Shown in pieces: positions 1 to 64,000 of a DNA stretch of 64,000 nt. The stretch's first letter is position 1; each line of letters starts with the position of its first letter. Below the pieces are notes generated by a model. The model saw nothing but the letters and a program-made list of their open reading frames with translations, did not search any database and had not been told where the DNA came from. The DNA is from Olleya aquimaris. Lineage in GTDB: Bacteria; Bacteroidota; Bacteroidia; Flavobacteriales; Flavobacteriaceae. Location of the stretch: contig NZ_QLLO01000002.1 in NCBI RefSeq assembly GCF_003259525.1, positions 418,012 through 482,011 on the forward strand. Reading direction: 5' to 3'. The position numbers and the translations under genes are program-made.

Positions 1-1
1 T

Positions 2-442
2 TCTTTTCATCAAAAACAAGTAGGAGAGGCGTCACACCTTTTAGTGTTTTGTATAGAAACAGAAATGGACTCAGAATTTGTAATTAACTATTTTGATAGA
101 GTAAAAGATATACGTGACACTCCAGAAGATATTTTAAGTCCCTTTAAAACTTTTTTAATTGAAGATTTTAAATCTAAAACCCAACTTGAAAAAGAAAACT
201 GGGCCACAAAACAAGCCTATTTAGCAATGGGAAATTTGTTAACTACCTGTGCTTTATTAAATATTGACGCTTGCCCAATGGAAGGTTTTATTCCTGAAGA
301 ATATGACCGAATGTTAAAATTAGATAGCAAGCACCTTAAATCTGTATTAGTAATGCCCATTGGTTATCGTGCTGAAGACGATTTTATGGCAGAGCTTAAA
401 AAAGTTAGAAAACCAATTAAAGAAAGCGTTATCATGTGGTAA
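2..442 (+). CDS. NfsB-like NAD(P)H nitroreductase, 5' end cut off by window
   Basis: C-terminal two thirds of an FMN-dependent nitroreductase-family enzyme; the family reduces nitro compounds, quinones or flavins with NAD(P)H as a homodimer. The reading frame is open from base 2, so the true start lies outside the window; the GTG at 44 is an internal Val codon. Seen: an ASHLLVFC strand just before that codon, then KQAYLAMGNLL and DACPMEGF, which line up with KQVYLNVGNFL and DAVPIEGF of E. coli NfsB (recalled from memory), and the closing VMPIGYRAEDDF segment. These place it in the NfsB branch. The natural substrate cannot be told. The FMN-binding N-terminus is not visible. Confidence 0.85.
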   Translation, partial: SFHQKQVGEASHLLVFCIETEMDSEFVINYFDRVKDIRDTPEDILSPFKTFLIEDFKSKTQLEKENWATKQAYLAMGNLLTTCALLNIDACPMEGFIPEEYDRMLKLDSKHLKSVLVMPIGYRAEDDFMAELKKVRKPIKESVIMW

Positions 443-463
443 CACAATAAAATGGCAAGATTA

Positions 464-492
464 TTGTTATTTTATAAAATATAATATTTTTG
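464..492 (+). promoter_or_regulatory. Bacteroidota-type promoter of the secreted thioredoxin gene
   Basis: TTG at 464-466 and TATTTTTG at 485-492, separated by 18 bases. This fits the -33 TTG / -7 TAnnTTTG pattern known for Flavobacterium. It is the best-spaced example in the window. The start codon follows at 514. Confidence 0.55.
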
Positions 493-513
493 TAAAGCTT
501 TACATTCTTTAAA

Positions 514-981
514 ATGAAAAAATTACTACTTCTTTTTGCTCTATGTGTTTCATTTTCTATTCATGCACAAGATGATGAAGAATTTAACTCAAATTTAAAT
601 TGGCTAACAGATCTAAGTGAAGCCAAAGCAGAATCTGAGTCCTCTAATAAACCAATTCTTATTTATTTTACAGGAAGCGATTGGTGTGCACCTTGTAAAA
701 TGTTAAAACAAGACTTTTTTAATACTGAAAAATTTGAAGAAAAAGCAGAACAATTTGTACTGTTAATGATTGACATGCCAAGACGCACCGATATTATAAC
801 AGAAGAACAAAAAGAAAAAAATAAAATAGTAGTTAGTAAATACAATGCTTCTGGAGGGTATCCTAACTTAGTAGCGTTAAACGATAAACTAAATATTATT
901 GGCGAATTATCTGGTTATACATTTTTACGAGAAACCGATAGGCATTTTGCTTTCATAGATTCTATTTTAGAAAATTACTAA
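514..981 (+). CDS. Secreted thioredoxin-family protein
   Basis: 155 residues with a Sec signal peptide (about 1-19, ending HAQ) and a thioredoxin fold carrying a WCAPC redox motif (Cys58 and Cys61) after the strand PILIYFTG. It should act in the periplasm as a thiol-disulfide oxidoreductase. The CAPC pair and the short length resemble the thioredoxin_7/DsbD-gamma-like group common in Bacteroidota. A well-spaced promoter lies upstream and a strong hairpin terminator follows at 1002, so it is probably transcribed alone. Its partner (a DsbD-like reductant) may be the protein encoded at 30920, which is an inference. Confidence 0.85.
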   Translation: MKKLLLLFALCVSFSIHAQDDEEFNSNLNWLTDLSEAKAESESSNKPILIYFTGSDWCAPCKMLKQDFFNTEKFEEKAEQFVLLMIDMPRRTDIITEEQKEKNKIVVSKYNASGGYPNLVALNDKLNIIGELSGYTFLRETDRHFAFIDSILENY

Positions 982-1001
982 TTGTAATTAATCACAATAT
1001 T

Positions 1002-1037
1002 TAAAAACGTCTAAAATTATTTTTAGACGTTTTTTTT
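1002..1037 (+). terminator. Rho-independent terminator after thioredoxin gene
   Basis: Stem AAAACGTCTAAAA pairs with TTTTAGACGTTTT around a TTAT loop and runs into a T tract. It lies 20 bases after the stop codon. Confidence 0.8.
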
Positions 1038-1053
1038 ATTGCATTATTTCTTT

Positions 1054-1061
1054 TAGATTTG
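1054..1061 (+). promoter_or_regulatory. Putative -7 box for the DegT-type aminotransferase gene
   Basis: TAGATTTG matches the TAnnTTTG consensus 22 bases before the ATG. The nearest upstream TTG (1039-1041) is only 12 bases away, shorter than the usual spacing, so the -33 element is uncertain. Confidence 0.4.
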
Positions 1062-1083
1062 ATTTTTAACCAATATTTAATAA

Positions 1084-2277
1084 ATGCCAGGATTTGAACG
1101 CTTTGGAAAACTAGAGCGAAAAGAAGTAGAAGATGTTTTAGACAATGGTGTTTTAATGCGTTATGGTTTTGATGCTATGCGCAATGGACATTATAAAGCC
1201 CAATCTTTAGAAAAAGAATTACAACACACTTTACAAGTTAAACACGCACAATTAGTTACTAATGGTACTGCAGCAGTGTCTGTTGCATTGGCATTAGCAG
1301 GAGTTGGAGCAGGAGACGAAGTAATTATTCCTTGTTTTACATTTGTAGCTAGTTTTGAAGCGGTCATGATGCTAGGAGCTATCCCAGTTTTAGTTGATAT
1401 TGATGATACACTAACACTTAATCCAGAAGCTGTAAAACAAGCTATTACCCCAAAAACAAAAGCAATTATGCCTGTTCATATGTGTGGTAGTATGGCAGAT
1501 TTAGACGCTTTAAAAGCTATTTGTACTGCTAATAATTTAAAACTTGTAGAAGATGCTTGCCAAGCAATTGGTGGGACTTATAAAGGAAAATACTTAGGGA
1601 CATACGGAGATTTAGGATGTTTTAGTTTTGATTTTGTAAAAACTATAACTTGTGGCGAAGGTGGAGCTGTAGTGACTAATAACTCAGATTACGCTGTATT
1701 AGCCGATCAGTTTACAGATCATGGACATGATCATATTGGTAACGATAGAGGAGCAGAGTTACATCCGTATTTAGGCTATAATTTCAGAATTTCAGAATTA
1801 AGTGCTGCTGTAGGATTAGCACAAGTAAGACGATTAAAAGATTTTATAGCTGTACAGAAAAAACACTATACCATATTAAGAGAGGCCTTATCAACAATTC
1901 CTGAGGTAACCTTTAGAAGAGTCCCAGAAGGAGGTGAGGAGAGCTATGCGTTTTTAAACTTTTTTCTTCCAGATTTAGAGACTACCAGAAAAGTTGCAGC
2001 TTCATTTAAAGACAATGGTGTTGATGCTTGTTTTCATTATTACGACAATAATTGGCATTATGTTAGAAAATGGGAGCATTTAACTAACTTAAAATCTATT
2101 TATCCAATCTCAAAAGAAGTAAAAGAAGGTATGTCTTACCTTAAAACCAAAACTTTTACCGCATCAGATAATTACATTGGTCGTAATTTATCTTGCTTAA
2201 TAAAACTGTCTTGGACAGAAGACCAAGTCAAACAACGCGCTCAACTAATGGTTGACGCTATAAATCGTTCGCTTTAA
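1084..2277 (+). CDS. DegT/DnrJ/EryC1/StrS-family PLP-dependent aminotransferase
   Basis: 397 residues with the aspartate-aminotransferase fold of the sugar aminotransferase family. Seen: VTNGTAAVSVAL near residue 60 (cofactor phosphate site), the VEDACQAIGG segment with the PLP-ring Asp, and SFDFVKTITCGEGGA in which Lys186 is the expected Schiff-base lysine. Family members aminate keto-sugars for LPS, capsule or glycan synthesis, or act as dehydratases. The N-terminus (MPGFERFGKLERKEV) is typical of a Bacteroidota subgroup, and no sugar-nucleotide genes flank it, so the substrate is unknown. It ends 24 bases before the next gene, which suggests co-transcription. Confidence 0.85.
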   Translation: MPGFERFGKLERKEVEDVLDNGVLMRYGFDAMRNGHYKAQSLEKELQHTLQVKHAQLVTNGTAAVSVALALAGVGAGDEVIIPCFTFVASFEAVMMLGAIPVLVDIDDTLTLNPEAVKQAITPKTKAIMPVHMCGSMADLDALKAICTANNLKLVEDACQAIGGTYKGKYLGTYGDLGCFSFDFVKTITCGEGGAVVTNNSDYAVLADQFTDHGHDHIGNDRGAELHPYLGYNFRISELSAAVGLAQVRRLKDFIAVQKKHYTILREALSTIPEVTFRRVPEGGEESYAFLNFFLPDLETTRKVAASFKDNGVDACFHYYDNNWHYVRKWEHLTNLKSIYPISKEVKEGMSYLKTKTFTASDNYIGRNLSCLIKLSWTEDQVKQRAQLMVDAINRSL

Positions 2278-2301
2278 TTATTAATTTTTAAAACCCCTTT
2301 A

Positions 2302-5300
2302 ATGAAAAAACTATTTCTAATCTGTATTTCACTTTGTTTTTATTCGGCTTTAGCCCAAGATAATTACAATCAATTTTGGGAACAACTATTGTCTAACGAT
2401 AGAGTTTCAGCAGAAAAAACACTTAAAAAAATTAAACCTACAAACACTATTGAAAATCTTGTTATCAACGAGTTAATGCGTATTGAAAATGGACGTTTTA
2501 ACACCAACGATAAATTTTTACCAGCGTTTTTAAAACAAGACAATTATCAGTACTATTTGTATGCTCTTTGGAATGAAAATTACCTGTTTAATACGTATTT
2601 AGAGACAGGTTTTAACAATAAAAACATTGGAGCTATCAGAGAAGTAGCAGAAGCAAACCCTACTCACACTACCATCAAAGATGCTATTGTTTATTTAGAG
2701 TCGGTTTTGGCTAGAGATAACGGAAAGTGGAAAACCTACCAAGCCAAAATGGATGATATTAATTCTATTAAAAATTGGCAATATTGTGGAGTATTCGAAA
2801 ATTTAAATAAAAGTGGATTAGATCGTGAGTATGGTCCAGAAACTAAAGCCATAAGCAGTCAACCATTTGATGCTGAAAGTAATGGATTTGTAAACTGGTA
2901 CACGTCTAAAAACAACAATGAAGCTTACCAATTTTTCACTAACCATGAAGAATACGGTAGAGGTGTAAATTATGCACAAACATTTTTAACTGCAGATAAA
3001 GATGAGACAGTTATACTGCGCATAGGTAGCGGTTCTGCTTTTAAATTATGGTTAAATGATGTTTTGATTTTAGAAAATAATCAAGATGTAGTTACCGAGT
3101 TAAATGCTTACCAAGTTAAAGTAACCATCCCAAAAGGTAACAATAGATTGTTAATTAAAACTGCAGAAAGTGACTATGGTAGCTACTTTATTGTAAGTGC
3201 TATGAATCTTGATGGGACACACAATAATAGTTTAAAGGATAGTGCAACTTATGCTGCTTATAATTCTAGCACAGCAAGCCAGTTAAATGCAGAGACAATT
3301 ACCAATGATTTTGAAGTGTTTTTTAAAGATAAATTACAACAAAATCCTGATGATTTTTTTAATGCATATTGCTTGACAAGAACCTATTTAAGAAACTCTA
3401 AATACGAAGAAGCTAAAAAAGTATTAGCGCCTTTTTATGCTAAATACCCTAAAAGTTCTTTGATTAGAAAAATAATGACCTCTGTGTATTCTCTTGAAGA
3501 AGATTATACAAGTATCCAAGAGATTAATACTAATATGGAACTTGATGATGAAGATTATTACCTTCCTATTTTAATGAAGGTAATAGTGTTTGACGAGTTA
3601 ACACGTATGAGTTTATCCGATTTAGAAGAATATCTTGAAAAACTAAAAAAAGCTATAGATTTAGAAATGATGCATGAAACCGCAGATTTTATCTATAATG
3701 CTAGAAAAGAAGATAAAGCTAAGGTTAGAAAAAATCTAGACAATTTAATGAAAATGGCAGATGGTAATGTTAAGCTTATTTTGCGTTACTCTGCTTTATA
3801 TGCTTCCTTATTTGAAGAGGATGATAAAACCATTAGTATATTAGAAAATTTAGCTAAAAAGAAATTTGATTTATCCATCATTAGAAAACTGGTAACCTAC
3901 TATGACAGACGTAACCAAAAAGACAAGGTTATAAAGATTTTGTCTAATGAAATAGATTATTTAGGTAATGACAATTACTACTTAAGATCAATTATCAACA
4001 AGCTTCATAAATACCAGAAATATAAAGAATCTATAAAATATATCGATCAAGGGTTAGAGAACTTCCCAGATTCGTTTGTGTTTCAAGAGTTAAAGGGAGA
4101 TGCGTTACTTCAGCTAAACAAAAAGAAAGAAGCTATTGTAGCTTATGAAGCCTCATTATCTCATAACAGTAACGATAAATCTTTAAGAAAAAAGCTAAAA
4201 GATTTAAATAATGAAAATAATGTTTTAAAAGATTTAGTTATCGAAGATGCCTATGATTTAATTGACGAAAGACGCGGAAACATTACAACCAATAACTATG
4301 GGTTTAATATTTTACACGATAATAGCACTGTTGAGTTATATAGCGAAGGTGGTGGAAATTACAGATATGTATTTATCTATGAAATTACCTCAGACAATGG
4401 AGTTGAGCGTTTTAAAGAATACGATTTAGGATTAAGCGGTAATTATAATATCAATAAATCTGAAATTGTAAAAAAGGATAAAAGCATTGTTCCTGCAGAT
4501 AAAAGCGGATCTAGTTTTGTCTTTAATGGCTTGTCTGTAGGAGATGTTATTTATTTAGATTACGAATATTCGTTTTCAAAAACGGGACGTTTTTATAAAA
4601 CATATTCCGACCGTTTTATGTTAGGCTCTTTTCACCCAACATTATCGTCTTCTATTAAAATTATTACACCTAATGATTATAAGTTAAATTATAAAAGTGT
4701 AAACGGAAATACACAACCAAAAATCTCTAGTAAAGGAGACTCAAAGTTATACGAGTGGACCATTTTAGACAATCCTGGATTACCACAAGGTGAAGATTAT
4801 ATGCCTAGCGATAGTGATATTGCAGAGTATATCCATTTAAGTACCATAGATAACTGGAATGAGATATCAATTTGGTATTCAGATTTAGTTAGAAGTGTTA
4901 TGGAAGTTAATTCTACTGTAGAAGAAACGTTTAATACATTATTTCCTGATGGATACAAGCAATTATCGGAAGACGAGCGCGCTAAAATTATCTATAATTA
5001 CATTCGTAATAACTTTACTTATAGTTATGTTAGTTTTAGACAAAGTGGATTTGTACCACAAAAACCATCTAAAACTATAAAAACTAATTTAGGAGACTGT
5101 AAGGACTTTTCTACCTTATTTGTAACTCTAGCTAAGAAAGCAGAATTAGAAGCTAATTTGGTACTTGTTTTAACCTCAGATTACGGATACAATAGCTTAG
5201 TATTACCAAGTACTGACTTTAATCACTGTATTGCTAAAGTTAAAATAGATGGTAAAGACCAATTTTTAGAATTAACAGATAAGTATTTACCGTATAAATC

Positions 5301-6048
5301 ATTACCAACATCTTTAAGAGGTGCAACTGGCTTAGAAATTCCTTTAGACAGAAATGACACTAAAACTTATGATTTATTTAGATTAGAAAACTTGTCCAGA
5401 GAAACTGCTATTTCTAAAAATAGCGTGACACTAAATCTTAAAAAAGATAAAATAGGTATGGTAATAGATTCTGAATATACAGGACATATCAATTCTTATT
5501 ACTCTAGTGTGTTTTCAGAACCTAATGCAGAAGTGGTTAAAAAAACTATTTATGATGATTACGATAATAGGCTAGAGGATGATTTTGTTTTAAATAGTGT
5601 GAGTAATATCGAGCGTATAAATGATGATATGTTAATTAAATATACCTCAGACATGACCCTAAATAAAAAGATAAATAAAATTGGGTCTACCAGTGTATTG
5701 CAATTGCCTATAGTTTCTAACCCTTACACAAGTAGTATTGTGAGTCTTGAAACACGTGAGCATGACATAGATTATATGTTATATGAAAACATGGACGTAT
5801 ATGAAGTGGATTACACCATTAATATAGAAGAAGGACAGCAGTTTACAGAAATCCCTGAAAATGTAAATCTTACATTTAAAGATCATTCATACAGTATTTC
5901 TTATACTAAAGTTAAAGACAACCAATTACAAGTAGTTATTAAATCAACACCATCTATAGACCGAATTAAAGCTTCGGATTATGCTGGATTTAAAAGCTAT
6001 GTTCAAAATGTATTAGATGCACAAGAAGCATTTATAGGTTATAAATAA
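2302..6048 (+). CDS. Very large secreted DUF3857 / transglutaminase-like protein with TPR region
   Basis: 1,248 residues with a signal peptide (about 1-18, cleavage after ALA). The N-terminal half is helical with TPR-like stretches (about 350-640, for example FPDSFVFQELKGDALLQLNKK). A DUF3857 beta domain follows (about 660-850), then a transglutaminase/protease-like core with a visible triad: Cys933 in GDCKDF, His975 in FNHCIA and Asp993 in ELTDKY. A DUF3858-like beta tail ends the protein. All three catalytic residues are present, so an active peptidase or transglutaminase is plausible, but no family member with a defined substrate is known to me. Usual family length is about 600-700, so the extra N-terminal half roughly doubles it. 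A strong terminator follows. Confidence 0.8.
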   Translation: MKKLFLICISLCFYSALAQDNYNQFWEQLLSNDRVSAEKTLKKIKPTNTIENLVINELMRIENGRFNTNDKFLPAFLKQDNYQYYLYALWNENYLFNTYLETGFNNKNIGAIREVAEANPTHTTIKDAIVYLESVLARDNGKWKTYQAKMDDINSIKNWQYCGVFENLNKSGLDREYGPETKAISSQPFDAESNGFVNWYTSKNNNEAYQFFTNHEEYGRGVNYAQTFLTADKDETVILRIGSGSAFKLWLNDVLILENNQDVVTELNAYQVKVTIPKGNNRLLIKTAESDYGSYFIVSAMNLDGTHNNSLKDSATYAAYNSSTASQLNAETITNDFEVFFKDKLQQNPDDFFNAYCLTRTYLRNSKYEEAKKVLAPFYAKYPKSSLIRKIMTSVYSLEEDYTSIQEINTNMELDDEDYYLPILMKVIVFDELTRMSLSDLEEYLEKLKKAIDLEMMHETADFIYNARKEDKAKVRKNLDNLMKMADGNVKLILRYSALYASLFEEDDKTISILENLAKKKFDLSIIRKLVTYYDRRNQKDKVIKILSNEIDYLGNDNYYLRSIINKLHKYQKYKESIKYIDQGLENFPDSFVFQELKGDALLQLNKKKEAIVAYEASLSHNSNDKSLRKKLKDLNNENNVLKDLVIEDAYDLIDERRGNITTNNYGFNILHDNSTVELYSEGGGNYRYVFIYEITSDNGVERFKEYDLGLSGNYNINKSEIVKKDKSIVPADKSGSSFVFNGLSVGDVIYLDYEYSFSKTGRFYKTYSDRFMLGSFHPTLSSSIKIITPNDYKLNYKSVNGNTQPKISSKGDSKLYEWTILDNPGLPQGEDYMPSDSDIAEYIHLSTIDNWNEISIWYSDLVRSVMEVNSTVEETFNTLFPDGYKQLSEDERAKIIYNYIRNNFTYSYVSFRQSGFVPQKPSKTIKTNLGDCKDFSTLFVTLAKKAELEANLVLVLTSDYGYNSLVLPSTDFNHCIAKVKIDGKDQFLELTDKYLPYKSLPTSLRGATGLEIPLDRNDTKTYDLFRLENLSRETAISKNSVTLNLKKDKIGMVIDSEYTGHINSYYSSVFSEPNAEVVKKTIYDDYDNRLEDDFVLNSVSNIERINDDMLIKYTSDMTLNKKINKIGSTSVLQLPIVSNPYTSSIVSLETREHDIDYMLYENMDVYEVDYTINIEEGQQFTEIPENVNLTFKDHSYSISYTKVKDNQLQVVIKSTPSIDRIKASDYAGFKSYVQNVLDAQEAFIGYK

Positions 6049-6063
6049 TTAACCATTATGCAT

Positions 6064-6102
6064 TAAAAAAGCTCCAATTTTAAATAATTGGAGCTTTTTT
6101 TA
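6064..6102 (+). terminator. Strong bidirectional terminator
   Basis: A-rich arm plus GCTCCAATT pairs with AATTGGAGC and a T run around a TTAAAT loop. It lies between convergent genes (the giant secreted protein and ribB) and, being flanked by A and T tracts, can serve both strands. Confidence 0.85.
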
Positions 6103-6124
6103 TTTAGTATAAACTTTATAGAAA

Positions 6125-7279
6125 TTAGTAGTTTACGTAGTCTACTATTTCTAATCCATAACCAATCATTCCAACACGTTTAGTTTGTTGCGAGTTAGAG
6201 ATTAGTTTTAATTTATGAATATTTAAATCGTGTAAGATTTGTGCACCAATACCAAAATCTTTGCTATCCATTGCAATTGCAGGAGCTTTAACAATGGTAT
6301 TTGGTTTTTGTTCTTTTTTAAGTACAGATAAGCGTTGTAACAAATTCATTGATGCAGCTTGTTGGTTAATAAACAAGATAGCACCTTTACCTTCTTCGTT
6401 TATAACCTTAAACATATCATCCAATTTCTTGTCTGCATTGTTAGTTAGTGTACCTAATATGTCGTTATTTACTAAAGTAGAATTTACTCTAGTTAAAACA
6501 GTATCGTTACTTGTCCAATCGCCTTTTGTTAATGCTATATGTACTTGGTTGTTAGTAGTTTGTTGGTAAGCTCTTAATCTAAAACTTCCAAATCTAGTTT
6601 GGATGTCAAAGTCTTCTTTTTTAACAATTAATGAATCGTGATCCATTCTATAAGCTACCAAATCTTCAATAGAAACAAGCTTTAAATCAAACTTTTTAGC
6701 CACTTCTATGAGCTGAGGTAAACGCGCCATAGTTCCGTCCTCATTCATAATCTCTACAATCACACCTGCTGGTTGTAAACCCGCTAATCTGGCAAAATCT
6801 ATAGCAGCTTCTGTATGTCCTGTACGTCTTAATACACCACCTTCTTTAGCAACTAACGGAAAAATATGTCCAGGTCTAGCTAAATCAAAAGGTTTTGTGT
6901 CTGGATTAATTAATGCTTGTACTGTTTTTGCTCTGTCAGCTGCAGAAATACCTGTAGTTACACCATGACCTTTTAAGTCTACAGACACAGTAAAAGCAGT
7001 TTCCATATGGTCTGTGTTATTAGTAACCATCATGTGTAAATCTAGCTCTTCACATCTGTGTTCTGTTAATGGTGTACATATTAAACCACGACCATGTGTT
7101 GCCATAAAATTTATCATTTCTGGCGTTACTAATTCTGCTGCTGCAAGAAAATCACCTTCATTTTCTCTATCTTCATCATCAACCACAATAATAACCTTTC
7201 CAGCTTTAATATCTTGGATAGCCTCTTCTATGGTGTTTAACTTAAATGTAGTCTGTCGTGCTGTTTTTGTAGTAATCAT
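6125..7279 (-). CDS. ribB: 3,4-dihydroxy-2-butanone-4-phosphate synthase with degenerate GTP cyclohydrolase II domain
   Basis: 384 residues. The N-terminal domain (about 12-205) converts ribulose 5-phosphate to the four-carbon riboflavin precursor. It shows the acidic metal loop DDEDRENEGD (34-43), THGRGLICTPL, and RRTGHTEAAID. The C-terminal domain (about 215-384) has the GCHII fold ending DFGIGAQILHDL and KRVGMIGYGLEIV. However, the zinc-binding Cys set and the surrounding RCDCG-type motif are replaced by a run reading LGTLTNNADKKLDDM, so GTP cyclohydrolase activity is not expected and a separate RibA must exist. An open frame runs 36 codons further upstream, but a -7 box at 7297-7304 lies inside it, which supports the ATG at 7279. 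It is last in the minus-strand run after the LptF/LptG gene. Confidence 0.9.
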   Translation of the reverse strand: MITTKTARQTTFKLNTIEEAIQDIKAGKVIIVVDDEDRENEGDFLAAAELVTPEMINFMATHGRGLICTPLTEHRCEELDLHMMVTNNTDHMETAFTVSVDLKGHGVTTGISAADRAKTVQALINPDTKPFDLARPGHIFPLVAKEGGVLRRTGHTEAAIDFARLAGLQPAGVIVEIMNEDGTMARLPQLIEVAKKFDLKLVSIEDLVAYRMDHDSLIVKKEDFDIQTRFGSFRLRAYQQTTNNQVHIALTKGDWTSNDTVLTRVNSTLVNNDILGTLTNNADKKLDDMFKVINEEGKGAILFINQQAASMNLLQRLSVLKKEQKPNTIVKAPAIAMDSKDFGIGAQILHDLNIHKLKLISNSQQTKRVGMIGYGLEIVDYVNY

Positions 7280-7296
7280 AGTATGATATTGAAATG

Positions 7297-7304
7297 CAAA
7301 GATA
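7297..7304 (-). promoter_or_regulatory. -7 box of ribB
   Basis: On the minus strand this reads TATCTTTG, followed by CA, with the ATG 17 bases downstream. It lies just beyond the LptF/LptG stop codon and would allow ribB to be transcribed separately. No clear -33 TTG was found. Confidence 0.5.
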
Positions 7305-7328
7305 TTGCATTTTATTAGTTGCAGAAAA

Positions 7329-9107
7329 CTAAGACTTGATTTTTTGACGTCTAGAAAAATGAGTGATTGGATAGAAAACCAAACCAATAATAGTAAACAA
7401 GATGTTTTCTTTAGTAATTTTTTTGGTAAAAGTGAAATACGATTTTATATAATTAAATAGGAAAACGATATAAGAAATAGCACTTATTTGTATTCCAGCT
7501 AATGCGACTTGCGGTAATTTATTATTCTTAAACACAAAGTATAAAATGAATAACACCAATGCAATACTAAAACTAACCATATTAATTTTAGACAGCAATG
7601 TATAACTGGTCTTTACAGATTCTGGTAATTGTATTGAAGTTGTAAGCTGCTCTTCAGTTTCAATAATTTTAGTTGATGATCCAAATTTTTTATTATACCA
7701 ATTCTTGATTGGCACAGTGATGTGGTCAAATTCAAATAACCCTCGATCTTGTGTGGCACGTTTGGTTAAAAATATACTTAAAGGCAACATAATTAAAGTA
7801 GAAAACCAAGCTGATAGAGCAGGATGTAGGTTACCATTTTTGGCACTATTTTCTGCAAAAAGCCCAATAAAGTGATACGTTAAAAACAACACTATTGCAA
7901 TAACCATAGGTAAGCCAAGACCTCCTTTTCTGATTAATGCTCCCAATGGTGCTCCAACAAAAAATAAGATAATACAAGCAACTGCTAAAGCAAATTTTTT
8001 GTGTAACTGGATGCCATGTTTAAAAATCCAAGAGCTACTAGCTTTTAAGTTATCTGCTTTTGCTTTAATAATTTGTTTGGTACTTGAGGTTGTATTTATG
8101 GCATAGTCTAATAATTGAATCTTACGTTTGGTTTCAAAAATGTCTAAAATTTCTCCATTATAAATAGAGTCTTTTTTAGGATTTATGGTCAAGTTTAAAG
8201 TTTCTAAATTAGTACGACTATACAACGATTTTGAAAACTCTTTAACCACATTATTCCTTTGTGTTTTAAGCGAATCTATAGTGTAGTTTAACTCTGCTAC
8301 ATTCAGCATAGTGTATTTATTGTCAATATTTTTTTCGTCTAAATCAATATTATTTAATTCGGACAAATCAATATTCATGATATGCTTTTTAAACTCACTT
8401 TTAACAAACGGATTTTTTTTACGATCAGACATCTTTTTAGGAGGTGTGTCGTCATAGTAATAACCATCGTATAAAATTAATTTTAAAACGTTGGAGTCTT
8501 CCTCGCTAGCTAATTCGCCACGTTTAGCAATTATGGTCACATTGTTTCCAGCAAAGCGATTATTATTTTTTTTATGGATAGTGACGCCTTTTAGCAGTTT
8601 ACCATTTTCACCGCTTTTTTCTTCAACTTTTATATTAAAGGTTTCGCCTATATCATTAAACTGCCCTTCTGCTATAGCCATAGCAGGTTTAACTTTGGCA
8701 ATGTTTTTTCTTAAATTATAGCTATTGTATTCTGCCCAAGGGATAACATTATTACTAAAAAAGAACGTTAATACAGACAATCCAACAATAAAAATACCTA
8801 AGCCAGACATGGCACGTTGTAAGGAAATCCCTGTGGATTTCATTGCTGCAAACTCGTAGTTTTCAGCAAAATTCCCAAAAACCATAATGGAGGCTAATAG
8901 GATAGTAAGGGGTAAAATTAATGGGATTAGAGTAGGCGTTATGTACATTAAAAACTTAAGTACAGTCACTAAGTCAAGATCTTTACCTGCTAATTCTTTA
9001 ATGTATAACCATATAGCTTGTAAAACAAAAATCAGCATGAGTATAACAAACACGCTGATAAAAGTTTTAAGATATGTAGTTAATATGTACCTATCTAATA
9101 TTTTCAC
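7329..9107 (-). CDS. LptF/LptG-family permease (YjgP/YjgQ)
   Basis: 592 residues. Opens with MKILDRYILTTYLKTF, the family signature, followed by membrane helices (about 12-35, 55-80, 100-120), a large periplasmic beta-jellyroll region (about 130-340) and further helices (about 365-450). Family members form the inner-membrane LptB2FG transporter that lifts lipopolysaccharide to the LptC-LptA bridge. The protein is about 200 residues longer than E. coli LptF/G, with additional C-terminal helices (about 500-590). Only 6 bases separate it from the lolA-like gene upstream, so the two are probably one transcript. Whether it is the F or the G subunit cannot be decided here. Confidence 0.88.
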   Translation of the reverse strand: MKILDRYILTTYLKTFISVFVILMLIFVLQAIWLYIKELAGKDLDLVTVLKFLMYITPTLIPLILPLTILLASIMVFGNFAENYEFAAMKSTGISLQRAMSGLGIFIVGLSVLTFFFSNNVIPWAEYNSYNLRKNIAKVKPAMAIAEGQFNDIGETFNIKVEEKSGENGKLLKGVTIHKKNNNRFAGNNVTIIAKRGELASEEDSNVLKLILYDGYYYDDTPPKKMSDRKKNPFVKSEFKKHIMNIDLSELNNIDLDEKNIDNKYTMLNVAELNYTIDSLKTQRNNVVKEFSKSLYSRTNLETLNLTINPKKDSIYNGEILDIFETKRKIQLLDYAINTTSSTKQIIKAKADNLKASSSWIFKHGIQLHKKFALAVACIILFFVGAPLGALIRKGGLGLPMVIAIVLFLTYHFIGLFAENSAKNGNLHPALSAWFSTLIMLPLSIFLTKRATQDRGLFEFDHITVPIKNWYNKKFGSSTKIIETEEQLTTSIQLPESVKTSYTLLSKINMVSFSIALVLFILYFVFKNNKLPQVALAGIQISAISYIVFLFNYIKSYFTFTKKITKENILFTIIGLVFYPITHFSRRQKIKS

Positions 9108-9113
9108 TTAGAA

Positions 9114-9749
9114 TTAATCCAGTTTATTGATGTAATAATCTTTGTATTTATTCTCGTCAAAGGTAAATAAGGATTTTGATAAAGGCTCATTAGTTTTAAA
9201 AGAATTAACAGTTAAAGTTGTTTTGGTACCACTTTTACCGGTTTCAATTAATCTGTAGATGTGCTTTGTTTTAATATCAATACCTAATAAAACATACTTA
9301 ATTTGAGAGTTTGAGTCTATAGGAGTTAATTTTACATACTGAATTTTTCTACCACTTACATCCTGAACTATATCCATTTTATAAGTAAATCCTTCTTGAT
9401 AAAACGATAACATTTTACTAGGTGTAATGGTGTTTTCGTCTTCGTCACTTCCTTTAGATACAGTTACTTCTTCGTCCTCTGGACTAATGCTATACACATT
9501 TTTACCATCGTAGATTCGGGTAATACCTAAGATGTTTAAGCGGTATTTTTCACCTTCCATAACAACATCACCTTTGGTTTCTTGTTTGATGTTTTCTTCT
9601 GTATTTTCTAAAACATATTTAAAATCAATAGAGATATTATTGTAGCTTTTAGCTTTTGCAGACACGTCATCTAATAGTTGTTTTGCTTCTTTATCTTGTG
9701 CAAAAATAGAAGTGGTTGCTAATAAAAATAATACAAGTAATTTTTTCAT
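9114..9749 (-). CDS. lolA: LolA-like outer-membrane lipoprotein carrier
   Basis: 211 residues with a signal peptide (about 1-17, ending IFA). The beta-sheet core fits LolA: a SIDFKYVLENTEENI strand, KGDVVMEGEKYRLNI, YDGKNVYSISPEDEEV, and a C-terminal NSFKTNEPLSKSLFTF. LolA shuttles lipoproteins through the periplasm from LolCDE to the outer membrane. Bacteroidota have LolA-like proteins but usually no recognisable LolB. The gene sits between ftsK (12 bases upstream) and the LptF/LptG permease (6 bases downstream), a compact envelope-biogenesis operon. Confidence 0.85.
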   Translation of the reverse strand: MKKLLVLFLLATTSIFAQDKEAKQLLDDVSAKAKSYNNISIDFKYVLENTEENIKQETKGDVVMEGEKYRLNILGITRIYDGKNVYSISPEDEEVTVSKGSDEDENTITPSKMLSFYQEGFTYKMDIVQDVSGRKIQYVKLTPIDSNSQIKYVLLGIDIKTKHIYRLIETGKSGTKTTLTVNSFKTNEPLSKSLFTFDENKYKDYYINKLD

Positions 9750-9761
9750 TTTAAATTTAAT

Positions 9762-12164
9762 TTATTGTCTTTCGTTTTCTAATAGTTCTTCAAGAGCTAC
9801 CAAATCTGGTACTAACACCTGTCTTGCTTTACTACCTTCAAAACCACCTACAATTCCAGCTGCTTCTAATTGGTCTATAATTCGACCTGCACGATTGTAA
9901 CCTAATTTTAATTTACGTTGTAATAAAGAAGCCGATCCTTGTTGTGCTGTTACTATAATTTCGGCAGCGTCTTTAAACAGAGCGTCTCTGTCTGATATAT
10001 CTATATCAAGACTTGTGCCATTCTCTTCTCCAACATACTCTGGTAGTAAATAAGCGTCTGGATAGGCTTTTTGCGCACCAATAAAGTCTACTATTTTTTC
10101 TACTTCAGGTGTGTCTACAAATGCACATTGGATACGTGTCATATCATTTCCTTGCGTGTATAACATGTCTCCTCGACCTATTAGCTGGTCGGCTCCACCA
10201 GCATCTAAAATAGTACGCGAGTCTATTTTACTAGACACTCTAAAGGCAATACGTGCTGGGAAGTTAGCTTTAATAATACCTGTAATAACATTTACAGATG
10301 GTCGTTGCGTAGCAATAATTAAATGAATTCCAATAGCACGCGCTAATTGTGCTAATCGTGCAACAGGTGTTTCAACTTCTTTTCCTGCTGTCATAATTAA
10401 ATCGGCAAACTCATCCACTACCAAAACAATGTAAGGCAGATAGGCATGACCTTCGTTTGGATTTAACTTACGGTTTTTAAACTTTTTGTTATACTCTACA
10501 ATATTTCTACACAAGGCGTTTTTAAGCATCTCGTAACGGTTGTCCATCTCGATACACAACGAGTTTAACGTGTGGATAACCTTAGTATTGTCTGTAATAA
10601 TAGCTTCTGCTTCGTCCGGTAATTTGGCTAAATAATGTCTTTCTATTTTGTTGAATAAGGTTAATTCTACCTTTTTTGGATCTACTAAAACAAACTTAAC
10701 TTCAGCTGGATGCTTTTTATATAACAAGGACGTTAGTACAGCATTTAACCCAACAGATTTACCTTGTCCAGTAGCACCAGCCATTAATAAGTGAGGCATT
10801 TTAGCTAAATCAATAACTAAAGTTTCGTTGCTAATGGTTTTACCAATAGCTATTGGTAAATGCATTTCGGTTTTCTGAAATTTTTGTGACGCAATAACAG
10901 AGCGCATGGACACGATAGTCGCATTTTTGTTTGGAACTTCAATACCTATGGTTCCTTTACCAGGAATTGGAGCAATAATCCTAATACCTAAAGCCGATAA
11001 TGACAATGCGATATCGTCTTCTAAATTTTTAATTTTAGAAATACGTATACCAGCTTCTGGTACTATTTCATATAACGTAACTGTAGGTCCAATGGTTGCT
11101 TTAATACTAGCAATACCAATTTTGTAGTTATTTAAGGTTTCTACAATTTTATTTTTGTTTTCTTCAAGCTCTTCTTGATTAATTGTAACCCCTTCATTAT
11201 CATACTTTTTCAATAAATCTAAAGGCGGAAATTTGTAATTCCCCAATTCTAAAGTAGGATCAAATTGCCCAAAGTCTTCCACTAATTTGTTAGCTAAATT
11301 GTCAGTTTCAGAGAGTTCTTCTTTAACATCTTCTACTTCAATTTCAACATTAGGTTCTTCAATTTCTATTTTAGGAGTAACTATTTCAGTTTTAATTTTA
11401 GGCTCTTCAACCTCAATATTCAATTCGGTAGACGTATCTAATTTAGAATGGTTAGATATGGTTGGTTGTATGTCTTTATCCACTTCAAAAGCAGATTTTA
11501 TAGCTTCTGCTTCTTCAGAATGTGTGTTGTCAATAGGGACAAACTCATCATTAAAATCATCTTTAATTTCTTTTTTTGCACTTTTAAATAACGAAGCGAT
11601 GCGTTGAGGCGTAAACTTAAATCGAATTGCCAAATAGCTAATAAAGGCAAATGCCAATAAAAACACTGTGCCTATTTTACCTATATAATCTTGAAAAAAG
11701 CTGTTTATTTCAAAGCCAATGACACCACTTAAGCTATCATTTTTATGGGTAAAAAATCCAAAGAATACAGATAACCATATTACTACTAAAATTCCCCAAA
11801 ACCAATGTTTACGCAGTTTTGCTTTGTTTAGGTCCATTAGGACATAGACACCAGATAAAAAGATTAACCCAGAAAATATAAATGAGGCAATACCAAAACC
11901 ACGTTGGATAAACAGGTCGCTAATCCAAGCACCTAATTTACTCAACCAATTTTTGGTGTCAACGTCTCTAGATGTAAATTCTGTGAGTGTACTTTGATCG
12001 GCTTGTCCAGTAAATAAAAACGATAAAAAAGCAATAAAAAACAAGACACCTAAAATAATTAAAAAGCTTCCAAGCACTAATTTTTGCTGACTATTCAGTT
12101 TTAAACTAGGTGTTTTGAGGCTAATTGTCTTTTTAGTTTTAGTTTGTTTTTTTGCTTTTGGCAT
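9762..12164 (-). CDS. ftsK: DNA translocase FtsK/SpoIIIE
   Basis: 800 residues. Four N-terminal membrane helices (about 30-52, 90-112, 120-140, 160-182) anchor it at the septum. An acidic linker (about 195-300) contains short PKIEIEEPNVEIE-type repeats. The motor domain has Walker A GATGQGKS (about 462-469) and Walker B VVDEFADLIM. The C-terminal gamma winged helix (NRAGRIIDQLEAAGIVG) is the element that reads KOPS sites in E. coli. It pumps the chromosome terminus through the closing septum and activates XerCD recombination at dif. First gene of the ftsK-lolA-permease run; no clear -7 box was found in the 61-base gap upstream. Confidence 0.96.
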   Translation of the reverse strand: MPKAKKQTKTKKTISLKTPSLKLNSQQKLVLGSFLIILGVLFFIAFLSFLFTGQADQSTLTEFTSRDVDTKNWLSKLGAWISDLFIQRGFGIASFIFSGLIFLSGVYVLMDLNKAKLRKHWFWGILVVIWLSVFFGFFTHKNDSLSGVIGFEINSFFQDYIGKIGTVFLLAFAFISYLAIRFKFTPQRIASLFKSAKKEIKDDFNDEFVPIDNTHSEEAEAIKSAFEVDKDIQPTISNHSKLDTSTELNIEVEEPKIKTEIVTPKIEIEEPNVEIEVEDVKEELSETDNLANKLVEDFGQFDPTLELGNYKFPPLDLLKKYDNEGVTINQEELEENKNKIVETLNNYKIGIASIKATIGPTVTLYEIVPEAGIRISKIKNLEDDIALSLSALGIRIIAPIPGKGTIGIEVPNKNATIVSMRSVIASQKFQKTEMHLPIAIGKTISNETLVIDLAKMPHLLMAGATGQGKSVGLNAVLTSLLYKKHPAEVKFVLVDPKKVELTLFNKIERHYLAKLPDEAEAIITDNTKVIHTLNSLCIEMDNRYEMLKNALCRNIVEYNKKFKNRKLNPNEGHAYLPYIVLVVDEFADLIMTAGKEVETPVARLAQLARAIGIHLIIATQRPSVNVITGIIKANFPARIAFRVSSKIDSRTILDAGGADQLIGRGDMLYTQGNDMTRIQCAFVDTPEVEKIVDFIGAQKAYPDAYLLPEYVGEENGTSLDIDISDRDALFKDAAEIIVTAQQGSASLLQRKLKLGYNRAGRIIDQLEAAGIVGGFEGSKARQVLVPDLVALEELLENERQ

Positions 12165-12225
12165 TACTGGTTTTTAGTTTGCGTAAAAATACAAATACTT
12201 AACGTTTATCCTAATGGATAATTGT

Positions 12226-12594
12226 TTAAAATAGCTTAGGAAGATAAATAATTAATCCGATTATTGAAGCAGCAATAGAGGCAATAAATACTGCTCCTGC
12301 AGCCACATCCTTGATAAACCCAATTTTTTCATGATATTCTGGATGCACAAAGTCTGCAATAGCTTCTATAGCAGTATTGACGCCTTCAATACTCATGACT
12401 AATCCTATTGCAAAACACTGTATAATCCACTCTGTAGTAGAAATCTGTAAATAGAATCCTAAAAGGGTAACAATAATTGCAATGACAAATTGAATTTTTA
12501 TACTAGCTTCCGTCTTTAAAAGCAAGAGCATGCCTTTAAAGGCATACCCAATACTTTTGTACCGATTCACTATAAAGTGTTCCTTTTTACTCAT
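12226..12594 (-). CDS. Diacylglycerol/undecaprenol kinase family protein
   Basis: 122 residues, three membrane helices, and the DgkA-family signature: EGVNTAIEAIADFV followed by KIGFIKDVAAGAVF, holding the conserved Glu, Asn-Thr-Ala-Glu and Lys-Asp-Ala-Gly residues. The family phosphorylates diacylglycerol (E. coli) or undecaprenol (Gram-positives) with ATP in the inner membrane. The N-terminal RYKSIGYAFKGMLLLLKTE matches the short, undecaprenol-kinase-like branch, but substrate cannot be assigned by sight. Its start overlaps the end of tpx by 8 bases, indicating translational coupling. Confidence 0.9.
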   Translation of the reverse strand: MSKKEHFIVNRYKSIGYAFKGMLLLLKTEASIKIQFVIAIIVTLLGFYLQISTTEWIIQCFAIGLVMSIEGVNTAIEAIADFVHPEYHEKIGFIKDVAAGAVFIASIAASIIGLIIYLPKLF

Positions 12595-13093
12595 CTAATA
12601 AGGCATAAAGCGACGCTTTATAATTAGGCTCTTCGCCAACTTCTGGTACTTGTTCTGTGTATTTTACAATACCATTTTCGTCTAACACAATCACCACTCT
12701 AGAGTGTAATCCCTGGAAGTTTCCAGTACTAAACTCTAAACCATAATCCTTTCCAAATTGACCAGTTTTAAAATCGGAAAGCATCATAACATTTTCAATA
12801 CCTTCTGCACCACAAAAACGCGCTTGAGCAAATGGTAAGTCTCTAGAAATACATAATACTTTAGTGTTTTCCATTTCTGCAGCTTCTTTGTTAAATGCTC
12901 TAATGGATGCTGCACAAACACCTGTATCCACACTTGGGAAGATATTTAACACCACTTTATGTCCTTCAAAATCTGATAATTTTTGAGTGGATAAATCACT
13001 TACTGTTAAGGTGAAATTTGGCGCTTTTGTGCCTATTTTTGGAAGTTCTCCACAAGTTTCAACAGGTGTACCACCTAATGTTATTTTAGCCAT
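12587..13093 (-). CDS. tpx: Thiol peroxidase (Tpx)
   Basis: 168 residues, an atypical 2-Cys peroxiredoxin that reduces hydrogen and lipid hydroperoxides with thioredoxin as donor. The peroxidatic Cys60 sits in FPSVDTGVCAASIR and the resolving Cys94 in ARFCGAEG, the same spacing as E. coli Cys61/Cys95. The opening ITLGGTPVETCGELP is the family start, so the ATG is secure. It is divergent from katG across 221 bases of AT-rich DNA in which I found no TAnnTTTG box on either strand. It shares this short region with two other peroxide-removing enzymes (katG, and the peroxiredoxin at 17387). Confidence 0.95.
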   Translation of the reverse strand: MAKITLGGTPVETCGELPKIGTKAPNFTLTVSDLSTQKLSDFEGHKVVLNIFPSVDTGVCAASIRAFNKEAAEMENTKVLCISRDLPFAQARFCGAEGIENVMMLSDFKTGQFGKDYGLEFSTGNFQGLHSRVVIVLDENGIVKYTEQVPEVGEEPNYKASLYALLDE

Positions 13094-13302
13094 TTTTTTA
13101 GTTTTTAAATTGAAATTTAAAAATAGACATTATAAAAAGAATAAAACTTAAGATTTCTATAATTTTTTTCACCTTAAGAATAACATACGATTATTAAGAA
13201 GTTGTTTTGGTATAACTAAAAACTATTAATTTATAATGACAATCAATTTTTGAATGTAAATAGAACGCATTAATTGTTTAATTTTAGAGATAATTAATAT
13301 AA

Positions 13303-15543
<2,241 letters not shown>

Positions 15544-15564
15544 TATTAAACTTTAGTATAACAA

Positions 15565-15597
15565 AAGAGACCCTATTAAAAAATAGGGTCTTTTTTA
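15565..15597 (+). terminator. Terminator after katG
   Basis: AAAAGAGACCCTATT pairs with the ATAGGGTC-T-run arm around a short A-rich loop, 21 bases after the katG stop. Confidence 0.85.
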
Positions 15598-15637
15598 TTT
15601 GTTATTTATGGATGTTGTGCATTGCAGTTGTTTTTGG

Positions 15638-16132
15638 TCAAAAGTTTAGTCCATAATGCTTACAAATAAAGTTTCTAATATTAGAAGTGTCAATTCCTTT
15701 TTTTTCAGAGTATCTAATTAAATCTAGTTCAATAGTAACCTGTAATTTATTTGCTTTAAGTACAATAAATTTTGATTTTTCAGATAATCGCTTAAAGAAA
15801 TTATTTGATTTATAGTCTTCTTTATTTTCAATAACGCTTTCATGAATAAGCCAGTTTCTTTCATCTCGAATTTTAATCATTTCCTTTATCAAAGGTTCCG
15901 GAAGTAGTGATTCTTTTTTGGCTAAAAAAATTGCTTTTCCAAGAGTATATTTTTGCTGTTTTTTTAGAATTGTGTTAGCTATGTCTTTTTGATTAGGTTC
16001 AGTTTTTTTTAAAACAATCGCATGACTTAATGCATCTTCGAGTATTTGTACAGCGCATAAAGCCTCTCCTAAACAGGTGTAAAGAAGTATTTCTCTGTCC
16101 GAAGCTTTTTCATAATTTAAATTTTCAATCAT
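15638..16132 (-). CDS. Small hypothetical protein with HEPN-type R-x4-H motif
   Basis: 164 residues, mostly alpha-helical by eye, no signal peptide or membrane segment. Residues 92-97 read RNWLIH, matching the Rx4-6H active-site motif of HEPN-domain RNases, with Asn directly after the Arg as in many HEPN toxins. The protein otherwise resembles no family I can name. It lies downstream of an Mrr-type restriction gene on the same strand (189-base gap) and between two peroxide-stress genes, a setting typical of small defence insertions. A HEPN RNase or toxin is an inference from one motif; a non-enzymatic helical protein remains possible. Start ATG at 16132 is the only reasonable choice. Confidence 0.6.
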   Translation of the reverse strand: MIENLNYEKASDREILLYTCLGEALCAVQILEDALSHAIVLKKTEPNQKDIANTILKKQQKYTLGKAIFLAKKESLLPEPLIKEMIKIRDERNWLIHESVIENKEDYKSNNFFKRLSEKSKFIVLKANKLQVTIELDLIRYSEKKGIDTSNIRNFICKHYGLNF

Positions 16133-16249
16133 TTTTTTATTCTATGTAACAAAACTTTTTGTCTTTTAATGAAGAATTACATGAATCCTTGATTTGTTAT
16201 GGAGTAGTTGCGTGGTTTAGCATTTAACTTTGCAAGTATACCAAGTTGT

Positions 16250-16266
16250 AAATTCCGCAGGAATTT
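16250..16266. repeat. 17-bp dyad between Mrr and HEPN-motif genes
   Basis: AAATTCC-GCA-GGAATTT, perfect 7-bp arms around 3 bases. There is no T run on the Mrr side, so it is a weak terminator candidate at best. Role unknown. Confidence 0.5.
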
Positions 16267-16321
16267 TCAAAATAAGCGAGAACAAGTAATTACTTATAGG
16301 TAATATTTTAATGCGTTTTTT

Positions 16322-17251
16322 TTATTCATCATCTTTCATTGAATCCCAAAAATCGGCATCTAATTTTTTAATTTCTATTGTTTGTTCAACTTGCATTCCA
16401 AGTCCATAATCATAGATATATTCCGCAAGTTGTTTTCCGTCTATCAAAACCAAAGTAGTAGAGCCATTTAAATTATTTGCATATTCAATTGCTCCTTTTG
16501 AATAATAAGAAGTTGTAATAAAAACTCCTTTATTTGATTGCGCAACAGCTAATGCACCAACAAATTTTTGTATTTCCTCTCGTCCAATTGAGCTGTCTAT
16601 TTTATAGCGTTTCGCTTGAATATGAATTCGACCTAGTCCAAGAACATCCTCTTTAATTATTCCGTCAATTCCACCATCATTCGAGACTTTTGTCACAAGT
16701 CCAGAATTTTCAATTTCTCCACCATAACCCATTTTTTGAAGTAATAGAACAACTAATTTTTCAAATGCTGATGGAGTTTTTGTTAGAATAGTATTCAGAA
16801 TATCTGTGTATACAGATTTTCTAATATTTGAAAATGAAGAGTATAATTTTTCTTGAGGTGTTAGTTCCGATGAAGAATCATCTATTGTAAGTTGTTCTTC
16901 AGTTGTCTTTTTTTTCTGTCTAGTTGGCTCTCTTTTTTCAAGTTGCTGTTCGATGTAATTGTCAACTTTTTTTGGAGTTTTTAATAAATCAATTCCAGAA
17001 TTATTGATTTTATACATTCCTCGTTTTGGTTTATCTAAAAGTCCAGCCATATTTAAATAACTTAAAGCCCAAGAAATTCGGTCGTAAAAAATATGTCCAT
17101 TTCCAGAAGGATACATTTCGTTAACTTCTTCGTCAGTAAGTCCGAAATGAATTGACAATGGTTCAATGAAGTCTCGTAGTTTCATTGTCCCGTTTTGTTT
17201 TAATAATTCCATTACTGGAACTCTTATTTCATCGTGTTTTGGTATTGCCAT
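16322..17251 (-). CDS. Mrr-type restriction endonuclease
   Basis: 309 residues. The N-terminal Mrr_N winged-helix domain (about 5-95) includes FYDRISWALSYLNMAGLL and ends in KRGMYKINNSGIDLL. A charged linker (100-135) leads to the PD-(D/E)xK nuclease domain (about 155-300): Glu164, Asp196 in NDGGIDGII, and Gln212-x-Lys214 in IQAKRYK, the Gln-substituted active site characteristic of Mrr. Mrr enzymes cleave modified (methylated) DNA and stand alone without a methylase, which fits here because no methyltransferase gene is nearby. Its placement between katG and the peroxiredoxin gene suggests acquisition as a small islet. Specificity cannot be predicted. Confidence 0.9.
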   Translation of the reverse strand: MAIPKHDEIRVPVMELLKQNGTMKLRDFIEPLSIHFGLTDEEVNEMYPSGNGHIFYDRISWALSYLNMAGLLDKPKRGMYKINNSGIDLLKTPKKVDNYIEQQLEKREPTRQKKKTTEEQLTIDDSSSELTPQEKLYSSFSNIRKSVYTDILNTILTKTPSAFEKLVVLLLQKMGYGGEIENSGLVTKVSNDGGIDGIIKEDVLGLGRIHIQAKRYKIDSSIGREEIQKFVGALAVAQSNKGVFITTSYYSKGAIEYANNLNGSTTLVLIDGKQLAEYIYDYGLGMQVEQTIEIKKLDADFWDSMKDDE

Positions 17252-17332
17252 TTAGTTTGGTTTCAAATGCATTACAACAAGTTATAAGGCAACTTTTGTT
17301 ATCATTAATGTAAATATAATTGTTTTAAACAA

Positions 17333-17364
17333 AAAAACCACCTTGCTATCGCAAAGTGGTTTTT
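17333..17364 (-). terminator. Terminator of the peroxiredoxin gene
   Basis: AAAACCAC and GTGGTTTT arms with an inner TTGC/GCAA pairing and one mismatch. On the minus strand it ends in a T run. It lies 23 bases past the peroxiredoxin stop codon. Confidence 0.75.
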
Positions 17365-17386
17365 ATAGTTATTAACAGTGTGTATT

Positions 17387-18031
17387 TTAGTTAACGTGTG
17401 CTGCTAAATACTCGGCAACACCATCTCTGTTTGCTGTCATAGCTTTATCTCCTTCTTGCCAGTTTGCAGGACATACCTCTCCGTTTTCTTGTACGTGTGC
17501 ATAAGCATCTATTAAACGTAAAAATTCTGAGACGTTTCTTCCAACAGGCATATGGTTTACGCCTTCATGAAATACAGTACCTTCTTCGTCAATTAAATAA
17601 GTCGCTCTGTAGGTTACGTTATCACCTTCAACGGTTACAACACCAGTTTCTTCGTTATAAGTCTCGTTAGTGATATCTAAAATACCTAATGTAGAGGCTA
17701 AATTACGGTTACTGTCTGCAATTAATTTATAGCTAACACCTTGGATACCACCTTGGTTTTTTGGTGTGTTTAACCATGCAAAGTGTACCTCTGGCGTATC
17801 ACAAGACGCACCAATAACAATAGTATTACGTTTTTCAAATTCTGCTACAGCAGCTTCAAAAGCATATAATTCTGTTGGACAAACAAAAGTAAAGTCTTTT
17901 GGGTACCAGAATAAGATCACTTTTTTATTGTTTTTTTGTGCTTCTTCTAAAATGTTAATCGTTTGATTTTGACCAGTTTTGTCAGTTGCAGTAACGTTTA
18001 GGTTAGGGAATTTTTTTCCTACTAATGTCAT
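17387..18031 (-). CDS. Typical 2-Cys peroxiredoxin (AhpC/Prx1 group)
   Basis: 214 residues. Peroxidatic Cys51 lies in FTFVCPTELYAFE and resolving Cys187 in GEVCPANWQEG, the head-to-tail dimer arrangement of typical 2-Cys peroxiredoxins. It reduces hydrogen peroxide and organic peroxides in the cytoplasm, with AhpF or thioredoxin as reductant. No ahpF lies beside it, so thioredoxin is more likely (inference). A -7 box (18075-18082) and a terminator flank it, so it is a single-gene transcript. Confidence 0.93.
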   Translation of the reverse strand: MTLVGKKFPNLNVTATDKTGQNQTINILEEAQKNNKKVILFWYPKDFTFVCPTELYAFEAAVAEFEKRNTIVIGASCDTPEVHFAWLNTPKNQGGIQGVSYKLIADSNRNLASTLGILDITNETYNEETGVVTVEGDNVTYRATYLIDEEGTVFHEGVNHMPVGRNVSEFLRLIDAYAHVQENGEVCPANWQEGDKAMTANRDGVAEYLAAHVN

Positions 18032-18074
18032 TGTATTGTAAATTTTATAATTAAAGATTTATTTTTTCAAGGCG

Positions 18075-18082
18075 CAAAGATA
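18075..18082 (-). promoter_or_regulatory. -7 box of the peroxiredoxin gene
   Basis: Minus-strand TATCTTTG followed by CG, 44 bases before the ATG. It matches TAnnTTTG exactly. No -33 TTG at the usual distance was found. Confidence 0.45.
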
Positions 18083-18176
18083 GTGTAGTATCCCGATTTT
18101 GAACATTAAAAAAATGTGAAATCTTTATCATAAAATCAATAAAAATGATAACTATTGACAATGAGTGAGTTAGCTT

Positions 18177-19643
18177 TTATTTTGAAGCCAATTGTCTGAT
18201 TTTAATATTTAAAGCTGCAAATAACAAGGTAGTAAATGGACTTAGCCAATTAAAAATGGCGTAGACAAAATACTCGGCAACTCCAACACCTAAAACACCA
18301 CTTTGGTAAGCACCACAAGTGTTCCAAGGGATTAACACAGAGGTAACAGTACCAGAATCCTCTAACGTACGACTTAAGTTTTCTGGTGCTAAACCTTTAT
18401 CCTCATAGGCTTTTTTAAACATCTTCCCAGGAATAACCAATGCTAAGTATTGGTCTGACGCTATAGCGTTTAATCCTAAACAGCTTATAACTGTGCTGGC
18501 AAATAAACCAAAAACAGTGGTTGCAACAGAAAGTAAGGCATTTGTAATTCTGGATAAGGCACCAATTGCATCCATAATACCTCCAAAAACCATAGCACAA
18601 CAAATTAAATAGATGGTCCAAAGCATCCCGTTCATACCTCCAGAACTGAATAATTCGTTTAATTTTTCATTATCGGTAGCTATGTTTGTATCTGTTAAAA
18701 CAGCATTTGTTACAGCTCCAAATTTTGATGCGTTTAAACTTTCTAAAACCTCTGGTTGAAAAATAAAGGCAAATATTGCTGCTAATACCACTCCAGATAA
18801 TAAGGCTAGTAATGGTTTTGTTTTTAAAAGAATTAACCCAATAACTACTCCTGGAACAATAAACAACAATGGAGTAATATTAAAGGTGTTTTTTATACTA
18901 GCTAGTAAACCGCTAATGTCTGCACTACCTGTAGTATCAATAGTCATGCTTAAAATGGTAAAAACAATAAGCGTAATAATTATTGTTGGAACTGTAGTAT
19001 AGGTCATATAACGAATGTGCGTAAATAAATCTGTTCCAGCCATAGCAGGAGCCAAGTTTGTAGTATCACTTAAAGGCGACATTTTATCTCCAAAATAAGC
19101 TCCAGAAATTACAGCACCTGCAATCATTCCTGGATTGATACCTAAAGCACTTCCAATACCAATTAATGCAATACCTACTGTAGCAGAGGTGGTCCAACTA
19201 CTTCCTGTAGCAATAGAGATAATAGCAGCAATAATAACCGATGCTGGTAAAAATATCTCTGGACTTAAAACTTGTAATCCATAATAAACCATTGCAGGTA
19301 TAATACCACTTACCAACCAAGTCCCAGCTAATGCACCCACTAAGAATAAGATCATAATAGGGACAAAGACGCTTCTTAGGTTTTCCCAAATTTCTTTTAC
19401 CATGACAGATAAAGAGACTTTATTAAAAAATCCAACACCTGCTGCAATAGCTCCTCCCATCAATAAAATAATCTGATTGGTATACGCTCCAAACCACTCC
19501 TGTCCTTCAACAAAAAAGATATTATAAGCCAATAAAGCCATTAAACAAACTACAGGAATTAAGGCTTCCCAGATGTTTAATTCTTTGTTTTCAACTATGT
19601 TTTGGTCTTTAGCTTTAAATTCGGAAAGATTATCGTCTTGCAT
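18177..19643 (-). CDS. nhaC: Na+/H+ antiporter NhaC family
   Basis: 488 residues with about 11-12 membrane helices. The family core is clear: ATGSSWTTSATVGIALIGIG, GAVISGAYFGDKMSPLSDTT near residues 180-200, and a mirrored half with a LIPWNTCGAYQSGVLGV segment near 430. NhaC exchanges sodium for protons, useful for a marine cell alongside a light-driven proton pump (encoded at 47605). Some Bacteroidota members exchange malate/lactate or arginine/ornithine instead, so the substrate is not certain. It is divergent from the gene at 19731. Confidence 0.9.
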   Translation of the reverse strand: MQDDNLSEFKAKDQNIVENKELNIWEALIPVVCLMALLAYNIFFVEGQEWFGAYTNQIILLMGGAIAAGVGFFNKVSLSVMVKEIWENLRSVFVPIMILFLVGALAGTWLVSGIIPAMVYYGLQVLSPEIFLPASVIIAAIISIATGSSWTTSATVGIALIGIGSALGINPGMIAGAVISGAYFGDKMSPLSDTTNLAPAMAGTDLFTHIRYMTYTTVPTIIITLIVFTILSMTIDTTGSADISGLLASIKNTFNITPLLFIVPGVVIGLILLKTKPLLALLSGVVLAAIFAFIFQPEVLESLNASKFGAVTNAVLTDTNIATDNEKLNELFSSGGMNGMLWTIYLICCAMVFGGIMDAIGALSRITNALLSVATTVFGLFASTVISCLGLNAIASDQYLALVIPGKMFKKAYEDKGLAPENLSRTLEDSGTVTSVLIPWNTCGAYQSGVLGVGVAEYFVYAIFNWLSPFTTLLFAALNIKIRQLASK

Positions 19644-19730
19644 TTAAGTTAGTTTTTTTAAGAGATGTAATGTTACGATTTTACTAGATGTTATGCAAAT
19701 TGGTTTCATTACTGTAAATTAGCAGATTAT

Positions 19731-20753
19731 ATGGATTCATTAACTCAAATCGTCTTAGGAGCAGCTTGCGGAGAAGTTGTGCTAGGGAAAAAAATAGGAA
19801 ACAAAGCACTGCTTTTTGGGGCAATTGGAGGAACCATTCCAGACTTAGATGTCTTTATCGGTCGTCTAATTTTTAATAACGAAATTGATATCAATGCTTT
19901 CCATCGTGGGTTTATGCATTCGTTTGTGTTTGCGATTGTATTCGCGCCTCTAATAGGCTACGCTGTCCATTGGTTGTATAATCGCGGAAAACGACAATGT
20001 ACAACCACACCAAAAGATTGGATGTTGCTGTTTTTTCTATCCATTTTTACACATCCAATTTTAGATAGTTTTACACCTTATGGTACCCAATTATTCACAC
20101 CTTTTAGTAATTATCGTGTCGGTTTTAATACCATAGCAGTTGTCGATCCTTTATACACACTGCCTTTTTTAATATGTATGATTGCGGTTTTATTTTACAA
20201 AAGACAAAACCCAAAACGCCTCACATGGACCAAAATGGGTATTTATATAAGTTGTTTGTATTTGTTGTTAACCTGTATTAATAAGCTGTACGTCAATACC
20301 ATTTTTAAGCAATCGATAGCTGAAAAGGGGTTTGCCTATACACGGTTTCAGTCGCAACCCACCATTTTTAATAATGTATTATGGTACGGAATTGCAGAAG
20401 GGGAAGACGCGTATTATGCTGGGTTTTATTCTATTTTAGATAAAAATCCAGAGTTTTCTAATTGGAATGTTATTGAAAAACAGCATAACATAATAAATAC
20501 TGAAAATAGAGATATTAAGCTATTACGATGGTTTAGTAATGATTATTTTAACTTAAAACCTATTAAAAACACTGATGACATTGAATATACAGATTTACGT
20601 TATCCTTTTTTAGATCCTAATGATGCAAAGACGTCTGTATTTAAGTTTCAATTGTTTATGGATGGTCCACGATGGAATATCAAACCTTTTGCTCCAGATT
20701 TTCCAGATGAAACATCTTGGAGTTTGTTTTTTAACAGAATTAAAGGCGAATAA
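19731..20753 (+). CDS. Membrane-bound metal-dependent hydrolase (YdjM/DUF457 family)
   Basis: 340 residues. Starts MDSLTQIVLGAACGEVVLG and continues with GAIGGTIPDLDVF, then FHRGFMHSFVF, and FTHPILDSFTPYGTQLF: the His/Asp pattern of the DUF457 family. About four to five membrane helices lie in the first 190 residues, followed by a soluble C-terminal part. The family is predicted to hydrolyse something at the inner membrane. E. coli YdjM is SOS-induced but the activity is not known. A hairpin follows the stop codon, facing the convergent methionine gamma-lyase-like gene. Confidence 0.85.
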   Translation: MDSLTQIVLGAACGEVVLGKKIGNKALLFGAIGGTIPDLDVFIGRLIFNNEIDINAFHRGFMHSFVFAIVFAPLIGYAVHWLYNRGKRQCTTTPKDWMLLFFLSIFTHPILDSFTPYGTQLFTPFSNYRVGFNTIAVVDPLYTLPFLICMIAVLFYKRQNPKRLTWTKMGIYISCLYLLLTCINKLYVNTIFKQSIAEKGFAYTRFQSQPTIFNNVLWYGIAEGEDAYYAGFYSILDKNPEFSNWNVIEKQHNIINTENRDIKLLRWFSNDYFNLKPIKNTDDIEYTDLRYPFLDPNDAKTSVFKFQLFMDGPRWNIKPFAPDFPDETSWSLFFNRIKGE

Positions 20754-20756
20754 AAA

Positions 20757-20783
20757 AAAGCCCAGTTTTAGCTGGACTTTGTA
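20757..20783 (+). terminator. Weak intergenic terminator hairpin
   Basis: AAAG-C-CCAG pairs with CTGG-A-CTTT (one mismatch) over a TTTTAG loop, between convergent genes. The T tract on the plus side is interrupted, and the A tract upstream would serve the minus strand better. Confidence 0.5.
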
Positions 20784-20803
20784 TTTTATAGATGTTGAAA
20801 AAA

Positions 20804-22003
20804 CTAAATCACATGCAGTTCTTCCATACACGCTTTCATCATTTGGTAGGTACGCTCAATATCTGCATCTAAACCAATAGAAAATCTAATCAATCCATCG
20901 CTTAATCCCATTTCTTTTTGTTCATCTTCTGGAATTTCTGACGATGTCGAACTTCCTGGAGCAGAGAATAAGGTTTTGTAAAACCCTAAACTTACAGCTA
21001 AATATCCTAAGTTTTTTTCTTGCATCAATTCCATTAGCGCATTAGCTTTTTCAATAGAACCAACATCAATAGTTAACATACCACCAAAGCCATATTGCTT
21101 GTTCATCATGCTTTTAAATAAATCATGAGATGGATGTGATGCTAAACCTGGATACACTGTTTTTAAGCCTAAAGCTTCAAATTTTTCAGCTAAAAACTGT
21201 CCGTTTTTACTGTGTTGTTGCATTCTAATATGAAGTGTTCTTAGATTCTTCAAAATAGAGGCTGCACGTAAACTATCCATAGTGCTTCCTAGTAACATGC
21301 ACGCACCATCGTTAACGTTTCTTAGGTCGTTAATAAATTCTTGAGTACCACAAATAACTCCACCAACAGTATCACTTGACCCATTGATAAATTTAGTTAA
21401 ACTGTGTATCACAACATCTGCACCTAATTCTGCAGGAGATATAGATAATGGCGAAAACGTATTATCGACCACCAATTTTAAATGATGCTTTTTAGCTAGT
21501 TTAGCTAATCCAGCAATATCTGCAACCTCTAATAACGGATTACTAACAGACTCGCAGTATAACACTTTGGTTTTTGGTGTTATTGCTGCTTCTACAAGCT
21601 CTAATTTAGTAATGTCCACAAAAGAGGTATCAATACCAAAACGCGGTGTAAAATTTTTCAAAAATGCATAGGTACCACCATAAATAGTTCTGCTAGATAC
21701 TATGTGTTCTCCAGCACCACATAATTGCATTAAAACAGGCGTGATAGCTCCCATTCCAGATGCTGTAACGTTTGCAGTTTCTGTGCCTTCCATAGCAGCT
21801 AAAGCTTCGCCTAAATAGAGGTTAGAAGGTGTAGAGTGTCTAGAGTACAAATAGCAACCATCTGCGTTACCTTCAAAGGTATCAAACATGGTTTTTGCTG
21901 ATAAGAAGGTGTAGGTAGACGAGTCAGATATTGAAGGGTTTACACCTCCAAATTCTCCAAAATATTGTAAATCCTGAATGTTGTTAGCGGGTTTAAAAGC
22001 CAT
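20804..22003 (-). CDS. Cys/Met-metabolism PLP enzyme, probably methionine gamma-lyase
   Basis: 399 residues of the cystathionine gamma-synthase superfamily. Seen: YSRHSTPSNLYLGEALAAMEG, SSRTIYGGTYAF, VVDNTFSPLS with the PLP-ring Asp, and HSLTKFINGSSD in which Lys204 should bind PLP. Superfamily members include methionine gamma-lyase, cystathionine gamma-synthase and O-acetylhomoserine sulfhydrylase. The divergent Lrp-type regulator next door copies the known Pseudomonas putida mdeR-mdeA layout, which favours methionine gamma-lyase (methionine to methanethiol, 2-oxobutyrate and ammonia). That is inference from context. There is no terminator between it and the preceding convergent gene other than a weak hairpin. 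Confidence 0.85.
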   Translation of the reverse strand: MAFKPANNIQDLQYFGEFGGVNPSISDSSTYTFLSAKTMFDTFEGNADGCYLYSRHSTPSNLYLGEALAAMEGTETANVTASGMGAITPVLMQLCGAGEHIVSSRTIYGGTYAFLKNFTPRFGIDTSFVDITKLELVEAAITPKTKVLYCESVSNPLLEVADIAGLAKLAKKHHLKLVVDNTFSPLSISPAELGADVVIHSLTKFINGSSDTVGGVICGTQEFINDLRNVNDGACMLLGSTMDSLRAASILKNLRTLHIRMQQHSKNGQFLAEKFEALGLKTVYPGLASHPSHDLFKSMMNKQYGFGGMLTIDVGSIEKANALMELMQEKNLGYLAVSLGFYKTLFSAPGSSTSSEIPEDEQKEMGLSDGLIRFSIGLDADIERTYQMMKACMEELHVI

Positions 22004-22112
22004 AATTATTGTTTAAGTGATTACATCAAATATCATTATTATTAGATTATAAATCAATAGATAGCTTTAAATTAAGAATATAAAACTAGTATAGTTATTA
22101 TTAATAGAATTA

Positions 22113-22135
22113 AATTAATTAAATTTGAATTAATT
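22113..22135. promoter_or_regulatory. AT-rich dyad over the -7 box of the Lrp-type regulator gene
   Basis: AATTAATT (22113-22120), seven bases, AATTAATT (22128-22135). The seven spacer bases plus the flanking T contain TAAATTTG (22120-22127), an exact -7 box for the regulator gene that starts at 22162. Lrp/AsnC proteins bind AT-rich dyads and usually repress themselves, so this is a reasonable auto-operator. Confidence 0.45.
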
Positions 22136-22161
22136 ATAGATTAACTGAAAATTTTTCCAAA

Positions 22162-22620
22162 ATGAAATTTGATGCAATAGACAAAAAGCTTTTACAGCTT
22201 TTACAAACCGATAGTAAGCAAACCAATAAAGAATTATCCAACAAATTAAACTTGTCTGTTACTGCTGTTTTTGAGCGTATAAAAAAACTTGAAAACAATG
22301 GTGTTATTAATAAATATGTCGCCTTAGTTAAAAAGGAAAAAATAGATAAAAGTTTTGTGGCTTTTTGCCATATTAAACTCTCACAACACATTCAAGAATA
22401 TGTGGTGCAATTTGAAAAAGACGTTGCCAAATTAACAGAAGTGTTAGAGTGTCATCACATCAGTGGTGACTATGATTATTTGCTAAAAGTCATGGTTAAA
22501 GATATGGAAGCGTTTAGAGAATTTATGGTAGAAAAACTAACCAATATTAGCCATATTGGTAGTACACATAGTATGTTTGTTATTAGCGAGGTAAAAAATA
22601 CAACTGCAATTCCAGTATAA
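22162..22620 (+). CDS. Lrp/AsnC-family transcriptional regulator
   Basis: 152 residues. The N-terminal helix-turn-helix (about 5-55) reads DAIDKKLLQLLQTDSK and then KELSNKLNLSVTAVFERIKK. The C-terminal RAM ligand-binding domain (about 68-145) includes ECHHISGDYDYLLKVMVKDM. Lrp-type proteins form octamers or dimers that sense amino acids. The gene is divergent from the methionine gamma-lyase-like gene, so it most likely controls that enzyme in response to methionine or a related amino acid (as MdeR does in Pseudomonas). This is inference from gene order. It has its own -7 box under an AT-rich dyad. Confidence 0.92.
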   Translation: MKFDAIDKKLLQLLQTDSKQTNKELSNKLNLSVTAVFERIKKLENNGVINKYVALVKKEKIDKSFVAFCHIKLSQHIQEYVVQFEKDVAKLTEVLECHHISGDYDYLLKVMVKDMEAFREFMVEKLTNISHIGSTHSMFVISEVKNTTAIPV

Positions 22621-22665
22621 TTTTTTAACTTGTTGAAATAAATGTAATTGCTATTAATCTAATCC

Positions 22666-23436
22666 ATGAAATATTCTCAAATCAAAGAGTTTTATAAAAC
22701 TATTTTTAAATCCTACGATAATCCATCCTTAGAAACACATATAAAAAAGCTAATGGAGTTAGATACTTATCTGCCTTATAGCTCTACCTTTTTTTGTGTC
22801 ACAAATACTCAGGAATTAAAATTTGAATACATCAGTAAAAATTTTAATTCGTGTTTAGGGTTAGATGCTAAACTATTAAAAACTCAGGGAATGCGCTATT
22901 TTTGGAGCAGAATTCACCCTGAAGATTTGGAAGCTTGGTTAAGTGCAATGAATCATTTAATGGAATTTACATTATCAGAAATAGATGAAGCAGATCGTAA
23001 AAAAACTAATTATACTTGGAATTATAGGTTTAAAAATGCTAATGATACCTATGTAAATATTATCCAAAACACAACACCTTTATCACTTGATTTAGATAAT
23101 AAACCAATTATGGGCCTAGCACATTACACAGTTTTAGACCCAAAAATTAAAATGCAAATTACTGCTTCAGCTAAGTTATTAAATGATAATAATGAGTATG
23201 AAACCATTTACTTTAATAATTTTTCTCAAAAATTATTAGACCAAGGTATTACTAACAGAGAACGAGATATTATCAGGTTATTAGTTTTAAATAACAGTAG
23301 TAAACAAATTTCTGAGCAATTAAACATTAGCCCTCATACTGTAGATACGCATAGGCGTAACATTCTTAAAAAGCTAAAAATATCCTCTACTGGAGAGCTA
23401 ATTGGTATGATAAAGTCTAATAAAAATTTATTCTAA
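22666..23436 (+). CDS. PAS-domain LuxR-type transcriptional regulator
   Basis: 256 residues. A PAS-like sensor region (about 35-165) contains FFCVTNTQELKFEYISKNF and WSRIHPEDLEAWL, and a C-terminal LuxR-type helix-turn-helix (about 190-250) reads GITNRERDIIRLLVLNNSSK, SEQLNISPHTVDTHRRNILK and LKISSTGELIGMI. This architecture (PAS plus LuxR HTH without receiver domain) is frequent in Flavobacteriaceae. The signal is unknown; no haem- or flavin-binding residue pattern was obvious. It lies 45 bases after the Lrp gene, and a 14-bp direct repeat flanks it on both sides. Confidence 0.85.
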   Translation: MKYSQIKEFYKTIFKSYDNPSLETHIKKLMELDTYLPYSSTFFCVTNTQELKFEYISKNFNSCLGLDAKLLKTQGMRYFWSRIHPEDLEAWLSAMNHLMEFTLSEIDEADRKKTNYTWNYRFKNANDTYVNIIQNTTPLSLDLDNKPIMGLAHYTVLDPKIKMQITASAKLLNDNNEYETIYFNNFSQKLLDQGITNRERDIIRLLVLNNSSKQISEQLNISPHTVDTHRRNILKKLKISSTGELIGMIKSNKNLF

Positions 23437-23522
23437 ATTACTCAATTTGAGTATTGTAGTAATCCTAAAGGTTGTGCAACTTTACATTGCTATTAATCTT
23501 AATAGGGAAACCTATCATATCT

Positions 23523-23573
23523 AAGCCTGTATTATATATTTTTACTATCATTATATATTTACAGGCTTTTTTG
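23523..23573 (+). terminator. Terminator after the LuxR-type regulator
   Basis: AAGCCTGTA pairs with TACAGGCTT, with additional AT pairing inside a long loop, followed by a T run. Confidence 0.7.
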
Positions 23574-23644
23574 TTTTTAATTAAAATGAATAGATAAGTG
23601 TTAAAATTCATCATTTCTCATGCGTAATTAATCATACAAAATCG

Positions 23645-23652
23645 TACTTTTG
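23645..23652 (+). promoter_or_regulatory. -7 box of lpdA
   Basis: TACTTTTG fits TAnnTTTG exactly, giving a leader of about 45 bases that contains the repeat at 23675-23690. Confidence 0.5.
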
Positions 23653-23674
23653 TACTCGTTTTATTAATATTAAT

Positions 23675-23690
23675 TTCCGCGAAAGCGAAA
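23675..23690 (+). repeat. Dispersed 16-mer (GCGAAAGCG family) in lpdA leader
   Basis: TTCCGCGAAAGCGAAA. The identical 16 bases occur inverted at 38918-38933 inside a coding gene. Related forms are in the rpsA leader (52246-52262), in sdaA (43384-43396) and after cmk (51471-51480). Confidence 0.6.
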
Positions 23691-23703
23691 AAAATAAATA
23701 TAT

Positions 23704-25104
23704 ATGAGTCAATACGATGTAGCAATAATAGGTTCAGGTCCTGGTGGATATGTAGCAGCAATACGTTGTGCACAATTAGGAATGAAAACTGCAATTATCG
23801 AGAAATATTCTACACTTGGTGGAACTTGTCTAAATGTTGGATGTATCCCAAGTAAAGCCTTATTAGCGTCTTCGCACCATTATGAAGAAGCAACCAAACA
23901 TTTTGAAGAACACGGAATTGAAATTCCGGGAGACATTAAAGTGAATTTAGAAAAAATGATTGGTCGTAAGCAAGCTGTTGTAGACCAAACTACTGGTGGT
24001 ATTGACTTTTTAATGAAAAAAAACAATATTGATGTTTTTGAAGGTATTGGTAGTTTTAAAGATGCGACTCACATTAAAATAGAAGGAAAAGATGCAGGAG
24101 AGATTGAAGCTAAAAACATCATTATTGCAACAGGTAGTAAACCTTCAAACTTACCGTTTATTACTTTAGATAAAGAACGTGTTATTACTTCAACTGAAGC
24201 GTTAAAACTTAAAGAAATCCCTAAACACATGATTGTGATTGGTGGTGGTGTTATTGGTTTAGAGCTAGGTCAAGTTTACAGACGATTAGGCTCTGAAGTT
24301 ACTGTTATCGAGTACATGGACAGAATTTTACCAACTATGGATGCTGCATTATCTAAAGAATTAAATAAAGTCTTTAAAAAGGCTAAATTTAACATGATGG
24401 TGTCACATAAAGTACAATCTGTAGAGCGTAAAGGAAAAGAAGTTATTGTTAAAGCTGAAAACAAAAAGGGTGAGGTTGTCGAGTTTAAAGGAGACTATTG
24501 CCTGGTATCTGTAGGACGTAAACCTTATACAGATGGTTTAAATGCTGAAGCAGCAGGTGTAAAATTAACAGACAGAGGACAAGTTGAAGTTAACGAGCAT
24601 TTACAGACAAACGTTTCTAACATCTACGCAATTGGTGATGTTGTAAAAGGTGCCATGTTAGCACATAAAGCAGAGGAAGAAGGTGTTTTTGTAGCAGAAA
24701 CAATTGCTGGTCAAAAACCACATATAGATTATAATTTAATTCCTGGTGTAGTTTACACATGGCCAGAAGTTGCAGCTGTTGGTAAAACAGAAGAAGAATT
24801 AAAAGAAGCAGGAGCAGATTATAAAGTTGGTCAATTCCCATTTAGAGCGTTAGGTCGTGCTAGAGCAGGAGGAGACTTAGATGGATTTGTAAAAATTCTT
24901 GCAGATAAAAAAACAGACGAAGTATTAGGAATACACATGATTGGTGCACGTTGTGCAGATTTAATTGCAGAAGCAGTAACTGCTATGGAATTTAGAGCAT
25001 CTGCAGAAGACATCTCGCGTATGTCTCATGCACATCCAACTTATGCAGAAGCTATTAAAGAAGCAGCTTTAGCAGCAACAGAAGATCGTGCGTTACATGT
25101 CTAA
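23704..25104 (+). CDS. lpdA: Dihydrolipoyl dehydrogenase (E3)
   Basis: 466 residues. The FAD-binding GSGPGG motif is near residue 10 and the redox disulfide Cys42/Cys47 is in GGTCLNVGCIPSK. An NAD-binding GGGVIGLELGQ motif lies near 182-192, and the C-terminal dimerisation domain carries the catalytic His444-Glu449 dyad in HAHPTYAE. It re-oxidises lipoamide in pyruvate and 2-oxoglutarate dehydrogenase complexes and the glycine cleavage system, passing electrons to NAD+. It is encoded alone, not beside E1/E2 genes. A -7 box and a leader with a dispersed repeat precede it, and a strong terminator follows. Confidence 0.97.
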   Translation: MSQYDVAIIGSGPGGYVAAIRCAQLGMKTAIIEKYSTLGGTCLNVGCIPSKALLASSHHYEEATKHFEEHGIEIPGDIKVNLEKMIGRKQAVVDQTTGGIDFLMKKNNIDVFEGIGSFKDATHIKIEGKDAGEIEAKNIIIATGSKPSNLPFITLDKERVITSTEALKLKEIPKHMIVIGGGVIGLELGQVYRRLGSEVTVIEYMDRILPTMDAALSKELNKVFKKAKFNMMVSHKVQSVERKGKEVIVKAENKKGEVVEFKGDYCLVSVGRKPYTDGLNAEAAGVKLTDRGQVEVNEHLQTNVSNIYAIGDVVKGAMLAHKAEEEGVFVAETIAGQKPHIDYNLIPGVVYTWPEVAAVGKTEEELKEAGADYKVGQFPFRALGRARAGGDLDGFVKILADKKTDEVLGIHMIGARCADLIAEAVTAMEFRASAEDISRMSHAHPTYAEAIKEAALAATEDRALHV

Positions 25105-25140
25105 TCTATTGTCTTTGAAACAATCTATTTCATAATATTA

Positions 25141-25174
25141 AAAAAGCGAGCTATTTGGCTCGCTTTTATTTTTT
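25141..25174 (+). terminator. Terminator after lpdA
   Basis: AAAAGCGAGC pairs with GCTCGCTTTT over a TATTTG loop, followed by T-rich sequence. It overlaps any start of the next gene upstream of 25188. Confidence 0.85.
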
Positions 25175-25187
25175 AAATTTGATTTGT

Positions 25188-25601
25188 ATGAATGAATTAA
25201 CCTTATCCACACCAGCTTTATTATTTTCAGCAATCTCTTTAATTATGCTAGCCTACACTAATCGGTTTTTAGCGTACGCAAATGTTGTACGTAGCTTAAA
25301 AGAACGCTATTTAAAAGAAAAAGACGATACCTTATTAGAGCAGATTATTAACTTAAAAAAGCGCTTATTTTTAACCAGATCCATGCAGATCTATGGTATT
25401 ACAAGTTTATTGCTTTGCGTTTTAACTATGTTTTTAATATATGTAGAACAGCAAATTATAGCAGTTTGGGTGTTTGGTTTAGCACTAGTCTTACTAATCA
25501 TTTCTTTAGCTTATTTAATTAGAGAAATACAAATTTCTGTAGATGCTTTAAATCATCATCTAAGAGATATTGAAACTAAATTAAATAAGACAAAAAAATA
25601 A
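25188..25601 (+). CDS. DUF2721-family membrane protein
   Basis: 137 residues with three membrane helices. One is near the N-terminus (about 5-25) and two are close together (about 65-85 and 90-112). A charged cytoplasmic segment between the first two includes RSLKERYLKEKDD and LKKRLFLTRSMQIYG. The layout and the SISVDALNHHL-like tail match DUF2721, which has no known function. The frame is open 11 codons further upstream from a TTG, but that part lies inside the lpdA terminator stem, so the ATG at 25188 is chosen. Confidence 0.75.
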   Translation: MNELTLSTPALLFSAISLIMLAYTNRFLAYANVVRSLKERYLKEKDDTLLEQIINLKKRLFLTRSMQIYGITSLLLCVLTMFLIYVEQQIIAVWVFGLALVLLIISLAYLIREIQISVDALNHHLRDIETKLNKTKK

Positions 25602-25694
25602 AATTTAATAGGTAATACTAAACTTCTTTTCAATTCTCTTGTCTTGGAGTTTCGGGAATGATAATTTTATAATTAATCAACTGCAAACTGAAAA

Positions 25695-27047
25695 TTACTT
25701 CTTTTTATTTCGCTTATTATAATTTTTATCACCTCTAGTTTTAGGTTTTTTGTATTTAGCTGCAATTTTAAATTTATAGCTTCCACCTAAGTTTTCTTTA
25801 CTGTTTTTTGCAGATTTTTCGTGATATGCAGGTCCAGGAGCATCGTCGTCTTTTCGTTTAATTGGGTTGTTACGTTCTTTAATAACAGTACGTTCTTCCT
25901 CAATTAATTCTTCAGAGATTTCTACACCTTCTGGAATTTCCAGTTTTGGAATCTCCATTTGCATCAATGTTTCAATTTTCTCTAGTGAATCTTGCTCTTT
26001 TTCAGTAGAAAAAATAATGGCTTGACCTTCGCGCTCTGCACGACCTGTTCTACCAATTCGGTGCATATAGTTTTCTGGATAGTCTGGTGTATCAAAGTTA
26101 ATAACGTGTGATACATTATCAATATCTAAACCACGAGCCATAACATCGGTTGCTACCAAAATACGGTTAACACCTTCTCTAAATTGCTCGATACTACGTA
26201 ATCTGTAGTTCTGTGTTTTATTGGAGTGTATGACACATAATTCTTCTTTAAAAAACTCGTCTAAAGCTTCAAATAAACGGTCTGCCATACGTTTGTTGGA
26301 TACAAAAACTAAAACTTTATTAAAAGTTTCAGCATCTTGAAACAAATGTACCAACAAATTTAGCTTGGTGTAATAATTTGGGACACTGTATTTGGTTTGT
26401 GCAATATTTTCTAAAGGTGTACCCGAAATTGCAATAGATACCTTTTCTGGAGCTGTAAAAAAATCGGTAATTAAATGGTCCACATCTTCTGTCATAGTTG
26501 CAGAAAACATAATGTTTTGTCGACGTTCTGGAAGGATATCAAAAATATTAATTAGCTGATGTCTAAATCCTAAATCTAGCATGACATCTACTTCGTCAAT
26601 CACTAAACGTTGTAAGGATTTAAGTTGAAGTACTCTACTAACAGCCAAATCGTATAAACGTCCAGGAGTAGCTACAATAATATCTTGTCCTTGTGCAACT
26701 GCTTGTTTTTGGGTATTGATATTGGTACCACCATAGACACCTAATACTCTTACATTAATGTATTTAGCTAATTTTTCTATCTCGTCAACCACTTGCACCA
26801 CTAATTCTCTGGTAGGTACTAGTATTAAAATACGAGGATTATCTTGCTTAGAGAATTTAAGATTTTTAAGTATGGGTAGCATATAGGCAAAGGTTTTACC
26901 AGTACCAGTTTGTGCAATACCAACCATATCTTTTCCGCTAGCAACTACATTAAAAGCTTCTGCTTGAATAGGCGTAGGCGTAGTAAAGCCTAAGTCGTCT
27001 ATAGCGTTATATAAAGGTGTATTTAAATTTAAATCTCTAAAGGTCAA
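25695..27047 (-). CDS. DEAD-box family ATP-dependent RNA helicase
   Basis: 450 residues. Q-motif region FTTPTPIQAEAF, Walker A AQTGTGKT, PTRELVVQVVDE, a motif II reading DEVD instead of DEAD, SAT in MFSATMTEDV, and HRIGRTGRAER in the second RecA domain. A basic tail (about 400-450, ending NYNKRNKKK) is typical of RNA-binding extensions. Such enzymes remodel rRNA or mRNA, often in the cold. The Ala-to-Val change in motif II keeps both acidic residues and should not abolish activity. Transcribed alone; the upstream gene is an aldose-epimerase-like gene on the same strand with a 44-base gap. Confidence 0.93.
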   Translation of the reverse strand: MTFRDLNLNTPLYNAIDDLGFTTPTPIQAEAFNVVASGKDMVGIAQTGTGKTFAYMLPILKNLKFSKQDNPRILILVPTRELVVQVVDEIEKLAKYINVRVLGVYGGTNINTQKQAVAQGQDIIVATPGRLYDLAVSRVLQLKSLQRLVIDEVDVMLDLGFRHQLINIFDILPERRQNIMFSATMTEDVDHLITDFFTAPEKVSIAISGTPLENIAQTKYSVPNYYTKLNLLVHLFQDAETFNKVLVFVSNKRMADRLFEALDEFFKEELCVIHSNKTQNYRLRSIEQFREGVNRILVATDVMARGLDIDNVSHVINFDTPDYPENYMHRIGRTGRAEREGQAIIFSTEKEQDSLEKIETLMQMEIPKLEIPEGVEISEELIEEERTVIKERNNPIKRKDDDAPGPAYHEKSAKNSKENLGGSYKFKIAAKYKKPKTRGDKNYNKRNKKK

Positions 27048-27091
27048 AATCTGTAATAATTTAGGCTACAAAACTACTACTATTATTTTGT

Positions 27092-27982
27092 TTACCCTAA
27101 ATGACGCTCGTGTATTTGAATGTTATAGCTCGCACTAAAGGTTTTGTTTGCTGATAAACTAATAATTCCTTCTTTTTTGGTGAGTTGTTGTGTGGTCTGT
27201 TCATGTTCTGCAATACCTAACCAAGGTTCAATACATACGTATGGCGCATTTGGTTTTGCCCATATCCCCAAATAATCAAAATCTTTAAACGATACGTTTA
27301 AAATTTCGCCATGTGTTTTGCTAACTAATGCCACTTTTTTGGAGATTAAATCTTTAAAAATTAGCGCATCTTCATTAAATATATCTGGTCTTAGTTGAAT
27401 GCTATTTTTAGTTGTAAATACTGGTTTTGTTATATCTGATAACAAACCATTTTGGGTGTTTAGCAAGTAGGTTTCTGCAGTCTCATTGGTTTCAAAAACT
27501 AGACTATAGTCTGTATAATCTTCATCTTTATACAAGGGACATTTAAAAGCAGGATGTCCACCAACCGAAAAATATATGGTTTGATTATCAATATTTTTTA
27601 CTGTATGATTTACTTCTAAAGTGTTGTCTTTTAAGGTGTAAGTTATAATGAATTCAAATTTAAAAGGAAATAATTTTAGCAAATCCTCATTATATAATAA
27701 GCTAAATACCAAACTATTTTCCGTTTGAGAAACTAGCTTAATATCTGTATTGTGTCTTACAAACCCATGTTTTGGCATCGTATATTTTGTATTGTTAAAA
27801 ATATACGCATCGTGTTTTAAACAGCCAATAATAGGGAAGAGGTTTGGTGCAAAACTTCCCCAAATGCTTGGGTCTGCATGCCACATAAATTGGTTGTTAT
27901 TGTTAACTGCATTAATTTGACAAAGTTCTGCGCCTTTTGGTAGTACACCAATATTTAAATAATTATTTGAAAGTTGATACAT
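27092..27982 (-). CDS. Aldose 1-epimerase-family protein (LacX-like)
   Basis: 296 residues of the galactose-mutarotase superfamily. Seen: MWHADPSIWGSFAPNLFPIIG near 35-54, the MPKHGFVRH motif with a catalytic-type His, SVGGHPAFKCPL near 145 and a YVCIEPWLGIAEH segment near 255. Members interconvert sugar anomers (or act on hexose 6-phosphate), and the LacX-like branch has no confirmed substrate. No signal peptide, so cytoplasmic. There are no sugar-uptake genes nearby. Confidence 0.85.
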   Translation of the reverse strand: MYQLSNNYLNIGVLPKGAELCQINAVNNNNQFMWHADPSIWGSFAPNLFPIIGCLKHDAYIFNNTKYTMPKHGFVRHNTDIKLVSQTENSLVFSLLYNEDLLKLFPFKFEFIITYTLKDNTLEVNHTVKNIDNQTIYFSVGGHPAFKCPLYKDEDYTDYSLVFETNETAETYLLNTQNGLLSDITKPVFTTKNSIQLRPDIFNEDALIFKDLISKKVALVSKTHGEILNVSFKDFDYLGIWAKPNAPYVCIEPWLGIAEHEQTTQQLTKKEGIISLSANKTFSASYNIQIHERHLG

Positions 27983-28058
27983 GCTTAAAGTTTAAAGTCA
28001 CACCTAAAATAGTAGATTTTTTGCCAAATCTATTTAACTTTACCATTCATTTTTCGCA

Positions 28059-29351
28059 TTGAGAACAACTAAAAAACATAAACTAACCAATCCTGAGCAA
28101 TTCAAGCAAAATATATTGACTTGGAGCCAACAGTTTGATGATGTGGTTTGGTTAGATTCTAACCAATACCAACAACAATATTCTAATTTTGATGCAGTTT
28201 TAGCGGTTGATGCGTTTACTGGACTTCAAACCGATTATCATAACGCGTTTGAACAGCTAAAAGAATACCAATCCCTAACTAACGACTGGATTTTTGGCTA
28301 TTTGTCCTACGATTTAAAAAATGATGTCGAACAGCTTCAATCTAATAATTTTGATGGTTTAGGTTTTCCTGATTTGTACTTTTTTCAACCTAAAAAACTA
28401 TTTTTATTTAAAGATGATACTGTTACTATGCAGTATTTAAAGATGGTAGATGATGAGTTTGATTCTGACTTAAAAGCAATATGTCATTTCGAGGACGAAG
28501 AACGAAGTAATTTGCCAAATGATATAAAAATACACCTTCGTATCCATAAAGACGAGTATTTCAATAAAATTGAAACCATGCTTCAACATATCCACAGAGG
28601 AGATATTTATGAAGCCAATTTTTGTCAAGAATTTTATGCAGATAACACAACCATTAACCCATTAGACACCTATAAAAAACTAAATGCTATTTCAAGACCA
28701 CCCTTTGCGACGTTTTTAAAGTGTAATGATAAGTACTTGTTATCAGCTTCACCAGAACGTTACATTAAAAAAGAAGGGACAAAAATAATCTCGCAACCTA
28801 TTAAAGGGACTGCAAAACGTGATGCAGATTATATTATGGATTCTATTTTAAAACACGATTTAATTGCAGACCAAAAAGAACGTAGTGAAAATGTAATGAT
28901 TGTAGATTTAGTTCGTAATGACTTATCACTTACTGCTAAAAAAGGAAGTGTAAAAGTAGAGGAGTTGTGTCAGATTTATACTTTTAATCAAGTACATCAA
29001 ATGATATCTACAGTAACCTCAGAAGTAGAAGCAGACACCAATCCAATTGATATTATAAAAACTACATTCCCTATGGGAAGTATGACAGGAGCTCCAAAAA
29101 TTTCTGCAATGACAATTATTGAAGACCTAGAAGAAACTAAACGTGGATTATACTCTGGAGCTGTTGGATACATCTCTCCAGAAGGTAATTTCGATTTTAA
29201 TGTGGTAATACGTAGTATTATATATAACGAAACTAATAAGTATGTATCGTACTCGGTTGGTGGAGCAATTACTGCAAAAAGTGACCCTTTAAAGGAATAT
29301 GAAGAGTGTTTAGTTAAGGCAAAAGCTATGCGTACGGTGTTGGAAGGCTAG
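28059..29351 (+). CDS. pabB: Aminodeoxychorismate synthase component I / chorismate-binding enzyme
   Basis: 430 residues of the anthranilate/aminodeoxychorismate synthase family. The C-terminal catalytic domain (about 165-425) shows HRGDIYEANFCQEF, SASPERYIK, QPIKGTAKR, ENVMIVDLVRNDLS, FPMGSMTGAPKISAM and SVGGAITAKSDP. The PIKGT sequence and the PabB-like length favour aminodeoxychorismate synthase (folate branch) over anthranilate synthase. No pabA or trp genes flank it. No ATG is available near the N-terminus, so translation seems to begin at the TTG at 28059. Confidence 0.88.
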   Translation: MRTTKKHKLTNPEQFKQNILTWSQQFDDVVWLDSNQYQQQYSNFDAVLAVDAFTGLQTDYHNAFEQLKEYQSLTNDWIFGYLSYDLKNDVEQLQSNNFDGLGFPDLYFFQPKKLFLFKDDTVTMQYLKMVDDEFDSDLKAICHFEDEERSNLPNDIKIHLRIHKDEYFNKIETMLQHIHRGDIYEANFCQEFYADNTTINPLDTYKKLNAISRPPFATFLKCNDKYLLSASPERYIKKEGTKIISQPIKGTAKRDADYIMDSILKHDLIADQKERSENVMIVDLVRNDLSLTAKKGSVKVEELCQIYTFNQVHQMISTVTSEVEADTNPIDIIKTTFPMGSMTGAPKISAMTIIEDLEETKRGLYSGAVGYISPEGNFDFNVVIRSIIYNETNKYVSYSVGGAITAKSDPLKEYEECLVKAKAMRTVLEG

Positions 29352-29365
29352 TTTGTCTCGGTTTT

Positions 29366-29550
29366 TTTTCGCGCAAAGACGCAAAGTTTACTCTTGAATT
29401 CTCTGTGTGTCTCTGTGTTAATTCAGTGAATCTCTGTGTAACAATCAATAAGAGTAATCACATGAAAATTAGTGCTAATTAGTGAAATTCGTGTCAAACA
29501 CCACAAGAGTACTCACAAACAGCCTTCGCGTTTTTGCGTCTTTGTGAGAG
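29366..29550. repeat. Intergenic repeat patch with long inverted arms
   Basis: The pabB-tilS gap contains an inverted pair, CGCAAAGACGCAAA (29372-29385) and TTTGCGTCTTTGTG (29533-29546), 13 of 14 matching. Between them are phrases built on CTCTGTGT (three or four imperfect copies) and an AATTAGTG direct repeat. It has no open reading frame. Such patches are recalled as common in Flavobacteriaceae genomes. Confidence 0.6.
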
Positions 29551-29606
29551 CTCTTTTTTCTAAAAAATCAGTGTCAAAAAAAACTAAAATACATTACCTT
29601 TAGCAA

Positions 29607-30923
29607 GTGCAAAAACAATTCCAAAATCATATAAAAAACAACCTTCCTTTTCTACAAGAAAGAAAACTTCTCATTGCTATATCTGGAGGATTAGACAGTG
29701 TTGTGTTAACTCATTTATGTAAGCAATCTAATTTAAAAATCTCATTAGCTCATTGTAATTTTAATTTAAGAGCAGAAGAAAGTGATGCAGACGAAAACTT
29801 TGTGTTGGACTTAGCAGAACAACTTGATCTTGAAGTGTTTATTGAAAGTTTTGACACTGAAGATTATGCTGAAGAACACAAACTTTCTATCCAAATGGCA
29901 GCAAGAACATTGCGCTACAACTGGTTTCAGGATCTTGCAGAGCAACTACAATTTGATTACATTTTAACTGCACATCATGCAGATGATAATCTAGAAACTT
30001 TTTTAATAAATCTAACCAGAGGAACTGGTTTAGACGGGCTAATAGGTATCCCAGAAATTAATAATAATATTGTAAGACCACTACTAAAATATACCAGAGA
30101 CGACATAGAAAACTATGCAAAAACTCATAATTTAAAATGGCGAGAAGATAGTAGCAATGCGTCAACCAAATATCTACGTAATAAGTTACGATTGGATGTG
30201 ATTCCGCTTTTAAAAGAGGTTAATCCAGAACTATTATCTAATTTTCAAAATACCATTAGCAATTTAAACGATACTGCAGATATTGTTGAAGAAAGTGTGC
30301 AAGCAGTTTTAAAACGAGCTATTATGGATATTGATAATTCTCAAATAAGCTATAAGATTTCAGAATTTAAAAAATTAAATAATCCAAAAGCGTATCTGTT
30401 TGAAATTTTTAAAGATTATGGATTTACGCAATGGACAGATATTGTCAATCTTTTAGAAGCGCAAAGCGGAAAGCAAGTGTTTTCTGCAACCCATAGCTTA
30501 TTAAAGGACAGAGACTGTTTAATTTTAAGTGAAATTAATGTTGATGAGTTTTCTTTTGAAACTACAATTAATGTAGAAGATAATTCTGTTGAAACCCCTT
30601 TAGGAACATTAACTTTTGAAACTACTCTAGATATTTCAAAATCAAACCAATCTAAAATCTACGTTGATAAAGATTTGTTAAAATTCCCATTAATTGTAAG
30701 ACATTGGCAAGAAGGCGACTATTTTTATCCTTTCGGAATGAAAGGAAAAAAGAAACTAAGCAAGTATTTTAAAGATGAAAAACTATCTTTGCTAGACAAA
30801 AATAAAGTCTTGCTTTTATGTAGCCAAAACCAAGTGGTTTGGGTTATAAATTATCGTTCTGACAACAGATTTAAAGTAACCGATACTACCAAATCTATTT
30901 TAAAAATTAAACTAACAAAATGA
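29607..30923 (+). CDS. tilS: tRNA(Ile)-lysidine synthetase
   Basis: 438 residues. The PP-loop SGGLDS is at 26-31, followed by LAHCNFNLRAEESD, TAHHADDNLETFLINLTRGTG (shown in parts: HHADDN and NLTRGTG) and a C-terminal TilS domain with HWQEGDYFYPFGMKGKKK. It converts cytidine 34 of the AUA-reading tRNA-Ile to lysidine with ATP and lysine. The start is GTG at 29607. Its stop overlaps the start of the following dsbD-like gene by 4 bases (ATGA), so the two are translationally coupled. Confidence 0.95.
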   Translation: MQKQFQNHIKNNLPFLQERKLLIAISGGLDSVVLTHLCKQSNLKISLAHCNFNLRAEESDADENFVLDLAEQLDLEVFIESFDTEDYAEEHKLSIQMAARTLRYNWFQDLAEQLQFDYILTAHHADDNLETFLINLTRGTGLDGLIGIPEINNNIVRPLLKYTRDDIENYAKTHNLKWREDSSNASTKYLRNKLRLDVIPLLKEVNPELLSNFQNTISNLNDTADIVEESVQAVLKRAIMDIDNSQISYKISEFKKLNNPKAYLFEIFKDYGFTQWTDIVNLLEAQSGKQVFSATHSLLKDRDCLILSEINVDEFSFETTINVEDNSVETPLGTLTFETTLDISKSNQSKIYVDKDLLKFPLIVRHWQEGDYFYPFGMKGKKKLSKYFKDEKLSLLDKNKVLLLCSQNQVVWVINYRSDNRFKVTDTTKSILKIKLTK

Positions 30924-33298
30924 AGCAATTACTAGCTTTTTTATTCGGATGTTTCGCTTTTTTAAGTGTAAATGCTCAAATCGAACCTGTAAAATGGACT
31001 ACAGAAGTAGAAAAAATTTCCGATACAGAATACAATCTTATTTATAAAGCAGCCATAGAGGATCATTGGCATTTATACTCGCAAACCTTACCCGAAGGTG
31101 GTGCTATACCAACCGAGTTTATTTATGATGAAAAAGCTTTAGAAAATGATTTTGAATTAGTTGGAAAAGCTACCGAAAGTAAAAGCATTACCAAGTTTGA
31201 TAAAGTCTTTCAAATGGACTTAACGTATTTTGATAATGAAGCTACTTTTATTCAAAAAATAAAACTAAAAAACGCAGAGGTCACTTCTATTGAAGCCGAA
31301 ATCAGTTTTCAAGCCTGCGATGATGCAAAATGTATTTTTGAAAGTGAGATTGTAAACTTTCAACTTACAAAAAAGCAAACGCCTAAATTTTTTGATCCAG
31401 TAAAATGGTCAACATCAGTCAAACAGCTTAATGACACAGATTACCAGATACAATACACTGCAAAACTAGATCCTAAATGGCACATTTATTCACAAGATAA
31501 TTCAGACCCAATGGGTCCAATTGCTACAGAGTTTACTTTTAAAGATAACGACAATAACGATTATCAAATTTTAGGTCCATTACAGGAGTCGGAAACAGTG
31601 ACTAAGTATGAAAATGCTTTTAAAATGGATGTCACCTATTTTGAAGACAAAGCAGTATTTACTCAAAAAATTAAAGTACTAAATCCATCAATTACAAAAA
31701 TTGAAGCAGAAGTTTATTATCAAGCTTGTGATGACGAAAAATGCCTAGCACCAACAACCTTCGAATTTGCTACAAATCTTGATGGTAGTGAAACATTAAT
31801 TGAAACATTAAATATAGACCCTGAAGATTTAGAAAAATCTAAAGCACTTAATTTAGGAGTTACAGGTTGGGACAACTACAAAAAAGAAGAAGTTAAAGAA
31901 AAAACCAACTTTGGTATTTTTATACTTGGTTTTATTGGTGGATTAATTGCTTTATTAACACCATGTGTGTTTCCAATGATTCCGTTAACCGTTTCATTTT
32001 TCACTAAAAGTGCAGAAAACACGCAAAAAGGATTGGCAAATGCCATTATCTATGGTGTTTTTATTTTAATTATTTATGTGTTATTAAGCTTACCATTTCA
32101 CTTTTTAGACTCGTTAAATCCAGAAATATTAAATACCATTTCTACTAACGTATGGCTAAATATTATTTTCTTTTTGATTTTAGCGTTTTTCGCCTTTTCA
32201 TTTTTTGGATACTACGAAATTACATTACCATCCTCTTGGGGAAATAAAATGGATGAAACCTCTTCTAGAGTTGGAGGGATTATTGGTGTCTTTTTTATGG
32301 CGTTAACTTTAGCTATAGTGTCCTTTTCGTGTACAGGACCTATTTTAGGGTCGCTATTAGCAGGATCGTTAACTAGTGATGGTGGTGCTATGCAATTAAC
32401 TGCAGGAATGAGTGGGTTTGGACTAGCACTAGCCTTACCATTTACTTTATTTGCCATGTTTCCAAAGTGGTTAAACTCGTTACCAAAATCTGGTGGTTGG
32501 CTAAATACAGTTAAGGTGGTCTTAGGGTTTTTAGAGTTGGGTATGGCATTTAAATTTTTATCCAATGCAGATTTAGTAAAACATTGGGGACTTTTAAAGC
32601 GTGAGGTTTTTATCGGGATTTGGATTATCATAGGTATTGGATTAGTACTATATTTATTAGGAAAAATCAAGTTTCCGCATGACAGTCCTATTAAAAAATT
32701 AAGTTTTAGTCGTATCTCATTTGCAGTATTAGTTGGTGCGTTTGTTATCTATTTAATTCCTGGTTTAACCAATACTAAATACGCTAATTTAAAGCTGTTA
32801 AGTGGTTTTCCACCACCATTACCTTATAGTATTTACGAGAAAGATAGTGAGTGTCCATTAGGTTTAAACTGCTATAAAGATATTGATGAAGGGATTGCTG
32901 CAGCAAAAGAAGCTAACAAACCTATCATGTTAGATTTTACAGGTTGGGCTTGTGTAAATTGCAGGAAAATGGAAGAGCAAGTATGGAGTCAAGACAAGAT
33001 CTATGAGATTTTAAAAGAGGAATACATTATTGTGTCTTTATATGTAGATGATAGAAAGAAACTTCCAGAAAACGAGCAATTTAAGTTTGTAAAAGCCAAC
33101 GGAAATCTTAAAAACATTAAAACCATAGGCGACAAGTGGGCAACTTTACAAACTCTTAATTTTCAAAATAACTCGCAACCTTATTATGTGTTGCTAAATG
33201 AAAACATGGAGTTGTTAAACCACACCACAGCATACACACCAAATGCTGATGAGTATTTAGAATGGCTTAAAACAGGCTTAGAAAATTTTAAAAAATAG
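30920..33298 (+). CDS. DsbD-type thiol:disulfide interchange protein with two N-terminal domains
   Basis: 792 residues. A signal peptide (about 1-19) is followed by two tandem DsbD-alpha-like domains (about 22-150 and 158-285) that share [36 protein letters not shown] and ACDDAKC/ACDDEKC. The membrane part has eight or so helices with the Cys pair 349 ([10 protein letters not shown]) and 471 (SCTGPILG). The C-terminal thioredoxin domain has Cys678-Val-Asn-Cys681. DsbD carries electrons from cytoplasmic thioredoxin to periplasmic proteins. The doubled N-terminal domain differs from the single one in E. coli. A terminator follows directly. Confidence 0.92.
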
Positions 33299-33302
33299 AT
33301 TT

Positions 33303-33330
33303 AATTCCTGCTTTTAGCAGGAATTTTTTT
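33303..33330 (+). terminator. Terminator of the tilS-dsbD operon
   Basis: AATTCCTGC pairs with GCAGGAATT over TTTTA, followed by a T run, five bases after the stop codon. Confidence 0.88.
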
Positions 33331-33348
33331 CATATTATTTTTCACGAC

Positions 33349-34974
33349 ATGAAAACCATACAAGGACAAATTGTAGATATCCAAAACCAACGTATTTATA
33401 GTGGAGAAATCACTATTAACTCTGGTAAGATTGAATCTATTACCGAAAAAGAGCATAACATAAATCATTACATATTACCTGGTTTTGTCGATGCACACAT
33501 CCATATAGAAAGCTCGATGCTAGTACCATCAGAATTTGCAAAGATTGCTGTTAAACATGGCACAGTTGCAACTGTTAGCGATCCTCATGAAATTGCAAAT
33601 GTCTTAGGTGTAGAAGGCGTAGAGTTTATGATTAATAACGGAAAACAAACCCCTTTTAAATTTAATTTTGGTGCGCCTAGTTGCGTGCCAGCAACGACGT
33701 TTGAATCGGCGGGAGCGGTAATAGATTCTGATGATATTAAAACCTTAATGGCTAATCCAGATATTAAATATTTAGCCGAAATGATGAATTATCCAGGTGT
33801 GTTATTTGATGACGATGAGGTACTTAAAAAAATTGCTTGGGCAAAACACTATAACAAACCAGTAGATGGTCATGCTCCAGGTTTAAAAGGTGATGACGTT
33901 ACCAAATACATCAATGCTGGAATAAGTACAGATCACGAGTGTTTTACCTATGACGAAGCGTTGGAAAAGCTTCAAAAAGGAATGAAAATCTTGATTAGAG
34001 AAGGGAGTGCAGCTAAAAATTTTGATGCTTTAATCGATTTGCTACCAGAGCACCACCAAAACATGATGTTTTGTAGCGACGATAAGCATCCAGACGATTT
34101 GTTACTTAATCATATTAACAAATTATGTGCACGTGCAGTAGCTAAAAACATAGACGTATTTAAAGTATTACAAGTAGCTTGTGTTAATCCTGTGAAGCAT
34201 TATAAATTGGACGTTGGTTTGCTTCAACAAGGTGATGCTGCAGATTTTATAATGGTCAATAATTTAACAGACTTTAAAACGCTTCAAACTTACATCAATG
34301 GTGAGTTGGTTTATGATAATGGGACTTCATTAGTAAAACACGTATCGTTTAAAAACCTTAATAATTTCAATACAAAAAAGAAAACTGTTGATGATTTTAA
34401 AGTCGAAAGCACAGCTAAGCACATACGTGTGATTGAAGCATTAGATGGACAATTAGTAACCAATCAACTTAAAGAAGAAGCTACGATCCAAAACGGAAAT
34501 CTAGTATCCAATACAGCTACTGATATTTTAAAAATGACAGTCGTTAATCGTTATAAAAATGATGCTCCAGCACTAGCATTTATTAAAAATTTTGGATTAA
34601 AAGAAGGTGCTATTGCCAGTTCTGTTGGTCATGATTCTCATAATATTATTGCAGTAGGCGTTAGCGATGACGCTATTTGTAAAGCAGTAAATCTAATTAT
34701 TGAAAATAAAGGTGGAATCTGTGCGGTGTCAAATTCCGAAGAACGAATTGTACCACTTCCAGTTGCAGGTATCATGAGCGATCAAAATGCCGAAACCATT
34801 GGACACTCTTATGCAGCTTTAGATAAAATGGCAAAACAATTAGGCGCTACGTTGCATGCACCTTACATGACCTTATCTTTTATGGCTTTATTGGTTATTC
34901 CATCCTTAAAATTAAGTGATAAAGGCTTGTTTGATGGAGGGAGGTTTGAGTTTACTTCTTTAGAAATTAATTAG
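33349..34974 (+). CDS. ade: Adenine deaminase
   Basis: 541 residues of the amidohydrolase superfamily, AdeC type. The metal-binding [13 protein letters not shown] is near residues 47-59, [11 protein letters not shown] near 80-90, and [14 protein letters not shown] near 190-205. The C-terminal domain with [13 protein letters not shown] is specific to adenine deaminase. It converts adenine to hypoxanthine for purine salvage. It has its own start 18 bases after the previous terminator. No purine operon surrounds it. Confidence 0.94.
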
Positions 34975-35043
34975 ATACAAATTGTTTTCTATTTTCTAGA
35001 ACAACATAATTTTCCTACTTTTATTTTCTAAACTAACCTATCT

Positions 35044-36579
35044 ATGCTCAAAAAAGTTTTTGGAAGCGCTGTCTTTGGTGTTGAAGCAACAACGGTAACA
35101 GTTGAAGTTAATGTTGATAGCGGTATTGGTTACCATCTTGTAGGACTTCCGGATAATGCGATTAAAGAAAGTAATTTTAGGATTGCTGCTGCGCTTCAAA
35201 ATAACGGTTATAAAATTCCAGGTAAAAAAATTATAATCAACATGTCACCAGCAGACCTCAGAAAAGAAGGGTCTGCTTATGATTTGACCCTAGCAATGGG
35301 TATTTTGTCTGCATCTAAACAAATAGTAGCAGAACATTTAGAAGACTTTTTAATTATGGGAGAATTATCTTTAGATGGTAGTTTACAACCCATTAAAGGT
35401 GCTTTGCCAATAGCTATTAAAGCTAGAGAAGAAGGCTATAAAGGGTTTATTTTACCTATTCAAAATGTAAAGGAAGCAGCGATTGTTGATGGATTAGAAG
35501 TTTATGGAGTAGAAAACATTAAGCAAGTCATTAATTATTTTGATAAAGGGGAAGCTTTAGAGCAAACTATAATTGATACTAGAAAAGAATTTGAAAAAAA
35601 CTTAGAGTTTCCAGAATTTGATTTTAGTGATGTCAAAGGTCAAGAGTCTATAAAACGTTGCATGGAAATTGCAGCAGCAGGAGGACACAATATTATTTTA
35701 ATTGGACCACCAGGAGCAGGAAAAACGATGTTGGCTAAGCGCTTACCTAGTATTTTGCCACCTATGACTTTACATGAAGCTTTAGAAACGACTAAAATAC
35801 ACAGTGTAGTTGGACGTGTTAAAGATTCAGGTTTAATGGCGCAAAGACCGTTTAGAAGCCCACATCATACCATTAGTGATGTCGCATTAGTTGGTGGTGG
35901 TGCCTATCCACAACCAGGAGAAATCTCGTTATCTCATAATGGAGTTTTGTTTTTAGACGAACTTCCAGAATTTAAACGTGGAGTTTTAGAAGTCATGCGT
36001 CAACCTCTTGAAGATAGAGAAGTCACCATCTCCAGAGCTAAGTTTACTGTAACCTATCCATCCTCTTTTATGTTGGTGGCTAGTATGAATCCTAGTCCTA
36101 GTGGCTATTTTAACGATCCAGATGCTCCTGTTACTAGTAGTCCTGCAGAAATGCAACGCTACTTAAGTAAAATATCTGGTCCACTGTTAGATAGAATAGA
36201 CATACATATTGAAGTCACTCCTGTACCTTTTGAAAAATTATCAGAAGAGCGTAAAGGAGAATCTTCAGTAGACATCAGAAAACGAGTTACAGAAGCTAGG
36301 CAAATTCAAACCAAAAGATTCGAGTCGTATGAAAACGTCCATTATAATGCGCAAATGTCTACTAAACAAATCCGAGTGTATTGTAAGCTAGAAGAGGCTT
36401 CCAAGCAACTTTTAAAAACTGCTATGGAGCGTTTAAATTTATCTGCAAGAGCTTATGACAGAATTTTAAAAGTAGCTAGAACCATTGCAGATTTAGAACA
36501 CAGTCCAAATATTAAGGGAAATCATATTAGTGAAGCCATTCAATATAGAAGTTTGGATAGAGACGGTTGGTTGGGATAA
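35044..36579 (+). CDS. YifB/ComM-family Mg-chelatase-like AAA+ ATPase
   Basis: 511 residues. N-terminal ChlI-like domain ([25 protein letters not shown] appears in parts: [14 protein letters not shown]), Walker [32 protein letters not shown] and [11 protein letters not shown] (Walker B), a sensor region with [10 protein letters not shown], and the C-terminal Mg_chelatase_C ([17 protein letters not shown]). ComM in Vibrio and Haemophilus is a hexameric helicase that extends branch migration during natural transformation. In Bacteroidota the same role is likely but not shown. The CPCG zinc loop of the E. coli protein is not visible: the family's CX2CX2C set is absent. Transcribed alone. Confidence 0.9.
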
Positions 36580-36654
36580 TCTTATATTAGATTTGTAGGA
36601 AATGATTTCTTTTTGTTACTTTACCTGTAACTATTAATCAATAACCAATTTTAT

Positions 36655-37119
36655 ATGAAAAACTTAGGAACCCTAATCTTAGGGTTAATTTTAGGCGCAC
36701 TAGCCATGTATTTTTATTTTAACTATTTTAATCAACCAACTATGACACCACCAATTTTAACACCAAAAGGAATTATTACATCAGCAGAAGCAAAAGAATT
36801 AAGTGATAACTGGACAGACTTAAGAAAATCTGTAAACGATTCTGTAGCCTACAATGAAGCAGATAATCGTTCGTCTTGGTATTCTTTAACAGATTTAAAT
36901 GCCTTTTTAGCAAAAGTAGCTAAAGACCATCCAAATGCTGATGGTATACGCTTTTACCTAGGTGTGGACACATCTGTTGGAACTGGTGGTTATACTACTG
37001 TATTTATGGTTCCAACCCAAGCTGGAGAAAGAGAAGAAGGACACGATGATATTACCGGAGCAGATGGCTTAGATAGAGGTATGACTGGTTATCCACCAAA
37101 TGCAGCTTATCCACAATAA
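36655..37119 (+). CDS. Hypothetical membrane-anchored protein
   Basis: 154 residues. A single N-terminal membrane segment (about 4-26, LGTLILGLILGALAMYFYF) anchors a soluble domain that should face the periplasm. The soluble part has SWYSLTDLNAFLAKVAKDHP and IRFYLGVDTSVGTGGYTTVF, and an unusual Gly/Asp-rich tail (about 125-154, GHDDITGADGLDRGMTGYP). I recognise no domain. It is 7 bases before a seven-helix membrane protein, which in turn overlaps a histidine kinase, so the three probably form one operon. No function is assigned. Confidence 0.75.
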   Translation: MKNLGTLILGLILGALAMYFYFNYFNQPTMTPPILTPKGIITSAEAKELSDNWTDLRKSVNDSVAYNEADNRSSWYSLTDLNAFLAKVAKDHPNADGIRFYLGVDTSVGTGGYTTVFMVPTQAGEREEGHDDITGADGLDRGMTGYPPNAAYPQ

Positions 37120-37126
37120 ATTATAA

Positions 37127-37843
37127 ATGAGTTCCTTTTTATTAGATAATTATTTAGAAATATATAGAGGAGCCGAAATTCTTGCAGCTTTAACTGGGTT
37201 AATTTTTTACAAAAAATTTAAATCCAAAGCTGCAAGAATTTTTATTTGGTTTTTAATCTATGTTCAAATTATTGAAACACTTGCAGGCTATCCTAGTTTT
37301 ATTAAAAACTCAGATAATTTTGAATGGTTAGATACTATTGTCAAAGACACTATTTTTAGAGAAAATTATTGGTTTTACGATATATTTTGGACAATTATAG
37401 GCTCTTTAATTATTTCTTATTATTTCTATTTAGTCTCCAAGGACGCATTTTTAAAAAAAATAATTAAGGTTTCCTCGTTACTTTTTTTAATAATATCAAT
37501 TGTATTTATAGGGATTAATTTAGACATATTATTTTATAACCTTTTGTTGTCTCTAGAAATTTTAAGTTTGATATTAATATTACTAGTAACCTTTAGTTAT
37601 TATGTCGAGTTACTTAATTCTGAAAAGATATTAGATTTTTATAAGTCATTAAGTTTTTATGTTGCATCAGGTGTACTGGTCTTTTGGATTGTAATCACTC
37701 CCATGTCATTTTATGAGAAATATTATAATGTAAATGATGCCGCATTTGTAGCATTAAAAACTTACATTTATTTATTTTCAATAGTATTTATGTATTTAGC
37801 ATTTACCATTGGCTTTATTGTATCAAAACCAGAACATGATTAA
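37127..37843 (+). CDS. Hypothetical seven-helix membrane protein
   Basis: 238 residues, very hydrophobic, with about seven membrane helices (near 10-28, 36-54, 82-104, 110-130, 132-158, 170-190, 206-232) and short loops. A central loop FKSKAARIFIWF and a FEWLDTIVKDTIF segment are the most polar parts. No retinal lysine pattern or transporter motif was found. Its stop overlaps the histidine kinase start by 8 bases (ATGATTAA), so the kinase may use it as a membrane sensor partner. It resembles uncharacterised proteins that precede kinases in Bacteroidota (recalled, not checked). Confidence 0.75.
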   Translation: MSSFLLDNYLEIYRGAEILAALTGLIFYKKFKSKAARIFIWFLIYVQIIETLAGYPSFIKNSDNFEWLDTIVKDTIFRENYWFYDIFWTIIGSLIISYYFYLVSKDAFLKKIIKVSSLLFLIISIVFIGINLDILFYNLLLSLEILSLILILLVTFSYYVELLNSEKILDFYKSLSFYVASGVLVFWIVITPMSFYEKYYNVNDAAFVALKTYIYLFSIVFMYLAFTIGFIVSKPEHD

Positions 37844-38663
37844 TTTATTTTTACTGTTAAAAGAATTAGATAAACCAATTTCATCTAGCTCAGAGCGCTA
37901 TTTGTTGGTGTATATGATTGGTATTTTACTAATTGTCTGTACGCTAATTATCTTATTTTTTATAGTTTTTCAAAAAAGAAAAAACAAACTTATTTTAGAT
38001 AAAGTCAAGCAACAAAAAGCTTTTGAGGAAGAGCTAACCAATACCCAAATAGAGATACAAGAACAAACTTTAAAAAACATAGGACAAGAATTACATGATA
38101 ATGTAGGACAAATTTTATCTGTTGCAAACATGAATATGAGTATTTTAAGTACTCAAGTCCCAGAAGCTATAAAAGAGTCGTTTACAGAAACCAAAAACGC
38201 TGTAAAAGAAGGGTTAAGTGAGTTGCGTTTACTATCCAAAACATTAAATAACGAAGTCATTGTAAATAGAGGATTTGTAGACTCTGTACATAGTGAAGTG
38301 GAGCGCTTAAATAAACTTAAATTATTAAAAGCTTTTGTCAATTTAGAGGGTAATCCAGAGTTTTTTAAACAACCAAAAGACAGTATAATATTATTTAGAA
38401 TTGTCCAAGAATTTATTTCTAATACCGTAAAATATGCTGAAGCTAGTACTTTAAAAATTAATCTAAATTTTTTAGAAGATAAATTATTAGTTGCATTACT
38501 AGATGATGGTATAGGGTTTAATGAAAATACTATAGAACAGGGTTCTGGTTTAATAAACATGAAAAGTCGTGCAGCTTTAATAAACGCAGACTTAAATTTA
38601 AGTTCTACACCTGGAGAGGGAGTGCAATTAACCTTAAATTATCCATACAGAGCTTTAGAGTAA
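37836..38663 (+). CDS. Orphan sensor histidine kinase (HisKA_3 type)
   Basis: 275 residues. One membrane helix (about 24-46), a short coiled linker, a dimerisation and phosphoacceptor segment GQELHDNVGQIL with phospho-His87, and an HATPase_c domain (about 185-275) with an N-box FISNTVKYAEA, DDGIGFN and GSGLINMKSRA. This is the NarL/DesK-type kinase class that normally phosphorylates a LuxR-type response regulator. None is encoded next to it, so the kinase is an orphan. A TTG-started extension is possible at 37809, but the ATG at 37836 gives the tidy 8-base overlap with the preceding gene. Only 2 bases separate its end from the convergent aldehyde dehydrogenase gene. Confidence 0.9.
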   Translation: MINLFLLLKELDKPISSSSERYLLVYMIGILLIVCTLIILFFIVFQKRKNKLILDKVKQQKAFEEELTNTQIEIQEQTLKNIGQELHDNVGQILSVANMNMSILSTQVPEAIKESFTETKNAVKEGLSELRLLSKTLNNEVIVNRGFVDSVHSEVERLNKLKLLKAFVNLEGNPEFFKQPKDSIILFRIVQEFISNTVKYAEASTLKINLNFLEDKLLVALLDDGIGFNENTIEQGSGLINMKSRAALINADLNLSSTPGEGVQLTLNYPYRALE

Positions 38664-38665
38664 AC

Positions 38666-40036
38666 CTAAAGCCATTTTAGTATTTTTCTTATTACTCCTA
38701 CCTTTCCTTTGTAAGGTGCGTAACGCATTGGTAAATCCAACCAATTCCCTTTCTTAACTACTGCTTTTTTATGCGAAAAGGTGTCAAAAGTATGTTGTCC
38801 ATGATAGGCTCCTATTCCGCTATTTCCTACACCACCAAAGGGTAATCTGTGGTTAGCAAAGTGTATAATCGTATCATTTATGCAACCACCACCAAATGAG
38901 AATCTTTTCATTAATTGTTTCGCTTTCGCGGAATTTGTGCTAAACACATACAAGCTTAACGGTTTGTTATAAGATAAAATGATACGTTCTAAATCAGTTT
39001 CGTTTTCATAAGAAATTACAGGTAGAATAGGTCCAAAAATTTCATCTTTCATAACCTCACTATCCAATTTAGGTTCGTCAATTAAAGTTGGCGAAATGTA
39101 TAGGTTATCTGCATCTGTTTGTCCACCAATGATGCAGTTTTCGTCCACTAGCATTTTAGATAATCGGTCAAAATTCTTTTTGTTTATGATGCGTGCAAAG
39201 TCTTTTGAATCCTGTGGAGTAGTGGAGTAGGCTTCATCTATTTCAGCTTGAATAGCTTTATAAAACGCTTCTTTTTTAGATTGTTCAATTAATATATAAT
39301 CTGGTGCTATACATGTCTGTCCAGCATTTACAAATTTTCCCCAAACAATTCGCTTTGCGGTTAGTTTTATATTAGCAGTTTCATCAATAATACATGGGTT
39401 TTTACCACCTAATTCTAAAGTTACAGGTGTTAAGTTAGGTGCTGCAGCTTTTGCAACAATTTTGCCAACATTAACACTTCCTGTAAAGAAAATATAACCC
39501 CATTGTTGCTCCAGTAAATTGGTAGATACTTCAACACCACCTTGTATTACTGTAGCGTGTTCTGGTTTAAATACTTTTTTAACAATTTCATTAATGAGGT
39601 TAGATGTATTTGGAGTTAATTCGCTTGGTTTTAACACTACAGTATTTCCTGCTGCAATTGCACCAACTAAAGGAGCTATAGCTAATTGATAGGGATAATT
39701 CCAAGGAGCAATTACCAAAACGGTTCCGTAAGGTTCTGAATATAAATAATCTGATGAAGGAAAATTTAACAAACTAGGAAAAACGCGTTTAGGTTTTGCC
39801 CATAGTTTTAGTTTTTTAATGGTTAATTTTAAATCTTGGATAACTATAGCAGTTTCGGTTAAAACCGATTCAAACTCTGGTTTTTTAAAGTCTTTGTATA
39901 AAGCTTCGGTTATTTGATGTTCTCGTGAAATTAGTTCTTCTAATAATTTTTTTAAAAGATCCCTTCTGTAAGTAACATCTAGTGTCTGTCTGGTCTTAAA
40001 AAAGTTTTTTTGATTATTAACTAATTGTGGAATCAT
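38666..40036 (-). CDS. Aldehyde dehydrogenase family protein (ALDH3-like)
   Basis: 456 residues. NAD(P)-binding and catalytic features: VLVIAPWNYPYQLAI, GNTVVLKPSE, FTGSVNVGKIVAKAA, LELGGKNPCII with the catalytic Glu, and NAGQTCIAPDYIL with the catalytic Cys. Length of about 450 and the short C-terminus match the ALDH3 group, which oxidises fatty or aromatic aldehydes. A membrane-anchoring tail is not evident. The gene contains a perfect copy of the dispersed 16-mer seen upstream of lpdA (38918-38933), coding for Ser-Ala-Lys-Ala-Lys near residue 370. Substrate unknown. Confidence 0.92.
   Translation of the reverse strand: MIPQLVNNQKNFFKTRQTLDVTYRRDLLKKLLEELISREHQITEALYKDFKKPEFESVLTETAIVIQDLKLTIKKLKLWAKPKRVFPSLLNFPSSDYLYSEPYGTVLVIAPWNYPYQLAIAPLVGAIAAGNTVVLKPSELTPNTSNLINEIVKKVFKPEHATVIQGGVEVSTNLLEQQWGYIFFTGSVNVGKIVAKAAAPNLTPVTLELGGKNPCIIDETANIKLTAKRIVWGKFVNAGQTCIAPDYILIEQSKKEAFYKAIQAEIDEAYSTTPQDSKDFARIINKKNFDRLSKMLVDENCIIGGQTDADNLYISPTLIDEPKLDSEVMKDEIFGPILPVISYENETDLERIILSYNKPLSLYVFSTNSAKAKQLMKRFSFGGGCINDTIIHFANHRLPFGGVGNSGIGAYHGQHTFDTFSHKKAVVKKGNWLDLPMRYAPYKGKVGVIRKILKWL
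38918..38933 (-). repeat. Dispersed 16-mer copy within the aldehyde dehydrogenase gene
   Basis: On the minus strand this reads TTCCGCGAAAGCGAAA, identical to the copy in the lpdA leader (23675-23690). It is in frame with the coding sequence. Confidence 0.65.
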
Positions 40037-40078
40037 AGTATGGAATTAGATTATAAAAGTATGAAACTTTGTCTGTTC

Positions 40079-40090
40079 GAGCGTAGTCGA
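40079..40090 (+). repeat. Copy of dispersed GAGCGTAGTCGA repeat
   Basis: GAGCGTAGTCGA sits between the aldehyde dehydrogenase and rluA-type genes. Identical 12 bases occur at 42354-42365 and near-copies lie at 46484-46500 and 46531-46547. Confidence 0.6.
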
Positions 40091-40156
40091 GAACTAAAGA
40101 AATAAAATATTTCAATATAAAGAAGACTTCTCTATTGCGCTTGAGGTGACCTTGTT

Positions 40157-40855
40157 TTATAAGCAAGCGTCCCAAATAGCATCTTTTGGTAAAGGCGCAG
40201 TAATATTAAGGTCTTCTTTAGAAACGGGATGTGTAAACTGAATGTTTCTAGCGTGCAAACTAATACTAGCATCTTTATTACTTCTATCAAACCCGTATTT
40301 TAAATCACCTTTAATAGGGCAGCCTATGCTTGCCAATTGTGTTCTGATTTGATGATGACGACCAGTCTCTAAATTAATTTCTAATAAGTAATAATTATCC
40401 AGTTTCTTAATTATTTTATAATGAAGAATGGCTTTTTTACTCTCTGCGACCTCTTTTGGGTAGGCAGTAGATTTGTTATTTTTAGGATTCTTTTTTAACC
40501 AATGTATTAAAGTGTCTGCCTCTTTTTTAGGTTTGTTTTTAACCAAAGCCCAATACGTTTTAGAAATGTCTTTAGATACAAATAGTTTATTAAGTCTAGG
40601 AAGCGCTTTACTTGTTTTAGAGAAAATAACCAATCCTGTTGTTGGTCTATCTAATCGGTGTACAGTACCTAAATAGACGTTTCCTGGCTTGTTGTATTTT
40701 TCTGCTATATAATCTTTAACAACATCACTTAAGGGTTTGTCGCCAGTTTTATCTCCTTGGACAATGTCTCCTGCACGTTTATTGACAACAATAATGTGGT
40801 TGTCTTCATAAATAACTTGAAGGTTGTCTTTTGAAGATAAAATTTTGTTAGCCAC
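40157..40855 (-). CDS. RluA-family pseudouridine synthase
   Basis: 232 residues. The catalytic HRLDRPTTGLVIFSKT motif has the essential Asp. Downstream there is RHHQIRTQLASIGCPIKGD (HQIRTQLAS). The family isomerises uridine to pseudouridine in 23S rRNA or tRNA. It lacks an S4 domain, so it resembles RluA/TruC-type proteins, and the target base cannot be told. The start is a GTG at 40855. That codon lies in a repeated phrase (ATTCGTG-TATTCGTG on the coding strand) next to a heptamer array, which could have shifted the 5' end; no ATG is nearby. Confidence 0.92.
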   Translation of the reverse strand: MANKILSSKDNLQVIYEDNHIIVVNKRAGDIVQGDKTGDKPLSDVVKDYIAEKYNKPGNVYLGTVHRLDRPTTGLVIFSKTSKALPRLNKLFVSKDISKTYWALVKNKPKKEADTLIHWLKKNPKNNKSTAYPKEVAESKKAILHYKIIKKLDNYYLLEINLETGRHHQIRTQLASIGCPIKGDLKYGFDRSNKDASISLHARNIQFTHPVSKEDLNITAPLPKDAIWDACL

Positions 40856-40873
40856 GAATACACGAATATTTTT

Positions 40874-40915
40874 GCTTACTGCTTACTGCTTACTGCTTAC
40901 TGCTTACTGCTTACT
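40874..40915. repeat. (GCTTACT)6 tandem heptamer array
   Basis: Six perfect copies of GCTTACT (AGTAAGC on the minus strand), 42 bases, between panB and the pseudouridine synthase gene. It begins five bases beyond the panB stop codon. Such short perfect arrays are prone to slippage. Confidence 0.95.
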
Positions 40916-40920
40916 GAAAA

Positions 40921-41739
40921 CTAATACTGTTCCTTATCACTTGGGAAATCACCACTTTTTACATCTTTACCATATTGGGTAAAGGCTTCGGTCATGTCTT
41001 CATATAAATTCATATAACGACGTAAAAAACGTGGATTAAACTCGTGAGTCATACCCAACATGTCATGAGTTACTAATACTTGTCCATCAACTCCAGCTCC
41101 AGCGCCAATTCCAATAACAGGTATAGAAACACTTTCTGCAACTTCTTGTGCTAATTTTGCAGGAATTTTTTCTAAAACAATTGCAAAACAACCAATACGC
41201 TCAAGCATTAAAGCATCCGACTTTAATTTATCTGCTTCTTCTTCCTCTTTAGCTCTTACTGTGTAAGTCCCGAATTTATATATGGATTGAGGCGTTAGTC
41301 CTAAATGTCCCATAACAGGGATTCCTGCATTTAAAATACGTTTAATGGACTCTTTTATTTCGCTTCCACCTTCCATTTTTACTGCGTGTCCACCAGACTC
41401 TTTCATGATTCTAATGGCACTTCGTAAGGCTTCTTTTGGGTCACTTTGATAGCTTCCAAAAGGAATGTCAACCACAACTAAAGCACGTTCTATTGCTCTA
41501 ATTACAGAAGAGGCATGATAAATCATTTGATCAAGAGTAATAGGTAAAGTGGTCTCATGTCCTGCCATCACATTACTTGCAGAATCACCAACTAAAATTA
41601 CGTCTGTACCAGCTCCGTCAACTATTTTAGCCATAGTGTAATCGTATGCTGTAAGCATGGAGATTTTTTCTCCATTCTTTTTCATATCGACTAACGATTT
41701 TACTGTGACTCTTTTGTATTCTTTTTTTGCTACAGACAT
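40921..41739 (-). CDS. panB: Ketopantoate hydroxymethyltransferase
   Basis: 272 residues, a TIM-barrel enzyme. Seen: [34 protein letters not shown] with the metal-binding Asp, [19 protein letters not shown] and [15 protein letters not shown]. It adds a methylene group from 5,10-methylene-THF to 2-oxoisovalerate, the first step of pantothenate and CoA synthesis. No panC or panD is adjacent. A heptamer array starts just past its stop codon. Confidence 0.96.
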
Positions 41740-41852
41740 ATTTTATTAGTTTAAATAGATTGTAAATGTACTAAAATTAAGGTTTATACTTAAATTTTTC
41801 TTTCTTGCTGAAACACTTATATTTACACATTATTAAGTATTAAAATTATATT

Positions 41853-42305
41853 ATGAAATCTATTATAACCTTTGTGTTGCTATTTGTTTCGATAGTAAGT
41901 TTTTCTCAAAACGAAGAACAAGAACAAGTGATTGAATCAGTAAATATATTCTTTGCTGGATTTCATACTCAAGATAGTACTTTAATAAAAAGTGTTGTGT
42001 ACAAAGATGTAGTGATGCAATCCGTAGGCGTAAATAAAGAGGGTGAAACTCAATTATATTCTAGTAATTTTTCAGATTTTTTAAAACAAATAGTGTCCAT
42101 ACCAGAAGACAATACTTTTCTTGAAAATTTATTAAGCTACAGTGTACAAATAGATGGTAATATGGCAAATGTTTGGACACCTTACGAGTTTTGGTATAAT
42201 GACCAAAAAAGTCATTGTGGTGTCAATTCGTTTCAACTAATAAAAGAGAACGACACTTGGAAAATTATCTATTTAGTAGACACTAGACGAAAGTGTGAAG
42301 AATAG
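41853..42305 (+). CDS. Secreted NTF2-like (SnoaL/lumazine-binding fold) protein
   Basis: 150 residues. A signal peptide (about 1-18, ending SFSQ) precedes one NTF2-like cone fold: an N-terminal helix EEQEQVIESVNIFFAGFHTQD, a VVYKDVVMQSVG strand, NMANVWTPYEFWYND and a final SFQLIKENDTWKIIYLVDTR. Proteins of this group bind small ligands or act as simple enzymes, and no catalytic residues can be named. Periplasmic. Convergent with sdaA. Confidence 0.75.
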   Translation: MKSIITFVLLFVSIVSFSQNEEQEQVIESVNIFFAGFHTQDSTLIKSVVYKDVVMQSVGVNKEGETQLYSSNFSDFLKQIVSIPEDNTFLENLLSYSVQIDGNMANVWTPYEFWYNDQKSHCGVNSFQLIKENDTWKIIYLVDTRRKCEE

Positions 42306-42350
42306 ATTAAAGTGTAAAGTAATAAGTATTAAGTAAGGAATATTTTGGTA

Positions 42351-42367
42351 GCTGAGCGTAGTCGAAG
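42351..42367 (+). repeat. Copy of dispersed GAGCGTAGTCGA repeat at sdaA stop
   Basis: GCTGAGCGTAGTCGAAG ends next to the sdaA stop codon (42368-42370). It differs from the dnaK-side copy (46484-46500) at one of 17 bases. Confidence 0.6.
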
Positions 42368-43789
42368 CTAACAATCTGACAAATTAACACGAACAGCCAA
42401 ACCACCTTTAGAGGTTTCTTTGTATTTGGTATTCATGTCTTTTGCAGTTTCCCACATGGTGTCAATAACTTTATCTAAAGGGACTTTAACATTTTTAGGA
42501 TCGGTTTCTAATGCTAATTCGGCAGCATTAATCGCTTTTATGGCTCCCATAGAGTTACGTTCTATACAAGGGATTTGTACTAATCCACCAATTGGATCAC
42601 AGGTTAATCCTAAGTGATGCTCCATAGCTATTTCTGCTGCAATCATCACTTGTTCTGGTGTACCACCTAATAATTCGCATAAAGCTGCTGCAGCCATAGC
42701 GGAAGAGACTCCAATTTCGGCTTGACAGCCACCCATTGCAGCACTAATGGTTGCTCCTTTCTTAAAAAGACTACCAATCTCTGAGGCAACTAATAAAAAT
42801 TGTTTGATATGTTTAAAATCTGCGTCATGATTTTCAATGACCAAATAATACATCAAAACCGAAGGTATGACACCAGCACTTCCATTGGTTGGAGCGGTAA
42901 CCACACGACCAAGTGAGGCATTCACTTCGTTTACACTTAGTGCAAAACAACTCACCCATTTTAGGATTTGTCTAAATTTGACTTCGCTTTGTCTGATGCT
43001 TTCTAACCAATCTTGAGGTGTAATGTATGGCATTTCTACATTTAACCCTTTATGCATATCAAATGCACGACGACGTACGTTTAATCCTCCAGGTAAGTTT
43101 CCTTCGGTATGACAACCTGTAAACATACAGTCTAACATGGTTTGCCATATTCTGTTTAGCTGAAAATCTATGTCTTCATCTGTTCTTAAAGCACGTTCGT
43201 TTTCTAAAACAATGTCTGATATAGATTTGTTTTCAGATTGGCAAAATGCCAATAGTTCTGCTGCTTTATCAATTGGAAACGGAAATTCTTTTTTTAACGC
43301 TTTATTTTCGGCATCAACAGTACGTTCTTCTTTAACTACAAACCCACCACCAATAGAGTAGAAAGTGGATGTATGCAGCTCTGTTTCAGCGAAAGCGGTA
43401 AACTTAATACCATTAGCATGAAACGGTAAAAACGCTCTATTAAAAGTAATATCCTGTTTAGGTTGAAACTGAATAATACGTTCGTTATTTAGTACTAATT
43501 TTTCAGTATTATTTACCGAAGCTATAATAATATCTATAGTGTCTGTTGGGATAATTTCAGGATCTGCACCACTTAAACCTAACATCACAGCTAAGTCCGT
43601 AGCGTGTCCTTTTCCTGTTAAAGACAAGGACCCATAAAGGTCAACTTTAACACTTTGAATTTTATCAAACACATTGGCTTCTTTAAGCTCATATATCCAA
43701 CGCTCTGCAGCGCGCCAAGGACCTAAAGTATGAGAGCTGGAAGGACCAACACCAATTTTAAGCATATCAAATACTGAAATACATTCCAT
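42368..43789 (-). CDS. sdaA: L-serine ammonia-lyase, single chain
   Basis: 473 residues, the iron-sulfur type enzyme converting L-serine to pyruvate and ammonia. The N-terminal beta part (about 1-160) starts [20 protein letters not shown] and the alpha part follows. Three likely [4Fe-4S] ligands are visible: Cys in [11 protein letters not shown], and two in [20 protein letters not shown] (LTCDP and IPCIE). The family signature [14 protein letters not shown] is present. Cytoplasmic. The gene carries a GCGAAAGCG-family element near 43384. Confidence 0.95.
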
Positions 43790-43880
43790 GTAAACGAAAA
43801 CGTTTAAGTTATCTCAGCAAATATACATTTGTTATTTGTGTTTAAAATAGAAAATTTAAGTTTTTGAAATGTAAATTTTA

Positions 43881-44378
43881 TTAACGTTTTTCAAAAGTAG
43901 TTATGTTTAATTGTTGCATCACATTGTTGATGTCTGAGTAATCAATTCTACCAACATTGTCTGCAGGAACTACTACAACTCTAAACACTTGATTTTGGGT
44001 CCATTCAGAGCCTAAAGTATCTAGATCTGTAGTGCCATCTAAAAAGAATCTGACATCATCTTGAGTAAAATCAAAATTGTAAGTTAACACGGTATTGTCA
44101 TCAAAAAACACATTTTGAGGAAGTAATCTCCAGATGTCTTGACCATTATCTGTTTCCCATAATATGTAAACTAAAGTAACATCTGAAGGGTAGATATAAA
44201 ACCCATAAGGTTCTATAAACTGGTAATTGTTATTTGCATTAAAATCTATTTCAATTTCAAATGCACTAGACACAATTAATCCACCATCAACACCATCATA
44301 ACCAGGAGGACCTTCTGGACCTGTACAAGATGTTAATAAAAGAACTACTACTGACACTACTGATAATATACGTTTCAT
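43881..44378 (-). CDS. Hypothetical lipoprotein with short collagen-like stretch
   Basis: 165 residues. Lipobox LLTSC gives lipid-modified Cys18. It is followed by GPEGPPGYDGVDGG, a few Gly-X-Y units often found after the lipid anchor in Bacteroidota lipoproteins. The rest is beta-rich and acidic (DLDTLGSEWTQNQVFRVVVV) without a recognised domain. It is likely at the periplasmic or outer face of the envelope. An upstream extension of 41 codons is open but has no signal peptide in frame at its start and overlaps the -7 box, so the ATG at 44378 is chosen. Confidence 0.8.
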   Translation of the reverse strand: MKRILSVVSVVVLLLTSCTGPEGPPGYDGVDGGLIVSSAFEIEIDFNANNNYQFIEPYGFYIYPSDVTLVYILWETDNGQDIWRLLPQNVFFDDNTVLTYNFDFTQDDVRFFLDGTTDLDTLGSEWTQNQVFRVVVVPADNVGRIDYSDINNVMQQLNITTFEKR

Positions 44379-44414
44379 GTTATAAAATTTAGATTGTTTC
44401 TTTTCTATCTGTAT

Positions 44415-44422
44415 CAAAACTA
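44415..44422 (-). promoter_or_regulatory. -7 box of the lipoprotein gene
   Basis: Minus-strand TAGTTTTG fits TAnnTTTG and lies 37 bases before the ATG. Confidence 0.4.
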
Positions 44423-44466
44423 ATACCAAAGTAGGCTTTGTGAAGTTTAATTTTTTTAGAAGGATA

Positions 44467-44490
44467 GCTGACATCGTGTCAGCATTTTTT
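44467..44490 (+). promoter_or_regulatory. Hairpin or operator dyad in the dnaK upstream region
   Basis: GCTGACA-TCG-TGTCAGC followed by ATTTTTT. It looks like a terminator on the plus strand, but no plus-strand gene ends upstream. It lies 68 bases before the dnaK start, so it may be an operator or an attenuator. The region has no CIRCE element (TTAGCACTC-N9-GAGTGCTAA). Confidence 0.4.
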
Positions 44491-44558
44491 GGTTGGCACA
44501 AAGATTGACTATTTGTAAGCGTAATAATAACAACACAAAATAAAAATTATATAAAATT

Positions 44559-46478
44559 ATGAGTAAGATTATTGGAATCGATTTAGGGACAACAAACTCT
44601 TGCGTATCTGTAATGGAAGGTAATGAGCCAGTTGTAATCCCAAACGCAGAAGGTAAACGTACAACACCTTCAGTTATCGCTTTTGTAGAAGGAGGCGAGA
44701 TTAAAGTTGGTGACCCAGCAAAAAGACAAGCAGTAACAAACCCAACAAAAACAGTTTATTCTATCAAACGTTTTATGGGTAATAAATATTCTGAATCTAA
44801 AAAAGAAGCAGAACGTGTACCATATAAAGTGGTTAAAGGTGATAATGACACACCACGTGTAGACATTGATGGTCGTTTATATACACCACAAGAATTATCT
44901 GCAATGGTACTTCAAAAAATGAAGAAAACTGCAGAAGACTATTTAGGTCAAGATGTAAGTGAAGCAGTAATTACTGTACCAGCTTATTTTAATGACTCAC
45001 AACGTCAAGCCACTAAAGAAGCAGGAGAAATTGCAGGTTTAAAAGTACGTCGTATTATTAATGAGCCTACAGCAGCAGCTTTAGCTTATGGATTAGACAA
45101 AAAAGGAAAAGACCAAAAAATAGTAGTATTTGACTTTGGTGGAGGAACACATGATGTATCTATACTAGAATTAGGAGATGGTGTCTTTGAAGTATTATCT
45201 ACAGATGGAGACACACACTTAGGTGGTGACGATGTCGATCAAAAAATTATAGATTGGTTAGCAGACGAGTTTAAAAACGAAGAAGGTATGGATTTAAGAG
45301 AAGATCCTATGTCTTTACAACGTATTAAAGAAGCTGCAGAAAAAGCAAAGATTGAATTATCATCGTCTGAGCAAACAGAAATCAATTTACCATATATTAC
45401 TGCAACTGCAAGTGGACCAAAACACTTAGTACGTACATTAACACGTTCTAAATTTGAGCAGTTAATTGACGACTTAGTAAAACGTACTATTGAGCCTTGT
45501 CAAACAGCATTAAAAGCTGCAGGTTTAACAAAATCTGATATTGACGAAGTAATCTTAGTAGGTGGATCTACGCGTATTCCTGCAGTACAAAAAGCAGTAG
45601 AAGCATTTTTTGGAAAAGCACCTTCTAAAGGCGTAAACCCAGATGAGGTAGTATCTTTAGGAGCAGGAATCCAAGGTGGTGTATTAACAGGAGACGTTAA
45701 AGATGTATTATTACTAGATGTTACACCTTTATCTCTTGGTATCGAGACTATGGGTAATGTATTTACAAAGTTAATTGAAGCAAATACAACTATCCCAACT
45801 AAAAAGTCACAGGTATTCTCTACCGCAGCAGATAATCAGCCTTCAGTAGAAATTCACGTATTACAAGGAGAACGTGCTATGGCTGCAGATAATAAAACTA
45901 TTGGACGTTTTCATTTAGACGGAATTCCACCAGCACAAAGAGGTGTCCCACAAATTGAGGTAACTTTTGATATTGATGCAAACGGAATCATTAAAGTATC
46001 TGCAACAGATAAAGCTACAGGAAAATCTCAAGATATTCGTATTGAAGCATCTTCTGGTTTAACTGAAGAAGAAATTCAAAAAATGAAAGCTGACGCAGAA
46101 GCAAATGCAGAAGCAGATGCTAAAGCAGCAGAAACTGCTAAAAAATTAAATGAAGCGGATTCTATGATTTTCCAAACAGAAAATCAATTAAAAGAGTTTG
46201 GAGATAAATTATCAGACGATAAGAAAAAACCAATCGAAGAGGCTTTAGAAGAATTAAAGAAAGCTTATGAGACTAAAGACTTAGCAGTTATAGAGCCAGC
46301 GTTAGAGAAAATTAACGACGCTTGGAAAGTAGCTAGCGAAGAAATGTACAAAGCACAGCAAGAAGCACAAGGTGGACCAGCTAATGAAGGTGGACCAACA
46401 GATGCAGGAGCAGGAGCAAAAGGACAAGCTGCAGAAAGTAGTGACGTTGAAGACGTAGACTTCGAAGAAGTCAAGTAG
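44559..46478 (+). CDS. dnaK: Chaperone DnaK (Hsp70)
   Basis: 639 residues. ATPase domain signature [14 protein letters not shown] at the start, [14 protein letters not shown], and [15 protein letters not shown]. The substrate-binding domain (about 390-540) and helical lid follow, ending in the EDVDFEEVK tail that bacterial DnaK ends with. It folds and protects proteins together with DnaJ and GrpE, neither of which is encoded nearby. No CIRCE operator was found upstream. The last 24 bases of the gene are copied again 47 bases downstream. Confidence 0.98.
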
Positions 46479-46549
46479 CTTGTGCTGAGCGAAGTCGAAG
46501 TATAGACTTCGAAGAAGTCAAGTAGCCTGTGCAGAGCATAGTCTAAGGT
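46456..46549 (+). repeat. 47-bp tandem duplication of the dnaK 3' end
   Basis: Unit 1 is 46456-46502 and unit 2 46503-46549. The first 24 bases, which encode DFEEVK, the stop codon and one more base, are identical; the remaining 23 differ at 7. The second unit is out of frame with dnaK. Both units also carry a copy of the dispersed GAGCGnAGTC repeat. Confidence 0.75.
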
Positions 46550-46574
46550 TCTTTTAAGATTGAACACAAACAAT

Positions 46575-46608
46575 AAAAAACGCAATCATTATTTTGATTG
46601 CGTTTTTT
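46575..46608. terminator. Bidirectional terminator between dnaK and blh
   Basis: A run plus ACGCAATCA pairs with TGATTGCGT plus T run. The blh stop codon (46589-46591) lies inside the hairpin. Confidence 0.85.
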
Positions 46609-47506
46609 GGTTTTTAAACATCTTGTTAATTACCAAAGCATGTGGGAATGTAATAGCTGCAATAAACGAAAAGAGGATAGCGTAAATCAATTTTTCTTCT
46701 TTAAAAATTGAAATGACTATTACTATACCTATTAAGGAGATTATCCAATAGGGAAATGCTCTTTTAAAATAAGAAATAACAGAAGTTTTATTATAATTCC
46801 CATAAATAAAATTAATTTGTTCGTATAGTGAAGGAATGCTATGCCAAAGAATAAAATAAATAGTAAATCCCCAGATTAATGTAGAAGCTTTAAACACTAT
46901 TGCGAAGACTATTAAATAAAATAATTCTTTAAAAAACACGCTTTTAAAATTAATTATTAAGTTTCTCAATTTTATAGCAAATACTATCAATAATAATGTA
47001 GAAGCAATAAGACCATAGATAATAATTTCTTCTGCGAACGAGTAACTAGTAATTGAATATATAACCTCTATAACTTTTTGAGCATTATAAAAAAATAAAA
47101 GAAACAATATAAACAACCCATAAAACAGATAAAAAAACTTGATAATTAATGAGTTGTTAATTGTTATTTTATGCTCCCAATGTTGTTCTCCAAAATGAAA
47201 TGCACTAAAAACTATAAATAATAAAAAAGCTACTGCAGGTAGATAATAAAATAGTATTACTGCAGAAAGCACAGTAATTAAATACAATGCAAACACTTTA
47301 AAAAAAGGCTGTTTAGTTTTTTTATTAGATAGGTTCTCTATTAACAAAATATCATTAGAACCATGTAATATGCCAAAAGAGAAAATTAAAATAAACCCTA
47401 AAACAATCTCATATTCTTTAGGAACTATAGAGGTAATCCATAACCCTAATAAACTCAACACTATAGAAATATTATAAATTTTATCCATGTTATTTATCAT
47501 ATTCAT
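46589..47506 (-). CDS. blh: Brp/Blh-family beta-carotene 15,15'-dioxygenase
   Basis: 305 residues, an integral membrane protein with about eight helices. The likely iron-binding histidines are present: His48 in GILHGSNDI, His104 and His109 in FHFGEQHW, His222 in ILWHSIPSLYEQ, and His289 in TFPHALV. The family cleaves beta-carotene with oxygen into two molecules of retinal, the chromophore of proteorhodopsin. Its divergent partner, 98 bases away, is a proteorhodopsin gene, so this enzyme supplies retinal locally. No beta-carotene synthesis genes (crt) lie in the window. The gene is more AT-rich than most of its neighbours. Two upstream ATGs are close, and the first is chosen. Confidence 0.92.
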   Translation of the reverse strand: MNMINNMDKIYNISIVLSLLGLWITSIVPKEYEIVLGFILIFSFGILHGSNDILLIENLSNKKTKQPFFKVFALYLITVLSAVILFYYLPAVAFLLFIVFSAFHFGEQHWEHKITINNSLIIKFFYLFYGLFILFLLFFYNAQKVIEVIYSITSYSFAEEIIIYGLIASTLLLIVFAIKLRNLIINFKSVFFKELFYLIVFAIVFKASTLIWGFTIYFILWHSIPSLYEQINFIYGNYNKTSVISYFKRAFPYWIISLIGIVIVISIFKEEKLIYAILFSFIAAITFPHALVINKMFKNQKTQSK

Positions 47507-47559
47507 AAAAATAAACCAAATTTTTTGTTAAATGTAAATTCATATTGTTTAACTATTAG

Positions 47560-47581
47560 TAAATTTGTTTAAACAAAATTA
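47560..47581. promoter_or_regulatory. Face-to-face -7 boxes and palindrome between blh and rhodopsin gene
   Basis: TAAATTTG at 47560-47567 (plus strand, rhodopsin) and TAATTTTG reading minus at 47574-47581 (blh). The two TTTG halves together form the 14-bp perfect palindrome TTTGTTTAAACAAA (47564-47577). Spacing to any upstream TTG is shorter than usual (about 12), so the exact start points are uncertain. Confidence 0.5.
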
Positions 47582-47604
47582 ATAAATACTAAACAAAAAT
47601 TGCT

Positions 47605-48342
47605 ATGAAAACTTTTTTATCTTTAGTAGACGTCACGTCTAAATTAGATCCTACCGATTATGTAGGATTTACATTCTTTGTAGGTTGTATGGCTATGATG
47701 GCTGCTTCAGCCTTTTTCTTTTTATCATTAAACCAGTTTGATAAAAAATGGAGAACATCTGTACTGGTATCTGGCTTAATTACATTTATTGCTGCGGTTC
47801 ACTACTTTTACATGAGAGACTATTGGGCAGTAAATATGGAGTCTCCAACCTTTTTCAGGTATGTTGATTGGGTATTAACTGTGCCATTAATGTGTGTTGA
47901 ATTTTATTTAATACTTAAAGTAGCAGGAGCTAAACCTGCTTTAATGTGGAAGCTAATTGCATTTTCTGTAATTATGTTAGTGACCGGGTACTTTGGTGAA
48001 GCAGTGTACAATACTGGAAGCGGACCTGCTGTTTGGGGAGCAATTTCTGGAGCTGCATACTTCTATATAGTCTATGAAATTTGGTTTGGAAGCGCTAAAA
48101 AGTTAGCGGTAAATGCAGGAGGTGATATTTTAAAAGCACATAAAATACTATGTTGGTTTGTATTGGTAGGTTGGGCAATATACCCATTAGGTTACATGAT
48201 GGGAACAGAAGGATGGTACAACTCTATATTACCACAAGGTGGAATAGATGTTGTTTACAACTTAGCAGATGCTATTAACAAAATTGGATTTGGGCTAGTG
48301 ATATACGCGTTAGCTGTGAAAAAGAATGAAGTTCATAATTAG
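47605..48342 (+). CDS. Proteorhodopsin, light-driven proton pump
   Basis: 245 residues, seven helices. Proton-pump residues are intact: counter-ion Asp88 and its partner His66, Thr92 and proton donor Glu99 (the DTE motif in RYVDWVLTVPLMCVEF), and the retinal Schiff-base Lys226 in INKIGFG. The spectral-tuning position (105 in green proteorhodopsin) is Met96, as in other marine flavobacterial rhodopsins that absorb green light. There is no NDQ motif of sodium pumps, so it exports protons. A short N-terminal stretch precedes helix A with no clear signal peptide. Blh lies divergently upstream, and a strong terminator follows. Confidence 0.97.
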   Translation: MKTFLSLVDVTSKLDPTDYVGFTFFVGCMAMMAASAFFFLSLNQFDKKWRTSVLVSGLITFIAAVHYFYMRDYWAVNMESPTFFRYVDWVLTVPLMCVEFYLILKVAGAKPALMWKLIAFSVIMLVTGYFGEAVYNTGSGPAVWGAISGAAYFYIVYEIWFGSAKKLAVNAGGDILKAHKILCWFVLVGWAIYPLGYMMGTEGWYNSILPQGGIDVVYNLADAINKIGFGLVIYALAVKKNEVHN

Positions 48343-48369
48343 TTAGTTAGTAAATAAATTCATTCTTTT

Positions 48370-48400
48370 AAGCGTAGTCAGAAATGACTACGCTTTTTTT
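48370..48400 (+). terminator. Terminator after the proteorhodopsin gene
   Basis: AAGCGTAGTCA pairs perfectly with TGACTACGCTT across a GAAA tetraloop, then a T run. The stem contains GCGTAGTC, the core of the dispersed repeat listed elsewhere. Confidence 0.92.
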
Positions 48401-48446
48401 TACGTCAATATATAATCAATTACATTTACAGTCTAATTTTATTTAC

Positions 48447-49676
48447 ATGTCCTTTTCACCTAAAATAAAATATAATAACCAACCCAAAAGATTAGCTATA
48501 AAACTTAATGCTAAAGGCGAGCAGTTTGTAGTAAAAGGTCATCCATGGGTATTTTCAGATAATATTATTAAAATAAATGATGATGCTAAATCAGGAGATT
48601 TAGCCATTATTTTTAGTAAGAATAAAAATAAAGTTATTGGCTTAGGATTGTATGATGCTCTTTCACCAATCAGAATTAAAATGCTGCATAGCGGAAATGA
48701 AAAAGTAGAAATCAATGCAGCCTTCTTTCTCAATAAAATAAAAATAGCTTTTAAAAAACGTGAAAGTTTATTACAAACTAATACCAATAGCTACCGTTTA
48801 CTATTTGGTGAAAACGATGGTTTCCCTGGATTAATTGCAGATGTTTACGCTTCAGTATTAGTTGTAAAAATATATTCAGAAATATGGTTACCCTATTTAG
48901 AAACTATACTTCCAAGTTTACAAGTCGTATCTAATTCTAAAACAGTCGTTATTAGATTAAGTAGAAGTTTAGAGCAGTCTAAATTGCATAACTTAATTAA
49001 TGGAGAAGTTATATATGGTACATTAGAAGATGAGGTGGTACAATTTGTAGAACACAACGTTAATTTTTCAGCCAATGTCATTAAAGGACACAAAACGGGA
49101 TATTTTCTGGACCATAGGGAAAATAGGAGACAAGTAGGTTTACTGAGTAAAAACAAGACTGTTTTAGACGTGTTTTCTTATGCTGGCGGATTTTCGGTAC
49201 ATGCTTTAGCTAATGGAGCAAAAACAGTAACTAGTTTAGATATTAGTCAGCAAGCATTAGAGATTGCCAAGCAAAATGGATTACTTAATTCATATTCTGG
49301 AAAGCACCATATATTAGCAGGAGATGCATTTAAAATTCTTGAACAGTTGGTGTCTAAAAAGGAAATTTTTGATATTGTAGTTATAGATCCTCCAAGTTTT
49401 GCTAAGCAACAATCAGACATTGAATTAGCTAAAAAAAAATACGCACAACTAGCAAAATTAGGACGACAATTAACAGGTAAAAATGGATTATTGGTATTAG
49501 CGTCTTGTTCTTCTAGAGTATTAAGTCAAACCTTTTTTGATCTTAATAGTCAAGTGTTATCAAACTCTAATCGAAAATTTAAAGTAGAATTAAAAACACA
49601 ACATGATGTAGATCATCCAATAAGCTTTCCAGAAGGAGCTTATTTAAAATGTGGTTACTACAGGTTTATTGATTAA
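48447..49676 (+). CDS. RlmI-like 23S rRNA (cytosine) methyltransferase family
   Basis: 409 residues. An N-terminal PUA domain (about 10-95) contains GEQFVVKGHPWVFSDNI, and the class I SAM methyltransferase domain (about 190-400) shows TGYFLDHRENRR, VLDVFSYAGGFSVHAL and VIDPPSFAK. E. coli RlmI makes m5C1962 in 23S rRNA. The same or a closely related base is likely. The frame is open 21 codons further upstream, but that stretch lies partly in the rhodopsin terminator, so ATG 48447 is taken as the start. Confidence 0.9.
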   Translation: MSFSPKIKYNNQPKRLAIKLNAKGEQFVVKGHPWVFSDNIIKINDDAKSGDLAIIFSKNKNKVIGLGLYDALSPIRIKMLHSGNEKVEINAAFFLNKIKIAFKKRESLLQTNTNSYRLLFGENDGFPGLIADVYASVLVVKIYSEIWLPYLETILPSLQVVSNSKTVVIRLSRSLEQSKLHNLINGEVIYGTLEDEVVQFVEHNVNFSANVIKGHKTGYFLDHRENRRQVGLLSKNKTVLDVFSYAGGFSVHALANGAKTVTSLDISQQALEIAKQNGLLNSYSGKHHILAGDAFKILEQLVSKKEIFDIVVIDPPSFAKQQSDIELAKKKYAQLAKLGRQLTGKNGLLVLASCSSRVLSQTFFDLNSQVLSNSNRKFKVELKTQHDVDHPISFPEGAYLKCGYYRFID

Positions 49677-49703
49677 AATTATTATGCATGCATAATAATT
49701 TTA
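49674..49703. promoter_or_regulatory. 30-bp perfect palindrome, likely operator of the nitronate monooxygenase gene
   Basis: T-AAAATTATTATG-CA-TG... the 30 bases from 49674 to 49703 read identically on both strands, centred on TGCA|TGCA. The palindrome begins at the stop codon of the methyltransferase gene and covers the place where a -33 box would stand for the -7 box at 49708-49715. A loopless perfect palindrome is typical of a dimeric regulator site rather than of an RNA terminator, and no long T run follows. Confidence 0.6.
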
Positions 49704-49707
49704 TACT

Positions 49708-49715
49708 TATATTTG
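49708..49715 (+). promoter_or_regulatory. -7 box of the nitronate monooxygenase gene
   Basis: TATATTTG matches TAnnTTTG, 19 bases before the ATG. Confidence 0.5.
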
Positions 49716-49734
49716 TATCACTAATTAATACAAT

Positions 49735-50682
49735 ATGACAACAAAACTCACTCAACTACTTAATATTAAATACCCTATCATTCAAGCACCAATGTTTTTA
49801 GTGTCTAATGTAGCTATGGTAACAGAAGCTATGAAAGCAGGTATTGCAGGATGTATTCCAGCACTTAACTATCGTACTTTAGAAGAGCTAAGAGCTGCAA
49901 TAAAAGAATTAAAAGCTAATAAAGTAGAAGGTGGCTCGTTTGGATTTAATTTAATAGTCAATAAATCTAATATCAAATATAAAGGACAATTAGAAGTGTT
50001 GTGTGAAGAAGGTTGTGATTTTATTATTACGTCTTTAGGAAGTCCTGAAGAAACCATTAGACAAGCACACAAAGCAGGTATTAAGGTGTTTTGTGATGTA
50101 ACCGATTTACATTTTGCTGAAAAAGTACAGCAATTAGGTGCTGATGCTGCAATAGCTGTTAACAATGAAGCGGGAGGACACAGAGGTAAATTGTCACCTC
50201 AAGAGCTAACCAGCTTGTTAAGTGAAAAATTAACTATACCTGTAATTTCTGCAGGTGGAGTAGGTTGTAAAGCAGACATTGATAAAATGTTGAGTTATGG
50301 TGCAGATGGTGTATCTGTAGGTAGCCCATTTATTGCATCTGTGGAAGCAGGAGTGACAGACGAGTATAAACAAGCTTGTGTAGATTACGGAGCAGAGGAT
50401 ATAGTTATGACAGAGCGTATTTCTGGAACACCATGTACAGTAATTAATACACCTTATGTACAGAAAATAGGTACAAAACAAACGTGGTTAGAACGCGTTT
50501 TAAATAAAAATAGAAAACTAAAAAAATGGGTTAAAATGATCCGTTTTTCTATAGGTATGAAAGCTACTGAAAATGCAGCTAAAAAAGCAACCTATAAAAC
50601 AGTTTGGGTTGCTGGACCAAGTATACAGCACACTAAAGCAATTCTTCCTGTTAAAGATATAGTTGCCAAATTGATTGCTTAA
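49735..50682 (+). CDS. Nitronate monooxygenase family protein
   Basis: 315 residues of the 2-nitropropane dioxygenase-like FMN family. Seen: YPIIQAPMFLVSN, GSFGFNLIVN, CDVTDLHFAEKVQQLGADA, NEAGGHRGKLSP, ISAGGVG and DGVSVGSPFIAS. The enzyme oxidises alkyl nitronates such as propionate 3-nitronate, a natural plant and microbial toxin, to aldehydes. Some family members instead act as enoyl-ACP reductases (FabK), and the shorter length fits nitronate monooxygenase better. A large palindrome overlaps its promoter, suggesting inducible expression. Confidence 0.87.
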   Translation: MTTKLTQLLNIKYPIIQAPMFLVSNVAMVTEAMKAGIAGCIPALNYRTLEELRAAIKELKANKVEGGSFGFNLIVNKSNIKYKGQLEVLCEEGCDFIITSLGSPEETIRQAHKAGIKVFCDVTDLHFAEKVQQLGADAAIAVNNEAGGHRGKLSPQELTSLLSEKLTIPVISAGGVGCKADIDKMLSYGADGVSVGSPFIASVEAGVTDEYKQACVDYGAEDIVMTERISGTPCTVINTPYVQKIGTKQTWLERVLNKNRKLKKWVKMIRFSIGMKATENAAKKATYKTVWVAGPSIQHTKAILPVKDIVAKLIA

Positions 50683-50733
50683 TATTTGTTCTAAATCCAT
50701 TTTTATTTTATTAGTTAGCGATATAATATTCCT

Positions 50734-50741
50734 TATTTTTG
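50734..50741 (+). promoter_or_regulatory. -7 box of cmk
   Basis: TATTTTTG followed by CA matches TAnnTTTG. The GTG start at 50760 is 18 bases downstream. The TTG at 50739 lies inside this box, which speaks against it as the start. Confidence 0.55.
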
Positions 50742-50759
50742 CATTCTAAATTTACATTA

Positions 50760-51455
50760 GTGCAAAACATCACCATAGCAATAGACGGATTTTCATCTAC
50801 AGGTAAAAGTACAGTTGCCAAGCAATTAGCAAAACACTTAGGTTATATTTATGTAGATACAGGCGCTATGTATAGAGCTGTTACCTTATTTACTATGCAA
50901 AACGGTTGGATTGATGCAGATCATTTTGATGTCATGGCTTTAGTCTCTAATCTAGATAAAGTATCCATTAGCTTTACGTTTAATCCAGATTTAGGTTTTG
51001 CAGAAGTCTACCTAAATGGAAAAAATGTAGAAAAACAAATACGTACCCTAGAAGTATCTAGCTTTGTTAGTAAAGTGGCAGCTATCCCAGAAGTGCGCTA
51101 CCAATTGGTAAAACAGCAACAACAAATGGGTAAAGATAAAGGGGTTGTTATGGATGGACGTGATATTGGTACTGTGGTTTTTCCGTATGCAGAATTAAAA
51201 ATATTTATGACCGCCTCTGCAGAAAAACGTGCTACTAGACGTTATAACGAGTTAATTGAAAGAGGCGATAATGTACAATATGAAGATGTATTACGTAATG
51301 TACAAGAGCGTGATTATATAGACTCACATCGCGAGGATTCTCCATTAGTTAAAGCAGAAGATGCTATAGAGATAGACAATTCGGATTTATCTTTAGAAGA
51401 GCAGTTTGATAAAGTATTAGGCCTTGTACAAATGACTCTTGAAGATTTGGAATAA
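50760..51455 (+). CDS. cmk: Cytidylate kinase
   Basis: 231 residues from the GTG at 50760. P-loop DGFSSTGKSTVAKQL near the start, VDTGAMYRAVTLF, and DGRDIGTVVFPYAELKIFM with the nucleotide-binding Arg and Asp. It phosphorylates CMP and dCMP with ATP. In many bacteria cmk precedes rpsA. Here it is separated from rpsA by a small minus-strand gene. An upstream extension from the TTG at 50739 was rejected because it lies in the promoter. Confidence 0.95.
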   Translation: MQNITIAIDGFSSTGKSTVAKQLAKHLGYIYVDTGAMYRAVTLFTMQNGWIDADHFDVMALVSNLDKVSISFTFNPDLGFAEVYLNGKNVEKQIRTLEVSSFVSKVAAIPEVRYQLVKQQQQMGKDKGVVMDGRDIGTVVFPYAELKIFMTASAEKRATRRYNELIERGDNVQYEDVLRNVQERDYIDSHREDSPLVKAEDAIEIDNSDLSLEEQFDKVLGLVQMTLEDLE

Positions 51456-51460
51456 AAAAA

Positions 51461-51508
51461 AGCGAACTATCAGCTTTCGCAAGATAATCCGCTTTACATA
51501 GTTTGCTA
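51461..51508 (-). terminator. Long stem-loop between cmk and the LysM gene
   Basis: AGCGAACTAT pairs with ATAGTTTGCT (one mismatch) around a 27-base loop. On the minus strand the A tract before it becomes a T run, so it can end the LysM-gene transcript. The loop contains TTTCGC, related to the dispersed 16-mer family. Confidence 0.6.
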
Positions 51509-51516
51509 TTAAACTC

Positions 51517-51897
51517 CTACAAATTTGGAATTTTTAATTCTTGATCTGGGTGAATAACATCTGGGTTTTTTAAGATGTCTTTATTAGCTTCAAAAATAGC
51601 AGTGTATTTTGCTGCATTTCCATAATAGTGCTTTGCAATTTTACCTAAAGTATCTCCGCTTTTAACCGTATGCTTAGCATAAACACTAGAATCTGCGACT
51701 TCAATATTTGCTTTAATATCTGAAGGATTTTCTCCTCCAATAGCTTTAATCTTGTCCCAAATTAGGTTTTTTTCATATTGTGTAGATGCTGTACCTTTAA
51801 CTTTTAACACACCATTTTCTTCAGTAACATTTCCGTTTTGAATATTTAATTTTTCTCCTAAATCAAGCACACCTTGATATTTTGCTTTTACAGCCAT
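51517..51897 (-). CDS. BON-LysM protein (Kbp/YgaU-like)
   Basis: 126 residues. An N-terminal BON-like part (about 1-70) and a C-terminal LysM domain (about 74-124) with HTVKSGDTLGKIAKHYYG and PDVIHPDQELKIPN. The order and length match E. coli Kbp (YgaU), a cytoplasmic potassium-binding protein. No signal peptide is present, which also fits Kbp rather than a cell-wall protein. A role in potassium sensing or salt tolerance is an inference. It is divergent from rpsA and sits between cmk and rpsA. Confidence 0.85.
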   Translation of the reverse strand: MAVKAKYQGVLDLGEKLNIQNGNVTEENGVLKVKGTASTQYEKNLIWDKIKAIGGENPSDIKANIEVADSSVYAKHTVKSGDTLGKIAKHYYGNAAKYTAIFEANKDILKNPDVIHPDQELKIPNL

Positions 51898-52287
51898 ATG
51901 TAATTTTTTTTATAATGTTAATCTTCTTTAAATATACTAATTATTATAGCAGCTTTATCAGCGTAAATTAGGTTTTGTAAACTCTTTGATGAAGTGTTTA
52001 ATTTTATCGATAAAATACACTTTTAACTCTAAATAGTATTAGCGCTTGTAAAATATTGGTTTTTAGTCACTTATTTTTTTTAATTAGTATTAGGCAATAT
52101 TGTTAAAAAGTACTATTTTTGCACACCTTTTTAGCGCATACAAGAAAGATGAAAAGGAATAACAACAATATAATTTATAACACTTCTGTGTGTTAGCGCT
52201 TAAATTTTTCTAAACATAACAGAATACAAACCGTAATATGGCTCAAATTCTGCGAAAGCAAAAAAACTATATTACACATTAATTTAA
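51898..52287 (+). promoter_or_regulatory. Non-coding upstream region and long leader of rpsA
   Basis: 390 bases without a plausible gene. TATTTTTG at 52114-52121 is a good -7 box, giving a leader of about 160 bases. The leader has a small hairpin (AACAC/GTGTT near 52178-52193), a longer inverted pair GTAATAT (52232-52238) with ATATTAC (52269-52275), and a GCGAAAGC-family element at 52246-52262 between them. A structured leader fits autoregulation by S1, which is an inference. Nothing else was recognised in the first 200 bases. Confidence 0.5.
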
Positions 52288-54126
52288 ATGGCTGATAAAG
52301 CAAAAAAAGCAGAAGCTGAAGCTCAAGAAGTAGCAACAGCAACTAAAGAAGCTCCAGTAGTATCTGAAGCACAAGCAAACCCAGAAAAATTCTTAAAAGA
52401 ATTCAATTGGCACAACTACCAAGAAGGTATTGATGAGGTTGAAGATTCTCAATTAAAAGAATTTGAAAAATTAGTATCAGAAAATTTCGTAGACACGTTA
52501 GATGACGAAGTTGTAGAAGGAGAAGTAATTCATATTACAGATCGTGATGCAATTATTGACATTAACGCAAAGTCTGAAGGAGTAATTTCTTTAAACGAAT
52601 TTAGATACAATCCAGACTTAAAAGTAGGAGACAAGGTTGAGGTATTAATTGACGTACGTGAAGACGCAACAGGTCAATTAGTGTTATCTCACAGAAAAGC
52701 TCGTGTAATTAAAGCTTGGGACAGAGTAATTAAAGCAAACGAAACTGGTGAAATCGTAAACGGTTTTGTTAAATGTCGTACTAAAGGTGGTATGATTGTA
52801 GATGTTTTCGGGATTGAAGCATTCTTACCAGGATCTCAGATTGATGTTAAACCAATTAGAGATTACGATCAGTACGTAAATAAAACTATGGAATTTAAAG
52901 TTGTGAAAATTAATCACGAGTTTAAAAACGTAGTTGTTTCTCATAAAGCTTTAATTGAAGCTGATATTGAAGAACAAAAGAAAGAAATCATAGGTCAATT
53001 AGAAAAAGGTCAAGTATTAGAAGGTGTGGTTAAAAACATTACATCTTACGGAGTATTTATTGATCTTGGTGGTGTTGACGGATTAGTACACATTACAGAT
53101 TTATCATGGTCACGTATCAACCATCCAAACGAGATTGTTGAGTTAGACCAGAAATTAAATGTGGTAATCCTTGATTTTGATGAAGATAAATCTAGAATCC
53201 AATTAGGTCTTAAGCAATTATCTAAACATCCTTGGGATGCCTTAGGAGAAAACGTTGCTGTTGGAGACAAAGTTAAAGGTAAAGTTGTTGTAATCGCAGA
53301 TTACGGAGCATTTATTGAAGTTGCTGAAGGTGTAGAAGGATTAGTACACGTGTCAGAAATGTCATGGTCTACGCATTTACGTTCTGCTAACGATTTTGTA
53401 AACGTTGGAGACGAAATTGATGCAGTGATCTTAACATTAGACAGAGAAGATCGTAAGATGTCTCTTGGTATTAAGCAATTAACTCCAGACCCATGGACAG
53501 ATATTACTACTAAATACCCAGTTGGATCTAAGCATACAGGTATTGTACGTAACTTTACAAACTTTGGTGTTTTTGTTGAATTAGAAGAAGGTATTGATGG
53601 ATTAATTTACATCTCAGATTTATCTTGGACTAAGAAAATTAAGCATCCATCAGAATTCTGTAATGTTGGTGATAAATTAGATGTAGTAGTATTAGAGTTA
53701 GATGTTGAAGGACGTAAATTATCTTTAGGTCACAAACAAACAACAGAGAATCCTTGGGATAAATACGAAACTGAGTTTGCTGTAGATACGACGCACACAG
53801 CAGAAATTGCTGAAGTTGTAGATAAAGGAGCAACTATTGAGTTTAATGAAGATATCGTAGCTTTCGTACCATCTCGTCACCTTGAAAAAGAAGACGGTAA
53901 GATGTTAAAGAAAGGTGATACTGCAGAATTCAAAATCATCGAATTTAATAAAGAATTCAAACGTGTTGTTGCCTCTCACACTGCTATATTTAAAGCAGAA
54001 GAAATGGCAAACGTAAAAGCTGCTGCTAAAAAAGCTGCTGCGCAAGCTGAAGAAGCTAAACCTACTTTAGGAGATGCTAATGAAGCGTTACAAGCGTTAA
54101 AAGATAAAATGGACGGAAAAAAATAA
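52288..54126 (+). CDS. rpsA: 30S ribosomal protein S1
   Basis: 612 residues with six S1 OB-fold repeats (roughly 62-130, 145-212, 232-305, 318-392, 406-478, 490-560). The middle four carry the typical GxVxxxxxYGxFVxL pattern, for example GVVKNITSYGVFIDLGG. An acidic Ala/Glu-rich N-terminal extension (1-45) and a basic Ala-rich tail complete it. It binds mRNA and melts leaders on the 30S subunit. In Bacteroidota, which have weak Shine-Dalgarno sites, S1 is thought to matter especially. It is preceded by a long structured leader and followed by a strong terminator. Confidence 0.97.
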   Translation: MADKAKKAEAEAQEVATATKEAPVVSEAQANPEKFLKEFNWHNYQEGIDEVEDSQLKEFEKLVSENFVDTLDDEVVEGEVIHITDRDAIIDINAKSEGVISLNEFRYNPDLKVGDKVEVLIDVREDATGQLVLSHRKARVIKAWDRVIKANETGEIVNGFVKCRTKGGMIVDVFGIEAFLPGSQIDVKPIRDYDQYVNKTMEFKVVKINHEFKNVVVSHKALIEADIEEQKKEIIGQLEKGQVLEGVVKNITSYGVFIDLGGVDGLVHITDLSWSRINHPNEIVELDQKLNVVILDFDEDKSRIQLGLKQLSKHPWDALGENVAVGDKVKGKVVVIADYGAFIEVAEGVEGLVHVSEMSWSTHLRSANDFVNVGDEIDAVILTLDREDRKMSLGIKQLTPDPWTDITTKYPVGSKHTGIVRNFTNFGVFVELEEGIDGLIYISDLSWTKKIKHPSEFCNVGDKLDVVVLELDVEGRKLSLGHKQTTENPWDKYETEFAVDTTHTAEIAEVVDKGATIEFNEDIVAFVPSRHLEKEDGKMLKKGDTAEFKIIEFNKEFKRVVASHTAIFKAEEMANVKAAAKKAAAQAEEAKPTLGDANEALQALKDKMDGKK

Positions 54127-54151
54127 TCCAACCTTTTTATTATAATAGTAA

Positions 54152-54180
54152 AAGCCTCTCAGAAATGAGAGGTTTTTTTT
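54152..54180 (+). terminator. Terminator after rpsA
   Basis: AAGCCTCTCA pairs with TGAGAGGTTT across a GAAA tetraloop, followed by a run of eight T. Confidence 0.9.
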
Positions 54181-54351
54181 GTTCTTGACTATTTTATTGA
54201 TATTAAATACTAAACTCAAAAAATGAATAATAATTCATTATAATCGTTAAAATGAGGTATTTGCAAGATAAAAAGTGTTAAAATTGATTAATATCTTGTT
54301 CATACAAAAAGTTTGTTATAATTTTAAATAAATCTTTAAAACCCCAATGTT

Positions 54352-55152
54352 ATGAAAAAAATTACCTTATTAGTTGCATTTTTATGTACCTCTTTATTTG
54401 TTTTTAGCCAATCAGGAAACACTTTGCCAGAAGCTATAAATACTGTAGACAACAATCAAAATAGCTTAGCTAGTGCATTTAATGGATTAAATGCATCCTC
54501 TTTGACTCCCTATTGTTTTGGAAGTGGTTTAGATCCAAAAATCGATTTGTTTTATAAAAACACAATTGAAACTGATCATGATATAATTACTTTTAATATG
54601 ACTTCGCAAATTGGAGTAATTGCTAGAATTTATTTTCAAATAAGCAGAGCTATAGGTGGAGATGAAAACAATCTAGTTGAAGTTGTTTGTGATTATTATG
54701 ACATTAACACTGTACCACTAGGTGGAAGTATGGATATAGAGTTACCCTCTATTACTTATACTAATGGAATTGTTAATCCAAATGATGTATATTTTATTAG
54801 AATTTTTAGACCAACAGATCAGGTAGGAGTGGATCTAGATCAAACTACAGTTGATGCTATTTTATCAAACACGACATTAAATATGAATAGTTTTGATTCT
54901 TCAACATTATCTTTAACGTCATATAATATAGATACATTAAATAGTATAGTTACAGAAAATTCTATTAAAATTATTAATAATCAAAGTTTTAAAAATTTCA
55001 AAATTTACAGCATTGATGGTAAATTAATTAAAGAAAACAGCCAAAATAATTTTATAAATAACATAGATATATCTACCTTTAATAGAGGTATTTATATTCT
55101 ACATTTAGAAAATAATGAATCTTCTAAAGTCATTAAGTTTTTAAAACAATAA
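54352..55152 (+). CDS. Secreted protein with type IX secretion sorting tail
   Basis: 266 residues. A signal peptide (about 1-19, ending FVFSQ) is followed by a beta-rich region of unknown function (25-185). The C-terminus (about 200-266) reads FKNFKIYSIDGKLIKE, NIDISTFNRGIYILHL and SSKVIKFLKQ, the type A sorting domain that sends proteins through the type IX system and is removed or anchored at the surface. The passenger resembles no family I know. The T9SS/gliding genes at 60.2-64 kb show the same machinery is present in the organism. Confidence 0.85.
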   Translation: MKKITLLVAFLCTSLFVFSQSGNTLPEAINTVDNNQNSLASAFNGLNASSLTPYCFGSGLDPKIDLFYKNTIETDHDIITFNMTSQIGVIARIYFQISRAIGGDENNLVEVVCDYYDINTVPLGGSMDIELPSITYTNGIVNPNDVYFIRIFRPTDQVGVDLDQTTVDAILSNTTLNMNSFDSSTLSLTSYNIDTLNSIVTENSIKIINNQSFKNFKIYSIDGKLIKENSQNNFINNIDISTFNRGIYILHLENNESSKVIKFLKQ

Positions 55153-55169
55153 ATAATTTTAATTATAAT

Positions 55170-55212
55170 AAAAAGCCTCTCAGTTCCGAATCTTTGGAAG
55201 AGAGGCTTTTTT
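55170..55212 (+). terminator. Terminator after the T9SS cargo gene
   Basis: AAAAGCCTCT pairs with AGAGGCTTTT, with further pairing inside, then T-rich sequence. The stem is the same GCCTCT motif as in the rpsA terminator. Confidence 0.85.
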
Positions 55213-55252
55213 ATTTCATATAAAACAACTTTTAACTTATAATAATTTAAAT

Positions 55253-55278
55253 TACCTTTGTTAACCAAACCCGTTTGG
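55253..55278 (+). promoter_or_regulatory. pyrR-pyrB promoter with inverted repeat at the start site
   Basis: TACCTTTG (55253-55260) matches TAnnTTTG. CCAAAC-CC-GTTTGG (55265-55278), perfect 6-bp arms, sits where transcription should start. With a 2-base loop it suits a DNA operator better than an RNA hairpin. No terminator/antiterminator pair of the Bacillus PyrR kind is present. Confidence 0.5.
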
Positions 55279-55284
55279 ATCACT

Positions 55285-55824
55285 ATGAGTCAAAAAGTGC
55301 TACTTAATGCCACAGAAGTCAATATCATTCTACATAGATTGGCTTGTCAACTCATTGAAAAACATAATGATTTTTCTAATACTATTTTAATCGGAATACA
55401 ACCAAGAGGTAAATATTTGGCTAACCGTTTAGCTTCTATGCTAAAAACAGATTATAAGATTAAAAATTTACAATTAGGACATTTAGATATTACCTTTTAC
55501 AGAGACGATTTTAGAAGAAGTGATAAACCATTAGAAGCTAACACAACAGAAATGAATGTGCAAGTAGAAGATAAAAAAGTGGTGTTTATTGACGATGTAT
55601 TATATACTGGAAGAAGCATACGTGCAGCTTTAACAGCAATACAGTCTTTTGGTCGTCCAAACGAAATTGAATTATTAACCTTAATAGATAGACGTTTTAG
55701 TCGACATCTACCCATTCAACCCGATTATAGAGGTCGACAAGTAGATGCTATAAATAACGAAAAAGTAAAAGTAAACTGGGTAGAAAATGATGGAGAAGAC
55801 GCGGTTTATGTAGTAAAAAGTTAA
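55285..55824 (+). CDS. pyrR: PyrR-type phosphoribosyltransferase / regulator
   Basis: 179 residues from the ATG at 55285. The PRPP loop reads VVFIDDVLYTGRSIRAAL, and the start MSQKVLLNATEVNIILHRLACQ and ILIGIQPRGKYLANRLA are family hallmarks. PyrR is a uracil phosphoribosyltransferase, and in Bacillus it also attenuates pyr operons by binding mRNA. Here it is 26 bases upstream of pyrB, so pyrimidine control is likely, but no attenuator was found in the leader. The mechanism in Flavobacteriaceae is not known to me. Confidence 0.92.
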   Translation: MSQKVLLNATEVNIILHRLACQLIEKHNDFSNTILIGIQPRGKYLANRLASMLKTDYKIKNLQLGHLDITFYRDDFRRSDKPLEANTTEMNVQVEDKKVVFIDDVLYTGRSIRAALTAIQSFGRPNEIELLTLIDRRFSRHLPIQPDYRGRQVDAINNEKVKVNWVENDGEDAVYVVKS

Positions 55825-55850
55825 CACTGAAAAATTAATAATTACAAATT

Positions 55851-56780
55851 ATGAGCGAATTAAGTGTCAATCACTTATTAGGAATTAAATATCTTAATAG
55901 TCAAGATATAGAGCTTATTTTTAAAACAGCCGATCACTTTAAAGAAGTGATTAATCGTCCTATTAAAAAAGTTCCTTCGCTTCGTGATATTACCATTGCT
56001 AATTTATTTTTCGAAAATTCTACACGTACCAAACTGTCTTTTGAATTGGCAGAAAAACGACTTTCTGCAGATGTAATTAACTTTTCAGCATCTCAATCTT
56101 CAGTAAAAAAAGGAGAAACTTTAATAGATACAGTTAATAATATTTTATCAATGAAAGTGGATATGGTTGTAATGCGTCATCCTAATCCAGGAGCAGGTGT
56201 TTTCTTGTCAAAACATGTTAATGCAAGCATTATAAACGCAGGAGACGGAGCACATGAGCATCCAACACAAGCACTATTAGATAGTTATTCTATTAGAGAA
56301 CGATTAGGTACAGTTAAAGGAAAAAACGTAGTTATAGTAGGAGATATTTTACATAGTCGTGTGGCTTTATCCAACATTTATGCATTAAAACTACAAGGTG
56401 CTAATGTTATGGTTTGCGGACCTAAAACATTATTACCAAAACATATAGAAAAACTAGGCGTAACTGTAGAAACTAATTTACGTAAAGCCCTTAATTGGTG
56501 TGATGTTGCTAATATGCTTCGTGTACAAAACGAACGCATGGACATTAGTTATTTTCCATCTACCAGAGAATACACACAGCAATTTGGAGTTAATAAAGCT
56601 ATATTAGATAGCTTGGATAAAGAAATAACAATTATGCATCCTGGACCAATCAATAGAGGTGTAGAAATTACAAGTGATGTAGCAGATTCTAAACAAGCCA
56701 TTATATTAGACCAAGTTCAAAACGGTGTAGCAATAAGGATGGCAGTTATATACTTATTAGCGTCTAAAATAAAACAATAG
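55851..56780 (+). CDS. pyrB: Aspartate carbamoyltransferase catalytic chain
   Basis: 309 residues. Carbamoyl-phosphate site FFENSTRTKLSFE near 53-65, RHPNPGAGVF, NAGDGAHEHPTQALLD with the catalytic His, and MHPGPINRGVEI near the end. It makes N-carbamoyl-aspartate, the committed step of pyrimidine synthesis. No pyrI regulatory-chain gene follows, so the enzyme is probably a trimer without allosteric chain, or the chain is encoded elsewhere. It overlaps nothing; the small next gene starts 2 bases past its stop. Confidence 0.95.
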   Translation: MSELSVNHLLGIKYLNSQDIELIFKTADHFKEVINRPIKKVPSLRDITIANLFFENSTRTKLSFELAEKRLSADVINFSASQSSVKKGETLIDTVNNILSMKVDMVVMRHPNPGAGVFLSKHVNASIINAGDGAHEHPTQALLDSYSIRERLGTVKGKNVVIVGDILHSRVALSNIYALKLQGANVMVCGPKTLLPKHIEKLGVTVETNLRKALNWCDVANMLRVQNERMDISYFPSTREYTQQFGVNKAILDSLDKEITIMHPGPINRGVEITSDVADSKQAIILDQVQNGVAIRMAVIYLLASKIKQ

Positions 56781-56782
56781 TT

Positions 56783-57115
56783 ATGATTATAGATCAAAAT
56801 GAAAACATAACCATTATAACCCAAGAAAATGCTTCGGTTATAGAATTAGTAAAAAAAATAGAGTCATTATATCCAAAATTTAAAAACAATAATGTTATTG
56901 TTAATTTAAATACAATCAAACCCATTTCTTTACAAGAAATTATAGAGTTTTTAAGAGTCTCCAATCAACACAGAGCAGCAAAACACTCTTTTGTAATTGT
57001 TAATGAAGGTATTGATGCAGATAAAACACCAGACGAGATAGTTATTGTACCAACACTTCAAGAAGCTCACGATATTATTGAAATGGAAGAAATGGAACGT
57101 GATTTAGGATTTTAA
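56783..57115 (+). CDS. Small conserved protein, possibly STAS-like, between pyrB and rnz
   Basis: 110 residues, no signal peptide or membrane helix. Alternating strands and helices (ITIITQENAS, NNVIVNLNTIKPISLQEII, HSFVIVNEGIDADKTPDEIV) and an acidic C-terminus (EMEEMERDLGF) suggest a STAS-type fold, but no phosphorylatable Ser motif was evident. In Bacteroidota similar proteins are often labelled ribonuclease Z only because they precede it (recalled). It is packed between pyrB (2 bases) and rnz (1 base), so the four genes pyrR, pyrB, this one and rnz are one operon. Function unknown. Confidence 0.7.
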   Translation: MIIDQNENITIITQENASVIELVKKIESLYPKFKNNNVIVNLNTIKPISLQEIIEFLRVSNQHRAAKHSFVIVNEGIDADKTPDEIVIVPTLQEAHDIIEMEEMERDLGF

Positions 57116-57116
57116 A

Positions 57117-58022
57117 ATGAAGCTAAACATTCTAGGTTGCTACAGTGCAACTCCGCGTACTTTTACCAATCCCACCTCTCAAGTTCTAGAAATTAATAAT
57201 CATATTTTTTTAATAGACTGTGGAGAAGGAACCCAAGTACAGCTTAGAAAAAATAAAATTAAGTTTAATAGGATAAAGCACATTTTTATTTCTCATTTAC
57301 ATGGCGACCATTTTTTTGGTTTAGTTGGTTTAATTTCTACTTTTAGATTATTAGGTCGCGACACAGATTTGCATATCCATGCACCTAAAGGCTTAAAAGA
57401 AGTTATTATCTTACAATTAAAATTAGGCAATTCCTGGACAAATTATAATCTGTTTTTTCATGAGCTAACAAATAAAAATTCTGAACTTGTTTTTGAAGAT
57501 GATAAGGTTGAAGTTTATACCATACCTTTAGATCATAGGGTTTATACTAATGGATTTTTATTTAGAGAAAAAGAAGGAGAGCGTAAGTTAAATATGAATG
57601 AAGTATTAAATGCTAATATTAATGTTGCTTACTACAGAAAATTAAAACAAGGTTTTGATGTTATTAATGAAGAAGGACATCTGGTAAAAAATGACACGGT
57701 AACTTTACCGCCTAATCCCTCTAAAAGCTACGCATTTTGTAGCGATACAGCTTATAACGAAACAATAATACCTATAATTAAAAACGTAGATGTATTATAT
57801 CATGAATCTACTTTTTTAGAACAACATGCTAGTCTTGCTATCCCAACAAAACATAGTACAGCAAAACAAGCTGCAAAAATTGCAAAATTGGCAAATGTTG
57901 GTCAATTAATTTTAGGACATTATTCAACTAGATACGATGATTTAAACGTATTTAAAACCGAAGCACAAACAGAATTTGAAAACGTAGAGTTGGCTGACGA
58001 CGGTAAGGTGTTTCAGTTTTAA
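57117..58022 (+). CDS. rnz: Ribonuclease Z (tRNase Z)
   Basis: 301 residues of the metallo-beta-lactamase fold. The metal site HLHGDHFFG gives His60, His62, Asp64 and His65. Further motifs are LDHRVYTNGFLF, FCSDTAYNE, and GHYSTRYDD near the C-terminus. It cuts the 3' trailer of tRNA precursors. It starts 1 base after the upstream gene. Its stop shares the palindrome TTAA with the convergent gene's stop codon (58019-58022). Confidence 0.95.
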   Translation: MKLNILGCYSATPRTFTNPTSQVLEINNHIFLIDCGEGTQVQLRKNKIKFNRIKHIFISHLHGDHFFGLVGLISTFRLLGRDTDLHIHAPKGLKEVIILQLKLGNSWTNYNLFFHELTNKNSELVFEDDKVEVYTIPLDHRVYTNGFLFREKEGERKLNMNEVLNANINVAYYRKLKQGFDVINEEGHLVKNDTVTLPPNPSKSYAFCSDTAYNETIIPIIKNVDVLYHESTFLEQHASLAIPTKHSTAKQAAKIAKLANVGQLILGHYSTRYDDLNVFKTEAQTEFENVELADDGKVFQF

Positions 58023-58327
58023 TTTTTAAATCTAGTATTAGTAATATAAGTTGCAACAATAACAATAACTACTATTAAGGTGGTATTAAATAATATTATT
58101 GTATTCTCCTTTACATTAATAACATCTAACACGTAGTATAACAATAGTGTTAGTAAACCTAGACAAATAAAAGTGTATTTTAAAAAGGTAGAAAGCTCTT
58201 TAATATTAATTTTTTCTTTGTCGGTTTTTGAAAGTGTATTGTATCCAGCAATCAAATTAGGAAAACGTTTAACTAGAAATCCACTAATAATAAGTATCAA
58301 GCTAACTAAAAGCTGAGAATATATCAT
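58019..58327 (-). CDS. DUF3784-family small membrane protein
   Basis: 102 residues with three membrane helices (about 4-22, 48-66, 76-96). The first loop contains KRFPNLIAGYNTLSKTDKEK, the signature of DUF3784. No function is known. It ends against rnz, the two stop codons overlapping in TTAA. It lies 6 bases downstream of the SRPBCC gene on the same strand, so the two are probably co-transcribed. Confidence 0.82.
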   Translation of the reverse strand: MIYSQLLVSLILIISGFLVKRFPNLIAGYNTLSKTDKEKINIKELSTFLKYTFICLGLLTLLLYYVLDVINVKENTIILFNTTLIVVIVIVATYITNTRFKN

Positions 58328-58333
58328 TTAATA

Positions 58334-58765
58334 TTATTTTTGAGATTCTACATAAATTTTGAATTGATTCAACCATTTTTGAACTTGTTTTTTAAACATT
58401 CCAGGAAATAATCTAGCAATTAACTTTATAAAAGCACCATTAAATTTAGAGTACTCAATTTCTGTAATATAACGTGTTTTGTTTTCTTCTAAAGCTATAA
58501 GCGATACTTTCATGGTGTTAGTCATATGTTTGTGTTCATATAAAGCAAAAAACTCATTAGGTAAATCGTTATTAAGTATAGTCTCGATAAGTTCTAGTTT
58601 TTTGTAATACATTTTAGATTTTGCCCCTTTTTTAAAAGCACTTCCACTTATCAATTCTTTTTTTATAAATCCATCCTGATAATATTTTAAATTGTCTGGA
58701 TTTAAAAAGATTTCGGAAACCTTTTCAACAGATTCGTTAATATCTATAGAGCAGTTAAATGTCAT
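58334..58765 (-). CDS. SRPBCC-family protein
   Basis: 143 residues. A helix-grip fold with NCSIDINESVEKVSEIFLNP at the start, a long beta region (KKLELIETILNNDLPNEFFAL) and a C-terminal helix (FKKQVQKWLNQFKIYVE). SRPBCC proteins bind hydrophobic ligands in a central cavity or act as cyclases and dehydratases; nothing narrows it here. Cytoplasmic. Likely one transcript with the downstream DUF3784 gene. Confidence 0.8.
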   Translation of the reverse strand: MTFNCSIDINESVEKVSEIFLNPDNLKYYQDGFIKKELISGSAFKKGAKSKMYYKKLELIETILNNDLPNEFFALYEHKHMTNTMKVSLIALEENKTRYITEIEYSKFNGAFIKLIARLFPGMFKKQVQKWLNQFKIYVESQK

Positions 58766-58838
58766 ATCAAAAAATAGTTAGATATTAAAGTTACTAAAAA
58801 ACTTAATTATATAATTTCAAAATCTTGTAAATTGCAAT

Positions 58839-59486
58839 ATGAATAAAGACTTAAGTAATTATAGGAAATCTTACGAAAAAGGAGAACTACGTTTAAAAGA
58901 CACTCCGGAAAACCCTTTAGAATTGTTTAGAACTTGGTTTAATGAGGTTGACAACCATTTTCCTCAAGACGAAACAAACGCTATGACTTTATCTACAATA
59001 GGAATAGACGGGTTTCCAAAAAGTAGAGTAGTCCTTCTAAAAAAATTCTCTTATCAGGGATTTATATTTTATACAAATTATGACAGTGAAAAAGGAAAAG
59101 CAATAAGTAACAATCCTAATGTGTGTTTATCTTTTTTTTGGCCAGCTGCAGAACGACAAATAACTATTAAAGGAAAAGCAGAAAAAATAGCAGAAAATTT
59201 AAGTGATGGTTATTTTGAGTCTAGACCTAAAGGAAGTCAATTAGGTGCATTAGTATCTAAACAAAGTAGTATAATTAATAGTAGAGAGGAATTAGAAAAT
59301 CAATTAAAAATATTAGAGCAAGATTATTCCAATAAAGAAGTTTTAAGGCCATCAAATTGGGGAGGCTACATTGTAAAGCCAATATCAATAGAATTTTGGC
59401 AGGGACGCCCTAATCGATTACATGACAGAATCCTTTATGCTTTAAATTCTGATTCACTTTGGATTAAAAATCGATTATCACCATAA
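58839..59486 (+). CDS. pdxH: Pyridoxine/pyridoxamine 5'-phosphate oxidase
   Basis: 215 residues, FMN-binding split barrel. Seen: NAMTLSTIGIDGFPKSRVVLLK, GFIFYTNYDSEKGKAIS, FFWPAAERQITIKG, ESRPKGSQLGALVSKQS and a C-terminal WGGYIVKPISIEFWQGRPNRLHDRI (in parts: EFWQGRPNRLHDR). It oxidises pyridoxamine or pyridoxine phosphate to pyridoxal phosphate, the cofactor needed by several PLP enzymes in this window. Divergent from the SRPBCC gene. Confidence 0.96.
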   Translation: MNKDLSNYRKSYEKGELRLKDTPENPLELFRTWFNEVDNHFPQDETNAMTLSTIGIDGFPKSRVVLLKKFSYQGFIFYTNYDSEKGKAISNNPNVCLSFFWPAAERQITIKGKAEKIAENLSDGYFESRPKGSQLGALVSKQSSIINSREELENQLKILEQDYSNKEVLRPSNWGGYIVKPISIEFWQGRPNRLHDRILYALNSDSLWIKNRLSP

Positions 59487-59495
59487 TTTACCCGA

Positions 59496-59575
59496 TGAAA
59501 TACATTTCAATTTAGCATTTTATCGACGAAATGCACAATAAGAAGTTAAAATACGTGTTTTTCATCGATTTTAAC
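59496..59575. promoter_or_regulatory. Three consecutive dyads before the CAP-domain lipoprotein gene
   Basis: TGAAAT-AC-ATTTCA (59496-59509), GCATTT-N8-AAATGC (59515-59534) and GTTAAAAT-N15-ATTTTAAC (59545-59575) lie in a row just upstream of the -7 box at 59609. They share the GAAAT theme. This may be a regulator binding cluster. Confidence 0.4.
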
Positions 59576-59608
59576 ATTTAATTAACACTTTTTTAGATAG
59601 TACTATAT

Positions 59609-59616
59609 TATTTTTG
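59609..59616 (+). promoter_or_regulatory. -7 box of the CAP-domain lipoprotein gene
   Basis: TATTTTTG fits TAnnTTTG, with the ATG at 59645 (28 bases after the box). Confidence 0.5.
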
Positions 59617-59644
59617 GAGTCCCAAATCATTACAACTCTATAAA

Positions 59645-60136
59645 ATGAAAAAAGTTACTAACCTACTTATGTTTATTTGCTTTGCAGTAGCATTAACTTC
59701 ATGCTCAACAGATAACATCGAAGATCATATTGATGACGTTAACGCATTGGTAATTCCAGAAGCTAAACCTATTGAAATTGAAATTTTAGAGTTGATTAAT
59801 CAACATAGAATTAGTATTGGTTTAAATGCCTTAGATAGTCATATGCTAATTAAAGGTCAAGCGTTTACACATACAGATTATATGGTAGATAAAAACGTAG
59901 TAAATCACGATAATTTTTTTAGTAGAAAATCGTATTTAGTCAACAATGCTAATGCAATTAAAGTATCAGAGAATGTTGCTTATGGTTTTTCTAGTGCTTC
60001 TTCAGTAGTTAACGCTTGGTTAAATAGCGAAGGGCATAGAAGTAATATAGAAGGGGATTTTACAGATTTTGAAATTTCTGCTGAATTGGGAGAAAACAAT
60101 AAATGGTATTTTACTAATATATTTATTAAAAAGTAA
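59645..60136 (+). CDS. CAP/SCP-domain lipoprotein
   Basis: 163 residues. Lipobox ALTSC gives lipid-anchored Cys20. The CAP domain (about 45-160) shows ILELINQHRISIGLNALD, a HTDYMVDKNVVNHDNFF segment and the closing VVNAWLNSEGHRSNIEGDF, matching the SCP/PR-1 signature with two conserved His. Bacterial CAP proteins are extracytoplasmic; some bind sterols or lipids or act on peptidoglycan, but the role here is unknown. It has its own promoter and shares a strong terminator with the convergent ompA-type gene. Confidence 0.88.
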   Translation: MKKVTNLLMFICFAVALTSCSTDNIEDHIDDVNALVIPEAKPIEIEILELINQHRISIGLNALDSHMLIKGQAFTHTDYMVDKNVVNHDNFFSRKSYLVNNANAIKVSENVAYGFSSASSVVNAWLNSEGHRSNIEGDFTDFEISAELGENNKWYFTNIFIKK

Positions 60137-60154
60137 ATTAAAATAATATAATTA

Positions 60155-60189
60155 AAAAAGCCTTTCAATAATATGAAAGGCTTTTTTTT
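60155..60189. terminator. Bidirectional terminator between CAP lipoprotein and OmpA genes
   Basis: A run plus GCCTTTCA pairs with TGAAAGGC plus T run. The OmpA stop codon begins at its edge. Confidence 0.88.
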
Positions 60190-62134
60190 ATTTGTATTGG
60201 TTAGTAATTATAAACTTAGATCGTCTATTATATTCATGCTCTTTCTCTGTACATTTAACACCATTGGTACATTGGTTTAGTATTTGTGATTCACCATAAC
60301 CAATTGCACTTATTATTCGGTCTTCTGATATTCCTCTAGAAAATAAATAATCCCTAGTAGCTTTAGCACGTCGATCTGATAATTTTAAGTTATAAGCATC
60401 TCTACCACGACTATCTGTATGAGCTTCAATTTTAATAATCATTTTTGGATGCTCACGCATAACAGCTACAATATTTTCTAGCTCATAAGCTGCATCTGGT
60501 CTAATATATGATTTATCGTAATCAAAATAGATTGGATTAATTACTATTTCGTTATCAATAATTAATGGTGCTAAAAACAAATCTATAGTTGTGGTTTCAC
60601 CATTAATAGGCGAGGTTACAAATCCTTTTTTATCAGGTCTATAAATTACACGTTCTGCTAGAACAGTATATGTTTTATCACATCCTATATCTTTAAACTC
60701 ATATTTACCATCTTTATCTGTATAATAGGTTTCTACAACTTGACCGTTTATATCTAATAAAGAGACATTAACTTTATCTAAAGGCTCTCCAGATAATTCA
60801 TCATAAGCGACACCAGAAACAATTTGTTTACATTGATATTTACCAAAAGCGTAGATATCATCACCACCTTTACCACCTTCTCTGTTAGAAGAGAAATACC
60901 CAGTTTGAGTATCTGAATCAATAAAGAAACAAAAATCGTCATAAGGGCTATTAAAAGGCGCTCCTAAATTATTTACTTGAACTTTAGTAGTGTCGTTTCT
61001 TTTTCGTTTTAACAGGTTGGTTTCAAAAATGTCAAGTAACCCAAGATTTAAATTAGCGTCACTAGAAAAATACAATGTTGAGTCTTTAGCAACAAACGGA
61101 AATTTTTCATTTCCTTCTGTGTTAATATCAGGACCTAAGTTAACCGGAGTTCCGTAAGTACCATCAGCCTTAATTGCAACACGATATAGATCTGTTTGTC
61201 CATATCCACCTTCCATATCTGACACAAAATACAATGTTTTATTATCTGGACTTAAGGCTGGTGCTCCGCATGAATAGGCATCATTATTAAAAGGTAATTC
61301 TATTACATTACTCCAGGTGTTACCTGATTTTGTTGCTTTGTAAATTTTTAAATTAGAAGTACCCTCTTTAGAGTATTTCCTTTTTTCTTTTTTATTTACA
61401 TTATTTCTTGTAAAATACATGGTTTGACCATCATTAGTAATAGTAACTAATCCTTCATGATCATTAAATGTATTTATAGTAGAATTTAATTTTTTTGGTT
61501 CAGAAAATGTTTTAGCTGCATTAGCTATTTTGGTCTCAGACTGAAAAATATTTAAGAATGGTTCGTTATTCCAATCATATAACTTTTTTTCATCGGTTAT
61601 AGAATCTTTTACCCAAGTCGAGTAGAAGTATAACATATTATCTTTTTCATAACCTCCAAAATCTGAATACACAGTGTTTAATGGTAGATTTTCAACATCT
61701 ACATAAACTTTATCTGTATTGGCTAGTTGATTGTAACTTTCTAGGTTAAAATTTTCAATATTTTTTATACGTTTATCTCTTTTGTTTTTTTCATTAAAAG
61801 TTCTAAGATAATCATTAGCGAGTTCATATTTTTTTTGACTTCTTAACGTCTGTACGTATTTATAGATATATTCTGAATCAATTAATGGATACTTCTTAAT
61901 GGCTTTTCCATACCAAAATTCGGCTTTTTCTACTTTTCTGGTATTAAAGTAGCAGTCACCAATTCTTGTTAATATGTATTCTGTACTATCTTCTTTTTTT
62001 AAGGCTTCTTTGTAAAGTTCAGCTGCTTTTTCATACGAGAAATCTCTAAAAAAATTATCTGCAACTTTAGTTTGTGCCAACGCTTGTTGTACAAATAATA
62101 AAAGAATGAAATATGTAATTATTTTTAGTTTCAT
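60188..62134 (-). CDS. OmpA-family protein of a T9SS/gliding cluster
   Basis: 648 residues from the ATG at 62134, with a signal peptide (about 1-20, ending ALA). TPR-like helices (about 25-120) are followed by WD40/PD40-type beta repeats (about 180-420: NDHEGLVTITNDGQTMYF, APALSPDNKTLYFVSDMEGG, FPFVAKDSTLYFSSD), a carboxypeptidase-regulatory-like domain (about 440-510) and a C-terminal OmpA domain (540-648) with YFDYDKSYIRPDA and NLKLSDRRAKATRDYL that binds peptidoglycan. Such proteins usually accompany PorP/SprF and SprB-like adhesins. An open frame reaches 42 codons further upstream but overlaps the PorP/SprF gene. The 1-base spacing after that gene's stop fits the chosen start. Confidence 0.93.
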   Translation of the reverse strand: MKLKIITYFILLLFVQQALAQTKVADNFFRDFSYEKAAELYKEALKKEDSTEYILTRIGDCYFNTRKVEKAEFWYGKAIKKYPLIDSEYIYKYVQTLRSQKKYELANDYLRTFNEKNKRDKRIKNIENFNLESYNQLANTDKVYVDVENLPLNTVYSDFGGYEKDNMLYFYSTWVKDSITDEKKLYDWNNEPFLNIFQSETKIANAAKTFSEPKKLNSTINTFNDHEGLVTITNDGQTMYFTRNNVNKKEKRKYSKEGTSNLKIYKATKSGNTWSNVIELPFNNDAYSCGAPALSPDNKTLYFVSDMEGGYGQTDLYRVAIKADGTYGTPVNLGPDINTEGNEKFPFVAKDSTLYFSSDANLNLGLLDIFETNLLKRKRNDTTKVQVNNLGAPFNSPYDDFCFFIDSDTQTGYFSSNREGGKGGDDIYAFGKYQCKQIVSGVAYDELSGEPLDKVNVSLLDINGQVVETYYTDKDGKYEFKDIGCDKTYTVLAERVIYRPDKKGFVTSPINGETTTIDLFLAPLIIDNEIVINPIYFDYDKSYIRPDAAYELENIVAVMREHPKMIIKIEAHTDSRGRDAYNLKLSDRRAKATRDYLFSRGISEDRIISAIGYGESQILNQCTNGVKCTEKEHEYNRRSKFIITNQYK

Positions 62135-62135
62135 T

Positions 62136-63083
62136 TTAAAAATATCTTGGAGATTTAACACGTTTAGTAGGTTTGAATACTTCAAACATAAGTAATAATT
62201 CATGAGTTCCTCCTGTATAAGGTCTAAGGTCTGTGATGTAATGCTCATAAGCATAACCAATTCTCATTTGAGGCGATAATTGGAAATCTGCTAAAGCACC
62301 AATGGTAGAAGTATCTCTATTATATCTATAACTACCACCCAACCAAAATTTGTCATTAAATAAGAAATGTGAACTAATATCAAAAGATACAGGTGCACCA
62401 TTAGTTACTTTTACCAATGCCGAAGGTTTAAGTTTTACGTTTTCATTTAAGTCAAAAACGTAACCACCAGTTAAATAGTATCCAACACGCTCTAAAGCTA
62501 TATAATCCACATTAGGGTCTAACGCACTTTCATTATAATCTGTGTTAATAATTCTTGGAGCTGACAAGCCTACATACCATCTGTTTTGATGTAAATAAGC
62601 ACCAACACCAATATTTGGATTCCATCGGTTTGTAAAGTTACTAAAGAAAGGGTCTATTGCAACTGTAGGATCATCTAAAAAGCCTTCTTGATCTAAATTA
62701 TAATGAGTAAATCCAGCTTTTAAACCAAATGCAAGTTTTGTTTTTTCTGACACTTCAATAGTATATGAAAAATCGCCATAAACAAATACAAAGTTTTCAT
62801 AACCTAGCTCATCATTTATTACCGATAATCCTAAACCTATTTTCTCATCTTTTAATGGTGCATGTATAGATACCGTAGATGTTGTTGGAGATCCATCTAA
62901 ACCAACCCATTGGCTTCTGTGTAGGCCAACAATACTAATAGTTTCTCTACTACCAGCATAAGCTGGATTAATAGAAATAGTATTAAACATGTATTGCGAA
63001 AATTGTGGTAGTTGCTGTGCCACTAACTGCACACAGCAAAATACTAACAAAATACTAATACTATATATTTTTAGTTTTTTCAT
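62136..63083 (-). CDS. PorP/SprF-family T9SS outer-membrane protein
   Basis: 315 residues. A signal peptide (about 1-22) is followed by the family opening QLPQFSQYMFNTISINPAYAG, then beta strands of an outer-membrane barrel such as GLHRSQWVGLDGSPTTS and LAFGLKAGFTHYNLDQ, and an aromatic C-terminus. SprF is needed in Flavobacterium johnsoniae to secrete or attach the gliding adhesin SprB. The order adhesin, SprF/PorP, OmpA is the usual accessory unit of a T9SS adhesin. It lies 8 bases after the adhesin gene and 1 base before ompA. Confidence 0.95.
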   Translation of the reverse strand: MKKLKIYSISILLVFCCVQLVAQQLPQFSQYMFNTISINPAYAGSRETISIVGLHRSQWVGLDGSPTTSTVSIHAPLKDEKIGLGLSVINDELGYENFVFVYGDFSYTIEVSEKTKLAFGLKAGFTHYNLDQEGFLDDPTVAIDPFFSNFTNRWNPNIGVGAYLHQNRWYVGLSAPRIINTDYNESALDPNVDYIALERVGYYLTGGYVFDLNENVKLKPSALVKVTNGAPVSFDISSHFLFNDKFWLGGSYRYNRDTSTIGALADFQLSPQMRIGYAYEHYITDLRPYTGGTHELLLMFEVFKPTKRVKSPRYF

Positions 63084-63091
63084 TTAAGTTT

Positions 63092-64000
63092 TTATTTAGT
63101 TCCTAAATATAAAGGACCAGCTAATGGTTTTATACCACTATCTTTTATTTCTATAACATAGTAATATGTACCGTTTGGTAATCTTCCAGCAGATCCAACA
63201 GATCCACTTGGGCTTTGTCCATTCCAATCATTTTGATAGTCTCTAGATTCGAAAACAATATCACCAAAACGGTTAAATATTTTAATATCTACAATAAATC
63301 CACATTCTTCAACACCACCAACTGTAAAGTATTCGTTATAGCTATCTCCATTTGGTGTTACTGCTTTAGAGATTTTTAAATCGTCTTCTCCACAAGGTAA
63401 TACTATACAGTCTTCATTAACGTGAATGGTTACTTCATAAGTATTTAAACAACCATTATTAGAAACTGTATAAGTAAATACATAATCTCCGATTTCAACT
63501 TCTAGTGGATCAAAGATACCATCTATTATTGTTATACCATCTGTAACTACAACCCATTCTATAGATGTGTCTGCTCCATTAGGTAAGAATTCATAAAGAT
63601 CAATTAAGCCATCTTCAGTACATCTATCTGCTTCAATTTCTTCTGTAAAGTTTTCAGTAACAACGCTAATTGTATGCGTAATTACTGTGTCATTACCACA
63701 TTCATCAGTAGCAGTCCAAGTCCAAATTAAATCGTAGATTTCTTCTGTACCTGTAAATGTTGATGTTTCTTCAAATACCACAGTGATGTTATTTGTTGAA
63801 CAATCATCTTCAAATGATAACTCTGGAACATCAGGTACGTTAGAACAAATCACACTACTTGGTAAATCCAAAGGAGTAATTAATGTAGGACCTGTTGTAT
63901 CTACAATTGTTATAGTTTGCACTAAAGTAGTCGTATTGTTACACTCGTCTGTTAATGTCCACGTTCTAGTAATTACAGATTCGTTAGCACAAGAACCAGC
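63092..64000 (-). CDS. Gliding-type adhesin, C-terminal part (5' end outside window)
   Basis: The frame is open to the right edge, so the true start lies beyond 64000. Visible are HYR-like/Ig-like repeats (WTLTDECNNTT, WTWTATDECGNDTVIT), a SprB-type region, and a C-terminal CHU_C gliding-associated domain (about the last 90 residues: SKAVTPNGDSYNEYF, KIFNRFGDIVFESRD, YYYVIEIKDSG). The type B sorting tail sends such proteins through the type IX system. A giant multi-repeat adhesin is likely, with the partners PorP/SprF and OmpA downstream. Total length cannot be known from this window. Confidence 0.9.
   Translation of the reverse strand, partial: AGSCANESVITRTWTLTDECNNTTTLVQTITIVDTTGPTLITPLDLPSSVICSNVPDVPELSFEDDCSTNNITVVFEETSTFTGTEEIYDLIWTWTATDECGNDTVITHTISVVTENFTEEIEADRCTEDGLIDLYEFLPNGADTSIEWVVVTDGITIIDGIFDPLEVEIGDYVFTYTVSNNGCLNTYEVTIHVNEDCIVLPCGEDDLKISKAVTPNGDSYNEYFTVGGVEECGFIVDIKIFNRFGDIVFESRDYQNDWNGQSPSGSVGSAGRLPNGTYYYVIEIKDSGIKPLAGPLYLGTK

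What the first reader, a model, noticed from the sequence alone, without database searches (positions are those of the whole stretch)
47507..47604. blh and proteorhodopsin promoters face each other across a 14-bp perfect palindrome
The 98-base gap between the divergent retinal-making enzyme and its opsin has -7 boxes on both strands (47560-47567 and 47574-47581). Their TTTG halves form TTTGTTTAAACAAA (47564-47577), so one protein bound there could control both. Light-dependent expression is known for marine flavobacterial rhodopsins but the regulator is, to my knowledge, undefined. The palindrome may instead simply be the two overlapping -7 boxes.
Basis: partly seen in the sequence, partly recalled or inferred. 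Interest (0 to 1): 0.7.

Follow-up and report, generated by a model that had tools for sequence, protein, structure and literature searches.

The report
B12 light switch for proteorhodopsin genes
The short gap between a flavobacterium's proteorhodopsin gene and its retinal-making gene holds two overlapping copies of a paired DNA motif that recurs at carotenoid and photolyase genes in related bacteria, and it is likely the landing site of a vitamin-B12-based light sensor (CarH) predicted to keep these genes off in the dark.

Summary
The conserved unit is a 30-bp site, TGTTTA-N18-TAAACA. The window has two, shifted by 20 bp (47546-47575 over the opsin promoter, 47566-47595 over the blh promoter); the palindrome is their overlap. 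With one mismatch allowed, 95 of 104 opsin upstreams hold a site, shuffles 1.3. The same site spans the start of carH in 45 of 50 genes. carH encodes a CarH/LitR-like MerR/B12 photoreceptor heading this genome's carotenoid genes. The site also flanks photolyase/cryptochrome, folE and fasciclin genes. It is in 287 of 293 Flavobacteriaceae genomes with a close CarH, 10 of 28 with a distant one, 15 of 76 with none; a TetR rival tracks it less well. Best explanation: dark repression by AdoCbl-CarH at an inverted-repeat operator, released by light, switching opsin and retinal synthesis together with carotenogenesis and photorepair. Binding and light response are inferred, not measured.

The parts
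46589..47506 (-). blh (beta-carotene 15,15'-dioxygenase, makes retinal)
   Evidence: Pfam BCD E 3.3e-39; NCBIfam TIGR03753 over cut-off
47605..48342 (+). proteorhodopsin gene; the RYVDWVLTVPLMCVEF stretch reads as a D/T/E proton-pump motif (rule recalled, not tested)
   Evidence: Pfam Bac_rhodopsin E 1.2e-42; 100 of 397 sampled family genomes hold a homologue at E <= 1e-20
47546..47575 (+). opsin operator TGTTTA-N18-TAAACA (half-sites 47546-47551 and 47570-47575)
   Evidence: exact match; a site with <=1 mismatch within 130 nt upstream in 95 of 104 opsin loci, dinucleotide shuffles mean 1.3, max 5
47566..47595 (-). blh operator TGTTTA-N18-TAAACA (half-sites 47566-47571 and 47590-47595), overlapping the opsin operator by 10 bp (20-bp shift)
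   Evidence: exact match here and in G171 of the same genus (L031, L032)
47564..47577 (.). 14-bp palindrome of the finding: overlap of the two operators
   Evidence: exact in 11 of 110 opsin loci
47560..47567 (+). opsin -7 box TAAATTTG, operator positions 15-22
   Evidence: TAnnTTT[GA] at operator position 15 in 77 of 86 distinct opsin-proximal sites, TAnnTTTG in 42 of 86
47574..47581 (-). blh -7 box TAATTTTG, positions 15-22 of the blh operator read on the minus strand
   Evidence: in other species the blh box is most often at position 19 (25 of 40)
47525..47531 (+). degenerate outer half-site TTGTTAA, 20 bp upstream of the opsin left half-site; similar GTTAAA stretches in several close relatives
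   Evidence: sequence display only, not tested

Best explanation
The gap carries two overlapping TGTTTA-N18-TAAACA sites, one laid over each promoter, and these are likely operators of this genome's CarH-type B12-dependent photoreceptor, which is predicted to repress blh and proteorhodopsin together in the dark and to let go in the light. Shown by sequence: the sites, their fixed 24-bp half-site spacing, their position over the -7 boxes, their conservation, their recurrence at carH and other light genes, and their co-occurrence with carH. Inferred: that AdoCbl-loaded CarH binds there as an oligomer in the dark, blocks RNA polymerase at both promoters at once, and is released when light breaks the Co-C bond, so that opsin and its chromophore enzyme come on together with carotenogenesis and photorepair. 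In this window and in G171 of the same genus the two operators share 10 bp; where relatives have a second site it is most often 43-46 bp away.
For: (1) Unit: of 104 opsin loci with at least 130 nt upstream (97 distinct sequences), 60 have the exact half-sites at a spacing of exactly 24 (next commonest spacing 4, in 14); with <=1 mismatch 95 of 104 (34 with two or more), dinucleotide shuffles mean 1.3, max 5; with <=2 mismatches 97 of 104, shuffles mean 12.6, max 19. (2) It behaves as an operator, not a promoter element: half-site spacing is fixed while the -7 box moves, at operator position 15 in 77 of 86 opsin sites, 19 in 25 of 40 blh sites, -5 in 34 of 45 carH sites. (3) Autoregulation: carH has the site at -23, its second half on ATGAACA, in 45 of 50 carH genes (<=2 mismatches); codon 2 is AAC 46, AAT 1, other 3, while codon 3 is AAC 13, AAT 29, other 8; Fisher on AAC/AAT p 3e-12. 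(4) Co-occurrence: extended site TGTTTAA-N16-TTAAACA in 287 of 293 Flavobacteriaceae genomes with close CarH, 10 of 28 with only a distant one, 15 of 76 with none; mean 3.67, 0.68, 0.39 per genome, reversed control 0.14, 0.14, 0.09; one genome per genus 174 of 177 against 12 of 58 for the other two groups together. Outside the family, 86 of 112 CarH+ against 8 of 80 CarH- genomes of the class sample. (5) Opsin promoters: a site with <=1 mismatch within 80 nt in 27 of 31 CarH+ genomes against 3 of 14 CarH- ones, the three being assemblies 73-91% complete; of the five CarH+ loci with opsins as divergent as the CarH- ones, 4 have it. (6) Regulon: 6 of 7 exact own-genome sites lie at opsin, blh, a photolyase-related/cryptochrome-DASH/folE/DUF2805/TetR-ABC1 cluster and two fasciclin genes; 26 of the 30 operator loci fetched from other genomes have a homologue of these regulon proteins within about 1.5 kb, against 0 of 28 control loci of this genome. 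(7) The protein has MerR and B12-binding_2 domains, Wx9EH, ExHxxG, and matches Thermus CarH (5c8d, E 4e-11) over residues 8-228. (8) TAAACA fits TnnACA, most of the published CarH repeat nAnnTnnACAn (PMC8156234 passages). (9) The genome has a PduO-type cobalamin adenosyltransferase.
Against: No binding, footprint or expression was measured. The protein scores 64.7 bits on NCBI's CarH model against a cut-off of 400. The residue after Trp of Wx9EH (His132 in Thermus) is Gln in 30 of 30 homologues; a passage in PMC11796333 says Thermus H132A cannot monomerise, though it also says another cobalamin photoreceptor (SasPcob) has Gln there, so light release may work differently. The third published B12 element (SxV/T, GG) is only partly present. 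Published Thermus and Bacillus CarH operators are direct 11-bp repeats, not inverted repeats. 6 of 293 close-CarH genomes lack the exact extended site, 15 of 76 CarH-less genomes have one, and 26 of 112 CarH+ genomes outside the family lack it. Among genomes without a close CarH, 13 of 27 with the TetR gene have the site against 12 of 77 without it, so TetR also correlates. 9 of 104 opsin loci have no site with <=1 mismatch. One Dokdonia strain (PRO95) is reported to express its opsin constitutively (passage in PMC3380642). At one mismatch the site is weakly specific in this genome (61 against 44 control). The CarH+ opsin loci are mostly those most like this opsin, so divergence is a partial confounder. 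The close/distant CarH boundary was set after seeing the counts; unsplit, it is 297 of 321 against 15 of 76. A second, 124-aa-frame MerR protein without tested B12 domain (L008) was not tested as binder.
Confidence: 0.82

Rival explanations
1. The TetR-family protein (TetR_C_23) encoded beside the photolyase cluster, whose own start also carries the site, is the true binder and CarH merely belongs to its regulon.
For: The TetR gene has the site directly upstream in this genome and in several others; among genomes without close CarH the site is in 13 of 27 with this TetR and 12 of 77 without; TetR operators are usually inverted repeats (recalled).
Against: 56 of 59 genomes with close CarH but no such TetR match still have the site; of 13 TetR+ genomes with no CarH match, 7 have none, including all 5 that are at least 99% complete (G059, G180, G228, G297, G383), and the 6 that have it are assemblies 73-93% complete (completeness).
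Confidence: 0.07
2. The palindrome is only two back-to-back sigma-A -7 boxes of overlapping divergent promoters, with no dedicated regulator.
For: Both boxes fit TAnnTTTG, and the palindrome's arms contain the TTTG ends of the boxes; palindromes of this size arise by chance.
Against: Does not explain the outer half-sites, the 24-bp spacing in 60 of 104 opsin loci, the same site at carH and photolyase genes, or the co-occurrence with carH.
Confidence: 0.03
3. TTTTGTTTAA is a recognition element of an alternative sigma factor (as recalled for LitS in Streptomyces) rather than a repressor site.
For: The left half-site is preceded by a T-rich stretch and lies upstream of the opsin -7 box.
Against: The distance from half-site to -7 box differs between opsin, blh and carH promoters while the half-site-to-half-site distance is fixed; at carH the left half-site overlaps the -7 box and the right one lies on the start codon.
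Confidence: 0.04
4. CarH binds here but acts mainly as a light-independent B12 sensor, or is an activator, not a dark repressor.
For: Gln replaces His132; MerR proteins are often activators (recalled).
Against: In most sites scored the -7 box lies inside or touches the operator, where bound protein would block polymerase; several targets use light or repair light damage.
Confidence: 0.12

Closest known systems
CarH of Thermus thermophilus, Bacillus megaterium and Myxococcus xanthus (B12-dependent photoreceptor repressor)
   Same: MerR DNA-binding domain plus B12-binding region; Wx9EH and ExHxxG; here the gene is next to crtI and crtB; operator overlapping the core promoter; half-site fits TnnACA of the published repeat (passages of PMC8156234).
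   Different: Operator is an inverted repeat with 24-bp half-site spacing instead of 3-4 direct 11-bp repeats; Gln instead of His132; predicted targets include proteorhodopsin and blh.
LitR/PplR regulon of Pseudomonas (phrB, cryB, ufaM, folE)
   Same: Photolyase, cryptochrome and folE together under a CarH/LitR-family repressor (passages of PMC9758184).
   Different: There the site is TGTACA-N12-TGTACA and the class II protein works with a LOV partner; here TGTTTA-N18-TAAACA and a protein with Wx9EH.
Light-induced carotenoid synthesis in Chryseobacterium lacus
   Same: crt genes induced by light in what its authors place in the Flavobacteriaceae (passages of PMC7064467).
   Different: Its authors report no car or lit operon genes and propose an unknown regulator; that genome was not examined here.

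Membership tests
CarH photoreceptor family (regulator) | N-terminal MerR-type DNA-binding domain | tested here: met
   MerR_1 53.6 bits over the 21.6 cut-off
CarH photoreceptor family (regulator) | Wx9EH cap motif | tested here: met
   30 of 30 homologues scanned; aligns with the Thermus motif
CarH photoreceptor family (regulator) | ExHx2G B12-binding motif | tested here: met
   29 of 30 homologues; EIHELG in this genome
CarH photoreceptor family (regulator) | Remaining B12 motif, SxV/T and GG | tested here: inconclusive
   SxV/T at the published spacing of 41 in 5 of the 29 rows printed (L144, L145, L146, L151, L159), not in this genome's protein, which has SGR near its end rather than GG
CarH photoreceptor family (regulator) | NCBIfam CarH model (NF052513) over cut-off | tested here: not met
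   64.7 bits against 400, though it is the best-scoring NCBIfam model; so filed as CarH-like, not as that equivalog
CarH photoreceptor family (regulator) | AdoCbl binding and light-driven release from DNA | not testable with these tools
   needs protein
Thermus/Bacillus-type CarH operator | 3-4 tandem direct repeats of 11 bp | tested here: not met
   the half-sites form an inverted repeat at 24 bp; positions 17-19, 11 bp before the right ACA, show no ACA in the base counts
Thermus/Bacillus-type CarH operator | nAnnTnnACAn base contacts | tested here: inconclusive
   TnnACA met in both half-sites; the outer A is present in 22-68% depending on half-site and promoter class (base counts; consensus)
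Repressor operator overlapping the promoter | site overlaps the -7 or -35 region or the start | tested here: met
   -7 box inside or touching the operator in 77 of 86 opsin, 25 of 40 blh and 34 of 45 carH sites; transcription starts not mapped

The most novel reading that the evidence does not exclude
An inverted-repeat CarH operator, TGTTTA-N18-TAAACA, is the light switch of the class Bacteroidia. It puts retinal-based phototrophy under vitamin B12 control, so that proteorhodopsin and its retinal enzyme, carotenoids and photorepair form one green-light-induced regulon, and B12-starved cells would make the photosystem even in the dark.
Probability: 0.6. Interest if true: 0.87.

Novelty: new variant of a known kind. 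Interest (0 to 1): 0.76.

Why it matters
Light-dependent opsin expression in marine flavobacteria has been reported (passages of PMC3380642). In the passages and listings I saw, promoter class (RpoD consensus, PMC3587595) and RpoS are discussed, but no light-sensing transcription factor for these opsins is named (searches in the open-licence library; the Dokdonia light transcriptome paper itself is not held). This gives a named candidate, an exact site and a regulon, testable with one deletion and one footprint. It would tie ocean phototrophy to vitamin B12, a micronutrient many of these bacteria are thought to scavenge (recalled), and would add an inverted-repeat operator to a photoreceptor family described as binding direct repeats.

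Tried and rejected
Palindrome as the unit: rejected; rare in relatives and not above chance. Direct repeat TTGTTTA at 20 bp as the unit: searched in the own genome, 15 matches per strand with up to 1 mismatch against 10 and 14 for the control, so not pursued; it is a by-product of the two overlapping operators. TetR as binder: tested and judged unlikely, with the counts that favour it given above. My first reading of the carH promoter, with the -7 box between the half-sites, was wrong; the base counts put it at positions -5 to 2. Structure prediction was not run: the tool's text does not list genome-search loci among allowed sources. The whole-database protein search was not run. The exact site at G000:C1:322597 (L171) has no clear light-related neighbour and was left unexplained, as were 4 of 30 operator loci elsewhere (L188, L197, L204, L205). 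No light-induction data could be matched to sites: the Dokdonia transcriptome paper is not held, and the one scan of named genome contigs was used.

Caveats on counts: the 110 opsin loci join two collections (30 + 80) and may share species; 97 of the 104 upstream sequences used are distinct, and 93 opsin-proximal sites gave 80 distinct sequences. 6 of 110 loci were dropped for short upstream sequence. In one search, 2 of 16 CarH- and 3 of 34 CarH+ loci were dropped for lack of usable upstream sequence (one of the former, G272, had 5 mismatches), and 2 further CarH- opsin genomes (G292, G391) were not fetched because their opsin match was partial. The carH sample is the 30 best plus 20 picked from the lower part of those listed, not all 321. 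The shuffles keep base composition only; those keep dinucleotides. Searches used 21 of the 30 operator loci (17 with a regulon homologue); the remaining 9 were added (26 of 30). The 28 control loci come from this genome only. The 20 genomes's coordinate list were picked because a site lay near carH, so they show where it lies, not how often.

Full report
What is there. The 98-base gap 47507-47604 separates blh (-) from a proteorhodopsin gene (+). As a palindrome it is unremarkable.

The real unit. Comparing 110 opsin loci, 30 from sampled Flavobacteriaceae genomes and 80 from named records, showed that TGTTTA and TAAACA recur upstream of the opsin at exactly 24 bp, start to start: 60 of 104 usable loci with exact half-sites, 95 of 104 with <=1 mismatch (dinucleotide shuffles mean 1.3, max 5), 97 of 104 with <=2 (shuffles mean 12.6, max 19); 34 of 104 have two or more sites at <=1 mismatch. 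Where a second site occurs (<=2 mismatches) it is most often 43-46 bp from the opsin-proximal one, on the blh side (31 of 50 site pairs). In this window and in G171 of the same genus (a third sampled member, G346, has no opsin match) the two exact sites are only 20 bp apart and share 10 bp; that overlap makes the palindrome. The blh operator here, read on its own strand, has the layout of the opsin operator: TGTTTA, 8 bases, TAnnTTTG, 2 bases, TAAACA. If the -7 boxes work as drawn, the two transcription starts would lie within a few bases of each other (inference).

It behaves like an operator. The half-site distance is constant, while the -7 box sits at operator position 15 (opsin, 77 of 86), 19 (blh, 25 of 40) or -5 (carH, 34 of 45). 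A promoter element would keep its distance to the -7 box.

Which protein. The genome encodes a 300-aa MerR protein with a B12-binding region, the first gene of a run read here as carH-crtI-crtB-crtZ-crtY. Of these names crtB rests on Pfam SQS_PSY; crtI on Amino_oxidase plus recall; crtY on a lycopene cyclase model below cut-off; crtZ on order and recall (no NCBIfam match). The regulator aligns with Thermus CarH over residues 8-228 and keeps Wx9EH and ExHxxG, the kind of motifs said to define CarH (passages of PMC8156234). It falls below NCBI's CarH cut-off. The genome also has a PduO-type cobalamin adenosyltransferase, so AdoCbl could be made from scavenged B12 (inference).

Link between site and protein. 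In 45 of 50 carH genes the site lies at -23, its second half on ATGAACA; codon 2 is AAC in 46, AAT in 1 and another codon in 3, whereas codon 3 is AAC in 13, AAT in 29 and another codon in 8. The amino acid does not dictate this, so the DNA is under constraint. One further gene (L145) has an exact site displaced to -86, with the full TAAACA half. Across 397 sampled Flavobacteriaceae genomes the extended site is in 287 of 293 with a close CarH, 10 of 28 with only a distant one and 15 of 76 with none; with one genome per genus it is 174 of 177 against 12 of 58. In the rest of the class sample it is 86 of 112 with CarH against 8 of 80 without. In 20 genomes that I picked because a site lies near carH, 17 have one within about 210 bp downstream of the estimated end of carH and 2 (one of them also counted in the 17) have one at its start; G424 and G499 have it 334-468 bp downstream. 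In four family loci (L194, L198, L202, L206) the site lies between carH and crtI. Opsin promoters of genomes without a CarH match have mostly lost the site: <=1 mismatch within 80 nt in 3 of 14, against 27 of 31 with CarH; the three are incomplete assemblies.

Regulon. In this genome 6 of 7 exact sites lie at the opsin, blh, a TetR-ABC1-cryptochrome-DASH-photolyase-related-DUF2805-folE cluster (start and middle) and two fasciclin genes; the seventh is unexplained. Relatives show similar clusters; a GHMP (mevalonate-type) kinase gene and a desaturase have the site in one genome (G034), and genes of a Porph_ging-type family in several (one of the latter was scanned). 26 of 30 operator loci in other genomes, but 0 of 28 control loci of this genome, have a homologue of these proteins next to the site. 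Photolyase, cryptochrome and folE are also LitR targets in Pseudomonas (passages of PMC9758184). A comparative study found photolyase gene clusters enriched in opsin-bearing flavobacteria (abstract and passages of PMC5932025).

Mechanism. By analogy with CarH: in the dark an AdoCbl-CarH oligomer sits on both operators and shuts both promoters; light cleaves the cofactor and frees them. Each of these steps is inferred for this organism. Two features do not fit the Thermus model: inverted rather than direct repeats, and Gln in place of His132, so geometry and release may differ. The TetR rival keeps some support (13 of 27 against 12 of 77 among genomes without close CarH) but fails where it can be separated best: 56 of 59 CarH-close genomes without it keep the site, and the 5 most complete TetR+ genomes without CarH have none.

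Novelty. In the open-licence papers searched I saw no report of a CarH operator in Bacteroidetes or of CarH controlling an opsin; I saw the listings of these searches and passages of nine papers only. A MerR gene at a flavobacterial crt cluster is in print (PMC11855829 passages). I therefore rate this a new variant of a known kind.

Noticed in passing
G000:C2:326263-326292 and 333478-333507 (L236:6264 and 13479): A 9-gene run (TetR, ABC1 kinase, flavin reductase, NmrA/DUF2867, cryptochrome-DASH, photolyase-related, 142-aa protein, DUF2805, folE) carries an exact site at its start and another in its middle; similar layouts recur in G034, G044 and G017.
   Followed up: partly
L176:1501-1530 and L177:1501-1530: Two fasciclin-domain genes each have an exact site upstream, as do fasciclin genes in other genera; why a fasciclin protein should be a light-regulon member is unknown.
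   Followed up: partly
carH homologues, residue after Trp of Wx9EH: Gln in 30 of 30 flavobacterial CarH proteins scanned where Thermus has His132, which hints at a different light-state chemistry.
   Followed up: partly
L171:1501-1530 (G000:C1:322597): An exact site near a small lipoprotein-like gene and a PAS histidine kinase gene; no conservation check was made.
   Followed up: no
window 47525-47531: A degenerate third half-site TTGTTAA 20 bp upstream of the opsin operator; similar stretches are seen at a like place in several close relatives.
   Followed up: no
L242:2040 (G034): A site lies between diphosphomevalonate decarboxylase and a GHMP (mevalonate-type) kinase gene, which suggests that isoprenoid supply can join the regulon.
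   Followed up: no
L008 (G000:C4:285357-285566): A second MerR-type gene in this genome, not examined further and not excluded as a binder.
   Followed up: no
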